Assembly (NCBI GenBank): GCA_945861405.1
Contig: CAMAUL010000001.1
Location: 1-64,000 of the forward strand
DNA length: 64,000 nucleotides
From: Candidatus Methylobacter oryzae
GTDB taxonomy: Bacteria > Pseudomonadota > Gammaproteobacteria > Methylococcales > Methylomonadaceae
Reading direction: 5' to 3'
The notes under the pieces are model-generated. The model was not told where the DNA came from and did not search any database. It was given only the letters and a program-made list of their open reading frames with translations. A program made the position numbers and the translations under genes. Positions within the stretch are counted from its first letter, which is position 1, and every line of letters starts with the position of its first letter. This document shows, one piece after another, positions 1 to 64,000 of this stretch.

Positions 1-55
1 TTATCGGATAACCAGAGCATTATCTTTCATCAAACTCATGCTGTCAATCAATCAT

Positions 56-625
56 TTATCCTGAATTCAATTTATTCATCACTGCTGACATATCACCTGC
101 GGCCATCTGAGCCAAATAACCACCGGCAAGATCAAAAGCTGATAACATCAAATCCCACTCATTTCTAGAGGGGCTTGATAACACAAAATCCGCAACTACT
201 TTTCCGGCTGGAGGCCTGCCAATACCAATTCTTAAACGATAAAACTCTTTTGACCCCAGATGCGCAATAATATCCCTCAAGCCATTATGCCCTGCGTGTC
301 CGCCGTCTTTTTTCAGCTTTACCACGCCAACATCAAAATCAAGCTCATCATGGACAACAAGAATTTCCTCCGGCGACAATTTATAGTATCGAGCAACTTT
401 ACCTACCGCCTGACCGCTTCGATTCATAAACGTAGTCGGCTTTAGCAGCAGCACCTTACCGCCTGCGAAGCCAACTTCCGCCATCAACCCATCAAACCTG
501 AGCTCGCTGACCCACGCACAATTTGACTCGGATACCAGTCTATCTAAAAACAAAAACCCGGCATTATGCCGGGTTTTTTCGTACTGCCGACCCGGATTAC
601 CCAAGCCAACTATCAATTTAATCAT
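56..625 (-). CDS. pth: Peptidyl-tRNA hydrolase
   Basis: 189 aa; MIKLIVGLGNPGRQYEKTRHNAGF and KPTTFMNRSG motifs. Confidence 0.97.
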   Translation of the reverse strand: MIKLIVGLGNPGRQYEKTRHNAGFLFLDRLVSESNCAWVSELRFDGLMAEVGFAGGKVLLLKPTTFMNRSGQAVGKVARYYKLSPEEILVVHDELDFDVGVVKLKKDGGHAGHNGLRDIIAHLGSKEFYRLRIGIGRPPAGKVVADFVLSSPSRNEWDLMLSAFDLAGGYLAQMAAGDMSAVMNKLNSG

Positions 626-642
626 GCGTAATCTATAGACTT

Positions 643-1242
643 TTAGACAGCGTCGTCTTTGCTTGCCTTTGAAGCCATCATAGACGCAACAGGATGATCA
701 TGCTCAGGGCCTTGCGCCAGAGCGACAATTTCAACACCCGGCGGCAGGATAATATCTGAAAGATGAGCCGATTCGCCAATATCCAGCCCCTTTAGATCCA
801 CTTCGATGAAATCAGGCAGCGCAGCAGGCAAACAAGTAACCTCAACATCGATCATCGCATGAGCCACGATGCCGCCCTTCTTTCCGCCGACCGAAGTCTG
901 CTCATTGATAAAATGCAGCGGCACATGCACCTTCAGCGCCTCCGACATATTTACCCGTTGAAAATCCATGTGCAGAATTTGAAATTTAGCGGGGTGACGC
1001 TGAACGCCTTTCAGAATGGCTTTCTCTGTTTTTCCATCAACATTAACATCCAACACGTGCGAATAAACCGCCTCATGCGCAAGATGTTTGATCACTTCAT
1101 TGTGGCTTAGCACAAGCATTTGAGGCTCTCTATGCCCACCGTATATTACCGCAGGCACATTACCTGTACGACGCGCTCTTCTGGCTGCGCTTTTACCTGA
1201 TTGCCCACGACTTTCGGCAACAAACTCAAATACGTTAGACAT
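643..1242 (-). CDS. rplY: 50S ribosomal protein L25/general stress protein Ctc
   Basis: 199 aa; GKSAARRARRTGNVPAVIYGG and L25 C-terminal domain; adjacent to pth and prs as is common. Confidence 0.95.
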   Translation of the reverse strand: MSNVFEFVAESRGQSGKSAARRARRTGNVPAVIYGGHREPQMLVLSHNEVIKHLAHEAVYSHVLDVNVDGKTEKAILKGVQRHPAKFQILHMDFQRVNMSEALKVHVPLHFINEQTSVGGKKGGIVAHAMIDVEVTCLPAALPDFIEVDLKGLDIGESAHLSDIILPPGVEIVALAQGPEHDHPVASMMASKASKDDAV

Positions 1243-1301
1243 TTTCCTCTCAACCCCGTGCTATCGAGCACAACAAATTAAATTTTATCAATCTACAATC
1301 G

Positions 1302-2255
1302 TCAATCTACGTAGAGCGAACTAACCGACTCACCGACAGCTATACGCCTAATGGTCTCAGCCAGCATTTCTGCGACGCTTAACTGCCTTATTCTACCAGA
1401 TCTGGCAGCCTCATGGCTCAGCGGAATAGTGTCGGTAACAACCAACTCATCAAGCTCCGAGCTATTTATATTTTCCAAAGCGGAGCCCGATAATACCGCA
1501 TGAGTACAATAGGCAACCACCTTGATCGCACCATGCTTTTTTAACGCCGCTGCGGCATGACACAACGTTCCTGCCGTATCGACCAAATCATCGATCAATA
1601 CGCAACTGCGTCCGTCAACATCGCCAATTATGTGCATAATCTCAGCAACATTAGCCTTGGGTCTGCGCTTATCTATAATCGCAAGATCGGCATCATCCAA
1701 GCGCTTTGCAAGCGCTCTAGCTCTGACAACACCGCCAACATCCGGCGAAACAACAATCAAATCCTTATATTTCTGCCGCCACACATCGCCAAGAAGAATC
1801 GGCGATGAGTAAACATTATCCACAGGTATATCAAAAAAACCCTGAATCTGATCAGCATGCAAATCAACCGTTAAAACCCGATCAGTACCTGCCTGCTCAA
1901 TCATTTTTGCAACCAGCTTTGCACTAATAGGTACACGTGCTGATCGCGACCTTCTGTCCTGCCGCGCATAGCCATAGTAGGGCATTACCGCAGTTATTCG
2001 TGATGCCGAAGCTCGATGAAGAGCATCTATCATCACCAGCAACTCCATTAAGTTCTCATTGGTTGGCGAGCAAGTCGGCTGAATAACGAAAACGTCCTTA
2101 CCACGAACATTTTCTTCAATTTCGACTGCAACTTCTCCGTCACTAAACCTGCCGACGGTCGCCATTCCAAGGCGCATATTGAGTTTCTTTACTATACCCT
2201 CTGACAAAGCCAAGTTAGCATTTCCAGAAAACACCATCACAGAGGTGTCATTCAT
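1302..2255 (-). CDS. prs: Ribose-phosphate pyrophosphokinase
   Basis: [42 protein letters not shown]; start chosen at MNDTSV inside the longer ORF (2270). Confidence 0.96.
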
Positions 2256-2293
2256 CAAGCACTCCCACACGAATTTAACTTAACGGAGGTAAA

Positions 2294-2368
2294 TGGCTGG
2301 GCCGCAAGGATTCGAACCTTGGTATGCGGAGATCAAAACCCCGTGCCTTACCGCTTGGCGACGGCCCA
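2294..2368 (-). tRNA. tRNA-Gln (anticodon TTG)
   Basis: Reverse complement TGGGCCGTCGCCAAGCGGTAAGGCACGGGGTTTTGATCTCCGCATACCAAGGTTCGAATCCTTGCGGCCCAGCCA; T-arm GGTTCGAATCC; encoded CCA. Confidence 0.93.
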
Positions 2369-2372
2369 ATAA

Positions 2373-3251
2373 TCAAGATATATTACCGTTCTTCAACTTT
2401 GAAAACAAAGGCGACTCATTTAAACCCTTTACCAGGTAAACCTGCCATTTCTTTTCAAGTGACTGATAGGTGTTGGCTGCCGCCTTTTCTGAATCGAACT
2501 GGGCAAATACACAGGCCCCTGTTCCGGTTAGCCTTGCCTCAGAAAACACCGACAAATCGTGCAAAGCTTCCTTCACAGACTGGTAACGTTCGCGAACCAC
2601 CCCAAGACAATCGTTTTGGTGCTGACCCGCTATAAAGTCGGCTATTTTGATTGATTTGCTATTCCGTGTCAAATCTTTAGCTGAAAATACTTCTCCCGTA
2701 TTCACATGGCAATCCGGTCTTATCACCACAAACCACGGCTCAGGAATGTCTATTTTCTCAAGCTTTTCACCAACGCCTTCCGCCCATGCTGAATGTCCAT
2801 AGATGAACACCGGCACATCCGCGCCCAAGGCCAGACCCAATTCCATCAACTTTTCCATTGATAACTGCAAGCCCCATAGCTCGTTCAGTACCACCAGCGT
2901 AGTGGCCGCATCGGAGCTGCCACCCCCCAGCCCTCCACCCATCGGCAGGTTTTTTTCGACCTCGATGCATACCCCCTGCTCACAACCCGTTTCCGCTTTC
3001 AGCAGCTTTGCCGCCCTGACCGTCAGATCATCCGCTTCAGGCACCCCGGGCATGGGCTTTTGCAGACTGACCCGCCCGTCAGCTACCGGATGAAAGGTTA
3101 TCCAGTCACATAAATCGATGAATTGAAACACCGTCTGCAACAAATGATAACCATCGTTTCTTTGTCCGGTAATCCGCAACATTAAATTCAATTTCGCCGA
3201 CGCCGGCCATCTTTGAGTCCATGCAGACGAATCAATTTGTTTTTGTGTCAT
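2373..3251 (-). CDS. ispE: 4-diphosphocytidyl-2-C-methyl-D-erythritol kinase
   Basis: PASAKLNLMLRITGQRNDGYH; LPMGGGLGGGSSDAATTL GHMP motif. Confidence 0.96.
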   Translation of the reverse strand: MTQKQIDSSAWTQRWPASAKLNLMLRITGQRNDGYHLLQTVFQFIDLCDWITFHPVADGRVSLQKPMPGVPEADDLTVRAAKLLKAETGCEQGVCIEVEKNLPMGGGLGGGSSDAATTLVVLNELWGLQLSMEKLMELGLALGADVPVFIYGHSAWAEGVGEKLEKIDIPEPWFVVIRPDCHVNTGEVFSAKDLTRNSKSIKIADFIAGQHQNDCLGVVRERYQSVKEALHDLSVFSEARLTGTGACVFAQFDSEKAAANTYQSLEKKWQVYLVKGLNESPLFSKLKNGNIS

Positions 3252-3825
3252 TTAAAACCCAATGATCGATAATTAACTTTAACTTAACCTGACTGTTCAT
3301 AACCGTCATTTTGTGCGGCATAGCGCCATCATCAACCGGCTGCATTTGCTTATATTCGTTCAGCCACCCGGCCTGATTAAAGCCGACATCAGTGTCTTTG
3401 TATGACCTGGATGGCTCCGGCAAGCCCACCACCCAATACCGTAGCGACCGCACCGGAACAAACATGCCCAATTGTTGATTAATAAACTCTTCCGGCTGCG
3501 TTGATGTCTGCACATCGTCCCCGCCCCGATCTATGGTGACGACATTGCCTGCCAACGAAATAACGACAGCCCCTTGACCCAAGGGGCCGGATAACTTTAT
3601 TTTTTCGACTTCGGGACTGTGCTCCCAGCTTATATTGGCCGACCAGGAATCACTTTTCCCGGTCAATGCCAAGCGACCTTCAAACGACCAGTGCTCCAGC
3701 TCATAAAAACGAAGCATTGCAGCCCTTGAATAACGCCCTTCCGGCTCAACAGGAACCACAGAACACCCTGACAACAAAAATATCAGGCAAAGCCCGACTA
3801 ACAAACCTACTTTGATACGCAACAC
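3232..3825 (-). CDS. lolB: Outer membrane lipoprotein LolB
   Basis: Lipobox LLSGCS; LEHWSFEGRLALTGKSDSWSANISWEH; upstream of ispE. Confidence 0.88.
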   Translation of the reverse strand: MLRIKVGLLVGLCLIFLLSGCSVVPVEPEGRYSRAAMLRFYELEHWSFEGRLALTGKSDSWSANISWEHSPEVEKIKLSGPLGQGAVVISLAGNVVTIDRGGDDVQTSTQPEEFINQQLGMFVPVRSLRYWVVGLPEPSRSYKDTDVGFNQAGWLNEYKQMQPVDDGAMPHKMTVMNSQVKLKLIIDHWVLNDTKTN

Positions 3826-3826
3826 C

Positions 3827-5572
3827 CTATTCTTCGCCGCTCAATATTCTCTTTTGAAAATCCAACAAATATTCATCTTCCGGCGCTTTTTTTATAGCGG
3901 CGTTAAATATTTTCCTGGCTTCCTCTTTACGACCCAAGGCCCACAGCACCTCTGCAAGATGAGCCGCTATTTCGCTTTCCTGTTGTTTTGCATGCGCCCG
4001 CTCCAGATAACCCAAGGCTTGCATAAGCTTGCCTTGCTTAAACTGCAACCAGCCAAAACTATCCATAATCACCGCCTCATTCGGCTGCAATTTAAGCGCC
4101 TGTTGCAGATATTTTTCTGCATCGGCATAACGGCCTACATTACCCAGCAAACTGTAACCCAATGCATTTAAGGCCTCGGCGTCATTGGGATTTTTAGCCA
4201 ATATTTTTTTTAAATCAGCTTCCAGCACATCCAGCCTATTAATCCGCTCCGCCATCAACGCACGCGTGTATAACAAGTCCCTTTGATCCGGCTGACCGGC
4301 CAACGCATCAGTCAATAATGTGTAGCCCTTTTCATAATGCTGTTGCTGACCGTACAACCCAGCCTGCATCAAAATAATGCGCAACTTTTGTTTTGGAAAC
4401 TGACTCGACAATAGATTCAACCGCGTATCAGCCTGATCAAATTTTTTGTCTTTTACCAACAATGAAACCGCTGAAATCGCCGACTCAAAAACCAACGGCC
4501 CTTCAGACACCTTATCAAACCATGCCAGCGCCTTTTGCGTATGACCACGTTTTTCTTCTATTTTCCCCAGATAAAAACTAGCCTGATTTTGCCATTCCGG
4601 CTGATCCAGCAACTGCTTAAAAATGTCTTCAGCCTTCCCGTCACGATCCAATTGCAGATGCACTAAGGCCAGCGCAATCTGACTCTCGGCATCCTTCGGA
4701 TTGGCCGAAACAATACCCTGATAAACCTCGCCCGCAGCCTCATATTCCGTTGCTTTTATTAGCACCTGCGCCAGCAGCTTTTTGAGCTTGTCATTTTCAG
4801 GATATTTAACAGATGCATTTCTTAGCAGGTTTTTTGCCCTAGTCAAATCCCCCGAAAATACCGCTATTTGGGCCTGAAATATTAATGCCTTATCCCAGTC
4901 AGGCTGGATATTCAAAGCCTGCTGCACTTTCTTTTCAGCCAACGCATTATCTTTCATTTCCATAGCCAACAACGACTGCACAAAATAAACCACAGCCTGA
5001 TCAGGATTTTTCACCGCCAAGGCATCCAGCACCTCATAAAAAAAATCCGACTTGTCGTCGTTTTGCAGAACATTGGCCAATTCAAGCGCAGTCTTTTCAA
5101 ATCCGGCAGGATCAGCCTTCAATACTGCATTTAAATGATCGACAGCTGCCTGCTTTTTGCCGGTTCTTAATGCTGACAATGCGGCAATTTTTCTTGCCGT
5201 CGGATTAACAGGATCCTGCCGCAACCATAAGGAAACCGCCTCATCCGTTTTCTTGCTATCCTTCATATACATGGCAATTTTTGCCGCCCTTTCTGCAAAC
5301 CGGGGGGCTTTCGCCCGCTTGGAGGCCTCCATGTAGCCCTCCAAAGCAATACCATATTGCCCTCGTTGCCCGGCAAGCTCTGCCGCCATCAACATATACA
5401 TCACATCAGGATCTATCGCTGCCTTTACTTCGCTAGTCTGCGTTTTTTCCTTGGGTTCGGCTATTTTGACAGGCTCAAGCACCCCTTCCTCTGCGCTTGG
5501 AATTTCCGGCGAACTGGCGCAACCATTAAGAAAAACGAGGATTATCACTGAAAACAATCTAAAAATTAACAC
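3827..5572 (-). CDS. TPR-repeat lipoprotein
   Basis: 581 aa; lipobox FLNGCAS; multiple TPR repeats, e.g. NDAEALNALGYSLLGNVGRYADAEKYLQQALKLQPN. Confidence 0.85.
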   Translation of the reverse strand: MLIFRLFSVIILVFLNGCASSPEIPSAEEGVLEPVKIAEPKEKTQTSEVKAAIDPDVMYMLMAAELAGQRGQYGIALEGYMEASKRAKAPRFAERAAKIAMYMKDSKKTDEAVSLWLRQDPVNPTARKIAALSALRTGKKQAAVDHLNAVLKADPAGFEKTALELANVLQNDDKSDFFYEVLDALAVKNPDQAVVYFVQSLLAMEMKDNALAEKKVQQALNIQPDWDKALIFQAQIAVFSGDLTRAKNLLRNASVKYPENDKLKKLLAQVLIKATEYEAAGEVYQGIVSANPKDAESQIALALVHLQLDRDGKAEDIFKQLLDQPEWQNQASFYLGKIEEKRGHTQKALAWFDKVSEGPLVFESAISAVSLLVKDKKFDQADTRLNLLSSQFPKQKLRIILMQAGLYGQQQHYEKGYTLLTDALAGQPDQRDLLYTRALMAERINRLDVLEADLKKILAKNPNDAEALNALGYSLLGNVGRYADAEKYLQQALKLQPNEAVIMDSFGWLQFKQGKLMQALGYLERAHAKQQESEIAAHLAEVLWALGRKEEARKIFNAAIKKAPEDEYLLDFQKRILSGEE

Positions 5573-5809
5573 ACAATCGTCCTATTTATTGCCCACACAG
5601 TATTGCTATAGATTATCAGAAAAAACCAGTTGAGTCAGACAGCTGATTTATTCCATTTGGATAAAGCCATTATATTTCTTAGAATACACTCATAATACAG
5701 GCATTGAGGTTCAAGGTAAAAGGCGCAAGGTTCAAGGTTCGTGATTTTAAAAAACCTGCCCTTCACTTTTGCCTTGAGCCTTTCCCCTTTTACCTTGAAC
5801 CTTACGCAC

Positions 5810-7069
5810 ATGACACTTCTTGCAGTTGGAATTAATTACAACACCGCGCCGGTTTCGATCCGTGAGCGCCTGTCGTTCCCTGCCGAGATTCTGGAATCCT
5901 CGTTGCAGGAGCTGTGGCGCATCAAGGAAATCAGTGAAGCCGCCATACTGTCAACCTGTAACCGTACCGAATTTTACTGCACCTCCAGCACCGCAAATAA
6001 ACAAATCCTGATCGACTGGGTCGCCCAAAGCAAGCAAATCAGCGCCGCCGATTTTACGCCTTATCTGTACTGCCATACCGACAGCGAACTGATCCGCCAC
6101 ATGTTTCGGGTGGCTTGCGGCCTGGATTCGATGATTCTGGGTGAACCGCAAATCCTGGGGCAAATGAAAACGGCTTACCAGGCCGCCTATGAAGCGGGGA
6201 CTTTGGGCAAGCGTCTGGGCAGACTATTTCAGCATACTTTTACCGCCGCAAAAAAAGTCCGCACCGACACCGCCATCGGTTCCAGCCCGGTATCGGTGGC
6301 CTTTGCCGCCGTGCAATTGGCGCAACAAATTTTCGACAAACTCAGTGAGCAAACCGCTTTGTTAATCGGTGCAGGTGAAACCATAGAACTGGCAGCGCGG
6401 CATTTGTCGCAACAAGGCATAGGCCGCATCATTATCGCCAACCGCACCTATGACAAGGCCCACGCACTGGCCATGCAGTTTAACGGCTACGCAATCGCCT
6501 TATCCGAATTGCCTGCGCACTTGGCCGAAGCCGACATCGTTATCTCATCAACCGCCAGCCAACTGCCGATACTGGGCAAGGGCCGCGTTGAAAGCGCGCT
6601 GAAAAAACGCAAACACAAGCCGATATTCATGGTCGATCTTGCGGTGCCCCGGGATATTGAGGCGGAAGTTGAGCAACTCCGGGACGTGTATCTTTACACC
6701 ATCGACGACCTGCAAAACACCATCGATCAAAACATGAACTCCCGACGCCTAGCCGCAGAACAGGCCGAAGAAATTATCGACACCCAGGTCGACTATTTTT
6801 TAGCTTGGCTGCGCGCCCAAGGCGCACAATCGACTATTCAGGATTATCGCCATCAGGCCGAACAATCCCGCGACGAAGCCTTGCAAAAAGCCTTAAGCTT
6901 ACTCAAAAGCGGCGTTCCCGCAGAACAAGCCCTTAACCGGCTGGCCCACAGCCTGACCAACAAACTTATTCATACGCCCAGCACCCAAATCAAAGCCGCC
7001 GCCGAAAACGAACGCCACGATTTGATTGCCGCCGCCCGCGAAATCTTCAAACTAACCGATTCGCAATGA
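5810..7069 (+). CDS. hemA: Glutamyl-tRNA reductase
   Basis: MTLLAVGINYNTAPVSIRERLSF, STCNRTEFY, GEPQILGQMK; start at MTLLAVG rather than ORF start 5741. Confidence 0.97.
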   Translation: MTLLAVGINYNTAPVSIRERLSFPAEILESSLQELWRIKEISEAAILSTCNRTEFYCTSSTANKQILIDWVAQSKQISAADFTPYLYCHTDSELIRHMFRVACGLDSMILGEPQILGQMKTAYQAAYEAGTLGKRLGRLFQHTFTAAKKVRTDTAIGSSPVSVAFAAVQLAQQIFDKLSEQTALLIGAGETIELAARHLSQQGIGRIIIANRTYDKAHALAMQFNGYAIALSELPAHLAEADIVISSTASQLPILGKGRVESALKKRKHKPIFMVDLAVPRDIEAEVEQLRDVYLYTIDDLQNTIDQNMNSRRLAAEQAEEIIDTQVDYFLAWLRAQGAQSTIQDYRHQAEQSRDEALQKALSLLKSGVPAEQALNRLAHSLTNKLIHTPSTQIKAAAENERHDLIAAAREIFKLTDSQ

Positions 7070-7087
7070 AGCCTAATTCTAATGATG

Positions 7088-7202
7088 GAACACGGATGAC
7101 ACGGATATGACGGATAAGCACGGATTTAAAAACGCAAAACAAATTTGGTTTCAGCTTTTTAAATATCCGCGTAAATCCGTCATATCCGTGTCATCCGTGT
7201 TC
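7088..7202. repeat. Long intergenic inverted repeat between hemA and prfA
   Basis: GAACACGGATGACACGGATATGACGGAT and its perfect 28-nt reverse complement at 7175..7202. Confidence 0.95.
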
Positions 7203-7229
7203 TATTTCTCTAACTGCTAAACAGTAACA

Positions 7230-8315
7230 ATGAAACCATCCATACAACACAAGCTCGAAAACCTGTGCGAACGCTATGACGAAATCGCCGCCTTACTGTC
7301 GGAACCCGAAGTACAAGGCAATCAAAACAAATTCCGCTCGCTGAGCCAGGAATACGCCCAGATCAACCCGCTGGTCGATTGCTACAAACGTCATCAACAG
7401 ACTCTGGAAGCGCTTGCCTCAGCCAAGGAAATGGCCAATGACAGCGACCCCGAATTAAGGGAGATGGCCAAGGAAGAAGTCAGCGACGCCGAAAACCAGC
7501 TGGATGCCATTGAGCACGAATTGCAAGTGTTGTTGCTGCCCAAAGACCCCAACGATAACCGCAACATATTCATCGAAATCCGCGCAGGAACCGGCGGCGA
7601 TGAAGCGGCGATTTTCTCCGGCGATCTTGCCCGCATGTATCAGCGCTATGCCGAGCGCAAGGGCTGGCAAACGGAAATCATCAACGAAAGTCACGGCGAT
7701 CATGGCGGCTACAAGGAAGTCATCCTGCGCGTTGCAGGCAAGGATGTTTACTCCCAGCTAAAATTCGAATCCGGCGCGCACCGGGTGCAACGCGTACCCG
7801 AAACCGAATCGCAAGGCCGCATCCACACCTCGGCCTGCACCGTCGCGATCATGCCGGAAGTCGACGAAGTCGATGCCATCGACATCAATCCCGCCGACCT
7901 TAAAGTCGACACCTTCCGCGCATCAGGAGCCGGCGGGCAGCATATCAATAAAACCGAATCCGCAATACGCATTACCCACATGCCGACCGGCGTGGTCGTG
8001 GAATGCCAGGACGAGCGTTCGCAACATAAAAACCGCGCCCGAGCCATGTCCTTATTGGCCTCGCGCCTGTTGTCCGCCGAACAGGAAAAACACCACGCAG
8101 AACAATCGGCCACCCGAAAACTGCAAGTCGGCAGCGGCGACCGTTCCGAGCGTATCCGCACCTATAATTATCCGCAGGGGCGCTTGACCGATCACCGCAT
8201 CAACCTGACCTTGTATAAACTGGACGACATTATGCAGGGCGGGCTGGAGCAAGTCATCCAGCCGCTGATCAGCGAACATCAGGCCGAACTACTGACCCAG
8301 CTGGGAGAAGACTAA
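7230..8315 (+). CDS. prfA: Peptide chain release factor 1
   Basis: GGQ motif in [25 protein letters not shown]. Confidence 0.98.
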
Positions 8316-8320
8316 GCTAA

Positions 8321-9172
8321 ATGCACAGCATAAAATTTGTGCTGTCTGAGGCTACCATCTCGCTGGCGTCAACCTCCGACTCCGCCATGCTGGATGCCGA
8401 AGTTTTACTCTGCCAAGTTCTTAACCAGCCACGCTCGCATCTTCGCGCCTGGCCTGACAAACAACTACAGCCCGAACAGCTTACGGCTTTTTTAGCGTTG
8501 CTTGAACAGCGCCAAAAAGGCTTACCCATCGCCTATATCACCGGCAACAGGGAATTCTGGTCGCGGGATTTTCAGGTCACCCCTGATGTCTTGATCCCCA
8601 GACCCGACACCGAACTGCTGATTGAACTCAGTCTGGATCTGATCCCTATCGACGAGCCGATCAAGGTCATCGATCTAGGTACCGGCTCAGGCATTATCGC
8701 CATTACACTGGCTGCTGAGTTTCCGCTAGCGCAGCTCACTGCCACCGATTTTAGCGCCGCCGCCTTACGCATCGCCCGAATCAATGCCGACAAACACCAT
8801 ATCAACAACATTGAGTTTTACCAAAGCAACTGGTTTGCTAACGTTCCCGATACAAAATTCAAGCTGGTTATCAGCAACCCCCCCTATATCGCGGAAGATG
8901 ACAGTCATTTGCAACAAGGCGATGTCCGGTTTGAACCGCAAACCGCCTTATCCGCTCCAGAACAAGGGCTAGCCGACATTAAAATTATCGCCGAAGCTGC
9001 ACGCAACTACCTGGAATCTGGCGGGCACTTGTTGATCGAGCATGGCTACGACCAGCAACAACAAGTTCAAGCCCTGTTTAAAGATTTGCATTATGATAAG
9101 GTACAAACCTATAAAGACTTATCCGGGCAGCCCCGGGTAACTTATGGACTATGGAACCCTTACATATTATGA
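8321..9172 (+). CDS. prmC: Release factor glutamine N5-methyltransferase
   Basis: VLIPRPDTELLIE, DLGTGSGIIAITLA, VISNPPYI; follows prfA. Confidence 0.97.
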   Translation: MHSIKFVLSEATISLASTSDSAMLDAEVLLCQVLNQPRSHLRAWPDKQLQPEQLTAFLALLEQRQKGLPIAYITGNREFWSRDFQVTPDVLIPRPDTELLIELSLDLIPIDEPIKVIDLGTGSGIIAITLAAEFPLAQLTATDFSAAALRIARINADKHHINNIEFYQSNWFANVPDTKFKLVISNPPYIAEDDSHLQQGDVRFEPQTALSAPEQGLADIKIIAEAARNYLESGGHLLIEHGYDQQQQVQALFKDLHYDKVQTYKDLSGQPRVTYGLWNPYIL

Positions 9173-9579
9173 CCCCAAAACATATCCAAATCCCCCGGAA
9201 AATAACCAACCAGCTACTGCATCTTGCGCAAATATCGCCGGAAATTGAAGTCTGCGGACTGATCGGCAGCAAAAACGGCCTACCGAGCAGCTGCTATCCG
9301 GTCAAAAATACCGCTGAACACCCCCAGCAGCGTTTCCAGCTGGATGCCGCCCAACAAATTTCAGCGATGGCTAAAATGCGCGATCATGGCGAGCAGCTAT
9401 TTGCGATCTATCATTCTCATCCGACCGCACCGGCAATGCCATCAGTCACCGACTTAGAGCTGGCGTCCTACCCCGAAGCGCTTTACCTGATTATTTCGCT
9501 CAACACCAAGGGTGTTTTAGAAATGCGCGGCTTTAAAATAGCCGATAAATCGGCTCAGGAAATAACACTGTCCTTGTAG
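9169..9579 (+). CDS. JAMM/MPN (M67) family metalloprotease-like protein
   Basis: JAMM signature E...IYHSHPTAPAMPSVTDLELA. Confidence 0.82.
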   Translation: MTPKHIQIPRKITNQLLHLAQISPEIEVCGLIGSKNGLPSSCYPVKNTAEHPQQRFQLDAAQQISAMAKMRDHGEQLFAIYHSHPTAPAMPSVTDLELASYPEALYLIISLNTKGVLEMRGFKIADKSAQEITLSL

Positions 9580-9788
9580 GGACGACTGAAGTCGCCCCTA
9601 CTTTTCTCTGCATCCACAAATCACAAACATTCGTGTGCCATTCTAAATGGCGCTCCAGCGTATATCCTTCGAAAGAATTACTCCATAAAGTTGAGCCGAA
9701 CCGCTATAAGAAGATGGCTGCCATTTTTGGATATAGCAAGACTTGCAACTATAAGAAAATATAAACATTACCCGGGTTTTTAGGTTTA

Positions 9789-9817
9789 TTGACAAGAGTA
9801 CGATGAGCTGATACCTT
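9789..9817 (+). promoter_or_regulatory. Candidate sigma70 promoter of hrcA operon
   Basis: TTGACA, 17-nt spacer, TACCTT immediately upstream of CIRCE-like element. Confidence 0.6.
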
Positions 9818-9823
9818 GCCCTG

Positions 9824-9850
9824 CTGGCACTCGTCCTAATGGAGTGCTAA
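9824..9850 (+). promoter_or_regulatory. CIRCE element (HrcA operator)
   Basis: CTGGCACTC-N9-GAGTGCTAA, matching TTAGCACTC-N9-GAGTGCTAA except 2 positions; upstream of hrcA. Confidence 0.88.
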
Positions 9851-9852
9851 AT

Positions 9853-11052
9853 ATGGTCGCAGAGGTTGGTGTGGGTAATACGCAGGTTTTAAATGAACGC
9901 TCGCTACAGCTGTTAAAAACGCTGGTCGAACGTTATATCAGTGATGGTCAGCCGGTGGGTTCACGGGCTTTATCAAAAGATTCGGATTTAAACTTAAGTC
10001 CGGCAACCATTCGCAATGTGATGGCCGATTTGGAAGATCTTGGCTTGGTGCATTCGCCGCATACGTCGGCGGGACGGGTGCCTACGGTCAGCGGCTACCG
10101 CCTGTTTGTCGATACCTTGTTGACGGTTAAGCCGTTGGAATCAAAAGACTTGACCCGGCTGCACCAAGGCTTGTCGGTCAGCGAGGACAGCAGCGATATG
10201 ATCGGCGTCGCCTCGCGGCTGCTGTCGGAATTAACCCAGATGGCGGGGGTGGTGACCTTGCCCAAAAGAGAGCTGGTATGCCTGCGGCATATCGAGTTTC
10301 TATCCTTATCTCATACCCGTGTGCTGGTCATTTTTGTGACTAATGAGCAGGAAGTCCATAACAAAATTATCCACACCTCCAAAGTATTCAGCCCGGCCGA
10401 ATTACAGCAGGCCGCCAATTATCTAAATTCGATTTATTCCGGTCGCAGCCTGGATGCGGTACGCAAAGCCGTTTTAAAAGAGTTACAGGAAGACCAGGAA
10501 CGCATGACAAATCTGTCTGGAACAGATTTGCATTTACCCGAAGGGTGTCGGGCAGGAAAGCCCGACATGACAAATCTGTCCGGAACAGATTTGCATTTAC
10601 CCGAAGGGTGTCGGGCAGGAAAGCCCGGCATGAACCAAGGCATGCTGGATGCGGTAAAAATGGCGCAACTGGCTTTCGACCAGGACAATAAAAAAGACGA
10701 TTATGTGCTGACCGGCGAAACCAATTTAATGGGTTTTTCCGAGTTGTCTGACATGGAGCGGCTAAAAAATCTGTTCGAAGCATTCAGTCAAAAACAGGGC
10801 GTTATCCATTTGCTGGATCAATGCATGAAAGCCGACGGCGTACAGATTTTTATCGGCGAAGAATCCGGCTATCGGGCTTTCGATCATTGCAGTCTGGTGA
10901 CGTCATCGTATTCGGTCAGCGACGAAGTGGTCGGGGTGCTGGGCGTGATCGGGCCGACGCGCATGGCCTACGAGAAAATCATCCCGTTTGTCGATGTCAC
11001 GGCAAAATTGTTGGGTGCCGCCTTGAATCCAAAATCAACGACCCCACTATAA
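9853..11052 (+). CDS. hrcA: Heat-inducible transcription repressor HrcA with in-frame repeat insertion
   Basis: LNERSLQLLKTLVERYISDGQPVGSRALSK, LSPATIRNVMADLEDLGL; 42-aa insertion MTNLSGTDLHLPEGCRAGKP[D/G] x2. Confidence 0.95.
   Translation: MVAEVGVGNTQVLNERSLQLLKTLVERYISDGQPVGSRALSKDSDLNLSPATIRNVMADLEDLGLVHSPHTSAGRVPTVSGYRLFVDTLLTVKPLESKDLTRLHQGLSVSEDSSDMIGVASRLLSELTQMAGVVTLPKRELVCLRHIEFLSLSHTRVLVIFVTNEQEVHNKIIHTSKVFSPAELQQAANYLNSIYSGRSLDAVRKAVLKELQEDQERMTNLSGTDLHLPEGCRAGKPDMTNLSGTDLHLPEGCRAGKPGMNQGMLDAVKMAQLAFDQDNKKDDYVLTGETNLMGFSELSDMERLKNLFEAFSQKQGVIHLLDQCMKADGVQIFIGEESGYRAFDHCSLVTSSYSVSDEVVGVLGVIGPTRMAYEKIIPFVDVTAKLLGAALNPKSTTPL
10504..10629 (+). repeat. Two tandem 63-bp palindrome-rich units inserted in frame in hrcA
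   Basis: Two units differing at 2 positions; each contains CAAATCTGT...ACAGATTTG and GTCGGGC...GCCCGAC/GCCCGGC inverted repeats. Confidence 0.92.
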
Positions 11053-11114
11053 ATAATAACTTTTTGTGCTATCGAGCATGAGTATTAATTCTAAATATTA
11101 TGGAGCTATAAATA

Positions 11115-11726
11115 ATGAGTACTAATCAGGAAGCGCCTGAATCTCAGGTTAAAACTGAAAGCGATGGTGTTAGGGAGCCGTCACATACCGAATTGGTCGA
11201 ACACGAACTGACGTTTGAGGAGTTACAACAGACATTGGCTCAGACTGAGCAAAAAGCACAGGAGAACTGGGACAAGGCGGTTCGCGCACAGGCGGAAATG
11301 GAAAACCTGAAAAGAAGAACGCAAAAGGATCTGGAAGATGCGCACAAGTTTGGGCTTACCAATTTCGCCAAGGAACTGTTGCCGGTATTGGACAGCTTGG
11401 TGTTAGGTTTGCAAGCCGCAACCGGCGATAGCGAGGACGTGAGAAAATTCCGCGAGGGCAGCGAATTAACGATTAAACAGTTTGAGTCAGTCTTTGAAAA
11501 ATTTAAAATTGAATTAATTGATCCTATCGGCCAGCCGTTTAATGCCGAATTGCATCAGGCCATGGCCATGCAGGCCGTTGAAGGCGCAGAGCCGAATACG
11601 GTGGTTAACGTTTTCCAAAAAGGTTATATGTTGAACGGACGATTGCTTCGTCCCGCGATGGTTTTGGTTGCCAAAGCGGTCGATAAAAAACCGACAGATA
11701 TTCCTAGTATCAATGAACAGGCATAA
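11115..11726 (+). CDS. grpE: Nucleotide exchange factor GrpE
   Basis: RAQAEMENLKRRTQKDLEDAHKFGLTNFAKELLPVLDSL. Confidence 0.96.
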   Translation: MSTNQEAPESQVKTESDGVREPSHTELVEHELTFEELQQTLAQTEQKAQENWDKAVRAQAEMENLKRRTQKDLEDAHKFGLTNFAKELLPVLDSLVLGLQAATGDSEDVRKFREGSELTIKQFESVFEKFKIELIDPIGQPFNAELHQAMAMQAVEGAEPNTVVNVFQKGYMLNGRLLRPAMVLVAKAVDKKPTDIPSINEQA

Positions 11727-12049
11727 CCGTTCAACCACAGATTGGCACGGATGCATACAGATAAACTGAAATATAAAGAACTTACTCATCTCTTCATCAA
11801 GAGTTTAAACGGCTTGTTTATAATAAACAGCAAAAAACAATCTGTTGTGCCATATTGATCTGTGGCTAAATAATTACGGACAGGCTTGAAATCAAATAAA
11901 GCAGCCTCATATTTGTAACAACTATTACTTTTTTAAATAAATGGTAGGGGCAATCCCTTGTGGTTGCCTTTTTCGTTCAGGTTTTAGAAAACAATGGGCA
12001 GGCACAAGACCCGCCCCTACACACAATAAATTCAAGTCTGGAGAATTCA

Positions 12050-13981
12050 ATGGCTAAAATAATCGGCATAGATTTAGGAACAACCAACTCGTGCGTTGCG
12101 GTGTTGGAAAACGGCGTCGCAAGAGTGATTGAAAACAGCGAGGGCGCACGTACCACGCCTTCCATCATCGCTTTTACCAGTGATGACGAAGTGTTGGTCG
12201 GGCAGTCGGCAAAACGCCAAGCCGTTACCAACCCAAAAAACACCGTATTTGCGATCAAGCGTTTGATCGGTCGTCGTTTTAAGGACGATGTCGTACAAAA
12301 AGACATCAAAATGGTGCCTTATAAAATCGTCGAAGCTGAAAACGGCGATGCCTGGGTTGAAGTTCACGGCAAGAAAATGGCGTCTCCCGAAATTTCAGCG
12401 CGTATTCTGATGAAGCTGAAAAAAGACGCTGAAGCCTATTTGGGCGAAGAAGTCACCGAAGCTGTGATTACCGTACCGGCTTACTTTAACGACTCGCAAC
12501 GTCAGGCGACTAAAGATGCCGGCCGTATTGCCGGACTTGAAGTCAAACGTATTATCAATGAACCGACAGCGTCTGCATTGGCGTTCGGCATGGATAAGCC
12601 TAAAGGCGACACCAAAATTGCGGTGTATGACTTAGGCGGCGGTACTTTCGATATTTCGATCATTGAAATCGCTGAGATAGAAGGCGAGCACCAATTCGAA
12701 GTGTTATCGACCAACGGCGATACATTCCTGGGCGGTGAAGATTTCGACTCAAGAATCATTGAATTTTTGGCCTCGGAATTCAAAAAAGAAAGCGGCGTAG
12801 ACGTGCATAACGATCCGTTGGCCTTGCAACGTTTGAAAGAAGCGGCGGAAAAAGCCAAGATAGAACTGTCTTCAAGCCAGCAAACCGATGTGAATCTGCC
12901 TTACATTACTGCTGATGCATCGGGCCCCAAGCATTTAAATGTTAAGTTGACCCGCGCCAAACTGGAGTCCTTGGTTGAAGAGCTAATTAACCGCACTAAA
13001 GGCCCTTGTGAAATGGCACTGAAAGACGCGAAATTAAAGGCATCGGATATCAATGACGTGATTCTGGTAGGCGGTCAAACCCGTATGCCGAAAGTGCAGG
13101 AAATGGTAAAAGCCATTTTCGGCAAAGAACCGCGAAAAGACGTTAACCCTGATGAAGCGGTTGCTTTAGGCGCTGCGATTCAGGCGGGCGTTTTGGCGGG
13201 CGACGTTAAAGACGTGTTGCTGCTGGACGTTATCCCGTTATCGCTGGGTATCGAGACGATGGGCGGCGTCATGACCAAACTGATCGAGAAAAATACCACG
13301 ATTCCAACCAATGCATCGCAGGTGTTCTCAACCGCAGACGACAATCAAACGGCAGTGACCGTTCATGTATTACAAGGCGAGCGCGAAGTCGCAGCGGGGA
13401 ATAAATCGCTGGGGCGTTTTGATCTGTCTGATATTCCGCCTGCGTCGCGCGGTGTTCCGCAAATTGAAGTTGCATTCGACATTGATGCCAACGGTATTTT
13501 GAATGTGTCAGCCAAAGACAAGGCGACCGGCAAAAAACAATCGATTGTTATCAAAGCCTCCAGTGGTTTGTCGGATGACGAAGTGGATCGCATGGTTAAA
13601 GATGCCGAAGCGCATGCCGATGAAGATCGCAAGCTGACACAACTGGTTCATGCTCGCAACCATGCGGACGGTATGATACACGCGACTGAAAAATCGATGA
13701 AAGAACTGGGCGACCAAGTCGGCGCTGATGAAAAAGCCAGCATTGAACAAGCGATTGAAGAACTGAAAGCTGCGGTTAAAGGCGATGATAAAGAAGCCAT
13801 TGAAGCCAAAACGCATGACTTAACCGAGTTGTCGGGTAAACTGGCTGAGCGCGTTTATGCGCAAAAGTCGGCATCCGAAGGTGAAGCGTCCGGCGCTCAT
13901 GGCTCTTCAGAACATGCGGCAGCCGATGACGGTGTTGTCGATGCCGAGTTTGAAGAAGTTAAAGACGACGACAAGAAGTAA
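12050..13981 (+). CDS. dnaK: Chaperone protein DnaK
   Basis: [20 protein letters not shown]; start internal to longer ORF (11960). Confidence 0.99.
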
Positions 13982-14197
13982 ATGTAGGCTGGGGCTACCT
14001 TACCCCAGAGACATTAACTTAAGGCATAAAACCACGAAGAACACGAAGCTCGCGAAGGACAAACTTCGTGTCCCTTCGTGTTCTTTTTGCGGTTTAATAA
14101 ACATCGATTATCGATTGAGCATGCTGACTTTCTGATACCTATCGGGAGTCTCCCAGACGATGATAATCACCAAAATCCAACAATAGACTATTGAACC

Positions 14198-15337
14198 ATG
14201 GCAAAAGAAGATTTTTACAAGCTTCTCGGTGTAGACAAAAACGCCAGTGATGCAGAAATTAAAAAAAGCTATCGCAGCAAGGCAATGAAGCATCATCCTG
14301 ACCGGAATAAAGACAATCCGGTGGAAGCCGAGGCCAAGTTTAAGCAGATTAAAGAAGCTTACGAAGTCTTATCCGACCCTAAAAAACGCTCCGCTTACGA
14401 CCAGTTCGGCCATGCCGGGGTTGATGCCTCGATGGGCGGCGGGCGTGGTGCAGGTGGTTTTGGCAGCGGTGAAAGTTTCAGTGATATTTTCGGCGACATT
14501 TTCGGCGGCGGAAGACAGCAACAGCAGCAGCGGAGCAACGTTCAACGCGGCTCTGATCTACGCTACAATCTGGAATTATCGTTAGAAGAAGCCGTATTCG
14601 GCACCGATGCCAAAATTCGTGTGCCGGTGCTGGTTTCTTGCGGCGAGTGTAGCGGTTCCGGTGCAAAAAAAGGTTCCAGCCCGGTTATCTGTTCAACCTG
14701 TCACGGTCACGGCCAAGTCAGGATGCAACAGGGATTCTTTTCAGTACAGCAAACCTGTCCAACCTGTCGAGGTTCCGGCAAACAGATCAAAGATCCCTGC
14801 GGTTCATGTTACGGCCAAGGTCGAGTCCAGGAAAATAAAACCCTGTCAGCAAAAATCCCGGCAGGCGTCGATACCGGCGACCGCATCCGTTTGGCTGGTG
14901 AAGGCGAAGCCGGGGAATACGGCGGCCCTGCGGGCGATCTTTACGTTCAGGTTCAAGTAAAAGATCATCAGATTTTTACCCGTGACGGCGCGAATTTATA
15001 TTGCGAAGTGCCGATCAGTTTTCCTACCGCCTGCTTGGGCGGCGAGTTGGAAGTGCCTACCTTGAACGGCAAAGTGCTGTTAAAAATCCCTGCCGAAACG
15101 CAAACCGGTAAATTGTTCAGGCTACGCGGCAAAGGCGTCAAGCCGGTCAGGGGCGGAGCAGTCGGCGATTTATTGTGCAAAGTGCAAGTTGAAACCCCCG
15201 TGCATCTGACCAAAGAGCAAAAAGCCTTGGTGCAGCAGCTCAGCGAGTCTCTATCCGGCGGAGGCAAACATCACAGCCCGCAGGAGTCTTCATGGACTGA
15301 CGGTGTAAAAAGCTTTTTCGACAAACTAACAGGATAA
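14198..15337 (+). CDS. dnaJ: Chaperone protein DnaJ
   Basis: J domain HHPDRN; G/F region; four CxxCxGxG zinc motifs. Confidence 0.98.
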
Positions 15338-16144
<807 letters not shown>

Positions 16145-16266
16145 AGATCGGTCGGGTTAGCGTAGCGTAACCCGACACATCGAAGCGGCAAATGTCGGGC
16201 ATAAACAGCATGCTCCACCTTCATAGCTACCCGACATGATTTATTCGGGGCTATATGGCTATTACA

Positions 16267-16919
16267 TTACTTCTCAGACAATAATGCCATTGCCTTTTCG
16301 CTGTTAATCCAATATTTCCCGTATTCAACCCAATATTCATAAGCTTGATCTGCTCCGCCATAAGAAATATATCCAGGCATTATAGATTTGGGTCTGGGAT
16401 GACGTTTTTTTCTTAGCTCTTTGGCTACCAGAGGAAGTTGCATTTCCGCTTCCTTGAGCAGGGATTTTGCTTTAGTGGTTTCACCTGACAAAATTAGAGC
16501 TAGCGGATATGTATATATGATTTCCGGCGCAATATCATCCTCACAGGCTTTACAGTGACGTACGACAGAAAGAATATCTCCTTTCTCTAACCAGAGCCTT
16601 GGAAGAAAGATGCCGAACCCCCAAGTTATCATTCGGACAAACGGCAAGTAGACGAGTAAATATGCTGATCGGCAAATCCAGCTCATTACGCCTTTGATGC
16701 CATAATCCGAGATTGTGATAGGCGCGCATAAATGGAATGATGAAAAACATCAATATAAGAGGCATTATTTTCAATAATGCATCTTAGGAGTATTTCGCAA
16801 ATTTCATAGTTTCCCTCACGCCAGAATTCTAAAGCCCGATCAAGCTCATGATTAACCGATTCCGAAAGCTCAGGGCATTGGAATATCCAATCATCTTTTT
16901 CTATCTGAATTAATTTCAA
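16267..16919 (-). pseudogene. TPR-containing protein disrupted by frameshifts
   Basis: TPR-like segments sit in three minus-strand frames (ORFs 16686..16919, 16550..16774, 16267..16686) that read in order as one protein. Confidence 0.6.
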
Positions 16920-17016
16920 CGTTTATATCCTGTTGTATTTATTGACTAACGCCAGAATCACCAGCAACCATGAGCAAAAGGCGTGATGTTTATGTCAGTC
17001 CGAGTGCATGCAATTG

Positions 17017-17313
17017 TTATGCTTTGATTTCATCAATGGGTAATATTTGCTTACCATGCCTGACCGTAAGAATAGAAATTCGTTCGCCCTCTATTTTATA
17101 GATAATACGGTAGTTGCCATGAATGATCTCACGGAAATCATCTTGCCTGATTTCTGGAACGATGCGCCCACTCTTTGGAAATTGTTCCAGCCTTTCGACT
17201 GCCTGAAATATTGAATCAACCCATTTTTGGGCGGCATTTAAACTGTCTTGAGCGATATATTGTGAAATTTCCGCCACTCGGTCAATTGCCAATGGCGACC
17301 AGATTAATTTCAC
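17017..17313 (-). CDS. RelE/ParE family toxin
   Basis: 98 aa; IWSPLAIDRVAEISQYIAQDSLNAAQKWVDSIF...FREIIHGNYRIIYKIEGERISILTVRHGKQ. Confidence 0.9.
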   Translation of the reverse strand: MKLIWSPLAIDRVAEISQYIAQDSLNAAQKWVDSIFQAVERLEQFPKSGRIVPEIRQDDFREIIHGNYRIIYKIEGERISILTVRHGKQILPIDEIKA

Positions 17314-17588
17314 CTTTCAAGTCTCTTTAAAACTTCCTTCCTCGCATCCTGATGTCTAACACCATCCCCAGACTCTAATTGAGTGATTGAGATATGAATA
17401 TCTTCCAGCAATTCGATTTTCTCTTGCATGGCTTCAAATTCACCGACATCCAGTAAAACCCCAACACCTTTGCCGTGCTGAGTAATCACAAGCGGCCTCT
17501 TTGTGTCATGAACCTGTTTTATGAAAGATGCCACGCCGGAACGAAATTCTGACAGGGGGCGAATATCTTGATCTATAACCATTCTACG
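17310..17588 (-). CDS. Phd/YefM (RelB-like) antitoxin
   Basis: IRPLSEFRSGVASFIKQVHDTKRPLVITQHGKGVGVLLDVGEFEAMQEKIELLE; overlaps toxin start by 4 nt. Confidence 0.88.
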   Translation of the reverse strand, partial: RRMVIDQDIRPLSEFRSGVASFIKQVHDTKRPLVITQHGKGVGVLLDVGEFEAMQEKIELLEDIHISITQLESGDGVRHQDARKEVLKRLER

Positions 17589-18182
17589 CATATTTTGAAC
17601 CTCATAAACACTGTTGTTTTGTACAGTGTACCGTACCAAATAACTTCATGACCAGTTTTTAAAGCATAACGTAAGCAGCCCGGAAAACCGAAAAAACCAC
17701 GTATCATAACTGCGCTCTGATTGAGCGCAGTGTAAGGGTAATTCACAAGGTTCGTGATTAAATATGGTTCATGCTTGAATGAACCCATCGTACGCCTCAT
17801 TTATTGTAACAATCAACGGTTATATGTGCTTGTCGACCATCATGCTAAAATCCACGAATGCAAATTACTGGATGAATCCACCGTTATAAACATTAATCAA
17901 GTTTTAGAACTTGCAAAGCAATTGAATGTTAACGAGAATCCCATTGCTTAATTTCTTCGTTTTGAAGCCAATGGCCGTTAGAATGTGCTGAACGCAGTGA
18001 AGCGAACGATGCAGCTCTTAACGACACCGCATCCTGTAGAACAACTGATCCTGATACTTGCTCTGCATCCGATGCTGATAATTTTAACCAGCACCCCAAC
18101 CAATATAAGGACTCCTTTATATGGAAGCATCATCACTCGTTACCCAAATGTTCAGCCAAAATAATAAGCACCCTATTGGTGG

Positions 18183-18895
18183 ATGACCCCACTGGCCTTC
18201 CTGATCGCTTTTCTGAAATCGCCGTTCATGAAAGGCGTGCTTGATGAGCTTCAGGTTAACTTGGCAGCAAAGTTCTTTCTGGATAAAGAAATCTACACGT
18301 TGTTTAAGAACGTGACGCTACCGACAGAGAGCGGAACCACTCAAATCGACCACGTCATTGCGTCACGGTACGATGTTTTTGTTTTTGTGATCGAGACCAA
18401 GAACATGAAAGGCTGGATATTCAGCAGCGCGCAACAAAAAACCTGGACGCAAAAGATTTACCGGCACACCAGCACCTTTCAAAATCCGCTACATCAGAAC
18501 CGAAACACTGCGGTCTGCACTGGAACTCAAACCGGATACGGTGTTTTCGGTGGTCGTCTTTGTCGGCGATAGCACTTTCAAAACCGCAATGCCGGACAAT
18601 GTTGTTTATGGGATGGGTTACATCCGCTTTGTAAAAACCAAGATGCAGGCCATTCTAAGCGATAGTGATGTTCTGGCCATTTGCACCAGGATTCAGTCCG
18701 GTCGGTTAAAACCACCTACATTGATCATGTTAGGCACGTCACAAAACTCTGGTCGAGGATAAAACAGCGGCAAGATGACAGTTCATGCCCAAAATGCGGT
18801 ATGCCAATGATATTGCGAACGCGCGCGTGGCGACAATCAAGGTAAGTTCTGGGGATGTACCGGTTATCCGGGATGCAAAACGGTTAGACAATTAG
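18183..18895 (+). pseudogene. NERD-domain protein with C-terminal topoisomerase-type zinc finger, frameshifted
   Basis: NERD core KNVTLPTESGTTQIDHVIASRYDVFVFVIETKNMKGWIF, continuation in another frame (18541..18762), then CPKCGMPMILR / GKFWGCTGYPGC in further frames. Confidence 0.7.
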
Positions 18896-19204
18896 CGTAA
18901 AAACATCGCATCTAATGTGAAGGAAGGTAGGCCAAGACTGGGTCGCTGCAATATTAATGCGGCTGCGACAGGGTATTCACGGTTGATATTGCCGAACATT
19001 GATAAAGCATTTGCTGGCTGATTGAATTGCATTTTTGAAGCTCGTGTTTAGCTTTGTCACAAAAAAAGAGAGGGGCTTAAAAAGCGCTGGCCGCCCCCTC
19101 GGTATCGCACAAATATACGATAATGAGAGACAGCCAGAAAGGCACAATACTATTGGAAATTCACCTTACACTCAACTTAAAACTTAAAGTCGTAAGGTTT
19201 TGGA

Positions 19205-19726
19205 TTACTTTTCTTGCAGTTTTGCGCTCAGCTGTCCAGAAAACTGACCGAAATATGTACCCACTACAATAGAGATGGATATTAAGATCAGCGGGTTGTC
19301 CAAGGAAGCGCTCAGCAAAACGTCTTTAGTCAATTTTTCCGGAGTTTGCAGCAAATATGCAAATGTAGACGAGTAGCCCAGTACGCTAGCCGGAATTGTT
19401 GCCAGTGCTGGAATATTTGCCGCAAGACACAGAACCAATACTGAACATGTTACCGTAACAGCAGCCCAAATCGGGAAGCCAAGTACTGCTGTTGATGGAA
19501 TGGTAGTGAGTTCAATAGCCGCTAACCAAGCCATAAAAACGCCGAAAATTCCACACACGATGGTGTTTTTTAAGGCTTCCTGATTGGCACCCAGAAAAAA
19601 GTAAGCCGCCCATGCAATGGTTGCAGCCCAGATAAGAAAGATGCCGCTAAGAGGCCCTACCGCCAGAAATGTAGCTAATCCAGCCAGACCGGCAATACTT
19701 AATGAAAGCGCTGTAAGATTATTCAT
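19205..19726 (-). CDS. DUF1097-like membrane protein
   Basis: 173 aa, multiple hydrophobic helices; ALSLSIAGLAGLATFLAVGPLSGIFLIWAATIAWAAYFFLG. Confidence 0.65.
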   Translation of the reverse strand: MNNLTALSLSIAGLAGLATFLAVGPLSGIFLIWAATIAWAAYFFLGANQEALKNTIVCGIFGVFMAWLAAIELTTIPSTAVLGFPIWAAVTVTCSVLVLCLAANIPALATIPASVLGYSSTFAYLLQTPEKLTKDVLLSASLDNPLILISISIVVGTYFGQFSGQLSAKLQEK

Positions 19727-19883
19727 AATATATTTCCAAAATACACCTCACTTATTGTTCAGTTAGATTCCGTATTGAGGTGGTTCTACGAAACTTAACA
19801 CTTGGCCTGCATGTTACATGGAAAAGAAAGTCTTCGCCATCCGGCTATAGATAAGAAATCCAAGTGCCGGATGGCTTATCTCA

Positions 19884-20870
19884 TTATCCTTCCAGAGTCG
19901 CCAGTCGTGCCGCAAGAATTTCTTCTAACGACTCTAACGCTTTAGTGAAACCATCGATACCTTCTGCCAATTTCTCAGAAGCCATACGGTTTTCTGCATG
20001 CATGTGATCGAAGGTCGCCTTATCAAGGGATATTTTTTCAATTGACGCGTTGGCTGCATTCTTAGGATCCAGCTTGCGTACCAGCTCACCTTCGGTAGAC
20101 TGAAGCTCAGCCAACAAAGATGGCGCAATAGTCAATAAATCGCAACCTGCCAATTCAACTATCTCACCCACGTTACGGAAGCTGGCGCCCATAACTTCGG
20201 TTTTATAGCCGAATTTTTTATAGTAATTGTAGACTTCTGTAACCGACAACACACCTGGATCTTCAGCTGGTGCATAAGAATCACGACCGGTATCTTTTTT
20301 GTACCAATCCAGAATACGTCCAACGAAAGGTGAAATCAGGGTGATTCCGTTTTCGGCGCAAGCGATAGCCTGATGCAGACCGAATAACAAAGTCAGGTTA
20401 GTGTGTATGCCTTCTTTTTCAAGAACGGCAGCAGCTTGTATGCCTTCCCAGGTTGCGGCAATTTTGATCAGAATCCGTTCGCGTGAAACGCCTTGCGCTT
20501 CGTACATCGCAATCAGTTCGCGGCCTACGCGAATGCTGGCATCGGTATCGAATGAAAGACGAGCATCTACTTCAGTGGAAACTCGTCCAGGAATAACTTC
20601 AAGTATTTTGCGTCCGAAAGAAACGGCCAAGCGCTCGAAAGCAAGAGTAGCCACTTGTGCAGCAGATGCATCTTTACCCAAAGTCGCTCTGGCACCTTTC
20701 AAGGTATCATCAACGATTCCTTGATATTGCGGCATTTGAGCTGCGGCGGTAATCAATGAAGGATTGGTCGTGGCATCGCGTGGCTTGAAAGTTTCAATCG
20801 CCTGAATATCACCCGTATCGGCAACCACCACGGTCATTTCTCTCAGTTGTTCAAGTAAAGTCTTTGCCAT
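19884..20870 (-). CDS. tal: Transaldolase
   Basis: [51 protein letters not shown]. Confidence 0.96.
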
Positions 20871-21234
20871 TAGGGGCTCCTTTTTATTTTAAAAATTAAA
20901 AATCAGGATATACGCTCGTCATTTCCAAATACATTCAGAATTTACGCGCATGACATCCAATATAATTGCAGGAATAGGATTATACAGTGAACGGCAGGAA
21001 TTCATCATCAAAAAGCAAAGCCCTCGAATCTGAGATCAGAGCGATTGCTTTTACTAAGTCTTGTTTCGCAGAACCCCCAAGCTCGCATCCATTTAGCTTG
21101 GGAAGCTACATATGATGGCACCTGGGCTTCATTTCACTCAACTTGATCGCCCCGATCTCAACGATAAGCTAAGGTCTCCAGCTCACGTTCAACCAAGACA
21201 TCCATACTTTATTTACAGATGCCGCTCAGGCAAA

Positions 21235-22338
21235 TTATGCTTTTTCAGGGATTGCTTTTTCAGAAATATTTCGCCTAGTCATATACTTAGAGACGCCACT
21301 TGCAGCCGGAGATACTGCCTTCTTTTCCATATATTTGGCAACTCCGCTTGTTTTAGGCATTTTCTTTGCAGTCGATTCTCTTTCCAAGTACTTTGCAACT
21401 TTACTTGCAATTGGAGCTTGTTTTGCTTGAATCGACTGTCTTGCTACGTACTTTGCAACGCCACTTAAAACAGGCGCTTCTTTTCTGGATATAATTTGTT
21501 TTGCCACATACTTGGCAACACCGCTTACCGGTGGTTTTTCTTTTTCCAGAATTGCCTGCTCTTCCAAATACCTAGCTACTCCGGTTGCTGCAGTAGCAGC
21601 CACAGCTCTTTCCTGCGCCTTTTGCATCTCTTTTTCTCTCGCCAACAGCTGTTCTTTTTCTTTTTCTTGTTCTTGCTTATTTGCAAGTAGACGCTGTTCT
21701 TCCAGATACCTGGCAACTATCGCGGCAGCGGCGGCCTTTCTTGCGACAATGGACTCGTCTTCAAGATATTTGCCGACCCCAGTAGCCGCCGCAGTATTTC
21801 TGGCAGATATAGTCTGCTTCATTAAATACTTAGAAACACTGCTGATAACAGGTGCTTTCGCTTGTTGCTCAACATATTTCGCAACGCTGCTTGCAGCGGG
21901 CGCTTTTTTTGCAACGACATCATGCTTTGTCATATATTTAGCAACGCCGCTTATTTTCGGCGCTTTTTTTGCGAATATAGCCTGTCTTGCCATATACTTG
22001 GCGACGCTGCTTACGGGATACTGATCCAGTTTCTCCAAGTACTTGGCAACACTGGATACTGTTGCAAGTCCCTGATCAACGCCTGCCGTCAACGCTTCTT
22101 CATGATCTCCCAAGGAACCAGCAACCTCATTGGCTGCCGACAACTCTTCCAGGTTTTTCAGATACCTAGCAACTCCACTTTGCCCCGGCACAACTTCCTG
22201 CCTTCTCAGATACTTGGCAACTCCGGTTAATCCAGCCGGGACACTCGAATATGCACGGGGACGACTGGTTCGGGTTTCAACCTGCCTTTTGGAACCAAAC
22301 AGTCCAGACACTAAATCGATCAAGTAATTTTGATCCAC
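21235..22338 (-). CDS. [G/S]VAKYL-repeat protein (15 motif copies), putative scaffold
   Basis: 367 aa; recurring GVAKYLRRQ, SVAKYMARQ, GVARYLEEQ etc., about every 16-25 residues. Confidence 0.85.
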   Translation of the reverse strand: MDQNYLIDLVSGLFGSKRQVETRTSRPRAYSSVPAGLTGVAKYLRRQEVVPGQSGVARYLKNLEELSAANEVAGSLGDHEEALTAGVDQGLATVSSVAKYLEKLDQYPVSSVAKYMARQAIFAKKAPKISGVAKYMTKHDVVAKKAPAASSVAKYVEQQAKAPVISSVSKYLMKQTISARNTAAATGVGKYLEDESIVARKAAAAAIVARYLEEQRLLANKQEQEKEKEQLLAREKEMQKAQERAVAATAATGVARYLEEQAILEKEKPPVSGVAKYVAKQIISRKEAPVLSGVAKYVARQSIQAKQAPIASKVAKYLERESTAKKMPKTSGVAKYMEKKAVSPAASGVSKYMTRRNISEKAIPEKA

Positions 22339-22341
22339 TTA

Positions 22342-23016
22342 TCACCCCCGGTCGCGCATGTACTTTTCGACGCCGGTTCCCGCTTGTGCTGATTGTTCTT
22401 TTACAGATTTAGCCTGTTTTTCAAGGTACTTCTCAACGCTACTTGTTGCCGCCGAGCCTTTTACAGATACAACTTGACTTTCCAAGTATCTGGCAACACC
22501 AGTCGCAGCACCCATGTTATGTTTTCTCAGGTATCGAGCAACACCGGAAAGACCACTAGGCTGACCGGAATAGGCGCGTGAACCGCTAGCTTTTGATTCG
22601 CGCTTAGTAAAGAAGAGATACCCAGCCACCGCAAAAGCGACCAAGCCCAGCAAGTAACTCATCATTGACTCTTCTTCGACTTTTACCGCTCCGCTTACCG
22701 CTGCATCGCTTGTCGTAGCTCGTTCAACCGTCGACGATGTTTCGGTGGACTTGCTTGGTTTATAGTCAGCATCCTTATATAGAACCTTTGGCTCAAAATC
22801 TGCCGCTGGATATTTTGAATCCGCATCTGCATCCGCCGACTTGGCCTGCTTGGTCGATGCTGTCGCAGATGAAGACTTGCTTTGGCTGCTATCAATATCC
22901 TGATAAATTACTTTTGGCTTAAAATCTGAAGCCGGGTATTCTGTTTCTGCCCCTGCTATGGGACTGGCTAATAACAGCGTAGCAACTAAACCATTCGTCA
23001 AATTATTTATTTTCAC
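22342..23016 (-). CDS. Signal peptide/TM-anchored protein with four VARYL repeats in its C-terminal tail
   Basis: Signal peptide MKINNLTNGLVATLLLASPIAGA; two YPA[SA]DF[KE]PKV[IL]Y[QK]D repeats; TM SYLLGLVAFAVAGYLFF; GVARYLRKH, GVARYLESQ, SVEKYLEKQ, GVEKYMRDR. Confidence 0.85.
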   Translation of the reverse strand: MKINNLTNGLVATLLLASPIAGAETEYPASDFKPKVIYQDIDSSQSKSSSATASTKQAKSADADADSKYPAADFEPKVLYKDADYKPSKSTETSSTVERATTSDAAVSGAVKVEEESMMSYLLGLVAFAVAGYLFFTKRESKASGSRAYSGQPSGLSGVARYLRKHNMGAATGVARYLESQVVSVKGSAATSSVEKYLEKQAKSVKEQSAQAGTGVEKYMRDRG

Positions 23017-23131
23017 GTGTGAATCCCCCTCTATGCGTTGTTTTTAGAGTAGCCATACTGCGTTGTGCATGTAACCTAAAAGATATTGTTTTATCAATTA
23101 GCAACAACTGCCGCAAATATGGCCTTTAAAA

Positions 23132-25117
23132 TTAAAGTACCGCTTCTACGTTTTTAACTACGTTTTCAACAGTGAAGCCGAAGTGTTTCATCAATACGCC
23201 GCCAGGTGCAGATTCGCCGAAAGTATCAATACCGACAACTGCGCCTTCTAAACCAACATATTTACGCCAAAAATCAGTAATGCCCGCTTCAATTGCAACA
23301 CGTTTTACACCGGGCGTTAATACGCTGTCTTTATAAGCTTGGTCTTGACGGTCAAATACATTTGTTGACGGCATTGAAACAACACGCGCTTGAATGCCTT
23401 TTTCTGCTAAGGCTGCTTGTGATTTCATTGCCAACTCAACTTCTGAACCAGTCGCAATAAGGATAACCTGGGCATTGCCTGCTGCTTCAGAAATAACGTA
23501 TGCCCCTTTACGGATAGCTGCGATTTGTGCATCAGTACGCGCGATGAAAGGCAAGCCTTGACGGCTTAACACTAAGCTTGAAGGCCCGGTCATACGTTCA
23601 ATTGCCATTACCCAGGAAACCGCTGTTTCTGTGGTATCCGCAGGCCGCCAAACATCCATATTCGGAATGTAGCGCATAGCAGAAGTATTCTCAATCGGCT
23701 GATGCGTTGGACCGTCTTCACCTTGACCGATAGAGTCATGAGTTAAAACAGCAATGGTGCGAATTTTCATTAACGCGGACATACGCAAAGCGCTTTTCGC
23801 ATAATCAGAGAACATATGGAATGTTCCGCCGAAAGGCAATAAGCCGCCATGTAACGCCATACCGTTCATGATAGTGAACATACCGAACTCACGCACACCG
23901 TAAGAAATGTAATTACCCATCTCTTTACCGCTGACATGCTTGAAGCTGCTGCAACTGGTTAAGTTGGAACCCGTTAAGTCCGCAGAACCACCTAAAAATT
24001 CAGGCAATGTAGGCGCTAATCCGCCAATTACTTTTTGTGAAGATTGGCGTGTGGCAAGATTTTCTGCTTTTGCGTTGGTTTCAGCAATCAATGCATCTGC
24101 CGCCGCTTGCCAATTAGCTGGTAGCTCACCCGCCATGCGACGTTTGAATTCTGCCGCCAATTCTGGATGCGCTGCCTCGTAGGCTGCAAATTTAGCATCC
24201 CATGCCGCTTCAGCTCTCGAGCCTTTTGCTTTAGCATCCCAGCCTGCATAAACATTTTCTGGAATGATAAATGCTTCGTGATCCCAGCCTAAAGCTGCTT
24301 TAGTTAAATTAATTTCAGGTTGACCTAAAGCCGCACCATGACATTCATGAGAGCCTGACTTATTTGGAGAGCCAAAACCAATAGTGGTTTTGCAACAAAT
24401 TAATGAAGGCATATCAGTCATCGCTTTAGCCATGACAATTGCCTTATTAATCTCTTCAGGATTATGTCCGTCTACTGACAGGACGTGCCAACCGTAAGCT
24501 TCGAAACGTTTAGCTGTATCATCCGTGTACCAGCCTTCAATATGACCATCAATAGAAATACCGTTATCATCCCAGAAAGCGATTAAGTTGCCTAAACCCC
24601 AAGTACCCGCTAATGCACAGGCTTCATGAGAAATACCTTCCATCAAGCAGCCATCACCCATGAATACATAGGTATGGTGATCAACGACTTTATGACCAGG
24701 ACGGTTAAATTGGTCTGCAAGCAGCTTTTCAGCCATCGCAAAACCAACACCATTGGCGATACCTTGACCTAACGGTCCGGTCGTTGTTTCAATACCGGGC
24801 GCATAACTGTATTCGGGATGTCCCGCACATTTTGAATGTAGCTGACGGAATGAGGCTAATTCACTCATGGGCAAATCATAGCCAGTCAAATGCAATAGCG
24901 AATAAATCAGCATTGAACCGTGGCCATTGGAAAGGACAAAACGGTCACGATCTGACCATTTCGGATTGGACGGATTGTGGCGCAGGTGATCATTCCACAA
25001 CACCTCGGCAATGTCCGCCATGCCCATAGGTGCGCCTGGATGCCCAGAGTTTGCTTTCTGCACGGCATCCATGCTCAAAGCGCGTATGGCGTTCGCTAAT
25101 TCTCGACGCGAAGTCAT
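23132..25117 (-). CDS. tkt: Transketolase
   Basis: [52 protein letters not shown]. Confidence 0.97.
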
Positions 25118-25250
25118 ATTCTTCTCCTTACTATTATTAGATTACTAAATGGTGAATTTTCAGCCTGATTGACTCTGTCACAACATGTTCTTTCGGCGCT
25201 TACCTTGCAAGGATCAGAACGAGTGGTCATAGCCACTCGTTCCTGTGCCG

Positions 25251-25784
25251 CTATTCTAAATTAGCGTGTCTTTCTCTCATGACTTCTTCAGCAATTCCCT
25301 TATCATGGATGATATGGGAAATGGTTGCTTCCAAAAATAACAAGGTAGACAGTTCGAACACAGTCCCCATAGGCATCCCTAAAACCTTACCGTATTGTTC
25401 CGAGCTGCCGATTTGAAATACCGCATCTGCCAGATCACCTATGGTTGAGCTGCTTTTCGCAGAGATCAAAACGATGTTAGCGCCTATTTTTTTTGCACTT
25501 TTAGTGAATGCTATTAATTGCTCAGTCTCTCCGGATCCGGAAATAATGATCAACAAATCACCGTTTTTAATGCTCGGCGTCACAATTTCACCTACGACGC
25601 TGACATCGTAACCGCCGTGAACCAGCCTCATTGCAAAAAAATTGCCAACGAGCTTGGAACGCCCAGCGCCTGCAATAAATATGCGCCTGGCGTTATCAAG
25701 CAAGTGGGTTAACTTTACATCATACGTATCATCTGTAGCTTCAAGAACACCTGAAATCTTTTCTATGATAAGTTGCTGATGCAT
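25251..25784 (-). CDS. hxlB: 6-phospho-3-hexuloisomerase (RuMP pathway)
   Basis: 177 aa SIS-domain protein, RRIFIAGAGRSKLVGNFFAMRLVHGGYDVSVVGE; next to hxlA. Confidence 0.93.
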   Translation of the reverse strand: MHQQLIIEKISGVLEATDDTYDVKLTHLLDNARRIFIAGAGRSKLVGNFFAMRLVHGGYDVSVVGEIVTPSIKNGDLLIIISGSGETEQLIAFTKSAKKIGANIVLISAKSSSTIGDLADAVFQIGSSEQYGKVLGMPMGTVFELSTLLFLEATISHIIHDKGIAEEVMRERHANLE

Positions 25785-25786
25785 AA

Positions 25787-26428
25787 TTATACCGCGTCAA
25801 CCAATTCGCGAATTTCACGCGCCGCATCAGCAGGGGAAGCCGCGCCATAGATTGCAGCACCAACTACGATGATGTTTGCGCCCGCGCGAACTACATCTTG
25901 AACAGTTGACGGCTTAATACCACCGGCAACAGAAATTCTGACGTTTAAGCCTAATCTTGCGATGTCATTCAAGTCAGCGAAAGGAGTATGGCCCGCTGCT
26001 TGTGCATCAAGACCAGTATGAATACCCATGATATGAGCGCCCATGTCGGCAGTTGCACGCGCACACGCAACTTTATCATCAACATTGATCAAATCGATTT
26101 GAGCTTCTGCGCCGTAGGCATTAGCAGCTTTGATGACGCCTGCACAAGTTGCAAGGCCGGAAACGCCTAGTACTGTACAAATATCAGCACCTGCCGCATA
26201 GAAAGGTGTTGCTTCGTACTCGCCTGCGTCCATAGTTTTAAGGTCAACCAAAAGCAGTTTATCTGGAAATCTTGCTCTTAATTCTTTAACCAGGTTAAGT
26301 CCATTATATTTGATGCATGGAGTTCCGATTTCAAAAATATCAACATAAGGAGCTACTAAGGTAGCAAGGCCTACTGTTTGGTCGAAATCCAATGAATCTA
26401 ATGCCATTTGTATTAATGGTTTTGCCAT
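25787..26428 (-). CDS. hxlA: 3-hexulose-6-phosphate synthase (RuMP pathway)
   Basis: PLIQMALDSLDFDQTVGLATLVAPYVDIFEIGTPCIKYNGLNLVKELR; LLLVDLKTMDAGEYEATPFYAAGAD. Confidence 0.95.
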   Translation of the reverse strand: MAKPLIQMALDSLDFDQTVGLATLVAPYVDIFEIGTPCIKYNGLNLVKELRARFPDKLLLVDLKTMDAGEYEATPFYAAGADICTVLGVSGLATCAGVIKAANAYGAEAQIDLINVDDKVACARATADMGAHIMGIHTGLDAQAAGHTPFADLNDIARLGLNVRISVAGGIKPSTVQDVVRAGANIIVVGAAIYGAASPADAAREIRELVDAV

Positions 26429-26920
26429 GATGCGTGCTCCGATGAGTTAATAGTAATAGTTATAATTTTAGTTACTTACTGCTTATGCGAATGCAACTTT
26501 AAATAGAAAGGGGACATATGTCAATGCCCAATGCTCAATGTTCTGCGTTAGCCCATGGATAACGACTGCATGAATCAACATGTTATGGATTTTATTTTAT
26601 ACACCCGAAACCTTCCCAGTTTCCGCATTACGCTAGTTATACCGCCCATTTTGCTTGCAAACCCAGCCATCCTTTCCAAGCAACTGCTAACACTTTTAAG
26701 GTGTTTTTATGCACTATCCACCCTGCGCTAGCCTATTTTTTGATTTTTACAATGTCGTATTTAAACGACTTCATAATTTAGAGCTATCCGCTCAATTTGA
26801 TCAACGCGATGATGCGAATCTGGACAAAATTTAGCTTTTTATGTCAGGCTTTAAAGATTACTCTTATACCAATGCACGTTTGCATTCCATCCAAATCACA
26901 ATAACAAGAGAAACAAGCTA

Positions 26921-27748
26921 ATGGAACCCTTTACCGATATACGCGCACTCATTATTGATATGGATGGCGTTTTATGGCACGGCGAACAGCCCATGCCTGG
27001 ATTGACTGATTTTTTTCAAACCTTACGCGACCAACAAATTCCTTTCATTCTGGCAACCAACAACGCCAGACTGACTCAAGAGCAATATGTTATCAAACTG
27101 GCGCAGATGGACGTAATAGTAAGTCGTGATGAAATCCTGACTTCGAGCATGGCAACTGCATTGTACCTAGCCGAGCATACCAATCCGGCAGAGACCCGCG
27201 TCTATGTGATCGGCGAAGATGGCGCAACACAGCCACTTCTTGAACGCGGTTTTACCTTGACTGAACTCTACGAATTGAATGATGACAAAGACAACCCCAA
27301 CATGGGCGCTGACATTGTTGTCTGCGGCATGGATAGAAACCTGTCCTGGGACAAACTGGCAACCGCAACGCTAAACATCCGGGCTGGAGCCAAGTTCATC
27401 GGCACTAATGCCGACACCACGCTACCGACTGAACGCGGACTTACTCACGGTAACGGCGCGATTTTAGCGGCAATAACGGCAGCTACCGGCGTAATACCGA
27501 CCATCATCGGCAAGCCCGAGCCTATTATCTATCAGCAGGCTCTCGCATTGCTGGGTGTTGATCCAGCGCAAACAATCGCTATCGGAGATAGACTGGAGAC
27601 TGATATTCTCGGCGCCGTCCGCACCGGCATCCGCAGCCTGATGGTGCTGTCGGGCGTGTCCACCGAAGACGATTTTAAAACTACGGATTACCGGCCCACC
27701 TGGGTTATGCCCGACATCCGCGCCGTGACCCAAGCATTGAAAAACTGA
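26921..27748 (+). CDS. HAD-IIA family hydrolase (NagD-like)
   Basis: ALIIDMDGVLWHGEQPMPGL; IGKPEPIIYQQAL; IGDRLETDILGA. Confidence 0.9.
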   Translation: MEPFTDIRALIIDMDGVLWHGEQPMPGLTDFFQTLRDQQIPFILATNNARLTQEQYVIKLAQMDVIVSRDEILTSSMATALYLAEHTNPAETRVYVIGEDGATQPLLERGFTLTELYELNDDKDNPNMGADIVVCGMDRNLSWDKLATATLNIRAGAKFIGTNADTTLPTERGLTHGNGAILAAITAATGVIPTIIGKPEPIIYQQALALLGVDPAQTIAIGDRLETDILGAVRTGIRSLMVLSGVSTEDDFKTTDYRPTWVMPDIRAVTQALKN

Positions 27749-27827
27749 CGCCTAAGTATTAAAGCCAATAGCTTAGGCTCACTGCTCACGCTATCATCAA
27801 AAAACCTGAATCACCGGAGCTGCTGCA

Positions 27828-28820
27828 ATGAAGAAACTCATCAATAGCGTTGACGACACCCTGCTAGACGAAAGCCTCTCGGGCTTTGCCAAAGCCCATG
27901 CCGACATCGTTCAACTCAACACCCAGCCGCATTTCATCAAGCGCATAAAGCCCACCACACCCGGCAAAGTTGCACTGATTTCCGGCGGCGGTTCAGGGCA
28001 CGAGCCATTGCATACAGGTTTTGTCGGTACAGGCATGCTGGATGCGGCCTGTCCGGGCCAAGTGTTCACCTCCCCTACCCCCGACCAGATGCTGGCGGCG
28101 GCGCAAGCCGTGGAAAATGGCGGCGGCGTCCTATTCATCGTCAAGAACTACGCGGGCGATGTGATGAATTTTGAAATTGCCGCCGAAATGCTCGATTGCC
28201 CGAATGAAACCATCTTAGTCAGCGATGACGTATCCTTCCCCAAAACTCACAGCACCGGGCGACGCGGCGTTGCAGGCACCTTAATTGTAGAAAAAATCGT
28301 CGGCGCGGCAGCGGAGGCGGGAGCGGATTTAAAGGCCTGCAAGACACTGGGAGATCGAATTAATCTAGTCACAGCATCCATGGGCGTGGCCTTGAGCAGT
28401 TGCACAGTGCCCGCTCTGGGCAAACCCACGTTCGACATCGGCGACAACGAAATCGAAATGGGCGTAGGCATCCATGGCGAGTGCGGACGCGAGCGCGTAG
28501 CCATGCGCTCCGCCAACGAAATTGTCGACTATCTGGCGAGCATCATTGATGATGACTTGAAACCGCAAAAAGGCCAATCGGCGTTACTGCACATCAACGG
28601 TTTCGGTGCGACGCCTTTAATGGAACTGCATCTGGTTTACGAGCTGGCCTCCCAATACTGGGAAAAACGCGGCATCAACATCTGCCGCTCCCTGGTCGGC
28701 AATTACACCACCTCGCTCGACATGGCGGGCTGCTCGATCACCCTGAGCCTGCTTGACGAAGAACTGCTCCGCCTGTGGGATGCGCCCGTCCATACCGCAG
28801 CCTTACGCTGGGGTTGTTAA
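27828..28820 (+). CDS. dhaK: Dihydroxyacetone kinase subunit DhaK
   Basis: KVALISGGGSGHEPLHTGFVGTGMLDAACPGQVFTSPTPDQ. Confidence 0.94.
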   Translation: MKKLINSVDDTLLDESLSGFAKAHADIVQLNTQPHFIKRIKPTTPGKVALISGGGSGHEPLHTGFVGTGMLDAACPGQVFTSPTPDQMLAAAQAVENGGGVLFIVKNYAGDVMNFEIAAEMLDCPNETILVSDDVSFPKTHSTGRRGVAGTLIVEKIVGAAAEAGADLKACKTLGDRINLVTASMGVALSSCTVPALGKPTFDIGDNEIEMGVGIHGECGRERVAMRSANEIVDYLASIIDDDLKPQKGQSALLHINGFGATPLMELHLVYELASQYWEKRGINICRSLVGNYTTSLDMAGCSITLSLLDEELLRLWDAPVHTAALRWGC

Positions 28821-29450
28821 CTGCTTTGCCAGCACGTCAACCAGCGCACAAACCATTAACTGACTGGTTTTAGCACCCGCATCAATATGCCCCCGGCTAC
28901 GCTCCTCCAGAAAAGAAGCGCGCCCCTTGGTCGCCAGCATGTCTCGGGTAGATTCCATACCCGCGATTGCTGTCCTTGCGACATTTTCCAATGCCACCGG
29001 TAGCGCAACCGAATCCTCTGCCGCCTGCCGCAAGCTTGCCGCGACCGGAATCAGCACATCCAGCATCGTTTTCTCGCCTGCATCGGCCTTGCCCCGCTGT
29101 TTTACCGCATCCACGCCACTGCCGAATATCTCGGCAAAAACCTGCAAATCTAAAGGCCGTTCGCGAGCTGCCTTGCTCATCGCTACAAACAGCGTACCGT
29201 ATAAGGAACCTGACGCGCCGCCCACCGCCGTCATCATGGTCATGCCGATTTTCTGCCAGGCCGTCGGCCAATCAAGCTTTGCCAATTCATCGCTTTGGGC
29301 CGTCAGCGCCTTGATACCGCGTTGCAGATTGGTCACATGATCGCCGTCGCCGATAGCCTGATCTAGCGCCGTCACTTCCTCGGCATTGGCTTCGATTACA
29401 TGATCTATCGCCTGGATCAGGCTGGGTAATAATGCAGGTATAAGTTGCAT
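28803..29450 (-). CDS. dhaL: Dihydroxyacetone kinase subunit DhaL
   Basis: LDQAIGDGDHVTNLQRGIKAL; GGASGSLYGTLF; start at MQLIPALL inside ORF starting 29462. Confidence 0.92.
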   Translation of the reverse strand: MQLIPALLPSLIQAIDHVIEANAEEVTALDQAIGDGDHVTNLQRGIKALTAQSDELAKLDWPTAWQKIGMTMMTAVGGASGSLYGTLFVAMSKAARERPLDLQVFAEIFGSGVDAVKQRGKADAGEKTMLDVLIPVAASLRQAAEDSVALPVALENVARTAIAGMESTRDMLATKGRASFLEERSRGHIDAGAKTSQLMVCALVDVLAKQLTTPA

Positions 29451-29564
29451 GGCATCCTCCAATTCAAATAGTCATTAGGGTGAACTGTGTCTCGCCCGTT
29501 CGGCGAATCATACCCCAAGCAGCACACCATTAGTTAAGCTAAAAAATAACTTTAATTTTTACTT

Positions 29565-29579
29565 GTTCTTTATTTGTTC
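29565..29579 (+). promoter_or_regulatory. Candidate LexA box, GTTC-N7-GTTC direct repeat
   Basis: GTTCTTTATTTGTTC upstream of lexA. Confidence 0.55.
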
Positions 29580-29617
29580 TTCTGCTATATTTTTAAAAAA
29601 CAAACAGAGAACGAATT

Positions 29618-30253
29618 ATGATTAAATCACTTACCCGAAAGCAGCAGGAAATCTTCGATTTCTTATTGCAAAATCAGGACAACTTTCCCCATCCGCCCAC
29701 TCTGGAAGAGCTTTGTGCAGGCATGGGCTTAAAATCTCGCGGCTCTTTGCATAATCACATTAAGGCCCTGATTAACGAAAACCTGATCGAAGCCCCGGAG
29801 CGCAAGCAACGCGGTATCCGCCTGACCGAATACGCCAAACAAATGACCGACCATTCCGACGATCAAAGCGCTCTGCCTTTTGTCGGCTTTATAGCCGCCG
29901 GAAAACCCATCGAAGCCGTCGAAAACATCACTTATATGTCTATCCCTGAGCAACTGAAAACACAAAAGCCCTGCTACGTCCTTAAAGTCAAAGGCGATTC
30001 GATGCTGGAGCAAGGCATCTACGACGGCGACTGGGTGATTATCGAACAACGCTGCCATGCCCGTAATGGCGAAATTGTCGTGGCCCTGGTCAACAAAGCC
30101 GAAGCCACACTGAAATTTATTGAGCAATACCCGCACGAAACATTACTCATCCCTGCTAATTCAACCATGGAAGCCTTGCGCTACAACCCGGAGCAAGTCG
30201 AAATTCAAGGCGTATTAGTAGGCCAAATGCGTAGTTATACTAAAAACCACTAG
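29618..30253 (+). CDS. lexA: LexA repressor
   Basis: 211 aa; SLTRKQQEIFDFLLQNQDNFPHPPTLEEL; KVKGDSMLEQGIYDGDWVII; S24 protease Ser in GDSM. Confidence 0.96.
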   Translation: MIKSLTRKQQEIFDFLLQNQDNFPHPPTLEELCAGMGLKSRGSLHNHIKALINENLIEAPERKQRGIRLTEYAKQMTDHSDDQSALPFVGFIAAGKPIEAVENITYMSIPEQLKTQKPCYVLKVKGDSMLEQGIYDGDWVIIEQRCHARNGEIVVALVNKAEATLKFIEQYPHETLLIPANSTMEALRYNPEQVEIQGVLVGQMRSYTKNH

Positions 30254-30263
30254 GAGAAATATC

Positions 30264-30416
30264 ATGTTGCAACAACCAATCCATATGCGCGACCAAGTGA
30301 CCAATCGAGTAGACATCATAATGAACAACGGCAAGCCGCCGTTCGCCGAATGGCTGGAGGAATTTACAACCTCGCTGTTATTTGTGGCCATCGTTATTTT
30401 TCTTATTCGCATCTAA
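30264..30416 (+). CDS. Small putative membrane protein downstream of lexA (50 aa)
   Basis: MLQQPIHMRDQVTNRVDIIMNNGKPPFAEWLEEFTTSLLFVAIVIFLIRI; AGGAGA upstream; not in the supplied ORF list. Confidence 0.55.
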   Translation: MLQQPIHMRDQVTNRVDIIMNNGKPPFAEWLEEFTTSLLFVAIVIFLIRI

Positions 30417-30531
30417 AGCCGCAATTCACTTGTCGACCAATATAGATTGAAAAAATCATCGACAACAGATAGGGTACGCACGAAATAACGATGCACTATA
30501 TTTCTTGATTAACAATAATAACAAAAAGCTC

Positions 30532-30672
30532 GTCATTCCGGCAGGAATGCCAGACCCGTTAGAGCGCGAAGCGAATCCAGCCACATGGATGTGAAGCATA
30601 GAATTAAGCCAAGCGATTCGGCAAGCTACCATCCTTGGCTCTGGATATTGGCATCCCTGCCAATATGACGAT
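30532..30672. repeat. REP-type imperfect inverted repeat unit
   Basis: CGTCATTCCGGCAGGAATGCCAGA ... TCTGGATATTGGCATCCCTGCCAATATGACG. Confidence 0.65.
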
Positions 30673-30840
30673 GCTCTGAGATTCCTTGCCAATCAGGTTA
30701 TATTTTTATATGTCTATCATTCTCAGACCACGACATACCTGCCTTTGTATGATTAATTCCTGGTGCGTGAAAGCCAGTCACGTGCCGTGCCTGATTCTTT
30801 CCAATACTACTCTCCCCTCTTTTCTGCAAGGTTACAATAA

Positions 30841-31605
30841 ATGCCTATTTCGTCTACCGCTCTTGAGAAGATTATCCGCGAAGCCGGATCAATCGCCATG
30901 ACTCATTTTAAAGACCTGAAGAATTTAGAGGTGACTAAAAAAAGCCCCCGAGACCTGGTCACCGATGCCGACGTGGCGGTTGAAGCCTTCTTACAAAAAT
31001 CCCTTGCTGAGCATTACCCGCAATTCGGTTTTTGGGGGGAAGAGAGCGGACAAAGCGCCAACCAAACCAGCCGCTGGATCGTCGATCCGATTGACGGAAC
31101 GCACTCGTTTTCACGGGGCCAGTATTTCTGGGGCATCAGCGTCGCGCTGGAGATCGACCAGGAAATCATATTCGGGGCTGTCTATGCGCCCGCACTGGAT
31201 GATTACTATGCTGCCGAGAAAGGCAAAGGTGCCTGGAAAAACGGATCGCCCATTACCGTATCCAATGAAAGCAACCTTGCTGATGCGATGGTCGCGACCG
31301 GATTCGCCTGCTTGCGCTCCTACTTAAAAGAAAACAACCTGCAACGGTTCTGCCGAATCGCCGAAATAACAACCGGGCAGCGCCGTTTCGGCTCTGCGGC
31401 AATTGATCTATGCCTGGTTGCGGATGGACAGGTTGACGCTTTTTGGGAGCAGGAATTAAACCTGTATGACGTTGCCGCCGGGGCATTAATTGCAAGCGAA
31501 GCAGGCGCTACGGTTACCGACTTCCAAGGCAATAAAGGACTCTTTCCAAAGCAGATCCTGGTAACAAACGGGAAGATTCTTAACCAGATACTTCCGCTGA
31601 TGTGA
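30841..31605 (+). CDS. Inositol monophosphatase family protein (histidinol-phosphatase-like)
   Basis: DLVTDADVAVEAFL, GEESG, WIVDPIDGTHSF. Confidence 0.88.
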   Translation: MPISSTALEKIIREAGSIAMTHFKDLKNLEVTKKSPRDLVTDADVAVEAFLQKSLAEHYPQFGFWGEESGQSANQTSRWIVDPIDGTHSFSRGQYFWGISVALEIDQEIIFGAVYAPALDDYYAAEKGKGAWKNGSPITVSNESNLADAMVATGFACLRSYLKENNLQRFCRIAEITTGQRRFGSAAIDLCLVADGQVDAFWEQELNLYDVAAGALIASEAGATVTDFQGNKGLFPKQILVTNGKILNQILPLM

Positions 31606-31697
31606 TGTCTTTATTAATAATTCCGTAGGGTGGGCAACGCTTTTTTTGCCCACCAAAACAAAACGCCCACCATACCCAAAAGGCACATAAGAAACCA

Positions 31698-32252
31698 TCA
31701 ACTCGGTTCGCCGCCACATGCCAAAGCAATGGTATCGAGTGTCCCAGCCCAATCCAACGGATAAATGCCCAGCGCGACATCGCAGTGAAAAGTAGTATAC
31801 GGCCAATCCCTTACACGCGTCACCAAGCCATGTTTAACCGGATTGATGACAATGTAATCAATGTGATGCGAATAATCCAATTCCGTTGTAATGCAATGCT
31901 CCCAATAACGTCGTTGCCAGAAGGTTGATTCACGATGCTTGGTTTTGGATACCGTCATCCAATCCGTCCGATGATAATATTGGGCGCATGCCAAAGAAAC
32001 CATCCGTTTTATCAAGCCCCAACGCATCGAATAATTAGCATCGCCCGGCGGCAATGTCCAAACACAATGCAAATGATCGGGTAATAAAACCCAGGCATTG
32101 ATGGTAAAAGGGTGTCGTGATTGTACCGTTTTGATGGCATCGCGCAATGCCGCACGTACCGGAGCATCACAAAGAATCGGGCGACGGCGATAGGTGACCA
32201 CAGTGAAAAAGTAAGTTGCGCCAGGAATGTCGGCGCGTCGATAACATGACAT
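31698..32252 (-). CDS. REP-associated tyrosine transposase (RAYT, IS200-like Y1)
   Basis: SCYRRADIPGATYFFTVVTYRRRPIL; HPFTINAWVLLPDHLHCVWTLP; FWQRRYWEHCITTE; flanked by GTAGGGTGGGCA repeats. Confidence 0.92.
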   Translation of the reverse strand: MSCYRRADIPGATYFFTVVTYRRRPILCDAPVRAALRDAIKTVQSRHPFTINAWVLLPDHLHCVWTLPPGDANYSMRWGLIKRMVSLACAQYYHRTDWMTVSKTKHRESTFWQRRYWEHCITTELDYSHHIDYIVINPVKHGLVTRVRDWPYTTFHCDVALGIYPLDWAGTLDTIALACGGEPS

Positions 32253-32368
32253 AGTGATATGTATTAGCCAGCGGATGTGTTGTTCAGTATAGCAAAATCA
32301 GTAAATGTAGGGTGGGCAGCGCGGTTTTGCCTTTTTGCCCTCGGGTACACCAAAAAACCCGAATGGCA

Positions 32369-32490
32369 CCCATAAAAAAACCACCCAACCCCGCGAAGGA
32401 TTGAATGGTTTGTGTTGGATCAAGATACGATTAATTACAGGTTATGCGTTTAATCGCGTGGGCAGAAAAGCGTTGCCCACCCTACCCGGC
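32369..32490. repeat. REP-like ~120-bp direct repeat, copy A
   Basis: AAAAAAACCACCCAACCCCGCGAAGGATTGAATGGTTTGTGTTGGAT...GTGGGCAGAAAAGCGTTGCCCACCCTACCCGGC. Confidence 0.85.
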
Positions 32491-32622
32491 TTAATTAGAA
32501 TGAATCGCGCCGGTATCAATGTGATGGTGAATTTTGGCTGACTTAATGGCAAACAGCAAAGCAATCAATCCCCATAAAGCAACAAGTCCCATTCCTAAAA
32601 GTGCAGCAATTTCAATGGTCAT
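32491..32622 (-). CDS. Small membrane protein (43 aa)
   Basis: Manual translation MTIEIAALLGMGLVALWGLIALLFAIKSAKIHHHIDTGAIHSN; immediately downstream of the 32624..32827 gene. Confidence 0.5.
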   Translation of the reverse strand: MTIEIAALLGMGLVALWGLIALLFAIKSAKIHHHIDTGAIHSN

Positions 32623-32623
32623 T

Positions 32624-32827
32624 TTATTCCCCTTCTTCGTCTTGAATAGACATGAGCAGATGCAAAATGGTTTGGCAAACTATCCACCAGATAAACGCAC
32701 CCAACAGGATTACCGGACTGTTACTTGAATAGCCCATAAAGCCCAACCCGACACCGCCGAAATTAGAAATCTTTTTCAATTCATCAGCAATTGATTTTCT
32801 GACTTCACGATCAAATTTTAGTTTCAT
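32624..32827 (-). CDS. Small membrane protein
   Basis: MKLKFDREVRKSIADELKKISNFGGVGLGFMGYSSNSPVILLGAFIWWIVCQTILHLLMSIQDEEGE; start inside the supplied ORF. Confidence 0.5.
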   Translation of the reverse strand: MKLKFDREVRKSIADELKKISNFGGVGLGFMGYSSNSPVILLGAFIWWIVCQTILHLLMSIQDEEGE

Positions 32828-32860
32828 GCTAAAGAATATATCATAAAAGCACCCACCACC

Positions 32861-32979
32861 CACAAAAAAACCACCCAACCCCGCGAAGGATTGGATGGTT
32901 TGTGTTGGGTTAAGGTACGATTAATACAGGTTATGCGTTTAATCGCGTGGGCAGAAAAGCGTTGCCCACCCTACCCGGC
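32861..32979. repeat. REP-like ~120-bp direct repeat, copy B
   Basis: Near-identical to 32369..32490. Confidence 0.85.
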
Positions 32980-32989
32980 TGCCTAGCTT

Positions 32990-33523
32990 TTAACGACATT
33001 CAGCCGGCGCATATTTAGCTGGAAGGTTACCGGCAACCATACCAGTAAGTCCACGGTTACCTGCCGTAACACTCGTTGCAGTGGCACAACCCCAATCAAT
33101 AGCGCCTGCTACACCGGCTGCTGGAAGTGCATTTTGCACATTCGGAGTAAATACTATCGTCTGGCCTAATGCATCGGTCGGTAAACCACTACCTGCTGCA
33201 CTTGTCAGAGTAACTGTAATCGCACCTGATGCAGCAACCTGTATATCGTCTACAAACTTGGATTGTTTCTCAGCTTGAAGCTTAGCGTTATACATGGCAA
33301 CCGCCGCTGTTATCCCAGCCATGCTATCCGTTTGAAATGCTTCACTGATTAATCCCTTAACAGCATCTCCTGCAATCACAGCTTCACTGACTTTTGAGCG
33401 AACGGTGTAATCCTGATAAGCCGGAATCGCTACCGCCGCCAAGATGCCAATGATCGCCACAACGATCATTAATTCGATTAAGGTAAAACCTTGTTGTGCT
33501 TTTTTGATAGATAATGCGTTCAT
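32990..33523 (-). CDS. pilA: Type IV major pilin-like protein
   Basis: [39 protein letters not shown]. Confidence 0.93.
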
Positions 33524-33809
33524 GAGTCAATCCTCTTTAAATTAAAAATAAACCGCAACAAGACACATGCAGCAGCCATGCCAAACATTCTTACCTATCG
33601 ACATTTTGTTTTTCGAATTAATTGTAATCCACATTGAAACAACCACTTACATGCATTAAGAAAGATGATCCGCGCCAATAAAGCACTGCCCGCGCCGACC
33701 GAAAAACTGGTCACGGCAGAAATGCCTGCCAAAAAGACCTGCCATGCTAAAATGCCGCTAAAAAAACACTGCCAAATATATTGCACTCTTTTAAATCAAT
33801 GGCCCTAAC

Positions 33810-34268
33810 ATGCAACACGTCAGCCTTCACACAGCCACTACGTTAACCGAATGGAGCGAACGCACTATAAGACGCCGCGTTGCCGACGGTAGCTTACAGT
33901 GCGCTGCCAATAATGAGGCCCAACACAAAACCATGATCTGTTTCGACTCGATCAAACACGACATCTGCATTTCTCTAAATCCAGATGATATTGAGCTTAT
34001 TAAAAGCGCCGACTCAGGGGATGCAAAAGCTCAAAATGATTTGGCGTTGCTTTTTTTAGAGCATAACAAGCTGAAAAGCGCTGTCTATTGGCTGGAACTG
34101 GCGGCAAAGCAAAACTTTACCGATGCGATGCACTTGCTGGGGTGTTGTTATTTGGATGGCAACGGCTTACCTAAAGACGATAGCCTTGCCATGATGTGGA
34201 TTGCTAAAGCCGCTTCACTGGGCCATTCGATAGCGCTCGCCCAGATTCAGTCGATACGCGTAACTTAA
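33810..34268 (+). CDS. Sel1/TPR-like repeat protein
   Basis: GDAKAQNDLALLFLEHNKLKSAVYWLELAAKQNFTDAMHLLGCCYLDGNGLPKDDSLAMMWIAKAA. Confidence 0.78.
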   Translation: MQHVSLHTATTLTEWSERTIRRRVADGSLQCAANNEAQHKTMICFDSIKHDICISLNPDDIELIKSADSGDAKAQNDLALLFLEHNKLKSAVYWLELAAKQNFTDAMHLLGCCYLDGNGLPKDDSLAMMWIAKAASLGHSIALAQIQSIRVT

Positions 34269-34449
34269 AAGCTTGCGGATTTCGCTAACATCCTGAACAA
34301 CAAGCCAATCGTTACAAATTGCTAGATTCCACAATGCTTTATCCAAGTTATTTGACGAATAGTTACAAAATAAAGATTTTATAGAATGCAACTGACTATA
34401 TGTTGCTATAGTATGCGCATACACACCCAACATTAACGGAGTTTATACG

Positions 34450-34689
34450 ATGCAGACTCTAGCCAACACCACAAAGAAAGCAACCAACATTACTCTCTCG
34501 TCAGATGTATTGACCGAAGCGAAAGCATTGGGCATCAATATTTCGCAATCTTGCGACCAATTCTTACGCGAACTGGTACGTAATGAACGGGAAAGGTGCT
34601 GGCAGCAGGATAACGCCGATTTTATCGCCGCTTATAATCAAACTGTGACAGATGAAAGTTTGCCATTGGACTCATGGCGGTCATTTTAA
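34450..34689 (+). CDS. ccdA: CcdA-like antitoxin
   Basis: KKATNITLSSDVLTEAKALGINISQSCDQFLRELVRNERERCWQQDNADFIAAYN. Confidence 0.9.
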   Translation: MQTLANTTKKATNITLSSDVLTEAKALGINISQSCDQFLRELVRNERERCWQQDNADFIAAYNQTVTDESLPLDSWRSF

Positions 34690-34690
34690 T

Positions 34691-35008
34691 ATGCCGCGTT
34701 TTGATATCTATCGAAATATTGGTGAGCATGCTGAAACGACGCCGTATCTTCTGGATGTCCAAAGCGATTTGTTACAAGGCCTGGAAACCCGCATCGTCGT
34801 GCCGCTACGCAGACGCGATCGTTTTCCTGCCGTCAGTCTTCCCGCTAATCTTACGCCGACGTTCGAAATTGAAGGCGTCGAATGTCTACTGGAAACACCG
34901 AAGCTGGCCGCAGTGCCGCTCCGTTTGTTAAAAATGCCGGTCGCATCGCTTGCGTCCAGGCAGCTTGAAATTACTGCGACGCTGGATTTTCTATTTCAGG
35001 GGTTCTGA
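34691..35008 (+). CDS. ccdB: CcdB-like toxin
   Basis: MPRFDIYRNIGEHAETTPYLLDVQSDLLQGLETRIVVPLRR; 1 nt after ccdA. Confidence 0.93.
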   Translation: MPRFDIYRNIGEHAETTPYLLDVQSDLLQGLETRIVVPLRRRDRFPAVSLPANLTPTFEIEGVECLLETPKLAAVPLRLLKMPVASLASRQLEITATLDFLFQGF

Positions 35009-35041
35009 GCAAGCGCATCGTTTGCAAGTGATGCGCTTTGT

Positions 35042-35140
35042 TTACTGTCCTTTTTTTACATCCAACCATGTATCGTAAGCAAGATACGCCAGAAAACCCA
35101 CAAAACCAATCATCATCACAGCAAGCAAAATACTATTCAT
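35042..35140 (-). CDS. Very small single-TM protein (32 aa)
   Basis: Manual translation MNSILLAVMMIGFVGFLAYLAYDTWLDVKKGQ; overlaps the 3' end of 35133..35378. Confidence 0.5.
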   Translation of the reverse strand: MNSILLAVMMIGFVGFLAYLAYDTWLDVKKGQ

Positions 35141-35378
35141 TTTCCAAATCCTCCAATAACCGTTTTATCTGTTTGTAACTCCACAACGCAAAAGCCAAGC
35201 TACAAAAAAAGCCTGATGCGCATAGCAGCAATATCCAGAAACTAATCGTTAAATAATGCTCTGCCGCCCATCCCACCAACGCCATAACCATGGCTAACGC
35301 AGCAAAAAACATTTTTTCATGAAATGAAATTTCGGCTTTAATTCGTTCTATTTTTGGCATTTTAATCACTTGACCCAT
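35133..35378 (-). CDS. Small two-TM protein
   Basis: 81 aa; KIERIKAEISFHEKMFFAALAMVMALVGWAAEHYLTISFWILLLCASGFFCSLAFALWSYKQIKRLLEDLE. Confidence 0.6.
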   Translation of the reverse strand: MGQVIKMPKIERIKAEISFHEKMFFAALAMVMALVGWAAEHYLTISFWILLLCASGFFCSLAFALWSYKQIKRLLEDLENE

Positions 35379-35439
35379 AAAACCAGCTCAATTATACCAC
35401 TCCTCCGAAAACCGAGGACGGGGTTCATTTGTAACCGGC

Positions 35440-36876
35440 TTACTTTAACTTGGCCTTAAGCATTTTGTTCACTTCTCCGGGGTTAGCCTTGCCCTGCATC
35501 TCCTTCATGACTTGCCCGACAAAAAAGCCGAAGACCTTATCTTTACCACTACGGTATTGCTCAACCTGATCCTGGTTATCGGCAATAATTTTATCGATAA
35601 TGGCTTCTATCGCGCCGGTGTCGGTGATTTGTTTCAGGCCTTTGGCTTCGATGATTTGATCGGCTGTCGCCGTGCTCTGCCACAACTCTTCGAACACTTG
35701 CTTGGCAATCTTGCCGGAAATGGTGTCGTCGCTGATGCGTTTTAACAATCCGGCCAGACGTTCATGACTGACCGGCGAGTCGGTAATATCCAGGTCGGCT
35801 TTGTTAAGCACTGCCAGAAGATCGCCAGTTATCCAGTTGGCGCACATTTTTGCTTCACAAGCCGATTCCTTAACCACGGCTTCGAAATAATCAGCCATCT
35901 GACGGGAGGATGTCAGCAAGGTGGAGCTCTCTTCATCCAGATTGTAATCAGTTTTAAAACGCAGTTTTTTTGCTTGGGGTAATTCCGGCAGTTGGGCTTT
36001 TATTTGTGTTTTAAAGTTTTCATCAATCAGCACCGGCAACAGGTCGGGATCGGGGAAATACCGGTAATCATTGGCCTCTTCCTTACTGCGCATGGAACGG
36101 GTTTCATCCTTGTCGGAATCATACAGGCGGGTTTCCTGCACCACGGTGCCGCCGCTTTCTATCAGCTCTATTTGCCGCTCAATTTCGTGATTAATGGCTT
36201 TTTCGACAAACTTGAACGAGTTGATATTTTTGATTTCAGCCCGCGTACCGAATTCCTTCTGGCCTTTAGGACGCACCGAGACGTTGGCGTCACAGCGGAA
36301 CGAACCTTCCTGCATATTGCCATCGCAAATACCCAGATAGCGCACAAGTTCATGCATTTTCCGCATATAGGCCACGGCTTCTTTGGCTGAACTCATTTCC
36401 GGTTCGGAAACAATTTCCAGCAGCGGCGTACCGGCACGGTTTAAATCAATCCCGGTCAAGCCGTGAAAATCCTCATGCAGCGATTTACCGGCATCTTCTT
36501 CCAGGTGAGCGCGGGTGATGCCGATGCGTTTCGTTACGCCGTCAACATCAATATCCAAATGCCCGACACCGACGATAGGCAGATCCATCTGGCTGATTTG
36601 ATAACCTTTGGGCAAATCCGGATAAAAATAATTTTTCCTGGCGAAAACCGAATAGGGCGCGATATGCGCTTCGATGGCCATGCCGAAGATAACCGCTTTG
36701 CGCACGGCATCCTCATTCAATACCGGCAATACGCCCGGCAAACCTAAATCGACGGCGCAGGCTTGGGTATTGGGTTCCGCTCCGTAAGCAGTGGAAGCCC
36801 CGGAAAATATTTTGGATCTGGTGGCAAGTTGGGCGTGAATTTCCAGACCTATAACTGTTTCCCATTGTGAATTCAT
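35440..36876 (-). CDS. gatB: Aspartyl/glutamyl-tRNA amidotransferase subunit B
   Basis: [48 protein letters not shown]. Confidence 0.98.
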
Positions 36877-36891
36877 TTTGGCAGCTCCTTT

Positions 36892-37497
36892 TTATTCGGC
36901 AAAAACGTCGGCTAGATCGATTTCCAGTTCGGGAAAAAGATAGGGTTTTGCGATGTCGTCGCCTGCGTGCATGGCGAATAGTTGATATTTTTCTGTATCT
37001 TGGTTCAACACAAACTGATAGACCGCTTGTTCATAGGGATAAACCAGCCAGTATTCGGTGACTCCGTTTTCCTGGTAAAGATCGTATTTAAGGCGCATTT
37101 CCCTCTTGGTATTGCCTGGAGATAACACTTCAATGACCCAGTCCGGCGCGCCGCTGCAACCTTGTACGGTCAATTTTTCAGGATCGCAAATCACACATAA
37201 ATCGGGTTGCACGACGCTGAAAATCTCCCGGTCGGCTAACGTCGATTTTCGCCGGTTGTATAGGCTCACATCAAACGGCGCGTGAAAAACCTGACAAGGT
37301 TTTTTATGTAAATGATTCCCGATAATAACCAATAGATTGCGTGAAAGACGTTGATGTTTCACATTCGGCGCAGGCGCCATCAACATGATTTTACCGCGTA
37401 TCAGTTCAACGGTTTCCTCCAGTTGCCAGGTCAAGTAATCGGCATAGCTGTAAGTGGCGTTTAAATCTAACTGCGAAAGTTGCGTAATAGTGGTCAT
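36892..37497 (-). CDS. Uma2 family (PD-(D/E)XK) putative endonuclease
   Basis: ELIRGKIMLMAPAPNVKHQRLSRNL; VVQPDLCVICDPEKL; PDWVIEVLSPGNTKREMRLKYDLYQENGVTEYWLV. Confidence 0.88.
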   Translation of the reverse strand: MTTITQLSQLDLNATYSYADYLTWQLEETVELIRGKIMLMAPAPNVKHQRLSRNLLVIIGNHLHKKPCQVFHAPFDVSLYNRRKSTLADREIFSVVQPDLCVICDPEKLTVQGCSGAPDWVIEVLSPGNTKREMRLKYDLYQENGVTEYWLVYPYEQAVYQFVLNQDTEKYQLFAMHAGDDIAKPYLFPELEIDLADVFAE

Positions 37498-37503
37498 AGT
37501 CGT

Positions 37504-38955
37504 TTACTCAAAATCGTTAGGGATAAGTTGATGCCAGTCAGTTACTTGCTGATACTGATGGGCGATATTCAACAACCGGTCTTCGGCAAAATAATTGCCG
37601 ATGATCTGCAAGCCTACCGGTTTGCCTTCGACAAACCCTGCGGGAACCGACATGGCCGGGACTCCGGCAAGATTGATCGCAATCGTGTAAATATCGGATA
37701 AATACATTTCAATCGGATTGCCTATTTTCTCGCCGATACCGAACGCGGTGGATGGCGTGACCGGCCCCATCATCACATCGACTTCAGACAGCGCTGCTTT
37801 AAAATCTTCGCTGATCAATCGGCGAATTTTTTGCGCCTTAATATAATAAGCATCGTAATAACCGGTCGACAACGCATAAGTCCCCATCAGGATACGGCGC
37901 TTAACTTCCTTGCCAAAACCTTCACCGCGCGAACGGGTGTAAAGATCGGTTAAGTCCGCCGGATTTTCACAGCGGTAGCCGAACCGCACGCCGTCAAAAC
38001 GCGACAGGTTGGCCGAGCACTCCGCCGGGGCAATAACATAATAAGCGGGAATGGCCAGTTTAAGACTGGGCATCGATATTTCCGTGACTTTAGCGCCTAA
38101 TTTCCGATATTCGTCGATAGCGGCTTCTATCGTTGCGGCCACATCGGCATTTAGTCCTTCGCCGAAAAATTCTTTGGGCAAACCGATTTTTAAACCTTCG
38201 AGGCTGTTATTTAACCCGACCCTATAATCGGGGACAGGCAAATCGACGCTGGTTGAATCCTTGTCGTCGAAACCGGCCATGGTTTGCAGCATGATAGCCG
38301 CATCCTCGGCACTACGGGTCATCGGCCCGCCTTGATCCAAACTGGAGGCATAGGCAATCATGCCGTAACGGGACACCCGTCCATAGGTCGGTTTCAATCC
38401 GGTAATGCCGCAAAGAGCGGCAGGTTGGCGTATCGAGCCGCCGGTGTCGGTGCCTGTCGCACAAACCGCAAGCCGCGCCGCAACAGCCGCCGCCGAACCG
38501 CCTGAAGAACCGCCAGGAACGGTGTTAGTATCCCAGGGATTTTTGACTGCGCCGTAATAGCTGGTTTCATTGGACGAACCCATCGCAAACTCGTCCATGT
38601 TCAGTTTGCCCAGCATCACCGCACCGGCGTTATTAAATTTATCCACCACCGTCGCATTGTAGGGGGCGATAAAATTATCCAGAATTTTCGAACCGCAGCT
38701 GGTTTTAACGCCCTCGGTGCAGAAAATGTCTTTTTGCGCAACCGGGATGCCGGTTAACAGTTCCGCGTCACCGATTGCGAGTCTTGCATCGGCTGCTTTA
38801 GCTTGCTCTAAGGCTAACTCTTCGGTGACGGTGATATAAGCATTAAGTACGCTGTGTTGTTTAATTCTGTCTAAAAAAGCCGTGGTCAATTCCACGCTTG
38901 AAAACTGGCCGGAACGCAAGCCCTTGGCTAATTCCGCAATTGATTTGTTATGCAT
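37504..38955 (-). CDS. gatA: Aspartyl/glutamyl-tRNA amidotransferase subunit A
   Basis: Amidase signature [34 protein letters not shown]. Confidence 0.98.
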
Positions 38956-38972
38956 AGTTGTTACTGCTCCCT

Positions 38973-39263
38973 TTACTCAATCACTTTGGGTACTAAATAA
39001 AGTCCCGCTTCGACTTGCGGCGCAATAGCCTGGAATTTTTCGCGCTTGTCCTGTTCGGTGACCACATCGGCCCGCAACCTTTGTACCTGATCCATCGGGT
39101 GAGCCATAGGCTCGACGTTATCGGTGTCAAGGTCGCTCATTTGCGTCATCAAATCCAGCATCCCGGACAAGTCATTTGTATAAGAGGCAACATCCTTCTC
39201 CTCGATGCCCAGTCGCGCTAAATGCGCTATTTTCTTCACATCATCTGCCGTTAAAGACACCAT
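38973..39263 (-). CDS. gatC: Aspartyl/glutamyl-tRNA amidotransferase subunit C
   Basis: [36 protein letters not shown]. Confidence 0.96.
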
Positions 39264-39376
39264 TTAACTCCCAATAAAAATTTCAGAGATTCTATACGTT
39301 ATTATGTTTATAATACTTTATATCTTGCTCAAACACCCGCTTGATTGATAAAGTAATACACAACCATTCCCCTTGA

Positions 39377-40435
<1,059 letters not shown>

Positions 40436-40568
40436 TCAAGCGTCATCCTGCCTACCCTTAAAAGTGTTTATTTAGGCAGCAACAAAAACCGCAGGTTGGG
40501 GCTCATACCTCACCCCCAGCCTGCGGAGCGTTCCCAATATTTTTTAACTGGACATTGAGGCACCTGCT

Positions 40569-41468
40569 ATAAAACTTTTATTTGCTACCGGCCCTTCCAT
40601 CAACACCCGCCTACTTGTGGCAATCATCGCGTCAGTTGCCTTACTGATAACTGAGCACACCAGCCATAAATTGGACTCGCTTCGAGCCGCATTATCCGTT
40701 GTTGTCGACCCGTTAAAATATCTAATTGATTTGCCGACCGTATTGCTTGAGCAAGCCGGTGATGCTGTCAGCACCTATTCGTCCTTAAAAAAAGAAAACA
40801 CCCATTTACGCGAAGAACAATTCATCGACAAAACCCGATTGCTTAAATTCGACTCGCTGGAAAAAGAAAATATTCGTCTGCGTGCGTTACTGGAAAACTC
40901 GTTCAAACTCGGCGAACAACTGTTGATTGCAGAACTACTGTCCATCAATACCGCGCCCTACGAAAATATAGTAGTGGTCAACAAAGGCACCCGTTTTGGC
41001 GTCCACCCCCAACAACCGGTACTGGATGCGAACGGCGTGGTCGGGCAGGTTTTTCGCGCTTTGCCGTTCACCTCCGAAATCATGCTAATTACCGATCCGA
41101 ACCACGCCATCCCGGTTCAAGTCAATCGTAACGGCCTGTTGACCATTGCGATAGGCAGCGGCCAGCTCAACCGGCTTAACCTGCCTTTTTTACCGAATAA
41201 TGCGGACATTCGCCCCGGCGACCTGCTGATAACATCGGGTTTAGGCGGCACCTTCCCATCGGGCTATCCGGTTGCCGTGGTTGATGATTTTACCCCAATC
41301 ACCAACAAGCCTTTCGTCAACATCACCGCCACCCCCAAAGCCATGCTGGATAGAAACAGGGAGCTGCTGATCGTCTGGAGCGACTCATCCCCGGTTTCTC
41401 TGACCACGCAGCCGTCGGCACCCAACGAAAAAACGCCCGAAGGTGAAGGCGCAGGGACAGCCCCGTGA
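40569..41468 (+). CDS. mreC: Rod shape-determining protein MreC
   Basis: Family match from 40617 (VAIIASVALLITEHTSHKLDSLR); frame continues upstream to IKLLFATGPSINTRLL with a GAGG 8 nt before an ATA codon; start uncertain (40569 or GTG 40617). Confidence 0.9.
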   Translation: MKLLFATGPSINTRLLVAIIASVALLITEHTSHKLDSLRAALSVVVDPLKYLIDLPTVLLEQAGDAVSTYSSLKKENTHLREEQFIDKTRLLKFDSLEKENIRLRALLENSFKLGEQLLIAELLSINTAPYENIVVVNKGTRFGVHPQQPVLDANGVVGQVFRALPFTSEIMLITDPNHAIPVQVNRNGLLTIAIGSGQLNRLNLPFLPNNADIRPGDLLITSGLGGTFPSGYPVAVVDDFTPITNKPFVNITATPKAMLDRNRELLIVWSDSSPVSLTTQPSAPNEKTPEGEGAGTAP

Positions 41469-41950
41469 TCGATAGCCAGCCCGACTTTGGCCGCATTGTT
41501 TTGACTATTCTCGTGGCAATGTGCTTAAGGATTGCGCCCTGGCCGGGTTTTTTAGCCGACATCAACCCTGACTGGGTGTTACTGGTGCTTATCTACTGGG
41601 CACTTGCCGTGCCGGAAAGCGCCGGCATCTTTAATGCCTGGACATTCGGCCTGCTGACCGATGTATTGACTGGCAGAGTATTCGGTCAATATGCGCTGTC
41701 CTATTCGTTGATTATTTATTGTTGCCTGATGCTGCACAAACGCTTGCGCCAATTTCCATTGCCGCAACAGGGCTTGTTTATTTTTTGTTGTCTGCTGTTC
41801 TCCCAAGTGCTGCTGTTCTGGCTAAAGAATATTCAACACCCCGATCAACTACACGCTTCTTTCTGGCTACCTGTTTTTACCGGCACACTCTGCTGGCCCC
41901 TAATATATATAGCACTGCGCCGTGTCCGTTTGTCACGTCGCGCTAAATAA
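41465..41950 (+). CDS. mreD: Rod shape-determining protein MreD
   Basis: Hydrophobic 161 aa, ADINPDWVLLVLIYWALAVPESAGIFNAWTFGLLTDVLTGRVFGQYAL; follows mreC. Confidence 0.93.
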   Translation: MIDSQPDFGRIVLTILVAMCLRIAPWPGFLADINPDWVLLVLIYWALAVPESAGIFNAWTFGLLTDVLTGRVFGQYALSYSLIIYCCLMLHKRLRQFPLPQQGLFIFCCLLFSQVLLFWLKNIQHPDQLHASFWLPVFTGTLCWPLIYIALRRVRLSRRAK

Positions 41951-41967
41951 AACCCGTCACAGCTGTT

Positions 41968-43824
41968 ATGTCTCGCACCTATACCATTAAAAATAAGCTA
42001 GTAGAGAGCCGTCTATTTCTTAACCGTATTGTTGCGGCCTTTATTTTGATTCTGCTGTTAACTTCCGGCCTGATTGTGCGCCTGGTTTATCTGCAAATTG
42101 TCGGGCATGAGCATTACGCAACGCTGGCAAAAGACAACAGCATTAAAATCGAACCGCTGGTGCCGACCCGGGGCATTATTTATGACCGCCACGGCAAAGT
42201 GCTGGCCGACAACACGCAATCGTACAGTCTTGATCTGATTCCCGAGCAAATCAAGGATCTTGACGGCACTTTGCAACGCTTACAAAAACTGCTCAACATT
42301 TCTGACGAAAAAATCGACCAGTTCCAAAAACAACGCAAACGACAAAAACGCTTCGTCAGCACACCCTTGTTAATCAGCATGACCGACGAGGAACTTGCCA
42401 AATTTGCGGTAGTCAGGCCTTATTTCCCAGGCGTCGACTTTCAGGCTCGTCTGGTTCGACATTACCCCTACGCCGACTTGGCCTCCCATGTGGTCGGTTA
42501 TGTAGGCCGCATCAACGAAGCGGAAATGAAGACTCTGCCCATCGCCGAATATCGGGGCTCCAGCCATGTCGGCAAGATAGGCATAGAAAACACCTATGAA
42601 ACCGAGCTGCACGGCAAGACCGGCTATGCAGAAATAGAAACCAATGTCCAAGCTCGGGCGATCAACACGGTGAACTCGGTTCTCCCTGTGCCGGGCGAGA
42701 ACCTGTATCTGACGCTGGACATCGACCTGCAAAAAACCGCCTATGATGCATTGGGCGACTTCAATGGCGCAGTAGTCGCCATTGACATTAAAACCGGCGG
42801 CGTACTGGTTTTTGTCAGTCGCCCCGGTTTTGACCCCAACCCTTTTGTTATCGGCATCGCCAACGATGCCTATCAGGCGCTGCAATCCTCCGAAAACCAA
42901 CCGCTTTATAACCGCGCATTGCGCGGCTTATATCCGCCGGGTTCAACCATCAAGCCGTTTATTGCACTGGCCGGACTCGAGTACAATGCGATCAGCGCCG
43001 AGCATAAGCTGTTCTGTCCCGGCTATTATCAACTGCCCAATGTCAGCCACCATTATCGGGATTGGAAAAAAGGCGGCCATGGCTCGGTTGCTATGAGCGA
43101 TGCCATTACCCAATCCTGCGACGTGTATTTTTACACCCTGGCATCAATCCTGGGCATAGACCGGATGCACAATTTCTTGCGGCACTTCGGTTTCGGCGAA
43201 AAAACCGGCATTGACCTCGCTGGAGAAAAGCAGGGCTTGTTGCCCTCGCGCGAGTGGAAGCGCAGCCAACACAATCAGTCCTGGTATCCGGGAGAAACCC
43301 TGATCACGGGGATAGGCCAGGGATTTCTCCAGGTTTCACCGATACAGCTGGCCAAAGCCGTTGCCACCTTGGCGAATAAAGGCCAAGTGGTCACACCTTT
43401 TCTGGTGAAACATGCGATCAACCCGGATTCCGTAGACCCTGACATGGAAACCCAGCTGGGCAACATTGAGCTTAAACCCGAAAACATCAATACCATCATC
43501 TCGGCCATGGTCAATGTTATCCATGATCCCCACGGCACTGCCAAAAGCATCGGCAAAGACATTAACTACCAAATCGCCGGAAAAACCGGGACTGCTCAGG
43601 TTTTTAACATCAAGCAGGATGCCAAATACAACGAAAACGACATCGACTTCAAATTACGCGATCATGCCTTATTTATTTCTTTCGCCCCGGCTGCCGATCC
43701 CAAAATTGCAGTGGCCGTCATCGTTGAAAACGGCGGTCACGGCGGTTCAGTCGCAGCGCCCATCGCGGGACAGGTTATCAAGCAATATTTAGGGGACAAT
43801 AGTGAAAACAGAAACCCGGAGTGA
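41968..43824 (+). CDS. mrdA: Penicillin-binding protein 2
   Basis: PTRGIIYDRHGKVLADN; YPPGSTIKPF; KTGTAQ. Confidence 0.97.
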   Translation: MSRTYTIKNKLVESRLFLNRIVAAFILILLLTSGLIVRLVYLQIVGHEHYATLAKDNSIKIEPLVPTRGIIYDRHGKVLADNTQSYSLDLIPEQIKDLDGTLQRLQKLLNISDEKIDQFQKQRKRQKRFVSTPLLISMTDEELAKFAVVRPYFPGVDFQARLVRHYPYADLASHVVGYVGRINEAEMKTLPIAEYRGSSHVGKIGIENTYETELHGKTGYAEIETNVQARAINTVNSVLPVPGENLYLTLDIDLQKTAYDALGDFNGAVVAIDIKTGGVLVFVSRPGFDPNPFVIGIANDAYQALQSSENQPLYNRALRGLYPPGSTIKPFIALAGLEYNAISAEHKLFCPGYYQLPNVSHHYRDWKKGGHGSVAMSDAITQSCDVYFYTLASILGIDRMHNFLRHFGFGEKTGIDLAGEKQGLLPSREWKRSQHNQSWYPGETLITGIGQGFLQVSPIQLAKAVATLANKGQVVTPFLVKHAINPDSVDPDMETQLGNIELKPENINTIISAMVNVIHDPHGTAKSIGKDINYQIAGKTGTAQVFNIKQDAKYNENDIDFKLRDHALFISFAPAADPKIAVAVIVENGGHGGSVAAPIAGQVIKQYLGDNSENRNPE

Positions 43825-44932
43825 ACAATTTTATCCGCCGTCATTACTCGGCAATATCCTCAGAAAACTGCACATAGACATCCCGTTATTTGTCGGCTTA
43901 TTGCTGATCTCCATACTGAGCTTTGTTATCCTTTACAGTGCGGGTAGCCAGAATATGGATGTGCTGATGCGCCAAGGCGTACGCGTCGGCTTGGCTTTTC
44001 TTTTAATGACGGCGCTGGCTCATGTCGACCCTTATCAATTCAAGCGCTATTCGGCGCTGCTGTTCGGCTTAGGGATCGCTTTGCTCGTTGCGGTTCTGGT
44101 TATGGGGCAATTCGGCAAAGGAGCGCAACGCTGGCTGGATCTGGGCGTTTTCCGTTTCCAGCCCTCGGAAATGATCAAGATCACCACGCCGATGATGATC
44201 GCTTGGTATTTAGCGGAACACGCCTTGCCGCCAAAATCAAAACAATTGCTGATAGCTGGCATGCTGATCGTTATTCCAACCCTATTGATCGCCAAACAAC
44301 CTGACTTGGGTACCGCGTTGCTGGTTGCCAGCTCCGGTGCCGGCGTACTGCTTTTTGCCGGTCTGTCCTGGCGCTTCATGCTGGCAATATGCGCCACGCT
44401 GGCGGGACTCACACCGATACTCTGGCATTTTATGCGCCCCTATCAACGCGACCGGGTACTCACCTTCTTAAACCCGGAAGCCGATCCTCTGGGCCGGGGT
44501 TACCATATTATCCAATCGAAAATCGCTATCGGCTCCGGCGGCATCTACGGCAAAGGCTGGCTGGGCAGCACCCAGTCGGAACTGGATTTCTTACCGGAAA
44601 GCTCCACCGACTTTATTTTTGCGGTCTTTGCTGAAGAGTTCGGACTGTTCGGCTGCGTAGGCCTGCTGGCTTTGTACCTGCTTATCATCAGCCGCTGCCT
44701 GTATATTGCCTCGCAGGCTCAGGACACTTACAGCCGCTTATTAGCCAGCAGCTTGGCATTTACCTTTTTTGTTTATGTTTTTGTCAATATCGGCATGGTC
44801 ATCGGCGTGCTCCCGGTAGTCGGCGTGCCACTACCCCTAGTCAGTTACGGAGGCACTTCCATCGTCACGTTACTGGCCGGCTTCGGCATTCTTATGTCGA
44901 TTCACACCCACAAAAAATTTATACCACATTAA
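43802..44932 (+). CDS. mrdB: Rod shape-determining protein RodA
   Basis: SEDS family; RWLDLGVFRFQPSEMIKI; PLPLVSYGGTSIVTLLAGFGILMSI. Confidence 0.97.
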   Translation: MKTETRSEQFYPPSLLGNILRKLHIDIPLFVGLLLISILSFVILYSAGSQNMDVLMRQGVRVGLAFLLMTALAHVDPYQFKRYSALLFGLGIALLVAVLVMGQFGKGAQRWLDLGVFRFQPSEMIKITTPMMIAWYLAEHALPPKSKQLLIAGMLIVIPTLLIAKQPDLGTALLVASSGAGVLLFAGLSWRFMLAICATLAGLTPILWHFMRPYQRDRVLTFLNPEADPLGRGYHIIQSKIAIGSGGIYGKGWLGSTQSELDFLPESSTDFIFAVFAEEFGLFGCVGLLALYLLIISRCLYIASQAQDTYSRLLASSLAFTFFVYVFVNIGMVIGVLPVVGVPLPLVSYGGTSIVTLLAGFGILMSIHTHKKFIPH

Positions 44933-44940
44933 GATAAATG

Positions 44941-45053
44941 GAACACGGATGACACGGATAGGGCGGATTTAAACGGATTTTTAAAGCTGAGATCAAATTT
45001 TTTATGTGCTTTTAAATCAGTGATTATCCGTTTAATCAGTGTCATCCGTGTTC
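44941..45053. repeat. Long intergenic inverted repeat, same family as 7088..7202
   Basis: GAACACGGATGACACGGAT ... ATCAGTGTCATCCGTGTTC. Confidence 0.9.
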
Positions 45054-45062
45054 TATTAATCG

Positions 45063-46181
45063 TTGCTGAATAGTTACCAAAATACAACCTTGCTCTCTGT
45101 ACCTCCAATTCATATTCTTATCGCGCCCATGAAACTAAAACAAGCCCAAAACACCAAGCTAAAGCTATTTATGCCCTGGCTCAGAAGCCTAGCGCATCCT
45201 TTTCGCCTTTCGCCCTTCGCCTTTAGCCTGTTACTGATCTCTTGCACCACCAGCACCAACATCAAAGACACCGAATCGGTTAATACGTTCATAGAACAAA
45301 TGGCTACCAAGCACCAATTCGATGAAGCGGAATTAGATGACTTGTTTGCAACCGTCGAGATTAAGCAGGACATACTCAAACGCATCGCCTCGCCCTCGGA
45401 AGGCTTGCCCTGGTATAAATACCGCAAAATATTCCTGACCGATGCGCGTATCAATGCCGGTGTGCAATTCTGGCGGGACAATGCGCCCGCACTGGCCGCT
45501 GCCGAACAAAAATACGGCGTTCCGCCCGAAATTATCATTGCCATTATCGGCGTTGAAACGCAGTTCGGAAAAAACACCGGCAATCACCGCGTTATCGATA
45601 CCCTATCGACACTGGGCTTTGCCTATCCACCGCGCAGCAAGTTCTTTCTCAGCGAACTTGAAAACTTCCTGCTGCTCTGCCGCGATGAACACATTAACCC
45701 CGCCGATCCGCTAGGTTCCTATGCAGGCGCGATGGGCATGCCGCAATTTATGCCCAGCAGTTTCAGAAGCTATGCCGTGGATTCCGACAACGACCATCGC
45801 CGCGATATCTGGCACAACAGCAGCGATGTGATCGCCAGTGTTGCCAACTATTTTGCCAAACATCATTGGCAAGCCGGTAAAGCTGTTGCCGTACCGGTTA
45901 CCGCGAAAGATACGAACTATAAATCGGCATTGAATAAGAACCTTAAGCCTAATTTAAGCGTTACCGAGTTAGAATCGCTCAACTTAATTATATCGAGGCA
46001 AATACCTTTAGACAGTAAAGTGAAACTGCTTAGCTTTGAACAGCAAGAACAAGGCGAAGAACTCTGGGCGGCGTTGGACAATTTTTATGTCATTACCCGA
46101 TACAACCACAGTCCTTTATATGCCATGGCCGTTTATCAGTTAAGCCTATCTATTTTAAATAAAAAAGGCTCATTTCCATGA
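45063..46181 (+). CDS. mltB: Lytic murein transglycosylase B
   Basis: IIAIIGVETQFGKNTGNHRVIDTLSTLGF; GAMGMPQFMPSSFRSYAVD. Confidence 0.94.
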   Translation: MLNSYQNTTLLSVPPIHILIAPMKLKQAQNTKLKLFMPWLRSLAHPFRLSPFAFSLLLISCTTSTNIKDTESVNTFIEQMATKHQFDEAELDDLFATVEIKQDILKRIASPSEGLPWYKYRKIFLTDARINAGVQFWRDNAPALAAAEQKYGVPPEIIIAIIGVETQFGKNTGNHRVIDTLSTLGFAYPPRSKFFLSELENFLLLCRDEHINPADPLGSYAGAMGMPQFMPSSFRSYAVDSDNDHRRDIWHNSSDVIASVANYFAKHHWQAGKAVAVPVTAKDTNYKSALNKNLKPNLSVTELESLNLIISRQIPLDSKVKLLSFEQQEQGEELWAALDNFYVITRYNHSPLYAMAVYQLSLSILNKKGSFP

Positions 46182-46960
46182 ATAAGATCCTCCCGCTACT
46201 TTTAATTTTTGTTTTATGCGGCTGTACCGCCGAACAGATAAGAACTTCCGACTCCTCGGATCAAACATCGGCTACAACTGCACACCATTCAAGATTCCAC
46301 TTTGGCGGCTCTGATACTGCCAGCTCCGACGAAACAAGCCTGTTACCCAGCATTGCCCGTTACCTGAAACAAGGCATAGCCTCATGGTACGGCTCCGAGT
46401 TTCACGGCAAGAAAACCGCGTCCGGCGAAATATACGACATGTACGCGATGACCGCCGCACACAATACACTGCCTATTTCGTCTTACGCTCGCGTCACCAA
46501 CCTGGAAAATCAGCGTAGCGTTATTGTCCGCATCAATGACCGGGGTCCTTTCCATGGCAACCGGGTTATGGATTTGTCTTATGCCGCAGCCAAGAAACTG
46601 GATCTTCAACAGGCAGGAACAGGAGCCGTTGAAATCAAGGCTATAGCGCCTGAACAAGCGTTAGCGCAACTGCAAGACACCGCAGAAAAACAACAGAAGA
46701 ATGTCTATTTACAGGTAGGCTCTTTCGGCAACAAAAAGAAAGCTGAAAAACTGCAAAATAAAATTGCTTCGCACCATTTACCTCAGCCTGCAATACTACC
46801 CTCAACACACAAAGGCTCGACTCTATATAAAGTTCAAATGGGACCTATCGAATCACCGACGAACGTTCAACAGCTAAATAATCAGCTGGCAAAACTGGGC
46901 ATAACAGCCACCCAATTTGTTACCGAACCTGATCAAAAACAAATCTCCGTGATACAATAA
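46178..46960 (+). CDS. rlpA: Septal ring lytic transglycosylase RlpA with SPOR domain
   Basis: GIASWYGSEFHGKKTASGEIYDMYAMTAAHNTLPI; VRINDRGPFHGNRVMDLSYAAAK. Confidence 0.94.
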   Translation: MNKILPLLLIFVLCGCTAEQIRTSDSSDQTSATTAHHSRFHFGGSDTASSDETSLLPSIARYLKQGIASWYGSEFHGKKTASGEIYDMYAMTAAHNTLPISSYARVTNLENQRSVIVRINDRGPFHGNRVMDLSYAAAKKLDLQQAGTGAVEIKAIAPEQALAQLQDTAEKQQKNVYLQVGSFGNKKKAEKLQNKIASHHLPQPAILPSTHKGSTLYKVQMGPIESPTNVQQLNNQLAKLGITATQFVTEPDQKQISVIQ

Positions 46961-47030
46961 AGCCCATAGAATGGGCTGATCAGGAAGCCCTTCGTTCGCG
47001 ATTGATGGGCTTCGTGCCTTAGCCCATCCT

Positions 47031-48221
47031 ATGTCCACCGATAGAGAGCTAATGATTCATTTTAAAAATATCTCCGTTTTTTTATTTTTTAGCCTATTAA
47101 TTGCCGCGACGACTGCACACGCCGAAGACGCTGAAATCACAACTCCTCCAGCGCCCACGATTGCTGCCAGCGCCTACATGCTAATGGACTTTGACAGCGG
47201 CAAGGTGCTGGCGGAAAACAACGCCGATGTTAAGCTTGCCCCCGCCAGCCTCACCAAGATCATGTCTGTTTATGTGGTGTTCCGGGAAATCAGCAACGGC
47301 CACTTACATTTAGGCGATCTGGTCACCATCAGCCAAAAAGCTTGGCAAACGCCAGGCTCCCGCATGTTTGTCGAAGTCGGCAACCAGATTAAGGTTGAAG
47401 ACCTGTTAATGGGCGTCATCATTCAATCCGGCAACGATGCCAGCGTAGCCTTGGCTGAACATATCGCCGGCGACGAAATCACGTTTGCCGACATGATGAA
47501 CCAACATGCCGAACGCCTAGGCATGAAAAACAGCCATTTTGAAGACAGCAACGGCCTGCCTATCGAAAACCATTACACCACCGCACGCGATCTGGCTATC
47601 CTCACCCGCGCTTTAATCAAAGAATTTCCTGAATATTACCGCTGGTTTTCGCAAAAAGAATTCACCTTCAACAACATCGTTCAGCATAACCGCAACCAGC
47701 TGTTATCACGCGATGAAACGGTGGACGGCGTTAAAACCGGATTTACCGATGCCGCAGGATATTGCTTGGTCGCCTCGGCATTAAGAAACAACATGCGCCT
47801 GATTTCCGTAGTCATGGGCGCAAGCAGCCCCAACGCCAGAGCCAACGAAAACCAGAACCTGCTCAACTACGGCTTTCGCTTTTTTGAAGCGCACAAACTG
47901 TATTCAGGCAAAACGGCGCTATCCGAGGCACGAATCTGGAAAGGCGACTCTAAAAACATCCCGCTTGGCTTGGCCGAAGATCTTTATGTGACGATTCCCC
48001 GCCGCCGTTACGACGATCTGAAAGCCGCCATCACCATCGATAAAAAAATTACCGCGCCGGTTAAAGAAGGCACAAAACTGGGTACGGTCAACGTCACCCT
48101 TAAAGATGAGCAGATCGTCAGCAAAGACCTGATCGCGCTGAAATCAGTAGAGCAAGGCAACATTTTTCGGCGACTCTATGACAGCGCGATGCAGCTGCTG
48201 GAGAAGCCGGATGGACAATAA
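47031..48221 (+). CDS. dacA: D-alanyl-D-alanine carboxypeptidase (PBP5/6 family)
   Basis: LAPASLTKIMSVYVV; IQSGNDASVALAE; VDGVKTGFTDAAGYCLVAS. Confidence 0.95.
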   Translation: MSTDRELMIHFKNISVFLFFSLLIAATTAHAEDAEITTPPAPTIAASAYMLMDFDSGKVLAENNADVKLAPASLTKIMSVYVVFREISNGHLHLGDLVTISQKAWQTPGSRMFVEVGNQIKVEDLLMGVIIQSGNDASVALAEHIAGDEITFADMMNQHAERLGMKNSHFEDSNGLPIENHYTTARDLAILTRALIKEFPEYYRWFSQKEFTFNNIVQHNRNQLLSRDETVDGVKTGFTDAAGYCLVASALRNNMRLISVVMGASSPNARANENQNLLNYGFRFFEAHKLYSGKTALSEARIWKGDSKNIPLGLAEDLYVTIPRRRYDDLKAAITIDKKITAPVKEGTKLGTVNVTLKDEQIVSKDLIALKSVEQGNIFRRLYDSAMQLLEKPDGQ

Positions 48222-49053
48222 AACCGTCTATCTAAATGGCGATTACCTGCCGCTGGATGAAGCCAAAATTTCAGTCATGGATCGCGGCTTTTTGTTCGGC
48301 GACGGGATTTACGAAGTCATCCCGTCCTACTCGGGCAAATTGTTCCATTTTTCCGAACATATGGAACGACTGGAAAACAGCCTGTCTTCGATTCGTTTAA
48401 CTAACCCGCACGACCGGGCGCAATGGCTGGAAATCCTGACGCCGTTGCTGGATGCAAATCTGGATCAGTATATTTACCTGCAAATTACCCGTGGCGTTGG
48501 CCCCAAAAGGGATCATGCTTTCCCGAAAGGTATTATCCCAACCGTGTTTGCGATGAGCTCAACCATCGTGCCGTTTGCCGATTTGGGTTCCGGCGCGAAA
48601 GCCCTCAGCGTTGATGACAGCCGTTGGGAGCTGTGCAATGTCAAAGCCACCACGCTGCTGGCCAATATTTTACTCAGGCAGCAGGCCGTAGAAAAAGACT
48701 GTGCCGAAGCCATCCTGGTCAAAGACGGCTATGTGACCGAAGGGGCCGCCAGCAATATCTTTGCTGTGATCGACGGCATCCTGATTACGCCGCCCAAAGG
48801 CCACGAAATATTGCCCGGCATTACCCGCGACGTGATTCTGGAACTTGCCGAGCAAAACAACATCCCCTACAGCGAAGACATCATTTCATTGGACGCCTTA
48901 AAAACCGCCAGCGAAATCTGGCTAACCAGCTCGACACGGGAAATCATCCCGGTTATCCAGCTTGATAACAACATGATTTCAAACGGCAAACCCGGCCCGA
49001 TATGGCAAACCATGAATCAATTATTCCAGACTTACAAAAAATCCCAACCATGA
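48211..49053 (+). CDS. dat: D-alanine aminotransferase (class IV aminotransferase)
   Basis: VYLNGDYLPLDEAKISVMDRGFLFGDGIYEVIPSY; start at MDNKTVYLNG. Confidence 0.92.
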   Translation: MDNKTVYLNGDYLPLDEAKISVMDRGFLFGDGIYEVIPSYSGKLFHFSEHMERLENSLSSIRLTNPHDRAQWLEILTPLLDANLDQYIYLQITRGVGPKRDHAFPKGIIPTVFAMSSTIVPFADLGSGAKALSVDDSRWELCNVKATTLLANILLRQQAVEKDCAEAILVKDGYVTEGAASNIFAVIDGILITPPKGHEILPGITRDVILELAEQNNIPYSEDIISLDALKTASEIWLTSSTREIIPVIQLDNNMISNGKPGPIWQTMNQLFQTYKKSQP

Positions 49054-49313
49054 GCGAAGAAACATTATTAGAATTTCCCTGCCAGTTTCCGATCAAGGCC
49101 ATGGGAAAATCCGATCTTGAACTTGACCTGCTGATCATAGAAATCGTGCGCCGCCATGTCGTCGATATTAGCGAAAACGCGGTAACAACACGCCCCAGCA
49201 AAGACGGCAATTACATCGCCGTGACGGTCATTATAGAAGCCTCCAGCAAGCAACAGCTGGACGCCATTTACCAGGATTTAACCGACCATCCACATGTCTT
49301 GATGGCTTTGTAA
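49050..49313 (+). CDS. ybeD: YbeD/DUF493 family protein
   Basis: LLEFPCQFPIKAMGKSDLELDLLIIEIVRRHVVDI; upstream of lipB. Confidence 0.88.
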   Translation: MSEETLLEFPCQFPIKAMGKSDLELDLLIIEIVRRHVVDISENAVTTRPSKDGNYIAVTVIIEASSKQQLDAIYQDLTDHPHVLMAL

Positions 49314-49731
49314 GTTATTCAGACCATTCAGCCACAGATTAACACGGATATACGCTGATTGATGGTACCGACTCCCAAGGAAATGCAGATAAAATCCTTC
49401 GACAGACACAGGACGAACGAAAAGCTGTTGATTTCGTGGCAAAACCTTCGGCTACGCTCAGGAGAGCCTGTCGAACCATGAATGGAATCAAGCTGTCCAG
49501 CACTTTCCTAGCTAACGTTCACCCTTGCACATACAAACGCGCGATATGTTCAAAGCCAGCTTTGAACTCCGGTGCTCATATTTTCTGGAGTCCAAAGCTG
49601 GCTTTGGTCACTACAAAAGAGGTTGCCCATGAATTGGGGAAACGGATCAACATTTAAGCGAGTTATTTGCAAAATAAATCTGTTTGATCTGTGTCAATCT
49701 GTGGCTAAATAGTTAACTATAAATCATCTTA

Positions 49732-50337
49732 ATGGCAGCGATACGTAACTTAGGATTACAAGATTACGAATCCATCTGGCAGGACATGCAGCGATTCACC
49801 CAAAATCGCGATGCCGAAACTGCCGATGAAATCTGGATCACCGAACATCTCCCCGTTTATACGCTGGGCTTAAACGGCAAGCGTGAGCACCTGCTCAATA
49901 CCGGCGACATTCCGGTCGTCAATTCCGACCGGGGCGGGCAAGTGACCTATCACGGCCCCGGCCAGCTGATTATTTATACCCTGCTGGATATTAAACGGCT
50001 AAACTTAAGCATCCGCTCACTGGTCACCACATTGGAACAAGCCATGATTTTCGCCCTGGAACAATACGGCATTATCGCGGTCGCCAGAGCCGACGCCCCC
50101 GGCGTTTACGTCAACGGCAAAAAAATCGGCTCCATCGGCCTGCGCATCAAAAAAAATTGCAGCTATCACGGCCTAAGCATCAACAACCACATGGATTTGC
50201 GCCCTTTCGACCATATCAACACCTGCGGCTATTCGGGACTTGAAGTGACCCAACTGGCCGACCTGGGCGTGACCGTCAGCAACGCAGGACTCGCCATCCC
50301 CGTTACCCAAGCACTCATCACGGCATTAGAAAAATGA
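49732..50337 (+). CDS. lipB: Lipoyl(octanoyl) transferase
   Basis: [39 protein letters not shown]. Confidence 0.97.
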
Positions 50338-51323
50338 CATATCAAGCGCCCTCCCGTTCCACGCCCGATTCCCACCAGCGCAACAGCGAAAAGCTGGCAA
50401 AAATCCCGATCAAGGTGGAACCAGCCGGAACCACTTTGCGCAAGCCCGAATGGATACGCGTAAAAATATCGGCCAGCGACGAAGTCACCCGAATCAAGCA
50501 ACTGCTGCGCGAAAACAACCTGCATAGCGTTTGCGAAGAGGCCGCCTGCCCCAATATGGGCGAGTGTTTCCAGCACGGCACTGCCACCTTCATGATCATG
50601 GGCGATTTGTGCACCCGCCGCTGCCCTTTCTGCGATGTCGCGCACGGCAAACCGCTGGCGCTGGACAAAGACGAACCCCAACACTTGGCCGATGCGATAC
50701 AAGCCATGGCCTTAAAATACGTGGTCATCACCTCGGTAGACCGCGATGATTTAAGAGACGGCGGTGCCGGACATTTTGCCGAGTGCATCGAAAAAATCCG
50801 CCTGCAAACCCCCGCCACCAAAATAGAAATCCTGGTGCCCGACTTTCGCGGACGCATCGAAAAAGCCGTAGCCCTATTAGCCGAACAGCCCTGCGACGTA
50901 TTCAACCACAACCTGGAAACCGTCCCCCGGCTATACAAACAAGTGCGCCCCGGTTCCGACTACCAAGGCTCGCTGGATTTGCTGCGCCAATTCCACCAAG
51001 CCCGGCCGCAAACCCCCACCAAATCGGGCCTGATGCTCGGCGTAGGCGAACAGCCGGACGAAGTGCATCAAGTCATGAAAGATTTATTGGCCCACGGCTG
51101 CTCAATGCTGACCATAGGCCAATACCTGCAACCCAGCAAAGCCCATTTGCCGGTTCAAAGCTACATCACCCCTGAACAATTCGACGAATACGGCGCAGTT
51201 GCCAAAGCCTTAGGGTTCAAGCAAGTCGCCAGCGCGCCGATGGTTCGGTCGTCCTACCATGCAGATTTACAGGCTAAGGGTGTAATGCCCGACTGTGACA
51301 ATTCCAATGATAAATCGTACTGA
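50334..51323 (+). CDS. lipA: Lipoyl synthase, C-terminus extended by transposon end
   Basis: Radical [29 protein letters not shown] followed by CDNSNDKSY encoded by the transposon left end. Confidence 0.97.
51291..51295. repeat. Target-site duplication, left copy (GACTG)
   Basis: Identical 5-mer at 63429..63433 flanking the terminal inverted repeats. Confidence 0.9.
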
Positions 51324-51360
51324 ACATCGCTAATTTGTACCCTACATCGCTAAACGCTAC
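51296..51360 (+). repeat. Left end: terminal repeat plus ~20-bp spaced candidate TnsB sites
   Basis: AATGATAAATCGTAC, ACATCGCTAATTTGTAC, ACATCGCTAAACGCTAC with 20-bp periodicity. Confidence 0.8.
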
Positions 51361-51372
51361 TGAGTAACAATC

Positions 51373-53103
51373 ATGCGAAAAGCAATTCCAAAAATCAAAG
51401 AATTTCCAGATGATGGCCGCATCTGGCGAGTAGATTGGTTTGGCGGTGTAGAACGTAATCACATGGTTCCCACCGAACCTAAAATTCAGCTCATCATCAG
51501 CCCGCTACTGGACGGCGTAACAGATTACGCCGCCTCAAGCGCGGTCAATCACGAAGAGCGCCGTACAATCAGTATCGGTGTTGGCCAACTCCCTCTTGTC
51601 ACCATCGGATCGCTCTGGCTCAACCGTCACTGTCTTGTTGAGGCGGCGGGCAAAGATAAAATCTTCCATAACCTCACCATTTCGCCTGATACGGTTCGCT
51701 TAGTTAAGTCCGATGCCAAGGTAGACGGGCACCCTCTCATCCTCAAGCGCTTCCATCAAATCGGCGCAGGGCTTGCAGCAAACTGTCTAGCCATCAAATG
51801 GCGTGACGATCCCTACGGCATCATTGTACCTATTGCCGAGATTATCCGGTTTTACTATGCCACCTCTACCGACCTGGCTAAGGCCATCTTTGCAGGCGAC
51901 TTCCGTCACGACCTTGGCTCGATCGTGAACCCGGCTGAGTGTGCTTTCAACGAACAGGAAAAACGCTGTTTGCTCAAGCTGCGCAAGGAGTTTGCCGATG
52001 CAGACGCTTGGGTTATTGGCCGTATTCTGAACAGTCAGGAGGCATTTGCAGGGGCCACTCTTGTACATGATTCTATGATCAAGGAGGCTGTGCAAAACAA
52101 ACCTCGCTTATATCCTGAGGCCGCATTCCCTTTCAATGGCTCAACCAACCTGCGAGCACGGGTGAAGCCGATGCGAACGCCAGATGACAGCAACTGGCGT
52201 TATATAGTTTTTGCCCTGGAACATTGCACGGGGCCGTTTCCTTTTAATGCAATCACCTGCGATCGAGATAATAGCAACCTGCGCCCAGAAAAAGGCGAGG
52301 ATCTTCCAGACGATCAGAAAAAAACTGCATTCCCGGTCAAACAGGCTTCTGACAAGGTCATTACCGATGGGGAATTACAGAGTGATAACGAGCCTTCCAA
52401 CAATATGCAGTCAGCAGTTGTTACGCTGCCAGAGGATCGTTTTGGTGCATTGTCCAGCATGGAACTGGAAAAGCCAGAAAAGGAGATGTGCCATTACATT
52501 AACGCCGATACGGTTCGACCACTCGCTTTGCCAACAGATGTCCTCGGTACTGGTGATGGCACCTATTCGGATAACGGAGTGACCCCAACGGCAATGAAAA
52601 CTGAACGTGTGCGTCAGGCTCCGCTACCTGCCAGCTTCAAAAATTTCGAGGCGATGATACGGTATTTAGATGCGCTACCAGGATACCAGGCTGGAATCCG
52701 TCAGATAAAATATCCCATAGCACACATTCCTCTAACAAAGCCTAGTTGGACTAGACAATGGAGTTACCTGGATTCTGGACGGAAAATCAAGCGTGCAGTA
52801 GTAATCGCTGATGTAATTCATAAACAGCAAGTCTACAGTTTGATCGAATTTCAGTGGCGTGAAGGGGAATCGTTCAAACTTGCCTTGATGTCTTTACCCA
52901 GTGGCATGAGGATGAGTGACGAACTAATGAACAAATTACTCTATGTGCTGGCCAAGAAAAATGGACGCTGGGAAAATGCAACGCCACTACCTGCAGATAT
53001 TCGCCTAGCGGCGCTAAAACATACGTGGCCATATGTAGAAGCATACGCTGATGCTGTAATGTCAAAAATAAACACGGGAAATAGAAGCGAGGAACGAAGT
53101 TAA
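51373..53103 (+). CDS. Transposon-end protein, possibly TnsE-like
   Basis: 576 aa; position just inside the left end; C-terminal FKNFEAMIRYLDAL...RAVVIADVIHKQQVYSLIEFQWREGESFKLALMSLP resembles the layout of the Tn7 TnsE C-terminal domain from memory; not verified. Confidence 0.45.
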   Translation: MRKAIPKIKEFPDDGRIWRVDWFGGVERNHMVPTEPKIQLIISPLLDGVTDYAASSAVNHEERRTISIGVGQLPLVTIGSLWLNRHCLVEAAGKDKIFHNLTISPDTVRLVKSDAKVDGHPLILKRFHQIGAGLAANCLAIKWRDDPYGIIVPIAEIIRFYYATSTDLAKAIFAGDFRHDLGSIVNPAECAFNEQEKRCLLKLRKEFADADAWVIGRILNSQEAFAGATLVHDSMIKEAVQNKPRLYPEAAFPFNGSTNLRARVKPMRTPDDSNWRYIVFALEHCTGPFPFNAITCDRDNSNLRPEKGEDLPDDQKKTAFPVKQASDKVITDGELQSDNEPSNNMQSAVVTLPEDRFGALSSMELEKPEKEMCHYINADTVRPLALPTDVLGTGDGTYSDNGVTPTAMKTERVRQAPLPASFKNFEAMIRYLDALPGYQAGIRQIKYPIAHIPLTKPSWTRQWSYLDSGRKIKRAVVIADVIHKQQVYSLIEFQWREGESFKLALMSLPSGMRMSDELMNKLLYVLAKKNGRWENATPLPADIRLAALKHTWPYVEAYADAVMSKINTGNRSEERS

Positions 53104-53126
53104 ATTCAGCTTTATACTTATTGCTA

Positions 53127-54728
53127 CTAAAGCCTGTGTCGTCTGATTGAAAGCTTGTCCCGAATTCTTCGTAATTGCTCAATCTGCTCATAATTAATGT
53201 TTGGGAATGAACTCTTTAATATAAACTCATCATACTTTAAACAAATTTTTTCAATCGAGTCTTTATTATCAAAGCTCAGAGCAAACTTAGAAAACTGTGA
53301 ATTAGTTATTGATATATATGGAATCGGCAGCCCCTTAAACTCGCTTGGCGTTAGTTCTAATACACCTCCACCATAATAACGACCATGAAGCTCTGCAAAT
53401 GCCAACGTAAGCGAGTTATAGAATGAATGGATAATGCTATTTATGTCGAAACCGTCACGAGGAGTAACAAGATACGCGCTGTCAGTTGCTAAAGCAGTAG
53501 ATTCATTTTTAATGATTTTAGGATAATCATGGCATCTTTTAAAGAAAAGAGCAGGTGCTGGTGCGCCAATATTAGGAACCTGAAACCACAGTTTTCTGTT
53601 GCGCATTTTATATCGAAGATGTATTTGTCTAGAAGTACCTTCAATAAGATAATCTTGTAGAATTTTATTTTCCTCAACACCCTGTTCATTAAAATCCAAA
53701 AGGAAGCATGGAGTATCTATATCAGACAGAGCAGTTAATTTATTTTGACAAAAAATAACTCCCCCATTAATAACCGACGCTTTTTGAATTATTGGTTTTG
53801 CATACTTTAGCAATGATAATCTTTCTATTTCAGATTTACTGAGAATAAAGAAATCATTTGCGGCAGTAACTATCCCAGCCCTAGAAGAACACACATCATT
53901 TATTGTAGGCAGGTTCTTCGCTAATTGTTCAAGTAACCTACGTTCTGAAGAATTTAATGCATGACTGGTCCACTTTAATGAATCTAATGATTTATGATGA
54001 TTTAGTTTTAAACGAGAAGGGGATTTTTCTAAATCTTTAAGATTCTCAACATTACAAAAAAAAAGACCAGGTGCGGTTGATTTTTTCTCGGCTATCAAAA
54101 TTAAAGTATCTTGCCCCTTACACTCATGAAACAATAGCTCATTAAATGTAAAAACTTCTACTCGTTGAAATTGATTCAAAAGTAGTTCTCGAAGCTCTTT
54201 CGCATATTTAACCTGAAGCAATTCGGCTGGGAGCACTAAGGCTAGGACTCCATCATCAGCTAAAAGACTGATTGACCTGACTAGAAAGGCACTCCAGATA
54301 TTTTTTACAGTATTTTTAGACAGTTCTGGGTATGAGGCATGAATTTTTGCTGATAGTTCTATTTGCCTATTGCTAAGATAATTCCTTTTAATATAAGGAG
54401 GATTTCCAATGACTAAATTGAAATCAGAATCCATTAATTCAGATTGAAGCTCTAAAAAGTCATTGCAAATGACTTCAAGCTTATTAAGATCATTATCAGC
54501 TGAAATTTTCTCAGCTTCAGCTGCAGATATTTCTACAGCAAATAGCTTATCTATATTAGATTTTATTCGATCAGATATCGATAGTGCACGTATAAATACC
54601 CCGTCACCAGCACTCGGTTCAAGAATTTTAAGGGGTCTTCCATCTAACTTTCCTGCTACTCTTTTGACAACAAAATTAGCGATATAAGGCGGGGTATAGA
54701 AAGAGCCAGTATGTTTCTTTGGGCTCAT
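53127..54728 (-). CDS. N6-adenine DNA methyltransferase (Eco57I/TaqI-like class)
   Basis: GSFYTPPYIANFVVKR, ILEPSAGDGVFIRAL, NLVIGNPPYIKRN; C-terminal TRD-like region. Confidence 0.9.
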   Translation of the reverse strand: MSPKKHTGSFYTPPYIANFVVKRVAGKLDGRPLKILEPSAGDGVFIRALSISDRIKSNIDKLFAVEISAAEAEKISADNDLNKLEVICNDFLELQSELMDSDFNLVIGNPPYIKRNYLSNRQIELSAKIHASYPELSKNTVKNIWSAFLVRSISLLADDGVLALVLPAELLQVKYAKELRELLLNQFQRVEVFTFNELLFHECKGQDTLILIAEKKSTAPGLFFCNVENLKDLEKSPSRLKLNHHKSLDSLKWTSHALNSSERRLLEQLAKNLPTINDVCSSRAGIVTAANDFFILSKSEIERLSLLKYAKPIIQKASVINGGVIFCQNKLTALSDIDTPCFLLDFNEQGVEENKILQDYLIEGTSRQIHLRYKMRNRKLWFQVPNIGAPAPALFFKRCHDYPKIIKNESTALATDSAYLVTPRDGFDINSIIHSFYNSLTLAFAELHGRYYGGGVLELTPSEFKGLPIPYISITNSQFSKFALSFDNKDSIEKICLKYDEFILKSSFPNINYEQIEQLRRIRDKLSIRRHRL

Positions 54729-55306
54729 AGCTCCGTACCCAAATAATCAAAATAATTATTAAATTCACTATCCAAAAGTAGATATGCTTCCAAAAGCTCG
54801 ACTCTCTTTGGATGCTGCGAATGAATAGCTCCATTTAACAGCTCCCTGATTTCCGTTTTTTTTATGCGCAGTTGATCTAGCATCCATATCAAACCATACC
54901 GCCTCAGACCTAGTTTGAGTTTTTTATGCATATAACGCGCTTCTGCACTAGCAGATATTGGTTGTATATTGCCCTTATCGTCACGAAAGAAATGCTGATT
55001 AAAATCAGTATCGCAAGGATCCAAATACATTCCTTCATCATCACTCTTTTGTATGTTTACATAAGAACATGAATACACCAGATTTGAATATGACGTTACT
55101 AAATAAGGATGCTTGCTTTTAGATTTAAAGTGGTCAATATGAAAACACCTTTTCCCTCCAAACCAAATATCTGGACAATCGGTATAGCCACATCTATTAT
55201 TAAAATCGTTTCTCAGGAAATCTTTGTACCTTCTGTAGTCATTATAGGGATTACCGATAAATGTTCTCTGGGGAGTGGTTTCTCTAAATTCATATTTAAT
55301 TTGCAT
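54725..55306 (-). CDS. HNH endonuclease-like protein
   Basis: RCGYTDCPDIWFGGKRCFHIDHFKSKSKHPYLVTSYSNLVYSCSYVNIQKSD; overlaps MTase start by 4 nt. Confidence 0.75.
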   Translation of the reverse strand: MQIKYEFRETTPQRTFIGNPYNDYRRYKDFLRNDFNNRCGYTDCPDIWFGGKRCFHIDHFKSKSKHPYLVTSYSNLVYSCSYVNIQKSDDEGMYLDPCDTDFNQHFFRDDKGNIQPISASAEARYMHKKLKLGLRRYGLIWMLDQLRIKKTEIRELLNGAIHSQHPKRVELLEAYLLLDSEFNNYFDYLGTEL

Positions 55307-55985
55307 TCTTCACTTTCTCTAGAAGCTCATTAACTGAATTAATAAGGTTATTTAACTGTTCAGAATTCGAACTTTTCTTAAACTCTTCTGGAATAGCAGC
55401 AGTAGCATCAAGAGCGCGCTCCAAGAATGAATCAAGCCTTATTAGCTCATCCTCTTCTTTTAAACTAAGTTTATTTCCTTGACGTTTACGATCACACAAT
55501 TGCTCTAAGCTCTCTTCTGCTTCTGTGATGCGTGTTTTGTATTTTTGGATCTGCAGCAAAATTTTTTGGGGGAATGTAAGATGTTTGCCCTGATTATCCA
55601 AATGATTATCAATGTTTACATCCTTAGAGTACACCAAATTAACGTCTTTAATGGAAGTTGCTTCAGACGCATCTGAATCATAAGATGATGCTATGAAACA
55701 TGGAAAACCTTCTCTAATACGCAAGAATGCTTCGATTAAATCAGACCCATAATAAGAAACGTTATAACATCTTGGGAGGTCACTTTTAATTTCATTTAGA
55801 TTCCAATCTGAAACTAAAGCATCTGGATTTTCTTGACAAATATTATCAATCATTTCATCCAGATCTTCTGCAGGAAGCAACGTTATCACTTTCACCACAT
55901 CTGTTCGAATAAGATCAGCAAAAGCAGCTTTGAACTCATTCTGCTCTTCTATTTGTTCATCAACAAATATAATTTTATAAGGCAT
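55296..55985 (-). CDS. Receiver-domain-like protein
   Basis: YKIIFVDEQIEEQ (acidic pair), ALVSDWNLNE (candidate phospho-Asp), CFIASSYDSD, LVYSKDV (Lys); overlaps neighbours. Confidence 0.6.
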   Translation of the reverse strand: MPYKIIFVDEQIEEQNEFKAAFADLIRTDVVKVITLLPAEDLDEMIDNICQENPDALVSDWNLNEIKSDLPRCYNVSYYGSDLIEAFLRIREGFPCFIASSYDSDASEATSIKDVNLVYSKDVNIDNHLDNQGKHLTFPQKILLQIQKYKTRITEAEESLEQLCDRKRQGNKLSLKEEDELIRLDSFLERALDATAAIPEEFKKSSNSEQLNNLINSVNELLEKVKNAN

Positions 55986-58632
55986 TAGTAGCGTCCTTCA
56001 CTTTATATTTTGATGGAATAGAAATTCTAAGACCAAAACCACTCTCTTGATTATTATCCACATTAAATAAAAGTTTTATGTTTCCGTCATACTCATTGAC
56101 AACAGTTCTTACAATCCACATTCCCAATCCCGTACCAATTTCCTGTCCTGTATGATCACGTTTAGTTGTGTACATTGGATCAAATATAGTCTCTGGATTT
56201 AGAATATCTAGAGATATTCCAGGCCCATTATCTCGATACTCAATTAATATTTGGTTTCCAATTTCTTCGCATTTTATCAAAATTCTACGAGGTGCTCGCT
56301 TTATTGAAGGGCGTGTGAAAGCATCTAGAGAATTTGTTAACAAATTAACAAAGACGCTATCAAAATCAATCTCAAAAGCCCTAAGCTCAATATTAGTTGC
56401 ACAATCAACCGAAAACTCTATTCCTCGCTCAGACAAAGTACTAAGCCAACTTGATCTTAACTGCTGAAAATATGTTCCCAAAAATAGCTGTCTTCGTTTA
56501 CGTTTATCTTTTCGAGTAAATCCCAATGAGAAACCTAACCACGTTGAAATCTTTTTATCTGATTTCTTCATTTGATCTATATAGATAAAAGGATTTTCAT
56601 AATCCTCAACATCATCAAAACTCTCTTTAGTTACCTTCTGACTTAATAAATTTATGAGCTTATCTGACCTTGATTGGAGTTTCCCCTGCATTTTACTTAA
56701 ATCATGCCCCAAAGCTGCTGAGAGAATTCCACTGCTAGCCAACCCTCTTAAAAGTTTATGTTCACTTGTTAATTTTTCAATTGTTTCTTTTCTCGACTCA
56801 GCCAAATAAGCAAGGGCTAAAGCCTCTTGATTCTCAGTTGAACTTTGCTCATCATTAACTGACGAATCATCATTTTTGTTAGTCTGATTCTCCTTATTTT
56901 TCTGACGATTCCTTTTCAGAATAGATTGGGCTAATTTATCTGCCTTCTCAACATCTCTCACCGCACCGAATTTTTCATCATCATATTTTTTAAGCTCACT
57001 AGCTATAAAAGATCTATCTTCCTCAAATTTCGCTATTATTGCCGTAATTATCTGCTTGAATAATTGAAATGTCTGCGTTTCTTGCAGCCCCTCACGACTG
57101 GATTTATCGACGAACTCAAGGTTTGTTAAGCGAGAGATTTTAATCACTCCTGCTATATTCTCTGGCTCAACTCGATAACCACCTTCTGCTTTGGCGACAC
57201 CAGCAGGACTAGCAGCTTTCCTAGATCCTAGACCAAGCCAATCGAATGCAGGTTCATTTGCTTCCCCATATGGACGCACACGAAAATTATCTCGATACAT
57301 CTTTATACCACCAAGCTTACTTAACCACTCCTTGCGGGTATGTGACTTGATTGGCTTATAAAAGAATCTGGCAGAATCAACTGAATCCGTGGATTTCTTT
57401 AGAAAATAAAAAATAAACTCAAATGGGCCTATCTCGCTTAATAAACTATTGTCGTGATCACTTGGTATTAGCTGACTAAAGGTTAAGTGTTGACTATACT
57501 TCTTAGTTAAAAACGCAGATCTATTTGCGAAATTAGAGCTTTTAATCTTATCTCGCTCAAAAAAGTCATGTGGAATGAGAGATGTATCGTACTCCTCTCT
57601 CTCAATTGTAATTACCACATTTTGATCTAAGTCAGCTTTAGCCGTTAGCTTATAATCAAAATCATCACAAATTGAACTTAAGACTTCACCATAATCCTCA
57701 GGCTTCAAGCTAGAAATCATATGTATTGAAAACTCTTCTGTATCCCTAGGCGGCACTAAGACTTCCAAATCAGTAAAAATTTGCTTTACAAGATTATCAT
57801 TCCAAACATCATGTAACTTTGATATTTTTAAAATTGTACCTTGAGAAAACGTTTTATTTAATATGCTAGGGTGTAAGCCATTTATTTCTGAACTGCTACG
57901 CTCTTTTACTATTTTTGCTATGTCTACCAGATCGAATAAAGGATCAACTACACTTGAGTTCTCAATCAACCCACCAGACTGGATTATTTCGAGATTAGCT
58001 TCAACCTGACTAATAGTTATATTTTTCTTTTCGAAATCAGCCCAATTGACATGCCAAACAGCACCTATACCATCACTTTCCGATAAATTGCTATAGACTT
58101 CAGGATCTGCAATTGTAACCATTCGACATTCTCGCCCAAGTTTATCAAGAGCAAATCGACCAATACCTTTTGCGCCTGACTTTATTCGCTTGGAATGGGT
58201 CATAAAATCTTGTAATTTATTATCTGTACCAATAGTCATCCAATGTTTTTGAATGATTTCTTTGGTCATTCCATCCCCAGCATCAATTATGTATAAGACA
58301 ACTAGATCTCGTAGTCGTTTTTCAAATGCTTTAAATATCAATTGTCGAGACGAATTAATCAGCTCATATCTATCGCCCTTCGGCGCATACAGCCTCTTTA
58401 TGTAGTTCCAACTAATTCCTTTCTTTATCAGTTTATCTCGATTTTTAATCGTTAAGGACTTTGGAACTTCTGCGAATTCATTATCTATTCCAATGATGCA
58501 AAAAGGCGAATCAGCATCATAACAATTTTTGACAAGCTCAATAATTGCCCCTTTCGAATTTGCAATATTTTCCCGCCCAATTAGTATTGCTGCCCTTGCG
58601 GAGACAGTAAAAGGGATTTTAGTCATTATCAT
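55975..58632 (-). CDS. Large protein with N-terminal Hsp90/MORC-type GHKL ATPase and C-terminal histidine-kinase-type HATPase
   Basis: N-term AIIELVKNCYDAD, IIDAGDGMTKE, GAKGIGRFALDKLG; C-term ALGHDLSKM, FVNLLTNSLDAF, EYRDNGPGIS, TGLGMWIVRTVV. Confidence 0.85.
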   Translation of the reverse strand: MIMTKIPFTVSARAAILIGRENIANSKGAIIELVKNCYDADSPFCIIGIDNEFAEVPKSLTIKNRDKLIKKGISWNYIKRLYAPKGDRYELINSSRQLIFKAFEKRLRDLVVLYIIDAGDGMTKEIIQKHWMTIGTDNKLQDFMTHSKRIKSGAKGIGRFALDKLGRECRMVTIADPEVYSNLSESDGIGAVWHVNWADFEKKNITISQVEANLEIIQSGGLIENSSVVDPLFDLVDIAKIVKERSSSEINGLHPSILNKTFSQGTILKISKLHDVWNDNLVKQIFTDLEVLVPPRDTEEFSIHMISSLKPEDYGEVLSSICDDFDYKLTAKADLDQNVVITIEREEYDTSLIPHDFFERDKIKSSNFANRSAFLTKKYSQHLTFSQLIPSDHDNSLLSEIGPFEFIFYFLKKSTDSVDSARFFYKPIKSHTRKEWLSKLGGIKMYRDNFRVRPYGEANEPAFDWLGLGSRKAASPAGVAKAEGGYRVEPENIAGVIKISRLTNLEFVDKSSREGLQETQTFQLFKQIITAIIAKFEEDRSFIASELKKYDDEKFGAVRDVEKADKLAQSILKRNRQKNKENQTNKNDDSSVNDEQSSTENQEALALAYLAESRKETIEKLTSEHKLLRGLASSGILSAALGHDLSKMQGKLQSRSDKLINLLSQKVTKESFDDVEDYENPFIYIDQMKKSDKKISTWLGFSLGFTRKDKRKRRQLFLGTYFQQLRSSWLSTLSERGIEFSVDCATNIELRAFEIDFDSVFVNLLTNSLDAFTRPSIKRAPRRILIKCEEIGNQILIEYRDNGPGISLDILNPETIFDPMYTTKRDHTGQEIGTGLGMWIVRTVVNEYDGNIKLLFNVDNNQESGFGLRISIPSKYKVKDATNAL

Positions 58633-58861
58633 TTCCAGATGAGGTTGGCTTCAATACATACCATTGTTAAGTCACGCACATCCAATTGTTCTAGTTATGA
58701 TATCGACTAGTTGTGTGCTTGGACATGTTCTCTTCTATGAGCGAGTTAATTCATTTACTCAGTCATTATAATTATTTATGCACTTACTCCCTAGTTCATT
58801 CTGTAAACAGAATCGAAGGCAAATCCATAGCACTTCGCGAAGTCGGAGACGTTCCTAAGGC

Positions 58862-59914
58862 TTAGTCACCACTAATTAGTCGCTTAACTTCAGCGAGATA
58901 CCACTCTGGTGCTGCGTCAAAATCTTTCCCAAGCACGTTGTAACGTACAACTTTATACTTCCAGGCCGCTCGAAGACGAGAAGGCCAACGACTGATCAGC
59001 CACCAGGAGAGTCCCAGAACATGATGCCGTTCTTTAAGCGGTCGTAGTTCGAAGGCTATATGCCCTTTGACCAGAGGAATTGATGATTGGTTAGTTCTTT
59101 CCTGGACATACGCCATCAGTTTGGGCGCACGCCTCATTGAGACCATCAAAGTACAGAATTGATGTAATACAACAAGCTTGGAATAATCGAAATCCGCCGA
59201 GTCAACGCCCCCCCTATCAATCAAACGCAAGGCTCTGCTCCAAGATAAAAACGTGCGGTCATTCCACCTATTTACCGGCACGGCTGGAGCACTGCACAGA
59301 TCAAACCAACAAAACCAGCAACACTGTAACGACGGCCCATCAATTAAATCAGGCTTGCCCAGTTCAAGCCTATGAAACACAACACCATTGCCGCAGCTTG
59401 GGCAACGATCCCACAACATCACATCATGCTTGGAACAAAAAGTATAAAGCGCTACACGCCATGATCTGCGATAGTAAGGTTCAAATCCCTCTGCCAAGCA
59501 CTTTGGACAAAATTGGAGGCCGAATCCTCGCCGTTTCCGGTGGTATATCTGTAACGGCAGTATCCAACGCAACTGCCCGGCCGGATGGTACTTGTCGTAT
59601 AGTTTCCCCTCGTAACCTAACAACGTTGTTTCCCACGCCCGGTTGATTGGCGTACCTGTTTTCTTGCTCATGCTTTCAATTAACCAAGCTGGAGCCAAGC
59701 GATCTATATCACGATTCCAAAGCTCATGGTCGTTACCAAATTCCTGGGCACAGAAGGTTTGAACCTTGAGTCCATTCGCATGCGCCACCCGCACCAGCCA
59801 CGACGACAATAACTCATCACGGTAAGGATGGGGATGCGCTGGCCACAACTCGCCAGAAAGCATGCTCAACCGCCTCGATCTATTTGTCGCTTGCGATCGG
59901 ATGGTGATACCCAA
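58862..59914 (-). CDS. tniQ: TniQ/TnsD-family target selector
   Basis: PHPYRDELLSSWLVRVAHANGL; zinc-binding FCPKCLAE...YRRSWRVALYTFCSKHDVMLWDRCPSCG. Confidence 0.9.
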   Translation of the reverse strand: MGITIRSQATNRSRRLSMLSGELWPAHPHPYRDELLSSWLVRVAHANGLKVQTFCAQEFGNDHELWNRDIDRLAPAWLIESMSKKTGTPINRAWETTLLGYEGKLYDKYHPAGQLRWILPLQIYHRKRRGFGLQFCPKCLAEGFEPYYRRSWRVALYTFCSKHDVMLWDRCPSCGNGVVFHRLELGKPDLIDGPSLQCCWFCWFDLCSAPAVPVNRWNDRTFLSWSRALRLIDRGGVDSADFDYSKLVVLHQFCTLMVSMRRAPKLMAYVQERTNQSSIPLVKGHIAFELRPLKERHHVLGLSWWLISRWPSRLRAAWKYKVVRYNVLGKDFDAAPEWYLAEVKRLISGD

Positions 59915-60753
59915 TCAATAGCATTTAGAATTTTCTCGTCAATGCGCTCCTTTCCAGACTCAACTGCGTATGCACCAGCCATATTCAGTAAGCGCGACAA
60001 CTCGCCGATATAACCTTCGGACATCGAGAACAATTTGGTGGACAAGGTCGTATCGTGTAATAAAGATGGTTCGCGCAGAGGCAGCATGCGTTCAAAGCTC
60101 GCAAGCAAGCGCAGAAAATCGGTATCGAACTCCCATCGCGGCAACAGCACTGGTTCGAAACGATTGGCCAGTTGTGAATCGGTCTGGAGAGCACGAAAAG
60201 CATCCCGCGTTCCCACCGTCACGATTGGCACCTGCAATTCGTTGCCCAGATACTTAAGCACGTTTAAAAACGTACGCTGCTTGTTCAAGTTACCTGCCAT
60301 GATGTGGTGGATCTCGTCGATCACCAACATACGCAGGCCAACGTATTTCAACAGCTTGATGACCTGGAATTGCTTTCTGTCCACCCGGTCGTTTGGTTTG
60401 TAAGGCGCAAATAACAGCTCAAGGATGGCATTGTAAAAACGGCCTTCATCCGGAATAGGCGGAGCCTGCACGAAGAGCACCGGTACGCGCACGCCATCGC
60501 CACTGGGATTATTGTCAGCTGGGTGGAGAGCGCAGAATCGCTGCACCAACATGGTTTTGCCGTTATTGGTATCCCCAACTACCAGCATGTTAGGCATCCG
60601 ATGTGAGCGGGGATAGACCAACAAATCTTCCAACTTGGCCAAGACGACCTTGGCCCTTGGATAACCGATCCAGCGGGGAGATCGAATCTTTTCAATTCTT
60701 TCTGCATTGCTCAATTCCAACTGCTTAGCTGCCGAGTCGTTCAAGTGGCTCAC
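59866..60753 (-). CDS. tnsC: TnsC/TniB-like AAA ATPase
   Basis: Walker A VVGDTNNGKTMLVQRF; Walker B MLVIDEIHHI. Confidence 0.93.
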   Translation of the reverse strand: MSHLNDSAAKQLELSNAERIEKIRSPRWIGYPRAKVVLAKLEDLLVYPRSHRMPNMLVVGDTNNGKTMLVQRFCALHPADNNPSGDGVRVPVLFVQAPPIPDEGRFYNAILELLFAPYKPNDRVDRKQFQVIKLLKYVGLRMLVIDEIHHIMAGNLNKQRTFLNVLKYLGNELQVPIVTVGTRDAFRALQTDSQLANRFEPVLLPRWEFDTDFLRLLASFERMLPLREPSLLHDTTLSTKLFSMSEGYIGELSRLLNMAGAYAVESGKERIDEKILNAIDWVSPSDRKRQIDRGG

Positions 60754-62642
60754 GTCAAGTCATCCATTTCGTCGAAAGGCTGAATGGCAGGTGTCGTGAT
60801 CGGTACCGATGCCGATGCCGATGCCGGTGCTGGCTCAGATTTGTCCAAGGCTTGAGTGACACTTGGGCGAATTGCCTCTTGCCCAAATTTACGGCGTTGA
60901 GCTGTCCGTCGAACCGCTACGGTCTTGGCTTGGGAACTCTGCTCAATTTCGCGCATCCGCCCGTAAGCATCAAAGATCGTCCGTTCATCAACATGCCTAC
61001 GGCCATCTGCTTCAATCTGGCGTTTTGCTTCTCGAAGCTCCCAAATACTGATCGGCGGGTGGGATGTATTCCGGTATGGCACTGGGTAATAGATATTGAC
61101 CTCGGGATCATAAAACCAAATGGTGCTGATATCGCGCGGGTCACGCCGGAACATAAATTTACGCTTGTATTTTGAGGCCGCCGGATCTGGAGCATTGATC
61201 CATCGCCGCAAAACATCGTGGTAGTAGTGGATTTCGTCGATCACCACACCATAGTCCTGAATCGTTCGCTCTTCGAATGGCATCAAATCGAGTCGCAAAC
61301 GATCCTCGTCCATAACCCGTGTGGGCAGCCCTCGCCCCGGCATATCCTTAGTACCAAACACGCCTTGCCGGTACTTTTCCAATGGAGGCATGTTAATGCC
61401 CGAATGGAGACGCTGGTGATAGACGTTTACGATAAAAATCACAAACCATTCCTCAAACTCTGTCAGGGTCAGAGCCGCCTTGGCTTCGGAATCATAATCG
61501 CCGCGCTCACGCGGGTTAGAAAACGTGGTGCCAGGCAACGTATGGATTTCTTGAGCAAATGAGCCAAGTAAACGTTCAATATGTCCACCGAAGTGTGGCC
61601 GGGCTACCGGACGCCATTCGATATCAATACCATACTCCAAGCAAGCACGCTGAAGCATGTTGCCACGAAATTCGCGGGCATTATCCATGTGCAGTTTTCC
61701 TGGCATACCCCAGCAGGGCCAATCACCCTTGATATCATGTTTTGTTAGCCAGACATTTTTTGGCAAAATTGCATTTGCCAGACATTGGCCCGCAGATAAA
61801 GCACCTGGAGGATCGAACGACACGTAGAACCCAGCGACCATCCTACTGAAAACATCAATTGCCAGAGTAATCCAAGGCTTGCCTACCGGCCGTCGATAGA
61901 CGTCATCTACTAGAATAATATCTAGTGGCGTGTGATCGATCTGCAACACTGCGAATGGCCAATCAGCGCCCGGAAACTTCCCTTCGACAGGCGAGTAAGC
62001 TTGGTCGGCCGCTTTCCAGCCTTTGCGCTTGGCCATTACAAATTCGTCAGCTAACGCCTTGAGGCGGTTGCGTACCGTATTGTTATGCGGAGGATTGATG
62101 CCCGCATTAACACAGCGCCGCCGAATTTCGTCACAAACTTTTTGTTGGGACTTGCGCTGCTTGGTTAGATAGTCGCTTCCGACCACGGCCTGAATGATAG
62201 TTTCAACTTCAGTCGTCAGCTTGGTTGCACCCTTATCGCTTCTGCTGCGAGGTAGTAGCGACGTGAGCAACCCGGTAGCTTCATAACGTCGAATCCAGTC
62301 ATAGAGCGTGTTTTCATGGCGTTCGAATGCTTTAGCCCGCGCAACGACATCCTGCCGACTGCGATTTGGCATATCAAGTAAAGGTCGAATGATCTCGAAA
62401 TGCTTAGTTGCTTCTTCCCACGCCTCATCTGGAACCAAGACCAGATCCGGCCTGCCTTCCGGTGGTGCAACAACCTCTGCTGGAGCGAGATCGCCTACTT
62501 TGGCGTGACTAACTTGCCGAGTCTCATCATCCACAACAAGCACTTCATTTAGATCGATAACGTGAGTAATCCTGTGCAAGCGATCTCGATAAAGAACTGC
62601 AACACCAGGCTGAAGCTGCAACAGCTGATGTGATACGTTCAT
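60750..62642 (-). CDS. tnsB: TnsB/TniA-like DDE transposase
   Basis: rve core LQIDHTPLDIILVDD, KLHMDNAREFRG, GGHIERLLG. Confidence 0.95.
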   Translation of the reverse strand: MNVSHQLLQLQPGVAVLYRDRLHRITHVIDLNEVLVVDDETRQVSHAKVGDLAPAEVVAPPEGRPDLVLVPDEAWEEATKHFEIIRPLLDMPNRSRQDVVARAKAFERHENTLYDWIRRYEATGLLTSLLPRSRSDKGATKLTTEVETIIQAVVGSDYLTKQRKSQQKVCDEIRRRCVNAGINPPHNNTVRNRLKALADEFVMAKRKGWKAADQAYSPVEGKFPGADWPFAVLQIDHTPLDIILVDDVYRRPVGKPWITLAIDVFSRMVAGFYVSFDPPGALSAGQCLANAILPKNVWLTKHDIKGDWPCWGMPGKLHMDNAREFRGNMLQRACLEYGIDIEWRPVARPHFGGHIERLLGSFAQEIHTLPGTTFSNPRERGDYDSEAKAALTLTEFEEWFVIFIVNVYHQRLHSGINMPPLEKYRQGVFGTKDMPGRGLPTRVMDEDRLRLDLMPFEERTIQDYGVVIDEIHYYHDVLRRWINAPDPAASKYKRKFMFRRDPRDISTIWFYDPEVNIYYPVPYRNTSHPPISIWELREAKRQIEADGRRHVDERTIFDAYGRMREIEQSSQAKTVAVRRTAQRRKFGQEAIRPSVTQALDKSEPAPASASASVPITTPAIQPFDEMDDLT

Positions 62643-63292
62643 TTGTGCAAGCTCCAAATTGGACTATTCATGGTGAGCTTGGTATCCATGTCAAACCCTA
62701 TTTGCCGAGTTCCTACCATATACCAAAGTGATGGCAATAACCTTGCTTGGTTCCATTCGTCTTGAAATATCCTACCAAGTAATTCCGCAGGGATTGTATT
62801 CCGTACCTGTCGCATCTGCTCATCCAGCATATCCATGTGTGCTTCTTCGGCTGGCCCTTGTCTGACAAAAGAAAGTAGGAATTTCGCATTCTCCAGATAA
62901 GGCGTACGGATTTCCACTTCAGTGATTATCTTAAACCGCCATCCATGAGAACGAGCGAATTTTACTGCTGCGCGAAATTTGGGCCGTAGCTCAGACCAAT
63001 GCTGCGCCAGTTCGGAACGGTATTTAACCTCGTACAGCACCTTGCTGCGATGATCATGCAGTTTGAAGGTAGCAAGGGCATCAGGCGTATAACCATGCGC
63101 ACCACCCGCACCATCAATCCAACTCACAACCAATGGTTGAACTTCGAACGTTTCAATAGCAGGATCAAATTCCAGTAAAGTGATAAAGTCACGTTCCAGC
63201 GTTGATTCGAACATTGCTTGGCCTTCGGCCTTGCGGTGTGCCGCGATACCGGTCACGTTGCGATAGTTCTTGGGAATTTTGCGCACGGGCAT
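62639..63292 (-). CDS. tnsA: TnsA-like endonuclease
   Basis: MFESTLERDFITLLEFDPAIETFEVQPLVVSW...YTPDALATF...VLYEVKYRSEL. Confidence 0.92.
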   Translation of the reverse strand: MPVRKIPKNYRNVTGIAAHRKAEGQAMFESTLERDFITLLEFDPAIETFEVQPLVVSWIDGAGGAHGYTPDALATFKLHDHRSKVLYEVKYRSELAQHWSELRPKFRAAVKFARSHGWRFKIITEVEIRTPYLENAKFLLSFVRQGPAEEAHMDMLDEQMRQVRNTIPAELLGRIFQDEWNQARLLPSLWYMVGTRQIGFDMDTKLTMNSPIWSLHK

Positions 63293-63403
63293 GTCATACC
63301 TCACTCAGTACACTATAGCACTGTAAAATGCATTCTAGTACGAAAGATCGGTGTATGCCAATAGCGTTGATCGATGTAAAAAGTGAAGGATAATCGCTCA
63401 TTG

Positions 63404-63428
63404 GTACAATTTAGCGTTGGAATTCACA
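63404..63428 (-). repeat. Right-end terminal inverted repeat
   Basis: GTACAATTTAGCGTTGGAATTCACA; revcomp matches left end at 20/25 positions. Confidence 0.92.
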
Positions 63429-63433
63429 GACTG
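63429..63433. repeat. Target-site duplication, right copy (GACTG)
   Basis: Identical to 51291..51295. Confidence 0.9.
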
Positions 63434-63825
63434 ATGTACATCGCTATTCGCGACTAAACATCGCCATACTCATCACACTTAAAAATTCGGCACCTTTATA
63501 CTCCCTCTCCTATTGGACGACTGCACGGACAGATTTTTGCTCCATGCAAAATCTGCATTCCCCACATCCTTGTGGGTTATGCAGGAGGTAGAGCAATGCA
63601 GGAGCAATTGCCGAGGAGATTTTAAAAACCGAATTTTGATATGCGAACAATATAGATATAGCGCAAATTGCATCATCGTCATCCCGGCAGGGAATGCCGG
63701 GATCCAGAACACAGGGATGTGATGAGTCATCGATACATCGATAATCGCGACCCAACACCTATCAAAGCCCCCTCAACCCACAAGAAGGTGGTTGACATAT
63801 CGAAATTATTACCTACTATTACAAC

Positions 63826-64000
63826 ATGGCTACGAAACATCGCTTTCGCAACAAATACCGACTTGAACTAAGAGAAGACGATTCTCCGCCGATGCATGTG
63901 CATTTGGTCGGCGGCAATTTTGATGTATTGATTAACCTGGAGACCCTGAGCTGCACCGGTACCTTTCCTCGCGGATTGCGCAAAGAGGTAATGGACTGGG
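63826..64000 (+). CDS. DUF4160-like protein, truncated by window end
   Basis: MATKHRFRNKYRLELREDDSPPMHVHLVGGNFDVLINLETLSCTGTFPRGLRKEVMDW. Confidence 0.55.
   Translation, partial: MATKHRFRNKYRLELREDDSPPMHVHLVGGNFDVLINLETLSCTGTFPRGLRKEVMDW

What the first reader, a model, noticed from the sequence alone, without database searches (positions are those of the whole stretch)
53127..58632. Candidate defence operon: dual-GHKL ATPase, receiver-like protein, HNH nuclease and N6-adenine MTase as Tn7-like cargo
Seen directly: four minus-strand genes with overlapping ends (55975-55985, 55296-55306, 54725-54728), so they form one translationally coupled unit. The first gene has two separate GHKL modules: an N-terminal Hsp90/MORC-type one and a C-terminal histidine-kinase type with GHDLS, N, G1 and G2 boxes. 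The next gene is a small receiver-like protein, followed by an HNH nuclease-like protein and a NPPY methyltransferase. Established: Tn7-like elements commonly carry defence cargo, and GHKL ATPases occur in restriction-like conflict operons. Inference: the MTase marks self DNA while an ATPase/phosphorelay-like sensor gates the HNH nuclease. A restriction system regulated by a two-component-like pair is not one I recognise under a name.
Basis: partly seen in the sequence, partly recalled or inferred. Interest (0 to 1): 0.9.

Follow-up and report, generated by a model that had tools for sequence, protein, structure and literature searches.

The report
Phosphorelay-linked DNA restriction cassette
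A compact jumping element carries a four-gene set, found in the same order across very different microbes, that looks like a DNA restriction system whose cutter is switched on by a bacterial-style signalling relay; it has no name in the defence library we searched and its action has never been tested.

Summary
The four genes are there as described, intact and overlapping. They encode a soluble 885-aa protein with a MORC-like ATPase module and a complete histidine-kinase module, a 229-aa receiver protein with no DNA-binding domain, a PtuB-like HNH nuclease, and an Eco57I-type m6A methyltransferase. The set is highly conserved: 82 of 86 assessable homologous loci carry all four, and four more loci found through the nuclease alone also have all four, in order. 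Phosphorelay and nuclease active-site residues are (nearly) invariant. Kinase, receiver and nuclease diverge together; the methyltransferase is almost always present but was replaced at least 11-13 times. The window copy is the only recognised cargo of a 12,133-bp Tn7-like element at the lipA stop codon; sister elements there carry Dnd or a related kinase/receiver/m5C set. Best reading: a restriction-modification system whose nuclease is gated by His-Asp phosphotransfer. The idea is not wholly new: kinase/receiver pairs linked to R-M (Bellieny-Rabelo 2021) and paraMORCs (Iyer 2008) are described. This family matches neither 2021 Pfam domain, no named PADLOC system and no NCBIfam cut-off. Gating and anti-phage activity are inferred, not shown.

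The parts
51291..51295 (.). Left copy of 5-bp target-site duplication GACTG (covers the lipA stop codon GAC TGA)
   Evidence: empty site ...CCCGACTGACG... in sister genomes G002 and G009
51296..63428 (.). Whole Tn7-like element, 12,133 bp; inverted ends TGACAATTCCAA / TGTGAATTCCAA with internal repeats
51373..53103 (+). 576-aa protein of unknown family, about 91-92% identical in sister elements with other cargo, so probably part of the transposon core
53127..54728 (-). N6-adenine DNA methyltransferase, Eco57I/M.Eco57I_C type; NPPY at 54393-54404
   Evidence: PADLOC MTase_II 2.7e-136
54725..55306 (-). PtuB-like HNH nuclease; invariant H59 (codon 55130-55132), N75, N84, K87; two of four Zn-Cys replaced in lockstep (T42, V83)
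55296..55985 (-). Stand-alone receiver protein with no recognised output domain; phospho-acceptor D60 (codon 55806-55808)
55975..58632 (-). Dual-GHKL protein: N-terminal MORC-like ATPase module, long helix, DHp with H643 (codon 56704-56706), C-terminal kinase domain
58862..59914 (-). TniQ (target selector of the Tn7-like element)
   Evidence: PF06527 3e-31
59866..60753 (-). TniB/TnsC AAA ATPase
   Evidence: PF05621 5e-77
60750..62657 (-). TnsB transposase
62639..63304 (-). TnsA endonuclease
   Evidence: PF08722 1.2e-16
63429..63433 (.). Right copy of target-site duplication GACTG

Best explanation
A self-contained restriction-modification system with a phosphorelay switch, carried by a Tn7-like element. 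The m6A methyltransferase marks host DNA. The large protein uses its MORC-like ATPase module as a DNA- or complex-binding clamp that senses unmarked (invading) DNA, directly or through the methyltransferase. Its histidine-kinase half then phosphorylates itself at H643 and passes the phosphate to D60 of the receiver. The receiver has no recognised DNA-binding domain; by protein contact it releases or activates the PtuB-like HNH nuclease, which cuts the DNA. Shown here: gene set, residues, folds of two of the proteins, linkage, MTase exchange, cargo status. Inferred: what is sensed, phosphotransfer, gating, the cleavage target, and defence.
For: Full set in 82 of 86 assessable loci, adjacent genes within 20 bp in nearly all, and in 4 of 4 loci found independently. 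Kinase H/N/G1/G2 and N-terminal GHKL motifs, receiver D/E, D, T, K, and HNH H/N/N/K residues (nearly) invariant. The receiver family shows no DNA-binding output domain among its Pfam hits. Kinase, receiver and nuclease distances correlate (rho 0.59-0.72) but the MTase's hardly do (0.19-0.24). MTase class changed 13 times on the kinase tree (11 or more forced for the main class) while staying present, and the MTases scanned are Eco57I/N6-type enzymes. HNH fold matches retron PtuB. Sister elements at the same lipA site carry DndBCDE or a kinase/receiver/m5C-MTase set in the same slot.
Against: No functional data. Two loci deviate: L048 keeps kinase, receiver and nuclease but has no linked MTase, and the two MTases examined elsewhere in that genome are not close relatives of the usual ones; L035 lacks the receiver. 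Within the commonest MTase class the specificity-domain region is not more variable than the catalytic part, so diversified target recognition is not supported there. The HNH in the window clade lacks two zinc cysteines. The receiver was not modelled.
Confidence: 0.55

Rival explanations
1. Abortive-infection version: the kinase and receiver sense infection (for instance loss of the methyltransferase, altered DNA or nucleotide levels) and unleash the PtuB-like nuclease on host nucleic acid, killing the cell; the MTase is the guarded protein or the host-protecting part rather than a sequence-matched partner.
For: Nuclease family is PtuB/retron-effector-like by sequence and fold; MTases of unrelated classes are interchangeable with the same nuclease, which a guard model allows; L048 lives without a linked MTase.
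Against: The near-constant presence of an active-looking DNA methyltransferase (82 of 86) is what DNA-directed restriction needs. The usual PtuB partner PtuA is absent.
Confidence: 0.25
2. Ordinary two-component regulation: kinase and receiver control transcription of a neighbouring HNH/MTase R-M pair.
For: Canonical kinase and receiver active sites.
Against: Receiver has no recognised DNA-binding output domain; the kinase carries a MORC-like module; all genes overlap in one operon and the three non-MTase proteins co-diverge.
Confidence: 0.08
3. The kinase chemistry is not used: both GHKL modules act as an ATP-driven DNA clamp (as proposed for MORC/paraMORC in R-M) and the receiver is a structural adaptor.
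For: paraMORCs in R-M operons are proposed to work by ATP-driven DNA looping (PMC2292703); MORC2 fold match.
Against: The phospho-acceptor His is invariant in 58 of 58 kinases and Asp60 in 84 of 84 receivers, and the catalytic residues around both are (nearly) invariant.
Confidence: 0.1

Closest known systems
HEF_HK (PF19191) / Response_reg_2 (PF19192) two-component-like pairs linked to R-M (Bellieny-Rabelo et al. 2021, PMC8011034)
   Same: HATPase_c_3 + DHp + HATPase_c kinase architecture, adjacent receiver-like gene, R-M neighbourhood.
   Different: No hit to PF19191 in the kinase family and none among the listed hits for PF19192 in the receiver family; the two Response_reg_2 proteins fetched here are 555 and 617 aa against about 220 here; fixed PtuB-like HNH and Eco57I-type m6A MTase instead of mostly m5C MTase, Vsr and mixed nucleases.
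paraMORC ATPases in R-M operons (Iyer et al. 2008, PMC2292703)
   Same: N-terminal MORC-like GHKL module in an R-M operon, sometimes with HNH.
   Different: Adds a full histidine-kinase half and a receiver protein; the paper's text holds no mention of a receiver.
Septu / retron-Ec78 PtuB nuclease
   Same: HNH nuclease fold and sequence relationship.
   Different: No PtuA ABC-type ATPase and no reverse transcriptase; partners are kinase, receiver and MTase.
Detocs
   Same: Kinase/receiver logic in phage defence (own knowledge); carries the PNP effector (PMC10952713).
   Different: Effector here is a PtuB-like HNH with a DNA MTase, not a purine nucleoside phosphorylase.
Kinase + 311-aa receiver-like protein + m5C MTase in sister Tn7-like element (L140), and a similar set on Campylobacter plasmids (L007)
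   Same: Dual-GHKL kinase with receiver and MTase; L140 even sits in the same transposon slot.
   Different: Distant kinase (about 24% identity), longer receiver protein, m5C MTase, no PtuB-like HNH in the set.

Membership tests
HEF_HK/Response_reg_2 pair (2021) | Response_reg_2 domain (PF19192) in the receiver gene | tested here: not met
   Window receiver: 0 Pfam families; PF19192 not among the 25 most frequent families listed for the 84 members. The model does find members elsewhere.
HEF_HK/Response_reg_2 pair (2021) | HEF_HK domain (PF19191) in the kinase | tested here: not met
   0 of 58 kinases at E<=0.1; no positive control for PF19191 was run
HEF_HK/Response_reg_2 pair (2021) | HATPase_c_3 + DHp + HATPase_c, adjacent receiver, R-M linkage | tested here: met
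paraMORC / prokaryotic MORC ATPases | N-terminal GHKL module with MORC-like fold in an R-M operon | tested here: met
   58 of 58 HATPase_c_3; MORC2 fold match 2.2e-9; which paraMORC subfamily was not tested
Septu (PtuAB) | PtuB-like HNH nuclease | tested here: met
Septu (PtuAB) | PtuA ABC-type ATPase partner | tested here: not met
   No ABC/SMC ATPase gene in the cassette; GHKL kinase instead
Detocs | PNP effector | tested here: not met
   No PNP domain in the four genes
Type II-like restriction-modification | Linked DNA methyltransferase and nuclease | tested here: met
   82 of 86 loci
Type II-like restriction-modification | Methylation of a motif and cleavage of unmethylated DNA | not testable with these tools
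   needs SMRT/nanopore and cleavage assays
Two-component system | Phospho-accepting His with N/G1/G2 boxes and receiver D-D-T-K site | tested here: met
   (residues only)
Two-component system | Phosphotransfer from kinase to receiver | not testable with these tools
   needs biochemistry
Tn7-like transposon | TnsA, TnsB, TniB/TnsC, TniQ, inverted ends and 5-bp target duplication | tested here: met
   empty site

The most novel reading that the evidence does not exclude
A widespread restriction-modification family, so far unnamed, in which cleavage is licensed by cytosolic His-Asp phosphotransfer. The kinase-receiver-nuclease core has no fixed sequence specificity of its own and borrows self/non-self recognition from an exchangeable m6A methyltransferase.
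Probability: 0.4. Interest if true: 0.85.

Novelty: new variant of a known kind. Interest (0 to 1): 0.68.

Why it matters
If phosphotransfer gates the nuclease, two-component chemistry would be a direct on-switch for DNA restriction rather than for transcription. That would put a testable function on the kinase/receiver pairs linked to R-M that were predicted in 2021 and, as far as the papers found here show, have not been tested since. The repeated exchange of the methyltransferase under a fixed kinase-receiver-nuclease core raises the sharp question of which part recognises foreign DNA. The sister transposons with swapped modification-type cargo give a natural comparison set.

Tried and rejected
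Receiver-only scan of viral contigs found nothing; the kinase alignment then found five virus-classified contigs. The cassette of Enterobacter RIT418 has no near match in complete E. coli genomes, and annotated phage records hold only weak kinase matches. Considered and rejected: degenerate HNH in the window (the cysteine losses are paired, shared by 33 of 83 proteins, and the catalytic residues are intact); chance gene order; hypervariable specificity domain in the commonest MTase class (not seen). L004 (split kinase ORF, different MTase), L050 (kinase cut off beside what looks by eye like an IS21-type gene pair), L035 and L048 count as incomplete; L009, L034, L036, L053 and L058 end at contig ends and were not counted. 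Paper searches for a named system with this gene set found none in the open-access library; DefensePredictor lists an unnamed prediction with HATPase and REC domains that could be related and could not be checked.

Full report
Observation. The four minus-strand ORFs are intact and overlap by 11, 11 and 4 bp. Pfam, PADLOC and NCBIfam scans give HATPase_c_3 plus HATPase_c for the 885-aa protein, a PtuB-like HNH for the 193-aa protein, Eco57I/M.Eco57I_C/N6_Mtase for the 533-aa protein, and nothing convincing for the 229-aa protein alone. TnsA, TnsB, TniB and TniQ lie just upstream.

Family. Starting from plasmid homologues, an alignment of the large protein was used to scan species-representative genomes: 453 relatives, best 80 kept, plus five virus-classified contigs. 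Profile searches of their ORFs show the same four genes at 82 of 86 loci with enough flanking DNA; the MTase is downstream at 77 and upstream at 5. Junctions are 20 bp or less for 81 of 82 (kinase-receiver), 82 of 82 (receiver-HNH) and 69 of 77 (HNH-MTase). The hosts named in the records include Bacteroidota, Alpha- and Gammaproteobacteria, Campylobacterota, Deinococcus, Paenibacillus, Niallia, Verrucomicrobia and the archaeon Methanolobus. As an independent check, the HNH profile was run over 297 genomes of the phylum of G328 (a Cytophagales genome): besides that chosen centre it found four new loci, and all four have kinase, receiver, HNH and MTase in order. The family is uncommon: about 1% there, and only the window copy among 299 genomes of the window's phylum. 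Some listed loci are near-duplicates (L064-L066), so 82 is not 82 independent events.

Anatomy. In 58 aligned kinases H643, N763, N767, G803, G833, G835 and G837 are invariant, as are D117, G119, G121, G153, G156 and G158 of the N-terminal GHKL; E32 is present in 57 of 58. In 84 receivers D60 is invariant, K121 is K in 83, positions 9 and 10 are always acidic, and position 100 is always T or S. The receiver profile picks up solved response regulators in the PDB; 51 of 84 members hit PF00072. AlphaFold of the large protein (mean pLDDT 84) matches sensor kinases such as ZraS and HK853 in its C-terminal half and MORC2 over a long alignment. The HNH model (pLDDT 96) has retron PtuB as best fold, E 7e-4, probability 1.00, and H59, N75, N84, K87 are invariant in 83 proteins. 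The putative structural-zinc cysteines 42 and 83 are either both present (50) or both replaced by T/S and V/I (33, including the window), never mixed; on the kinase tree this took about four changes. I read this as loss of a zinc site with the active site kept, not as decay.

Module structure. Across 78 complete sets the pairwise distances of kinase, receiver and HNH correlate (rho 0.59-0.72) whereas those of the MTase barely do (0.19-0.24). The MTases fall into six sequence classes; those scanned are Eco57I/N6-type enzymes. The window kinase is 53% identical to that of L011 while their MTases are 16% identical. The class changes 13 times on the kinase tree, 11 or more forced for the main class (FastTree, long branches in a few rows). 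So the MTase seems needed but exchangeable, while kinase-receiver-nuclease is a fixed unit. Within the main class the specificity region is no more variable than the catalytic part, so I do not claim that targets diversify inside that class.

Transposon. The element runs from 51296 to 63428 (12,133 bp), flanked by a perfect 5-bp duplication GACTG that covers the lipA stop codon. lipA and the right-hand neighbour gene sit next to each other without the element in genomes G018, G002 and G022, and G009 shows the uninterrupted lipA end followed by the right flank. Two genomes of the same genus carry sister elements at lipA with the same Tns/Tni genes (87-99.7% identical) and the same 576-aa protein, but other cargo: G007 has DndBCDE plus a GHKL gene; G008 has another dual-GHKL kinase, a 311-aa receiver-like protein and an m5C MTase. 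The slot is thus used for DNA-modification systems, which supports a defence role for the window's set by association.

Relation to known systems. The concept is anticipated: Bellieny-Rabelo et al. 2021 (PMC8011034) describe HEF_HK kinases next to Response_reg_2 receivers near R-M genes, mostly m5C, and suggest they are regulatory; Iyer et al. 2008 (PMC2292703) place paraMORCs in R-M operons. This family has neither Pfam domain of the 2021 pair in the scans made (PF19192 finds members elsewhere), its receiver is well under half the size of the two Response_reg_2 proteins fetched, and its nuclease and MTase families are fixed. PADLOC has no match for the kinase or receiver of the window; some kinases in the family hit generic REase_II models. 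I therefore file it as a new variant of a known kind.

Mechanism. The most economical reading is restriction-modification with a phosphorelay switch. The receiver lacks any recognised DNA-binding output, so a phosphorylated receiver most likely acts by protein contact, and the HNH encoded next to it is the obvious target. The MORC-like module sits where sensor domains sit in kinases. What it senses (unmethylated DNA, the MTase on DNA, or nucleotides) is unknown. The main rival is an abortive version in which the PtuB-like nuclease attacks the cell. Sequence data cannot separate these.

Noticed in passing
window 51373-53103: 576-aa protein with no Pfam, NCBIfam, PADLOC or PDB match, about 91-92% identical between sister Tn7-like elements with different cargo: an unrecognised probable core gene of this transposon family.
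   Followed up: partly
window 51291-51323: Tn7-like element inserted exactly at the lipA stop codon; the element's left end supplies replacement codons and a new stop, so lipA (lipoyl synthase) stays open. G007, G008 and G021 also carry this left end at lipA, so lipA looks like the attachment site of this family.
   Followed up: yes
L140:2286-7525: Sister element in the same slot carries a distant dual-GHKL kinase, a 311-aa receiver-like protein with long C-terminal region and an m5C MTase, with no separate nuclease: the effector there is unknown.
   Followed up: partly
L141:10067-17599: Sister element carries DndBCDE plus a GHKL ATPase (PADLOC MzaB-like) and a small unassigned protein.
   Followed up: partly
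L007:4971-9424 (Campylobacter plasmids): Dual-GHKL kinase, 340-aa response-regulator-like protein and dcm-type m5C MTase on Campylobacter plasmids; the kinase is a distant relative of this family.
   Followed up: no
window 54725-55306 and homologues: Paired loss of two putative zinc cysteines (C42 to T/S, C83 to V/I) in 33 of 83 HNH proteins, never one without the other; most of these have an extra Cys at position 44.
   Followed up: partly
L048:12971-16618: Where the linked MTase is missing, the next gene (opposite strand) is a 1215-aa caspase-domain protein.
   Followed up: no
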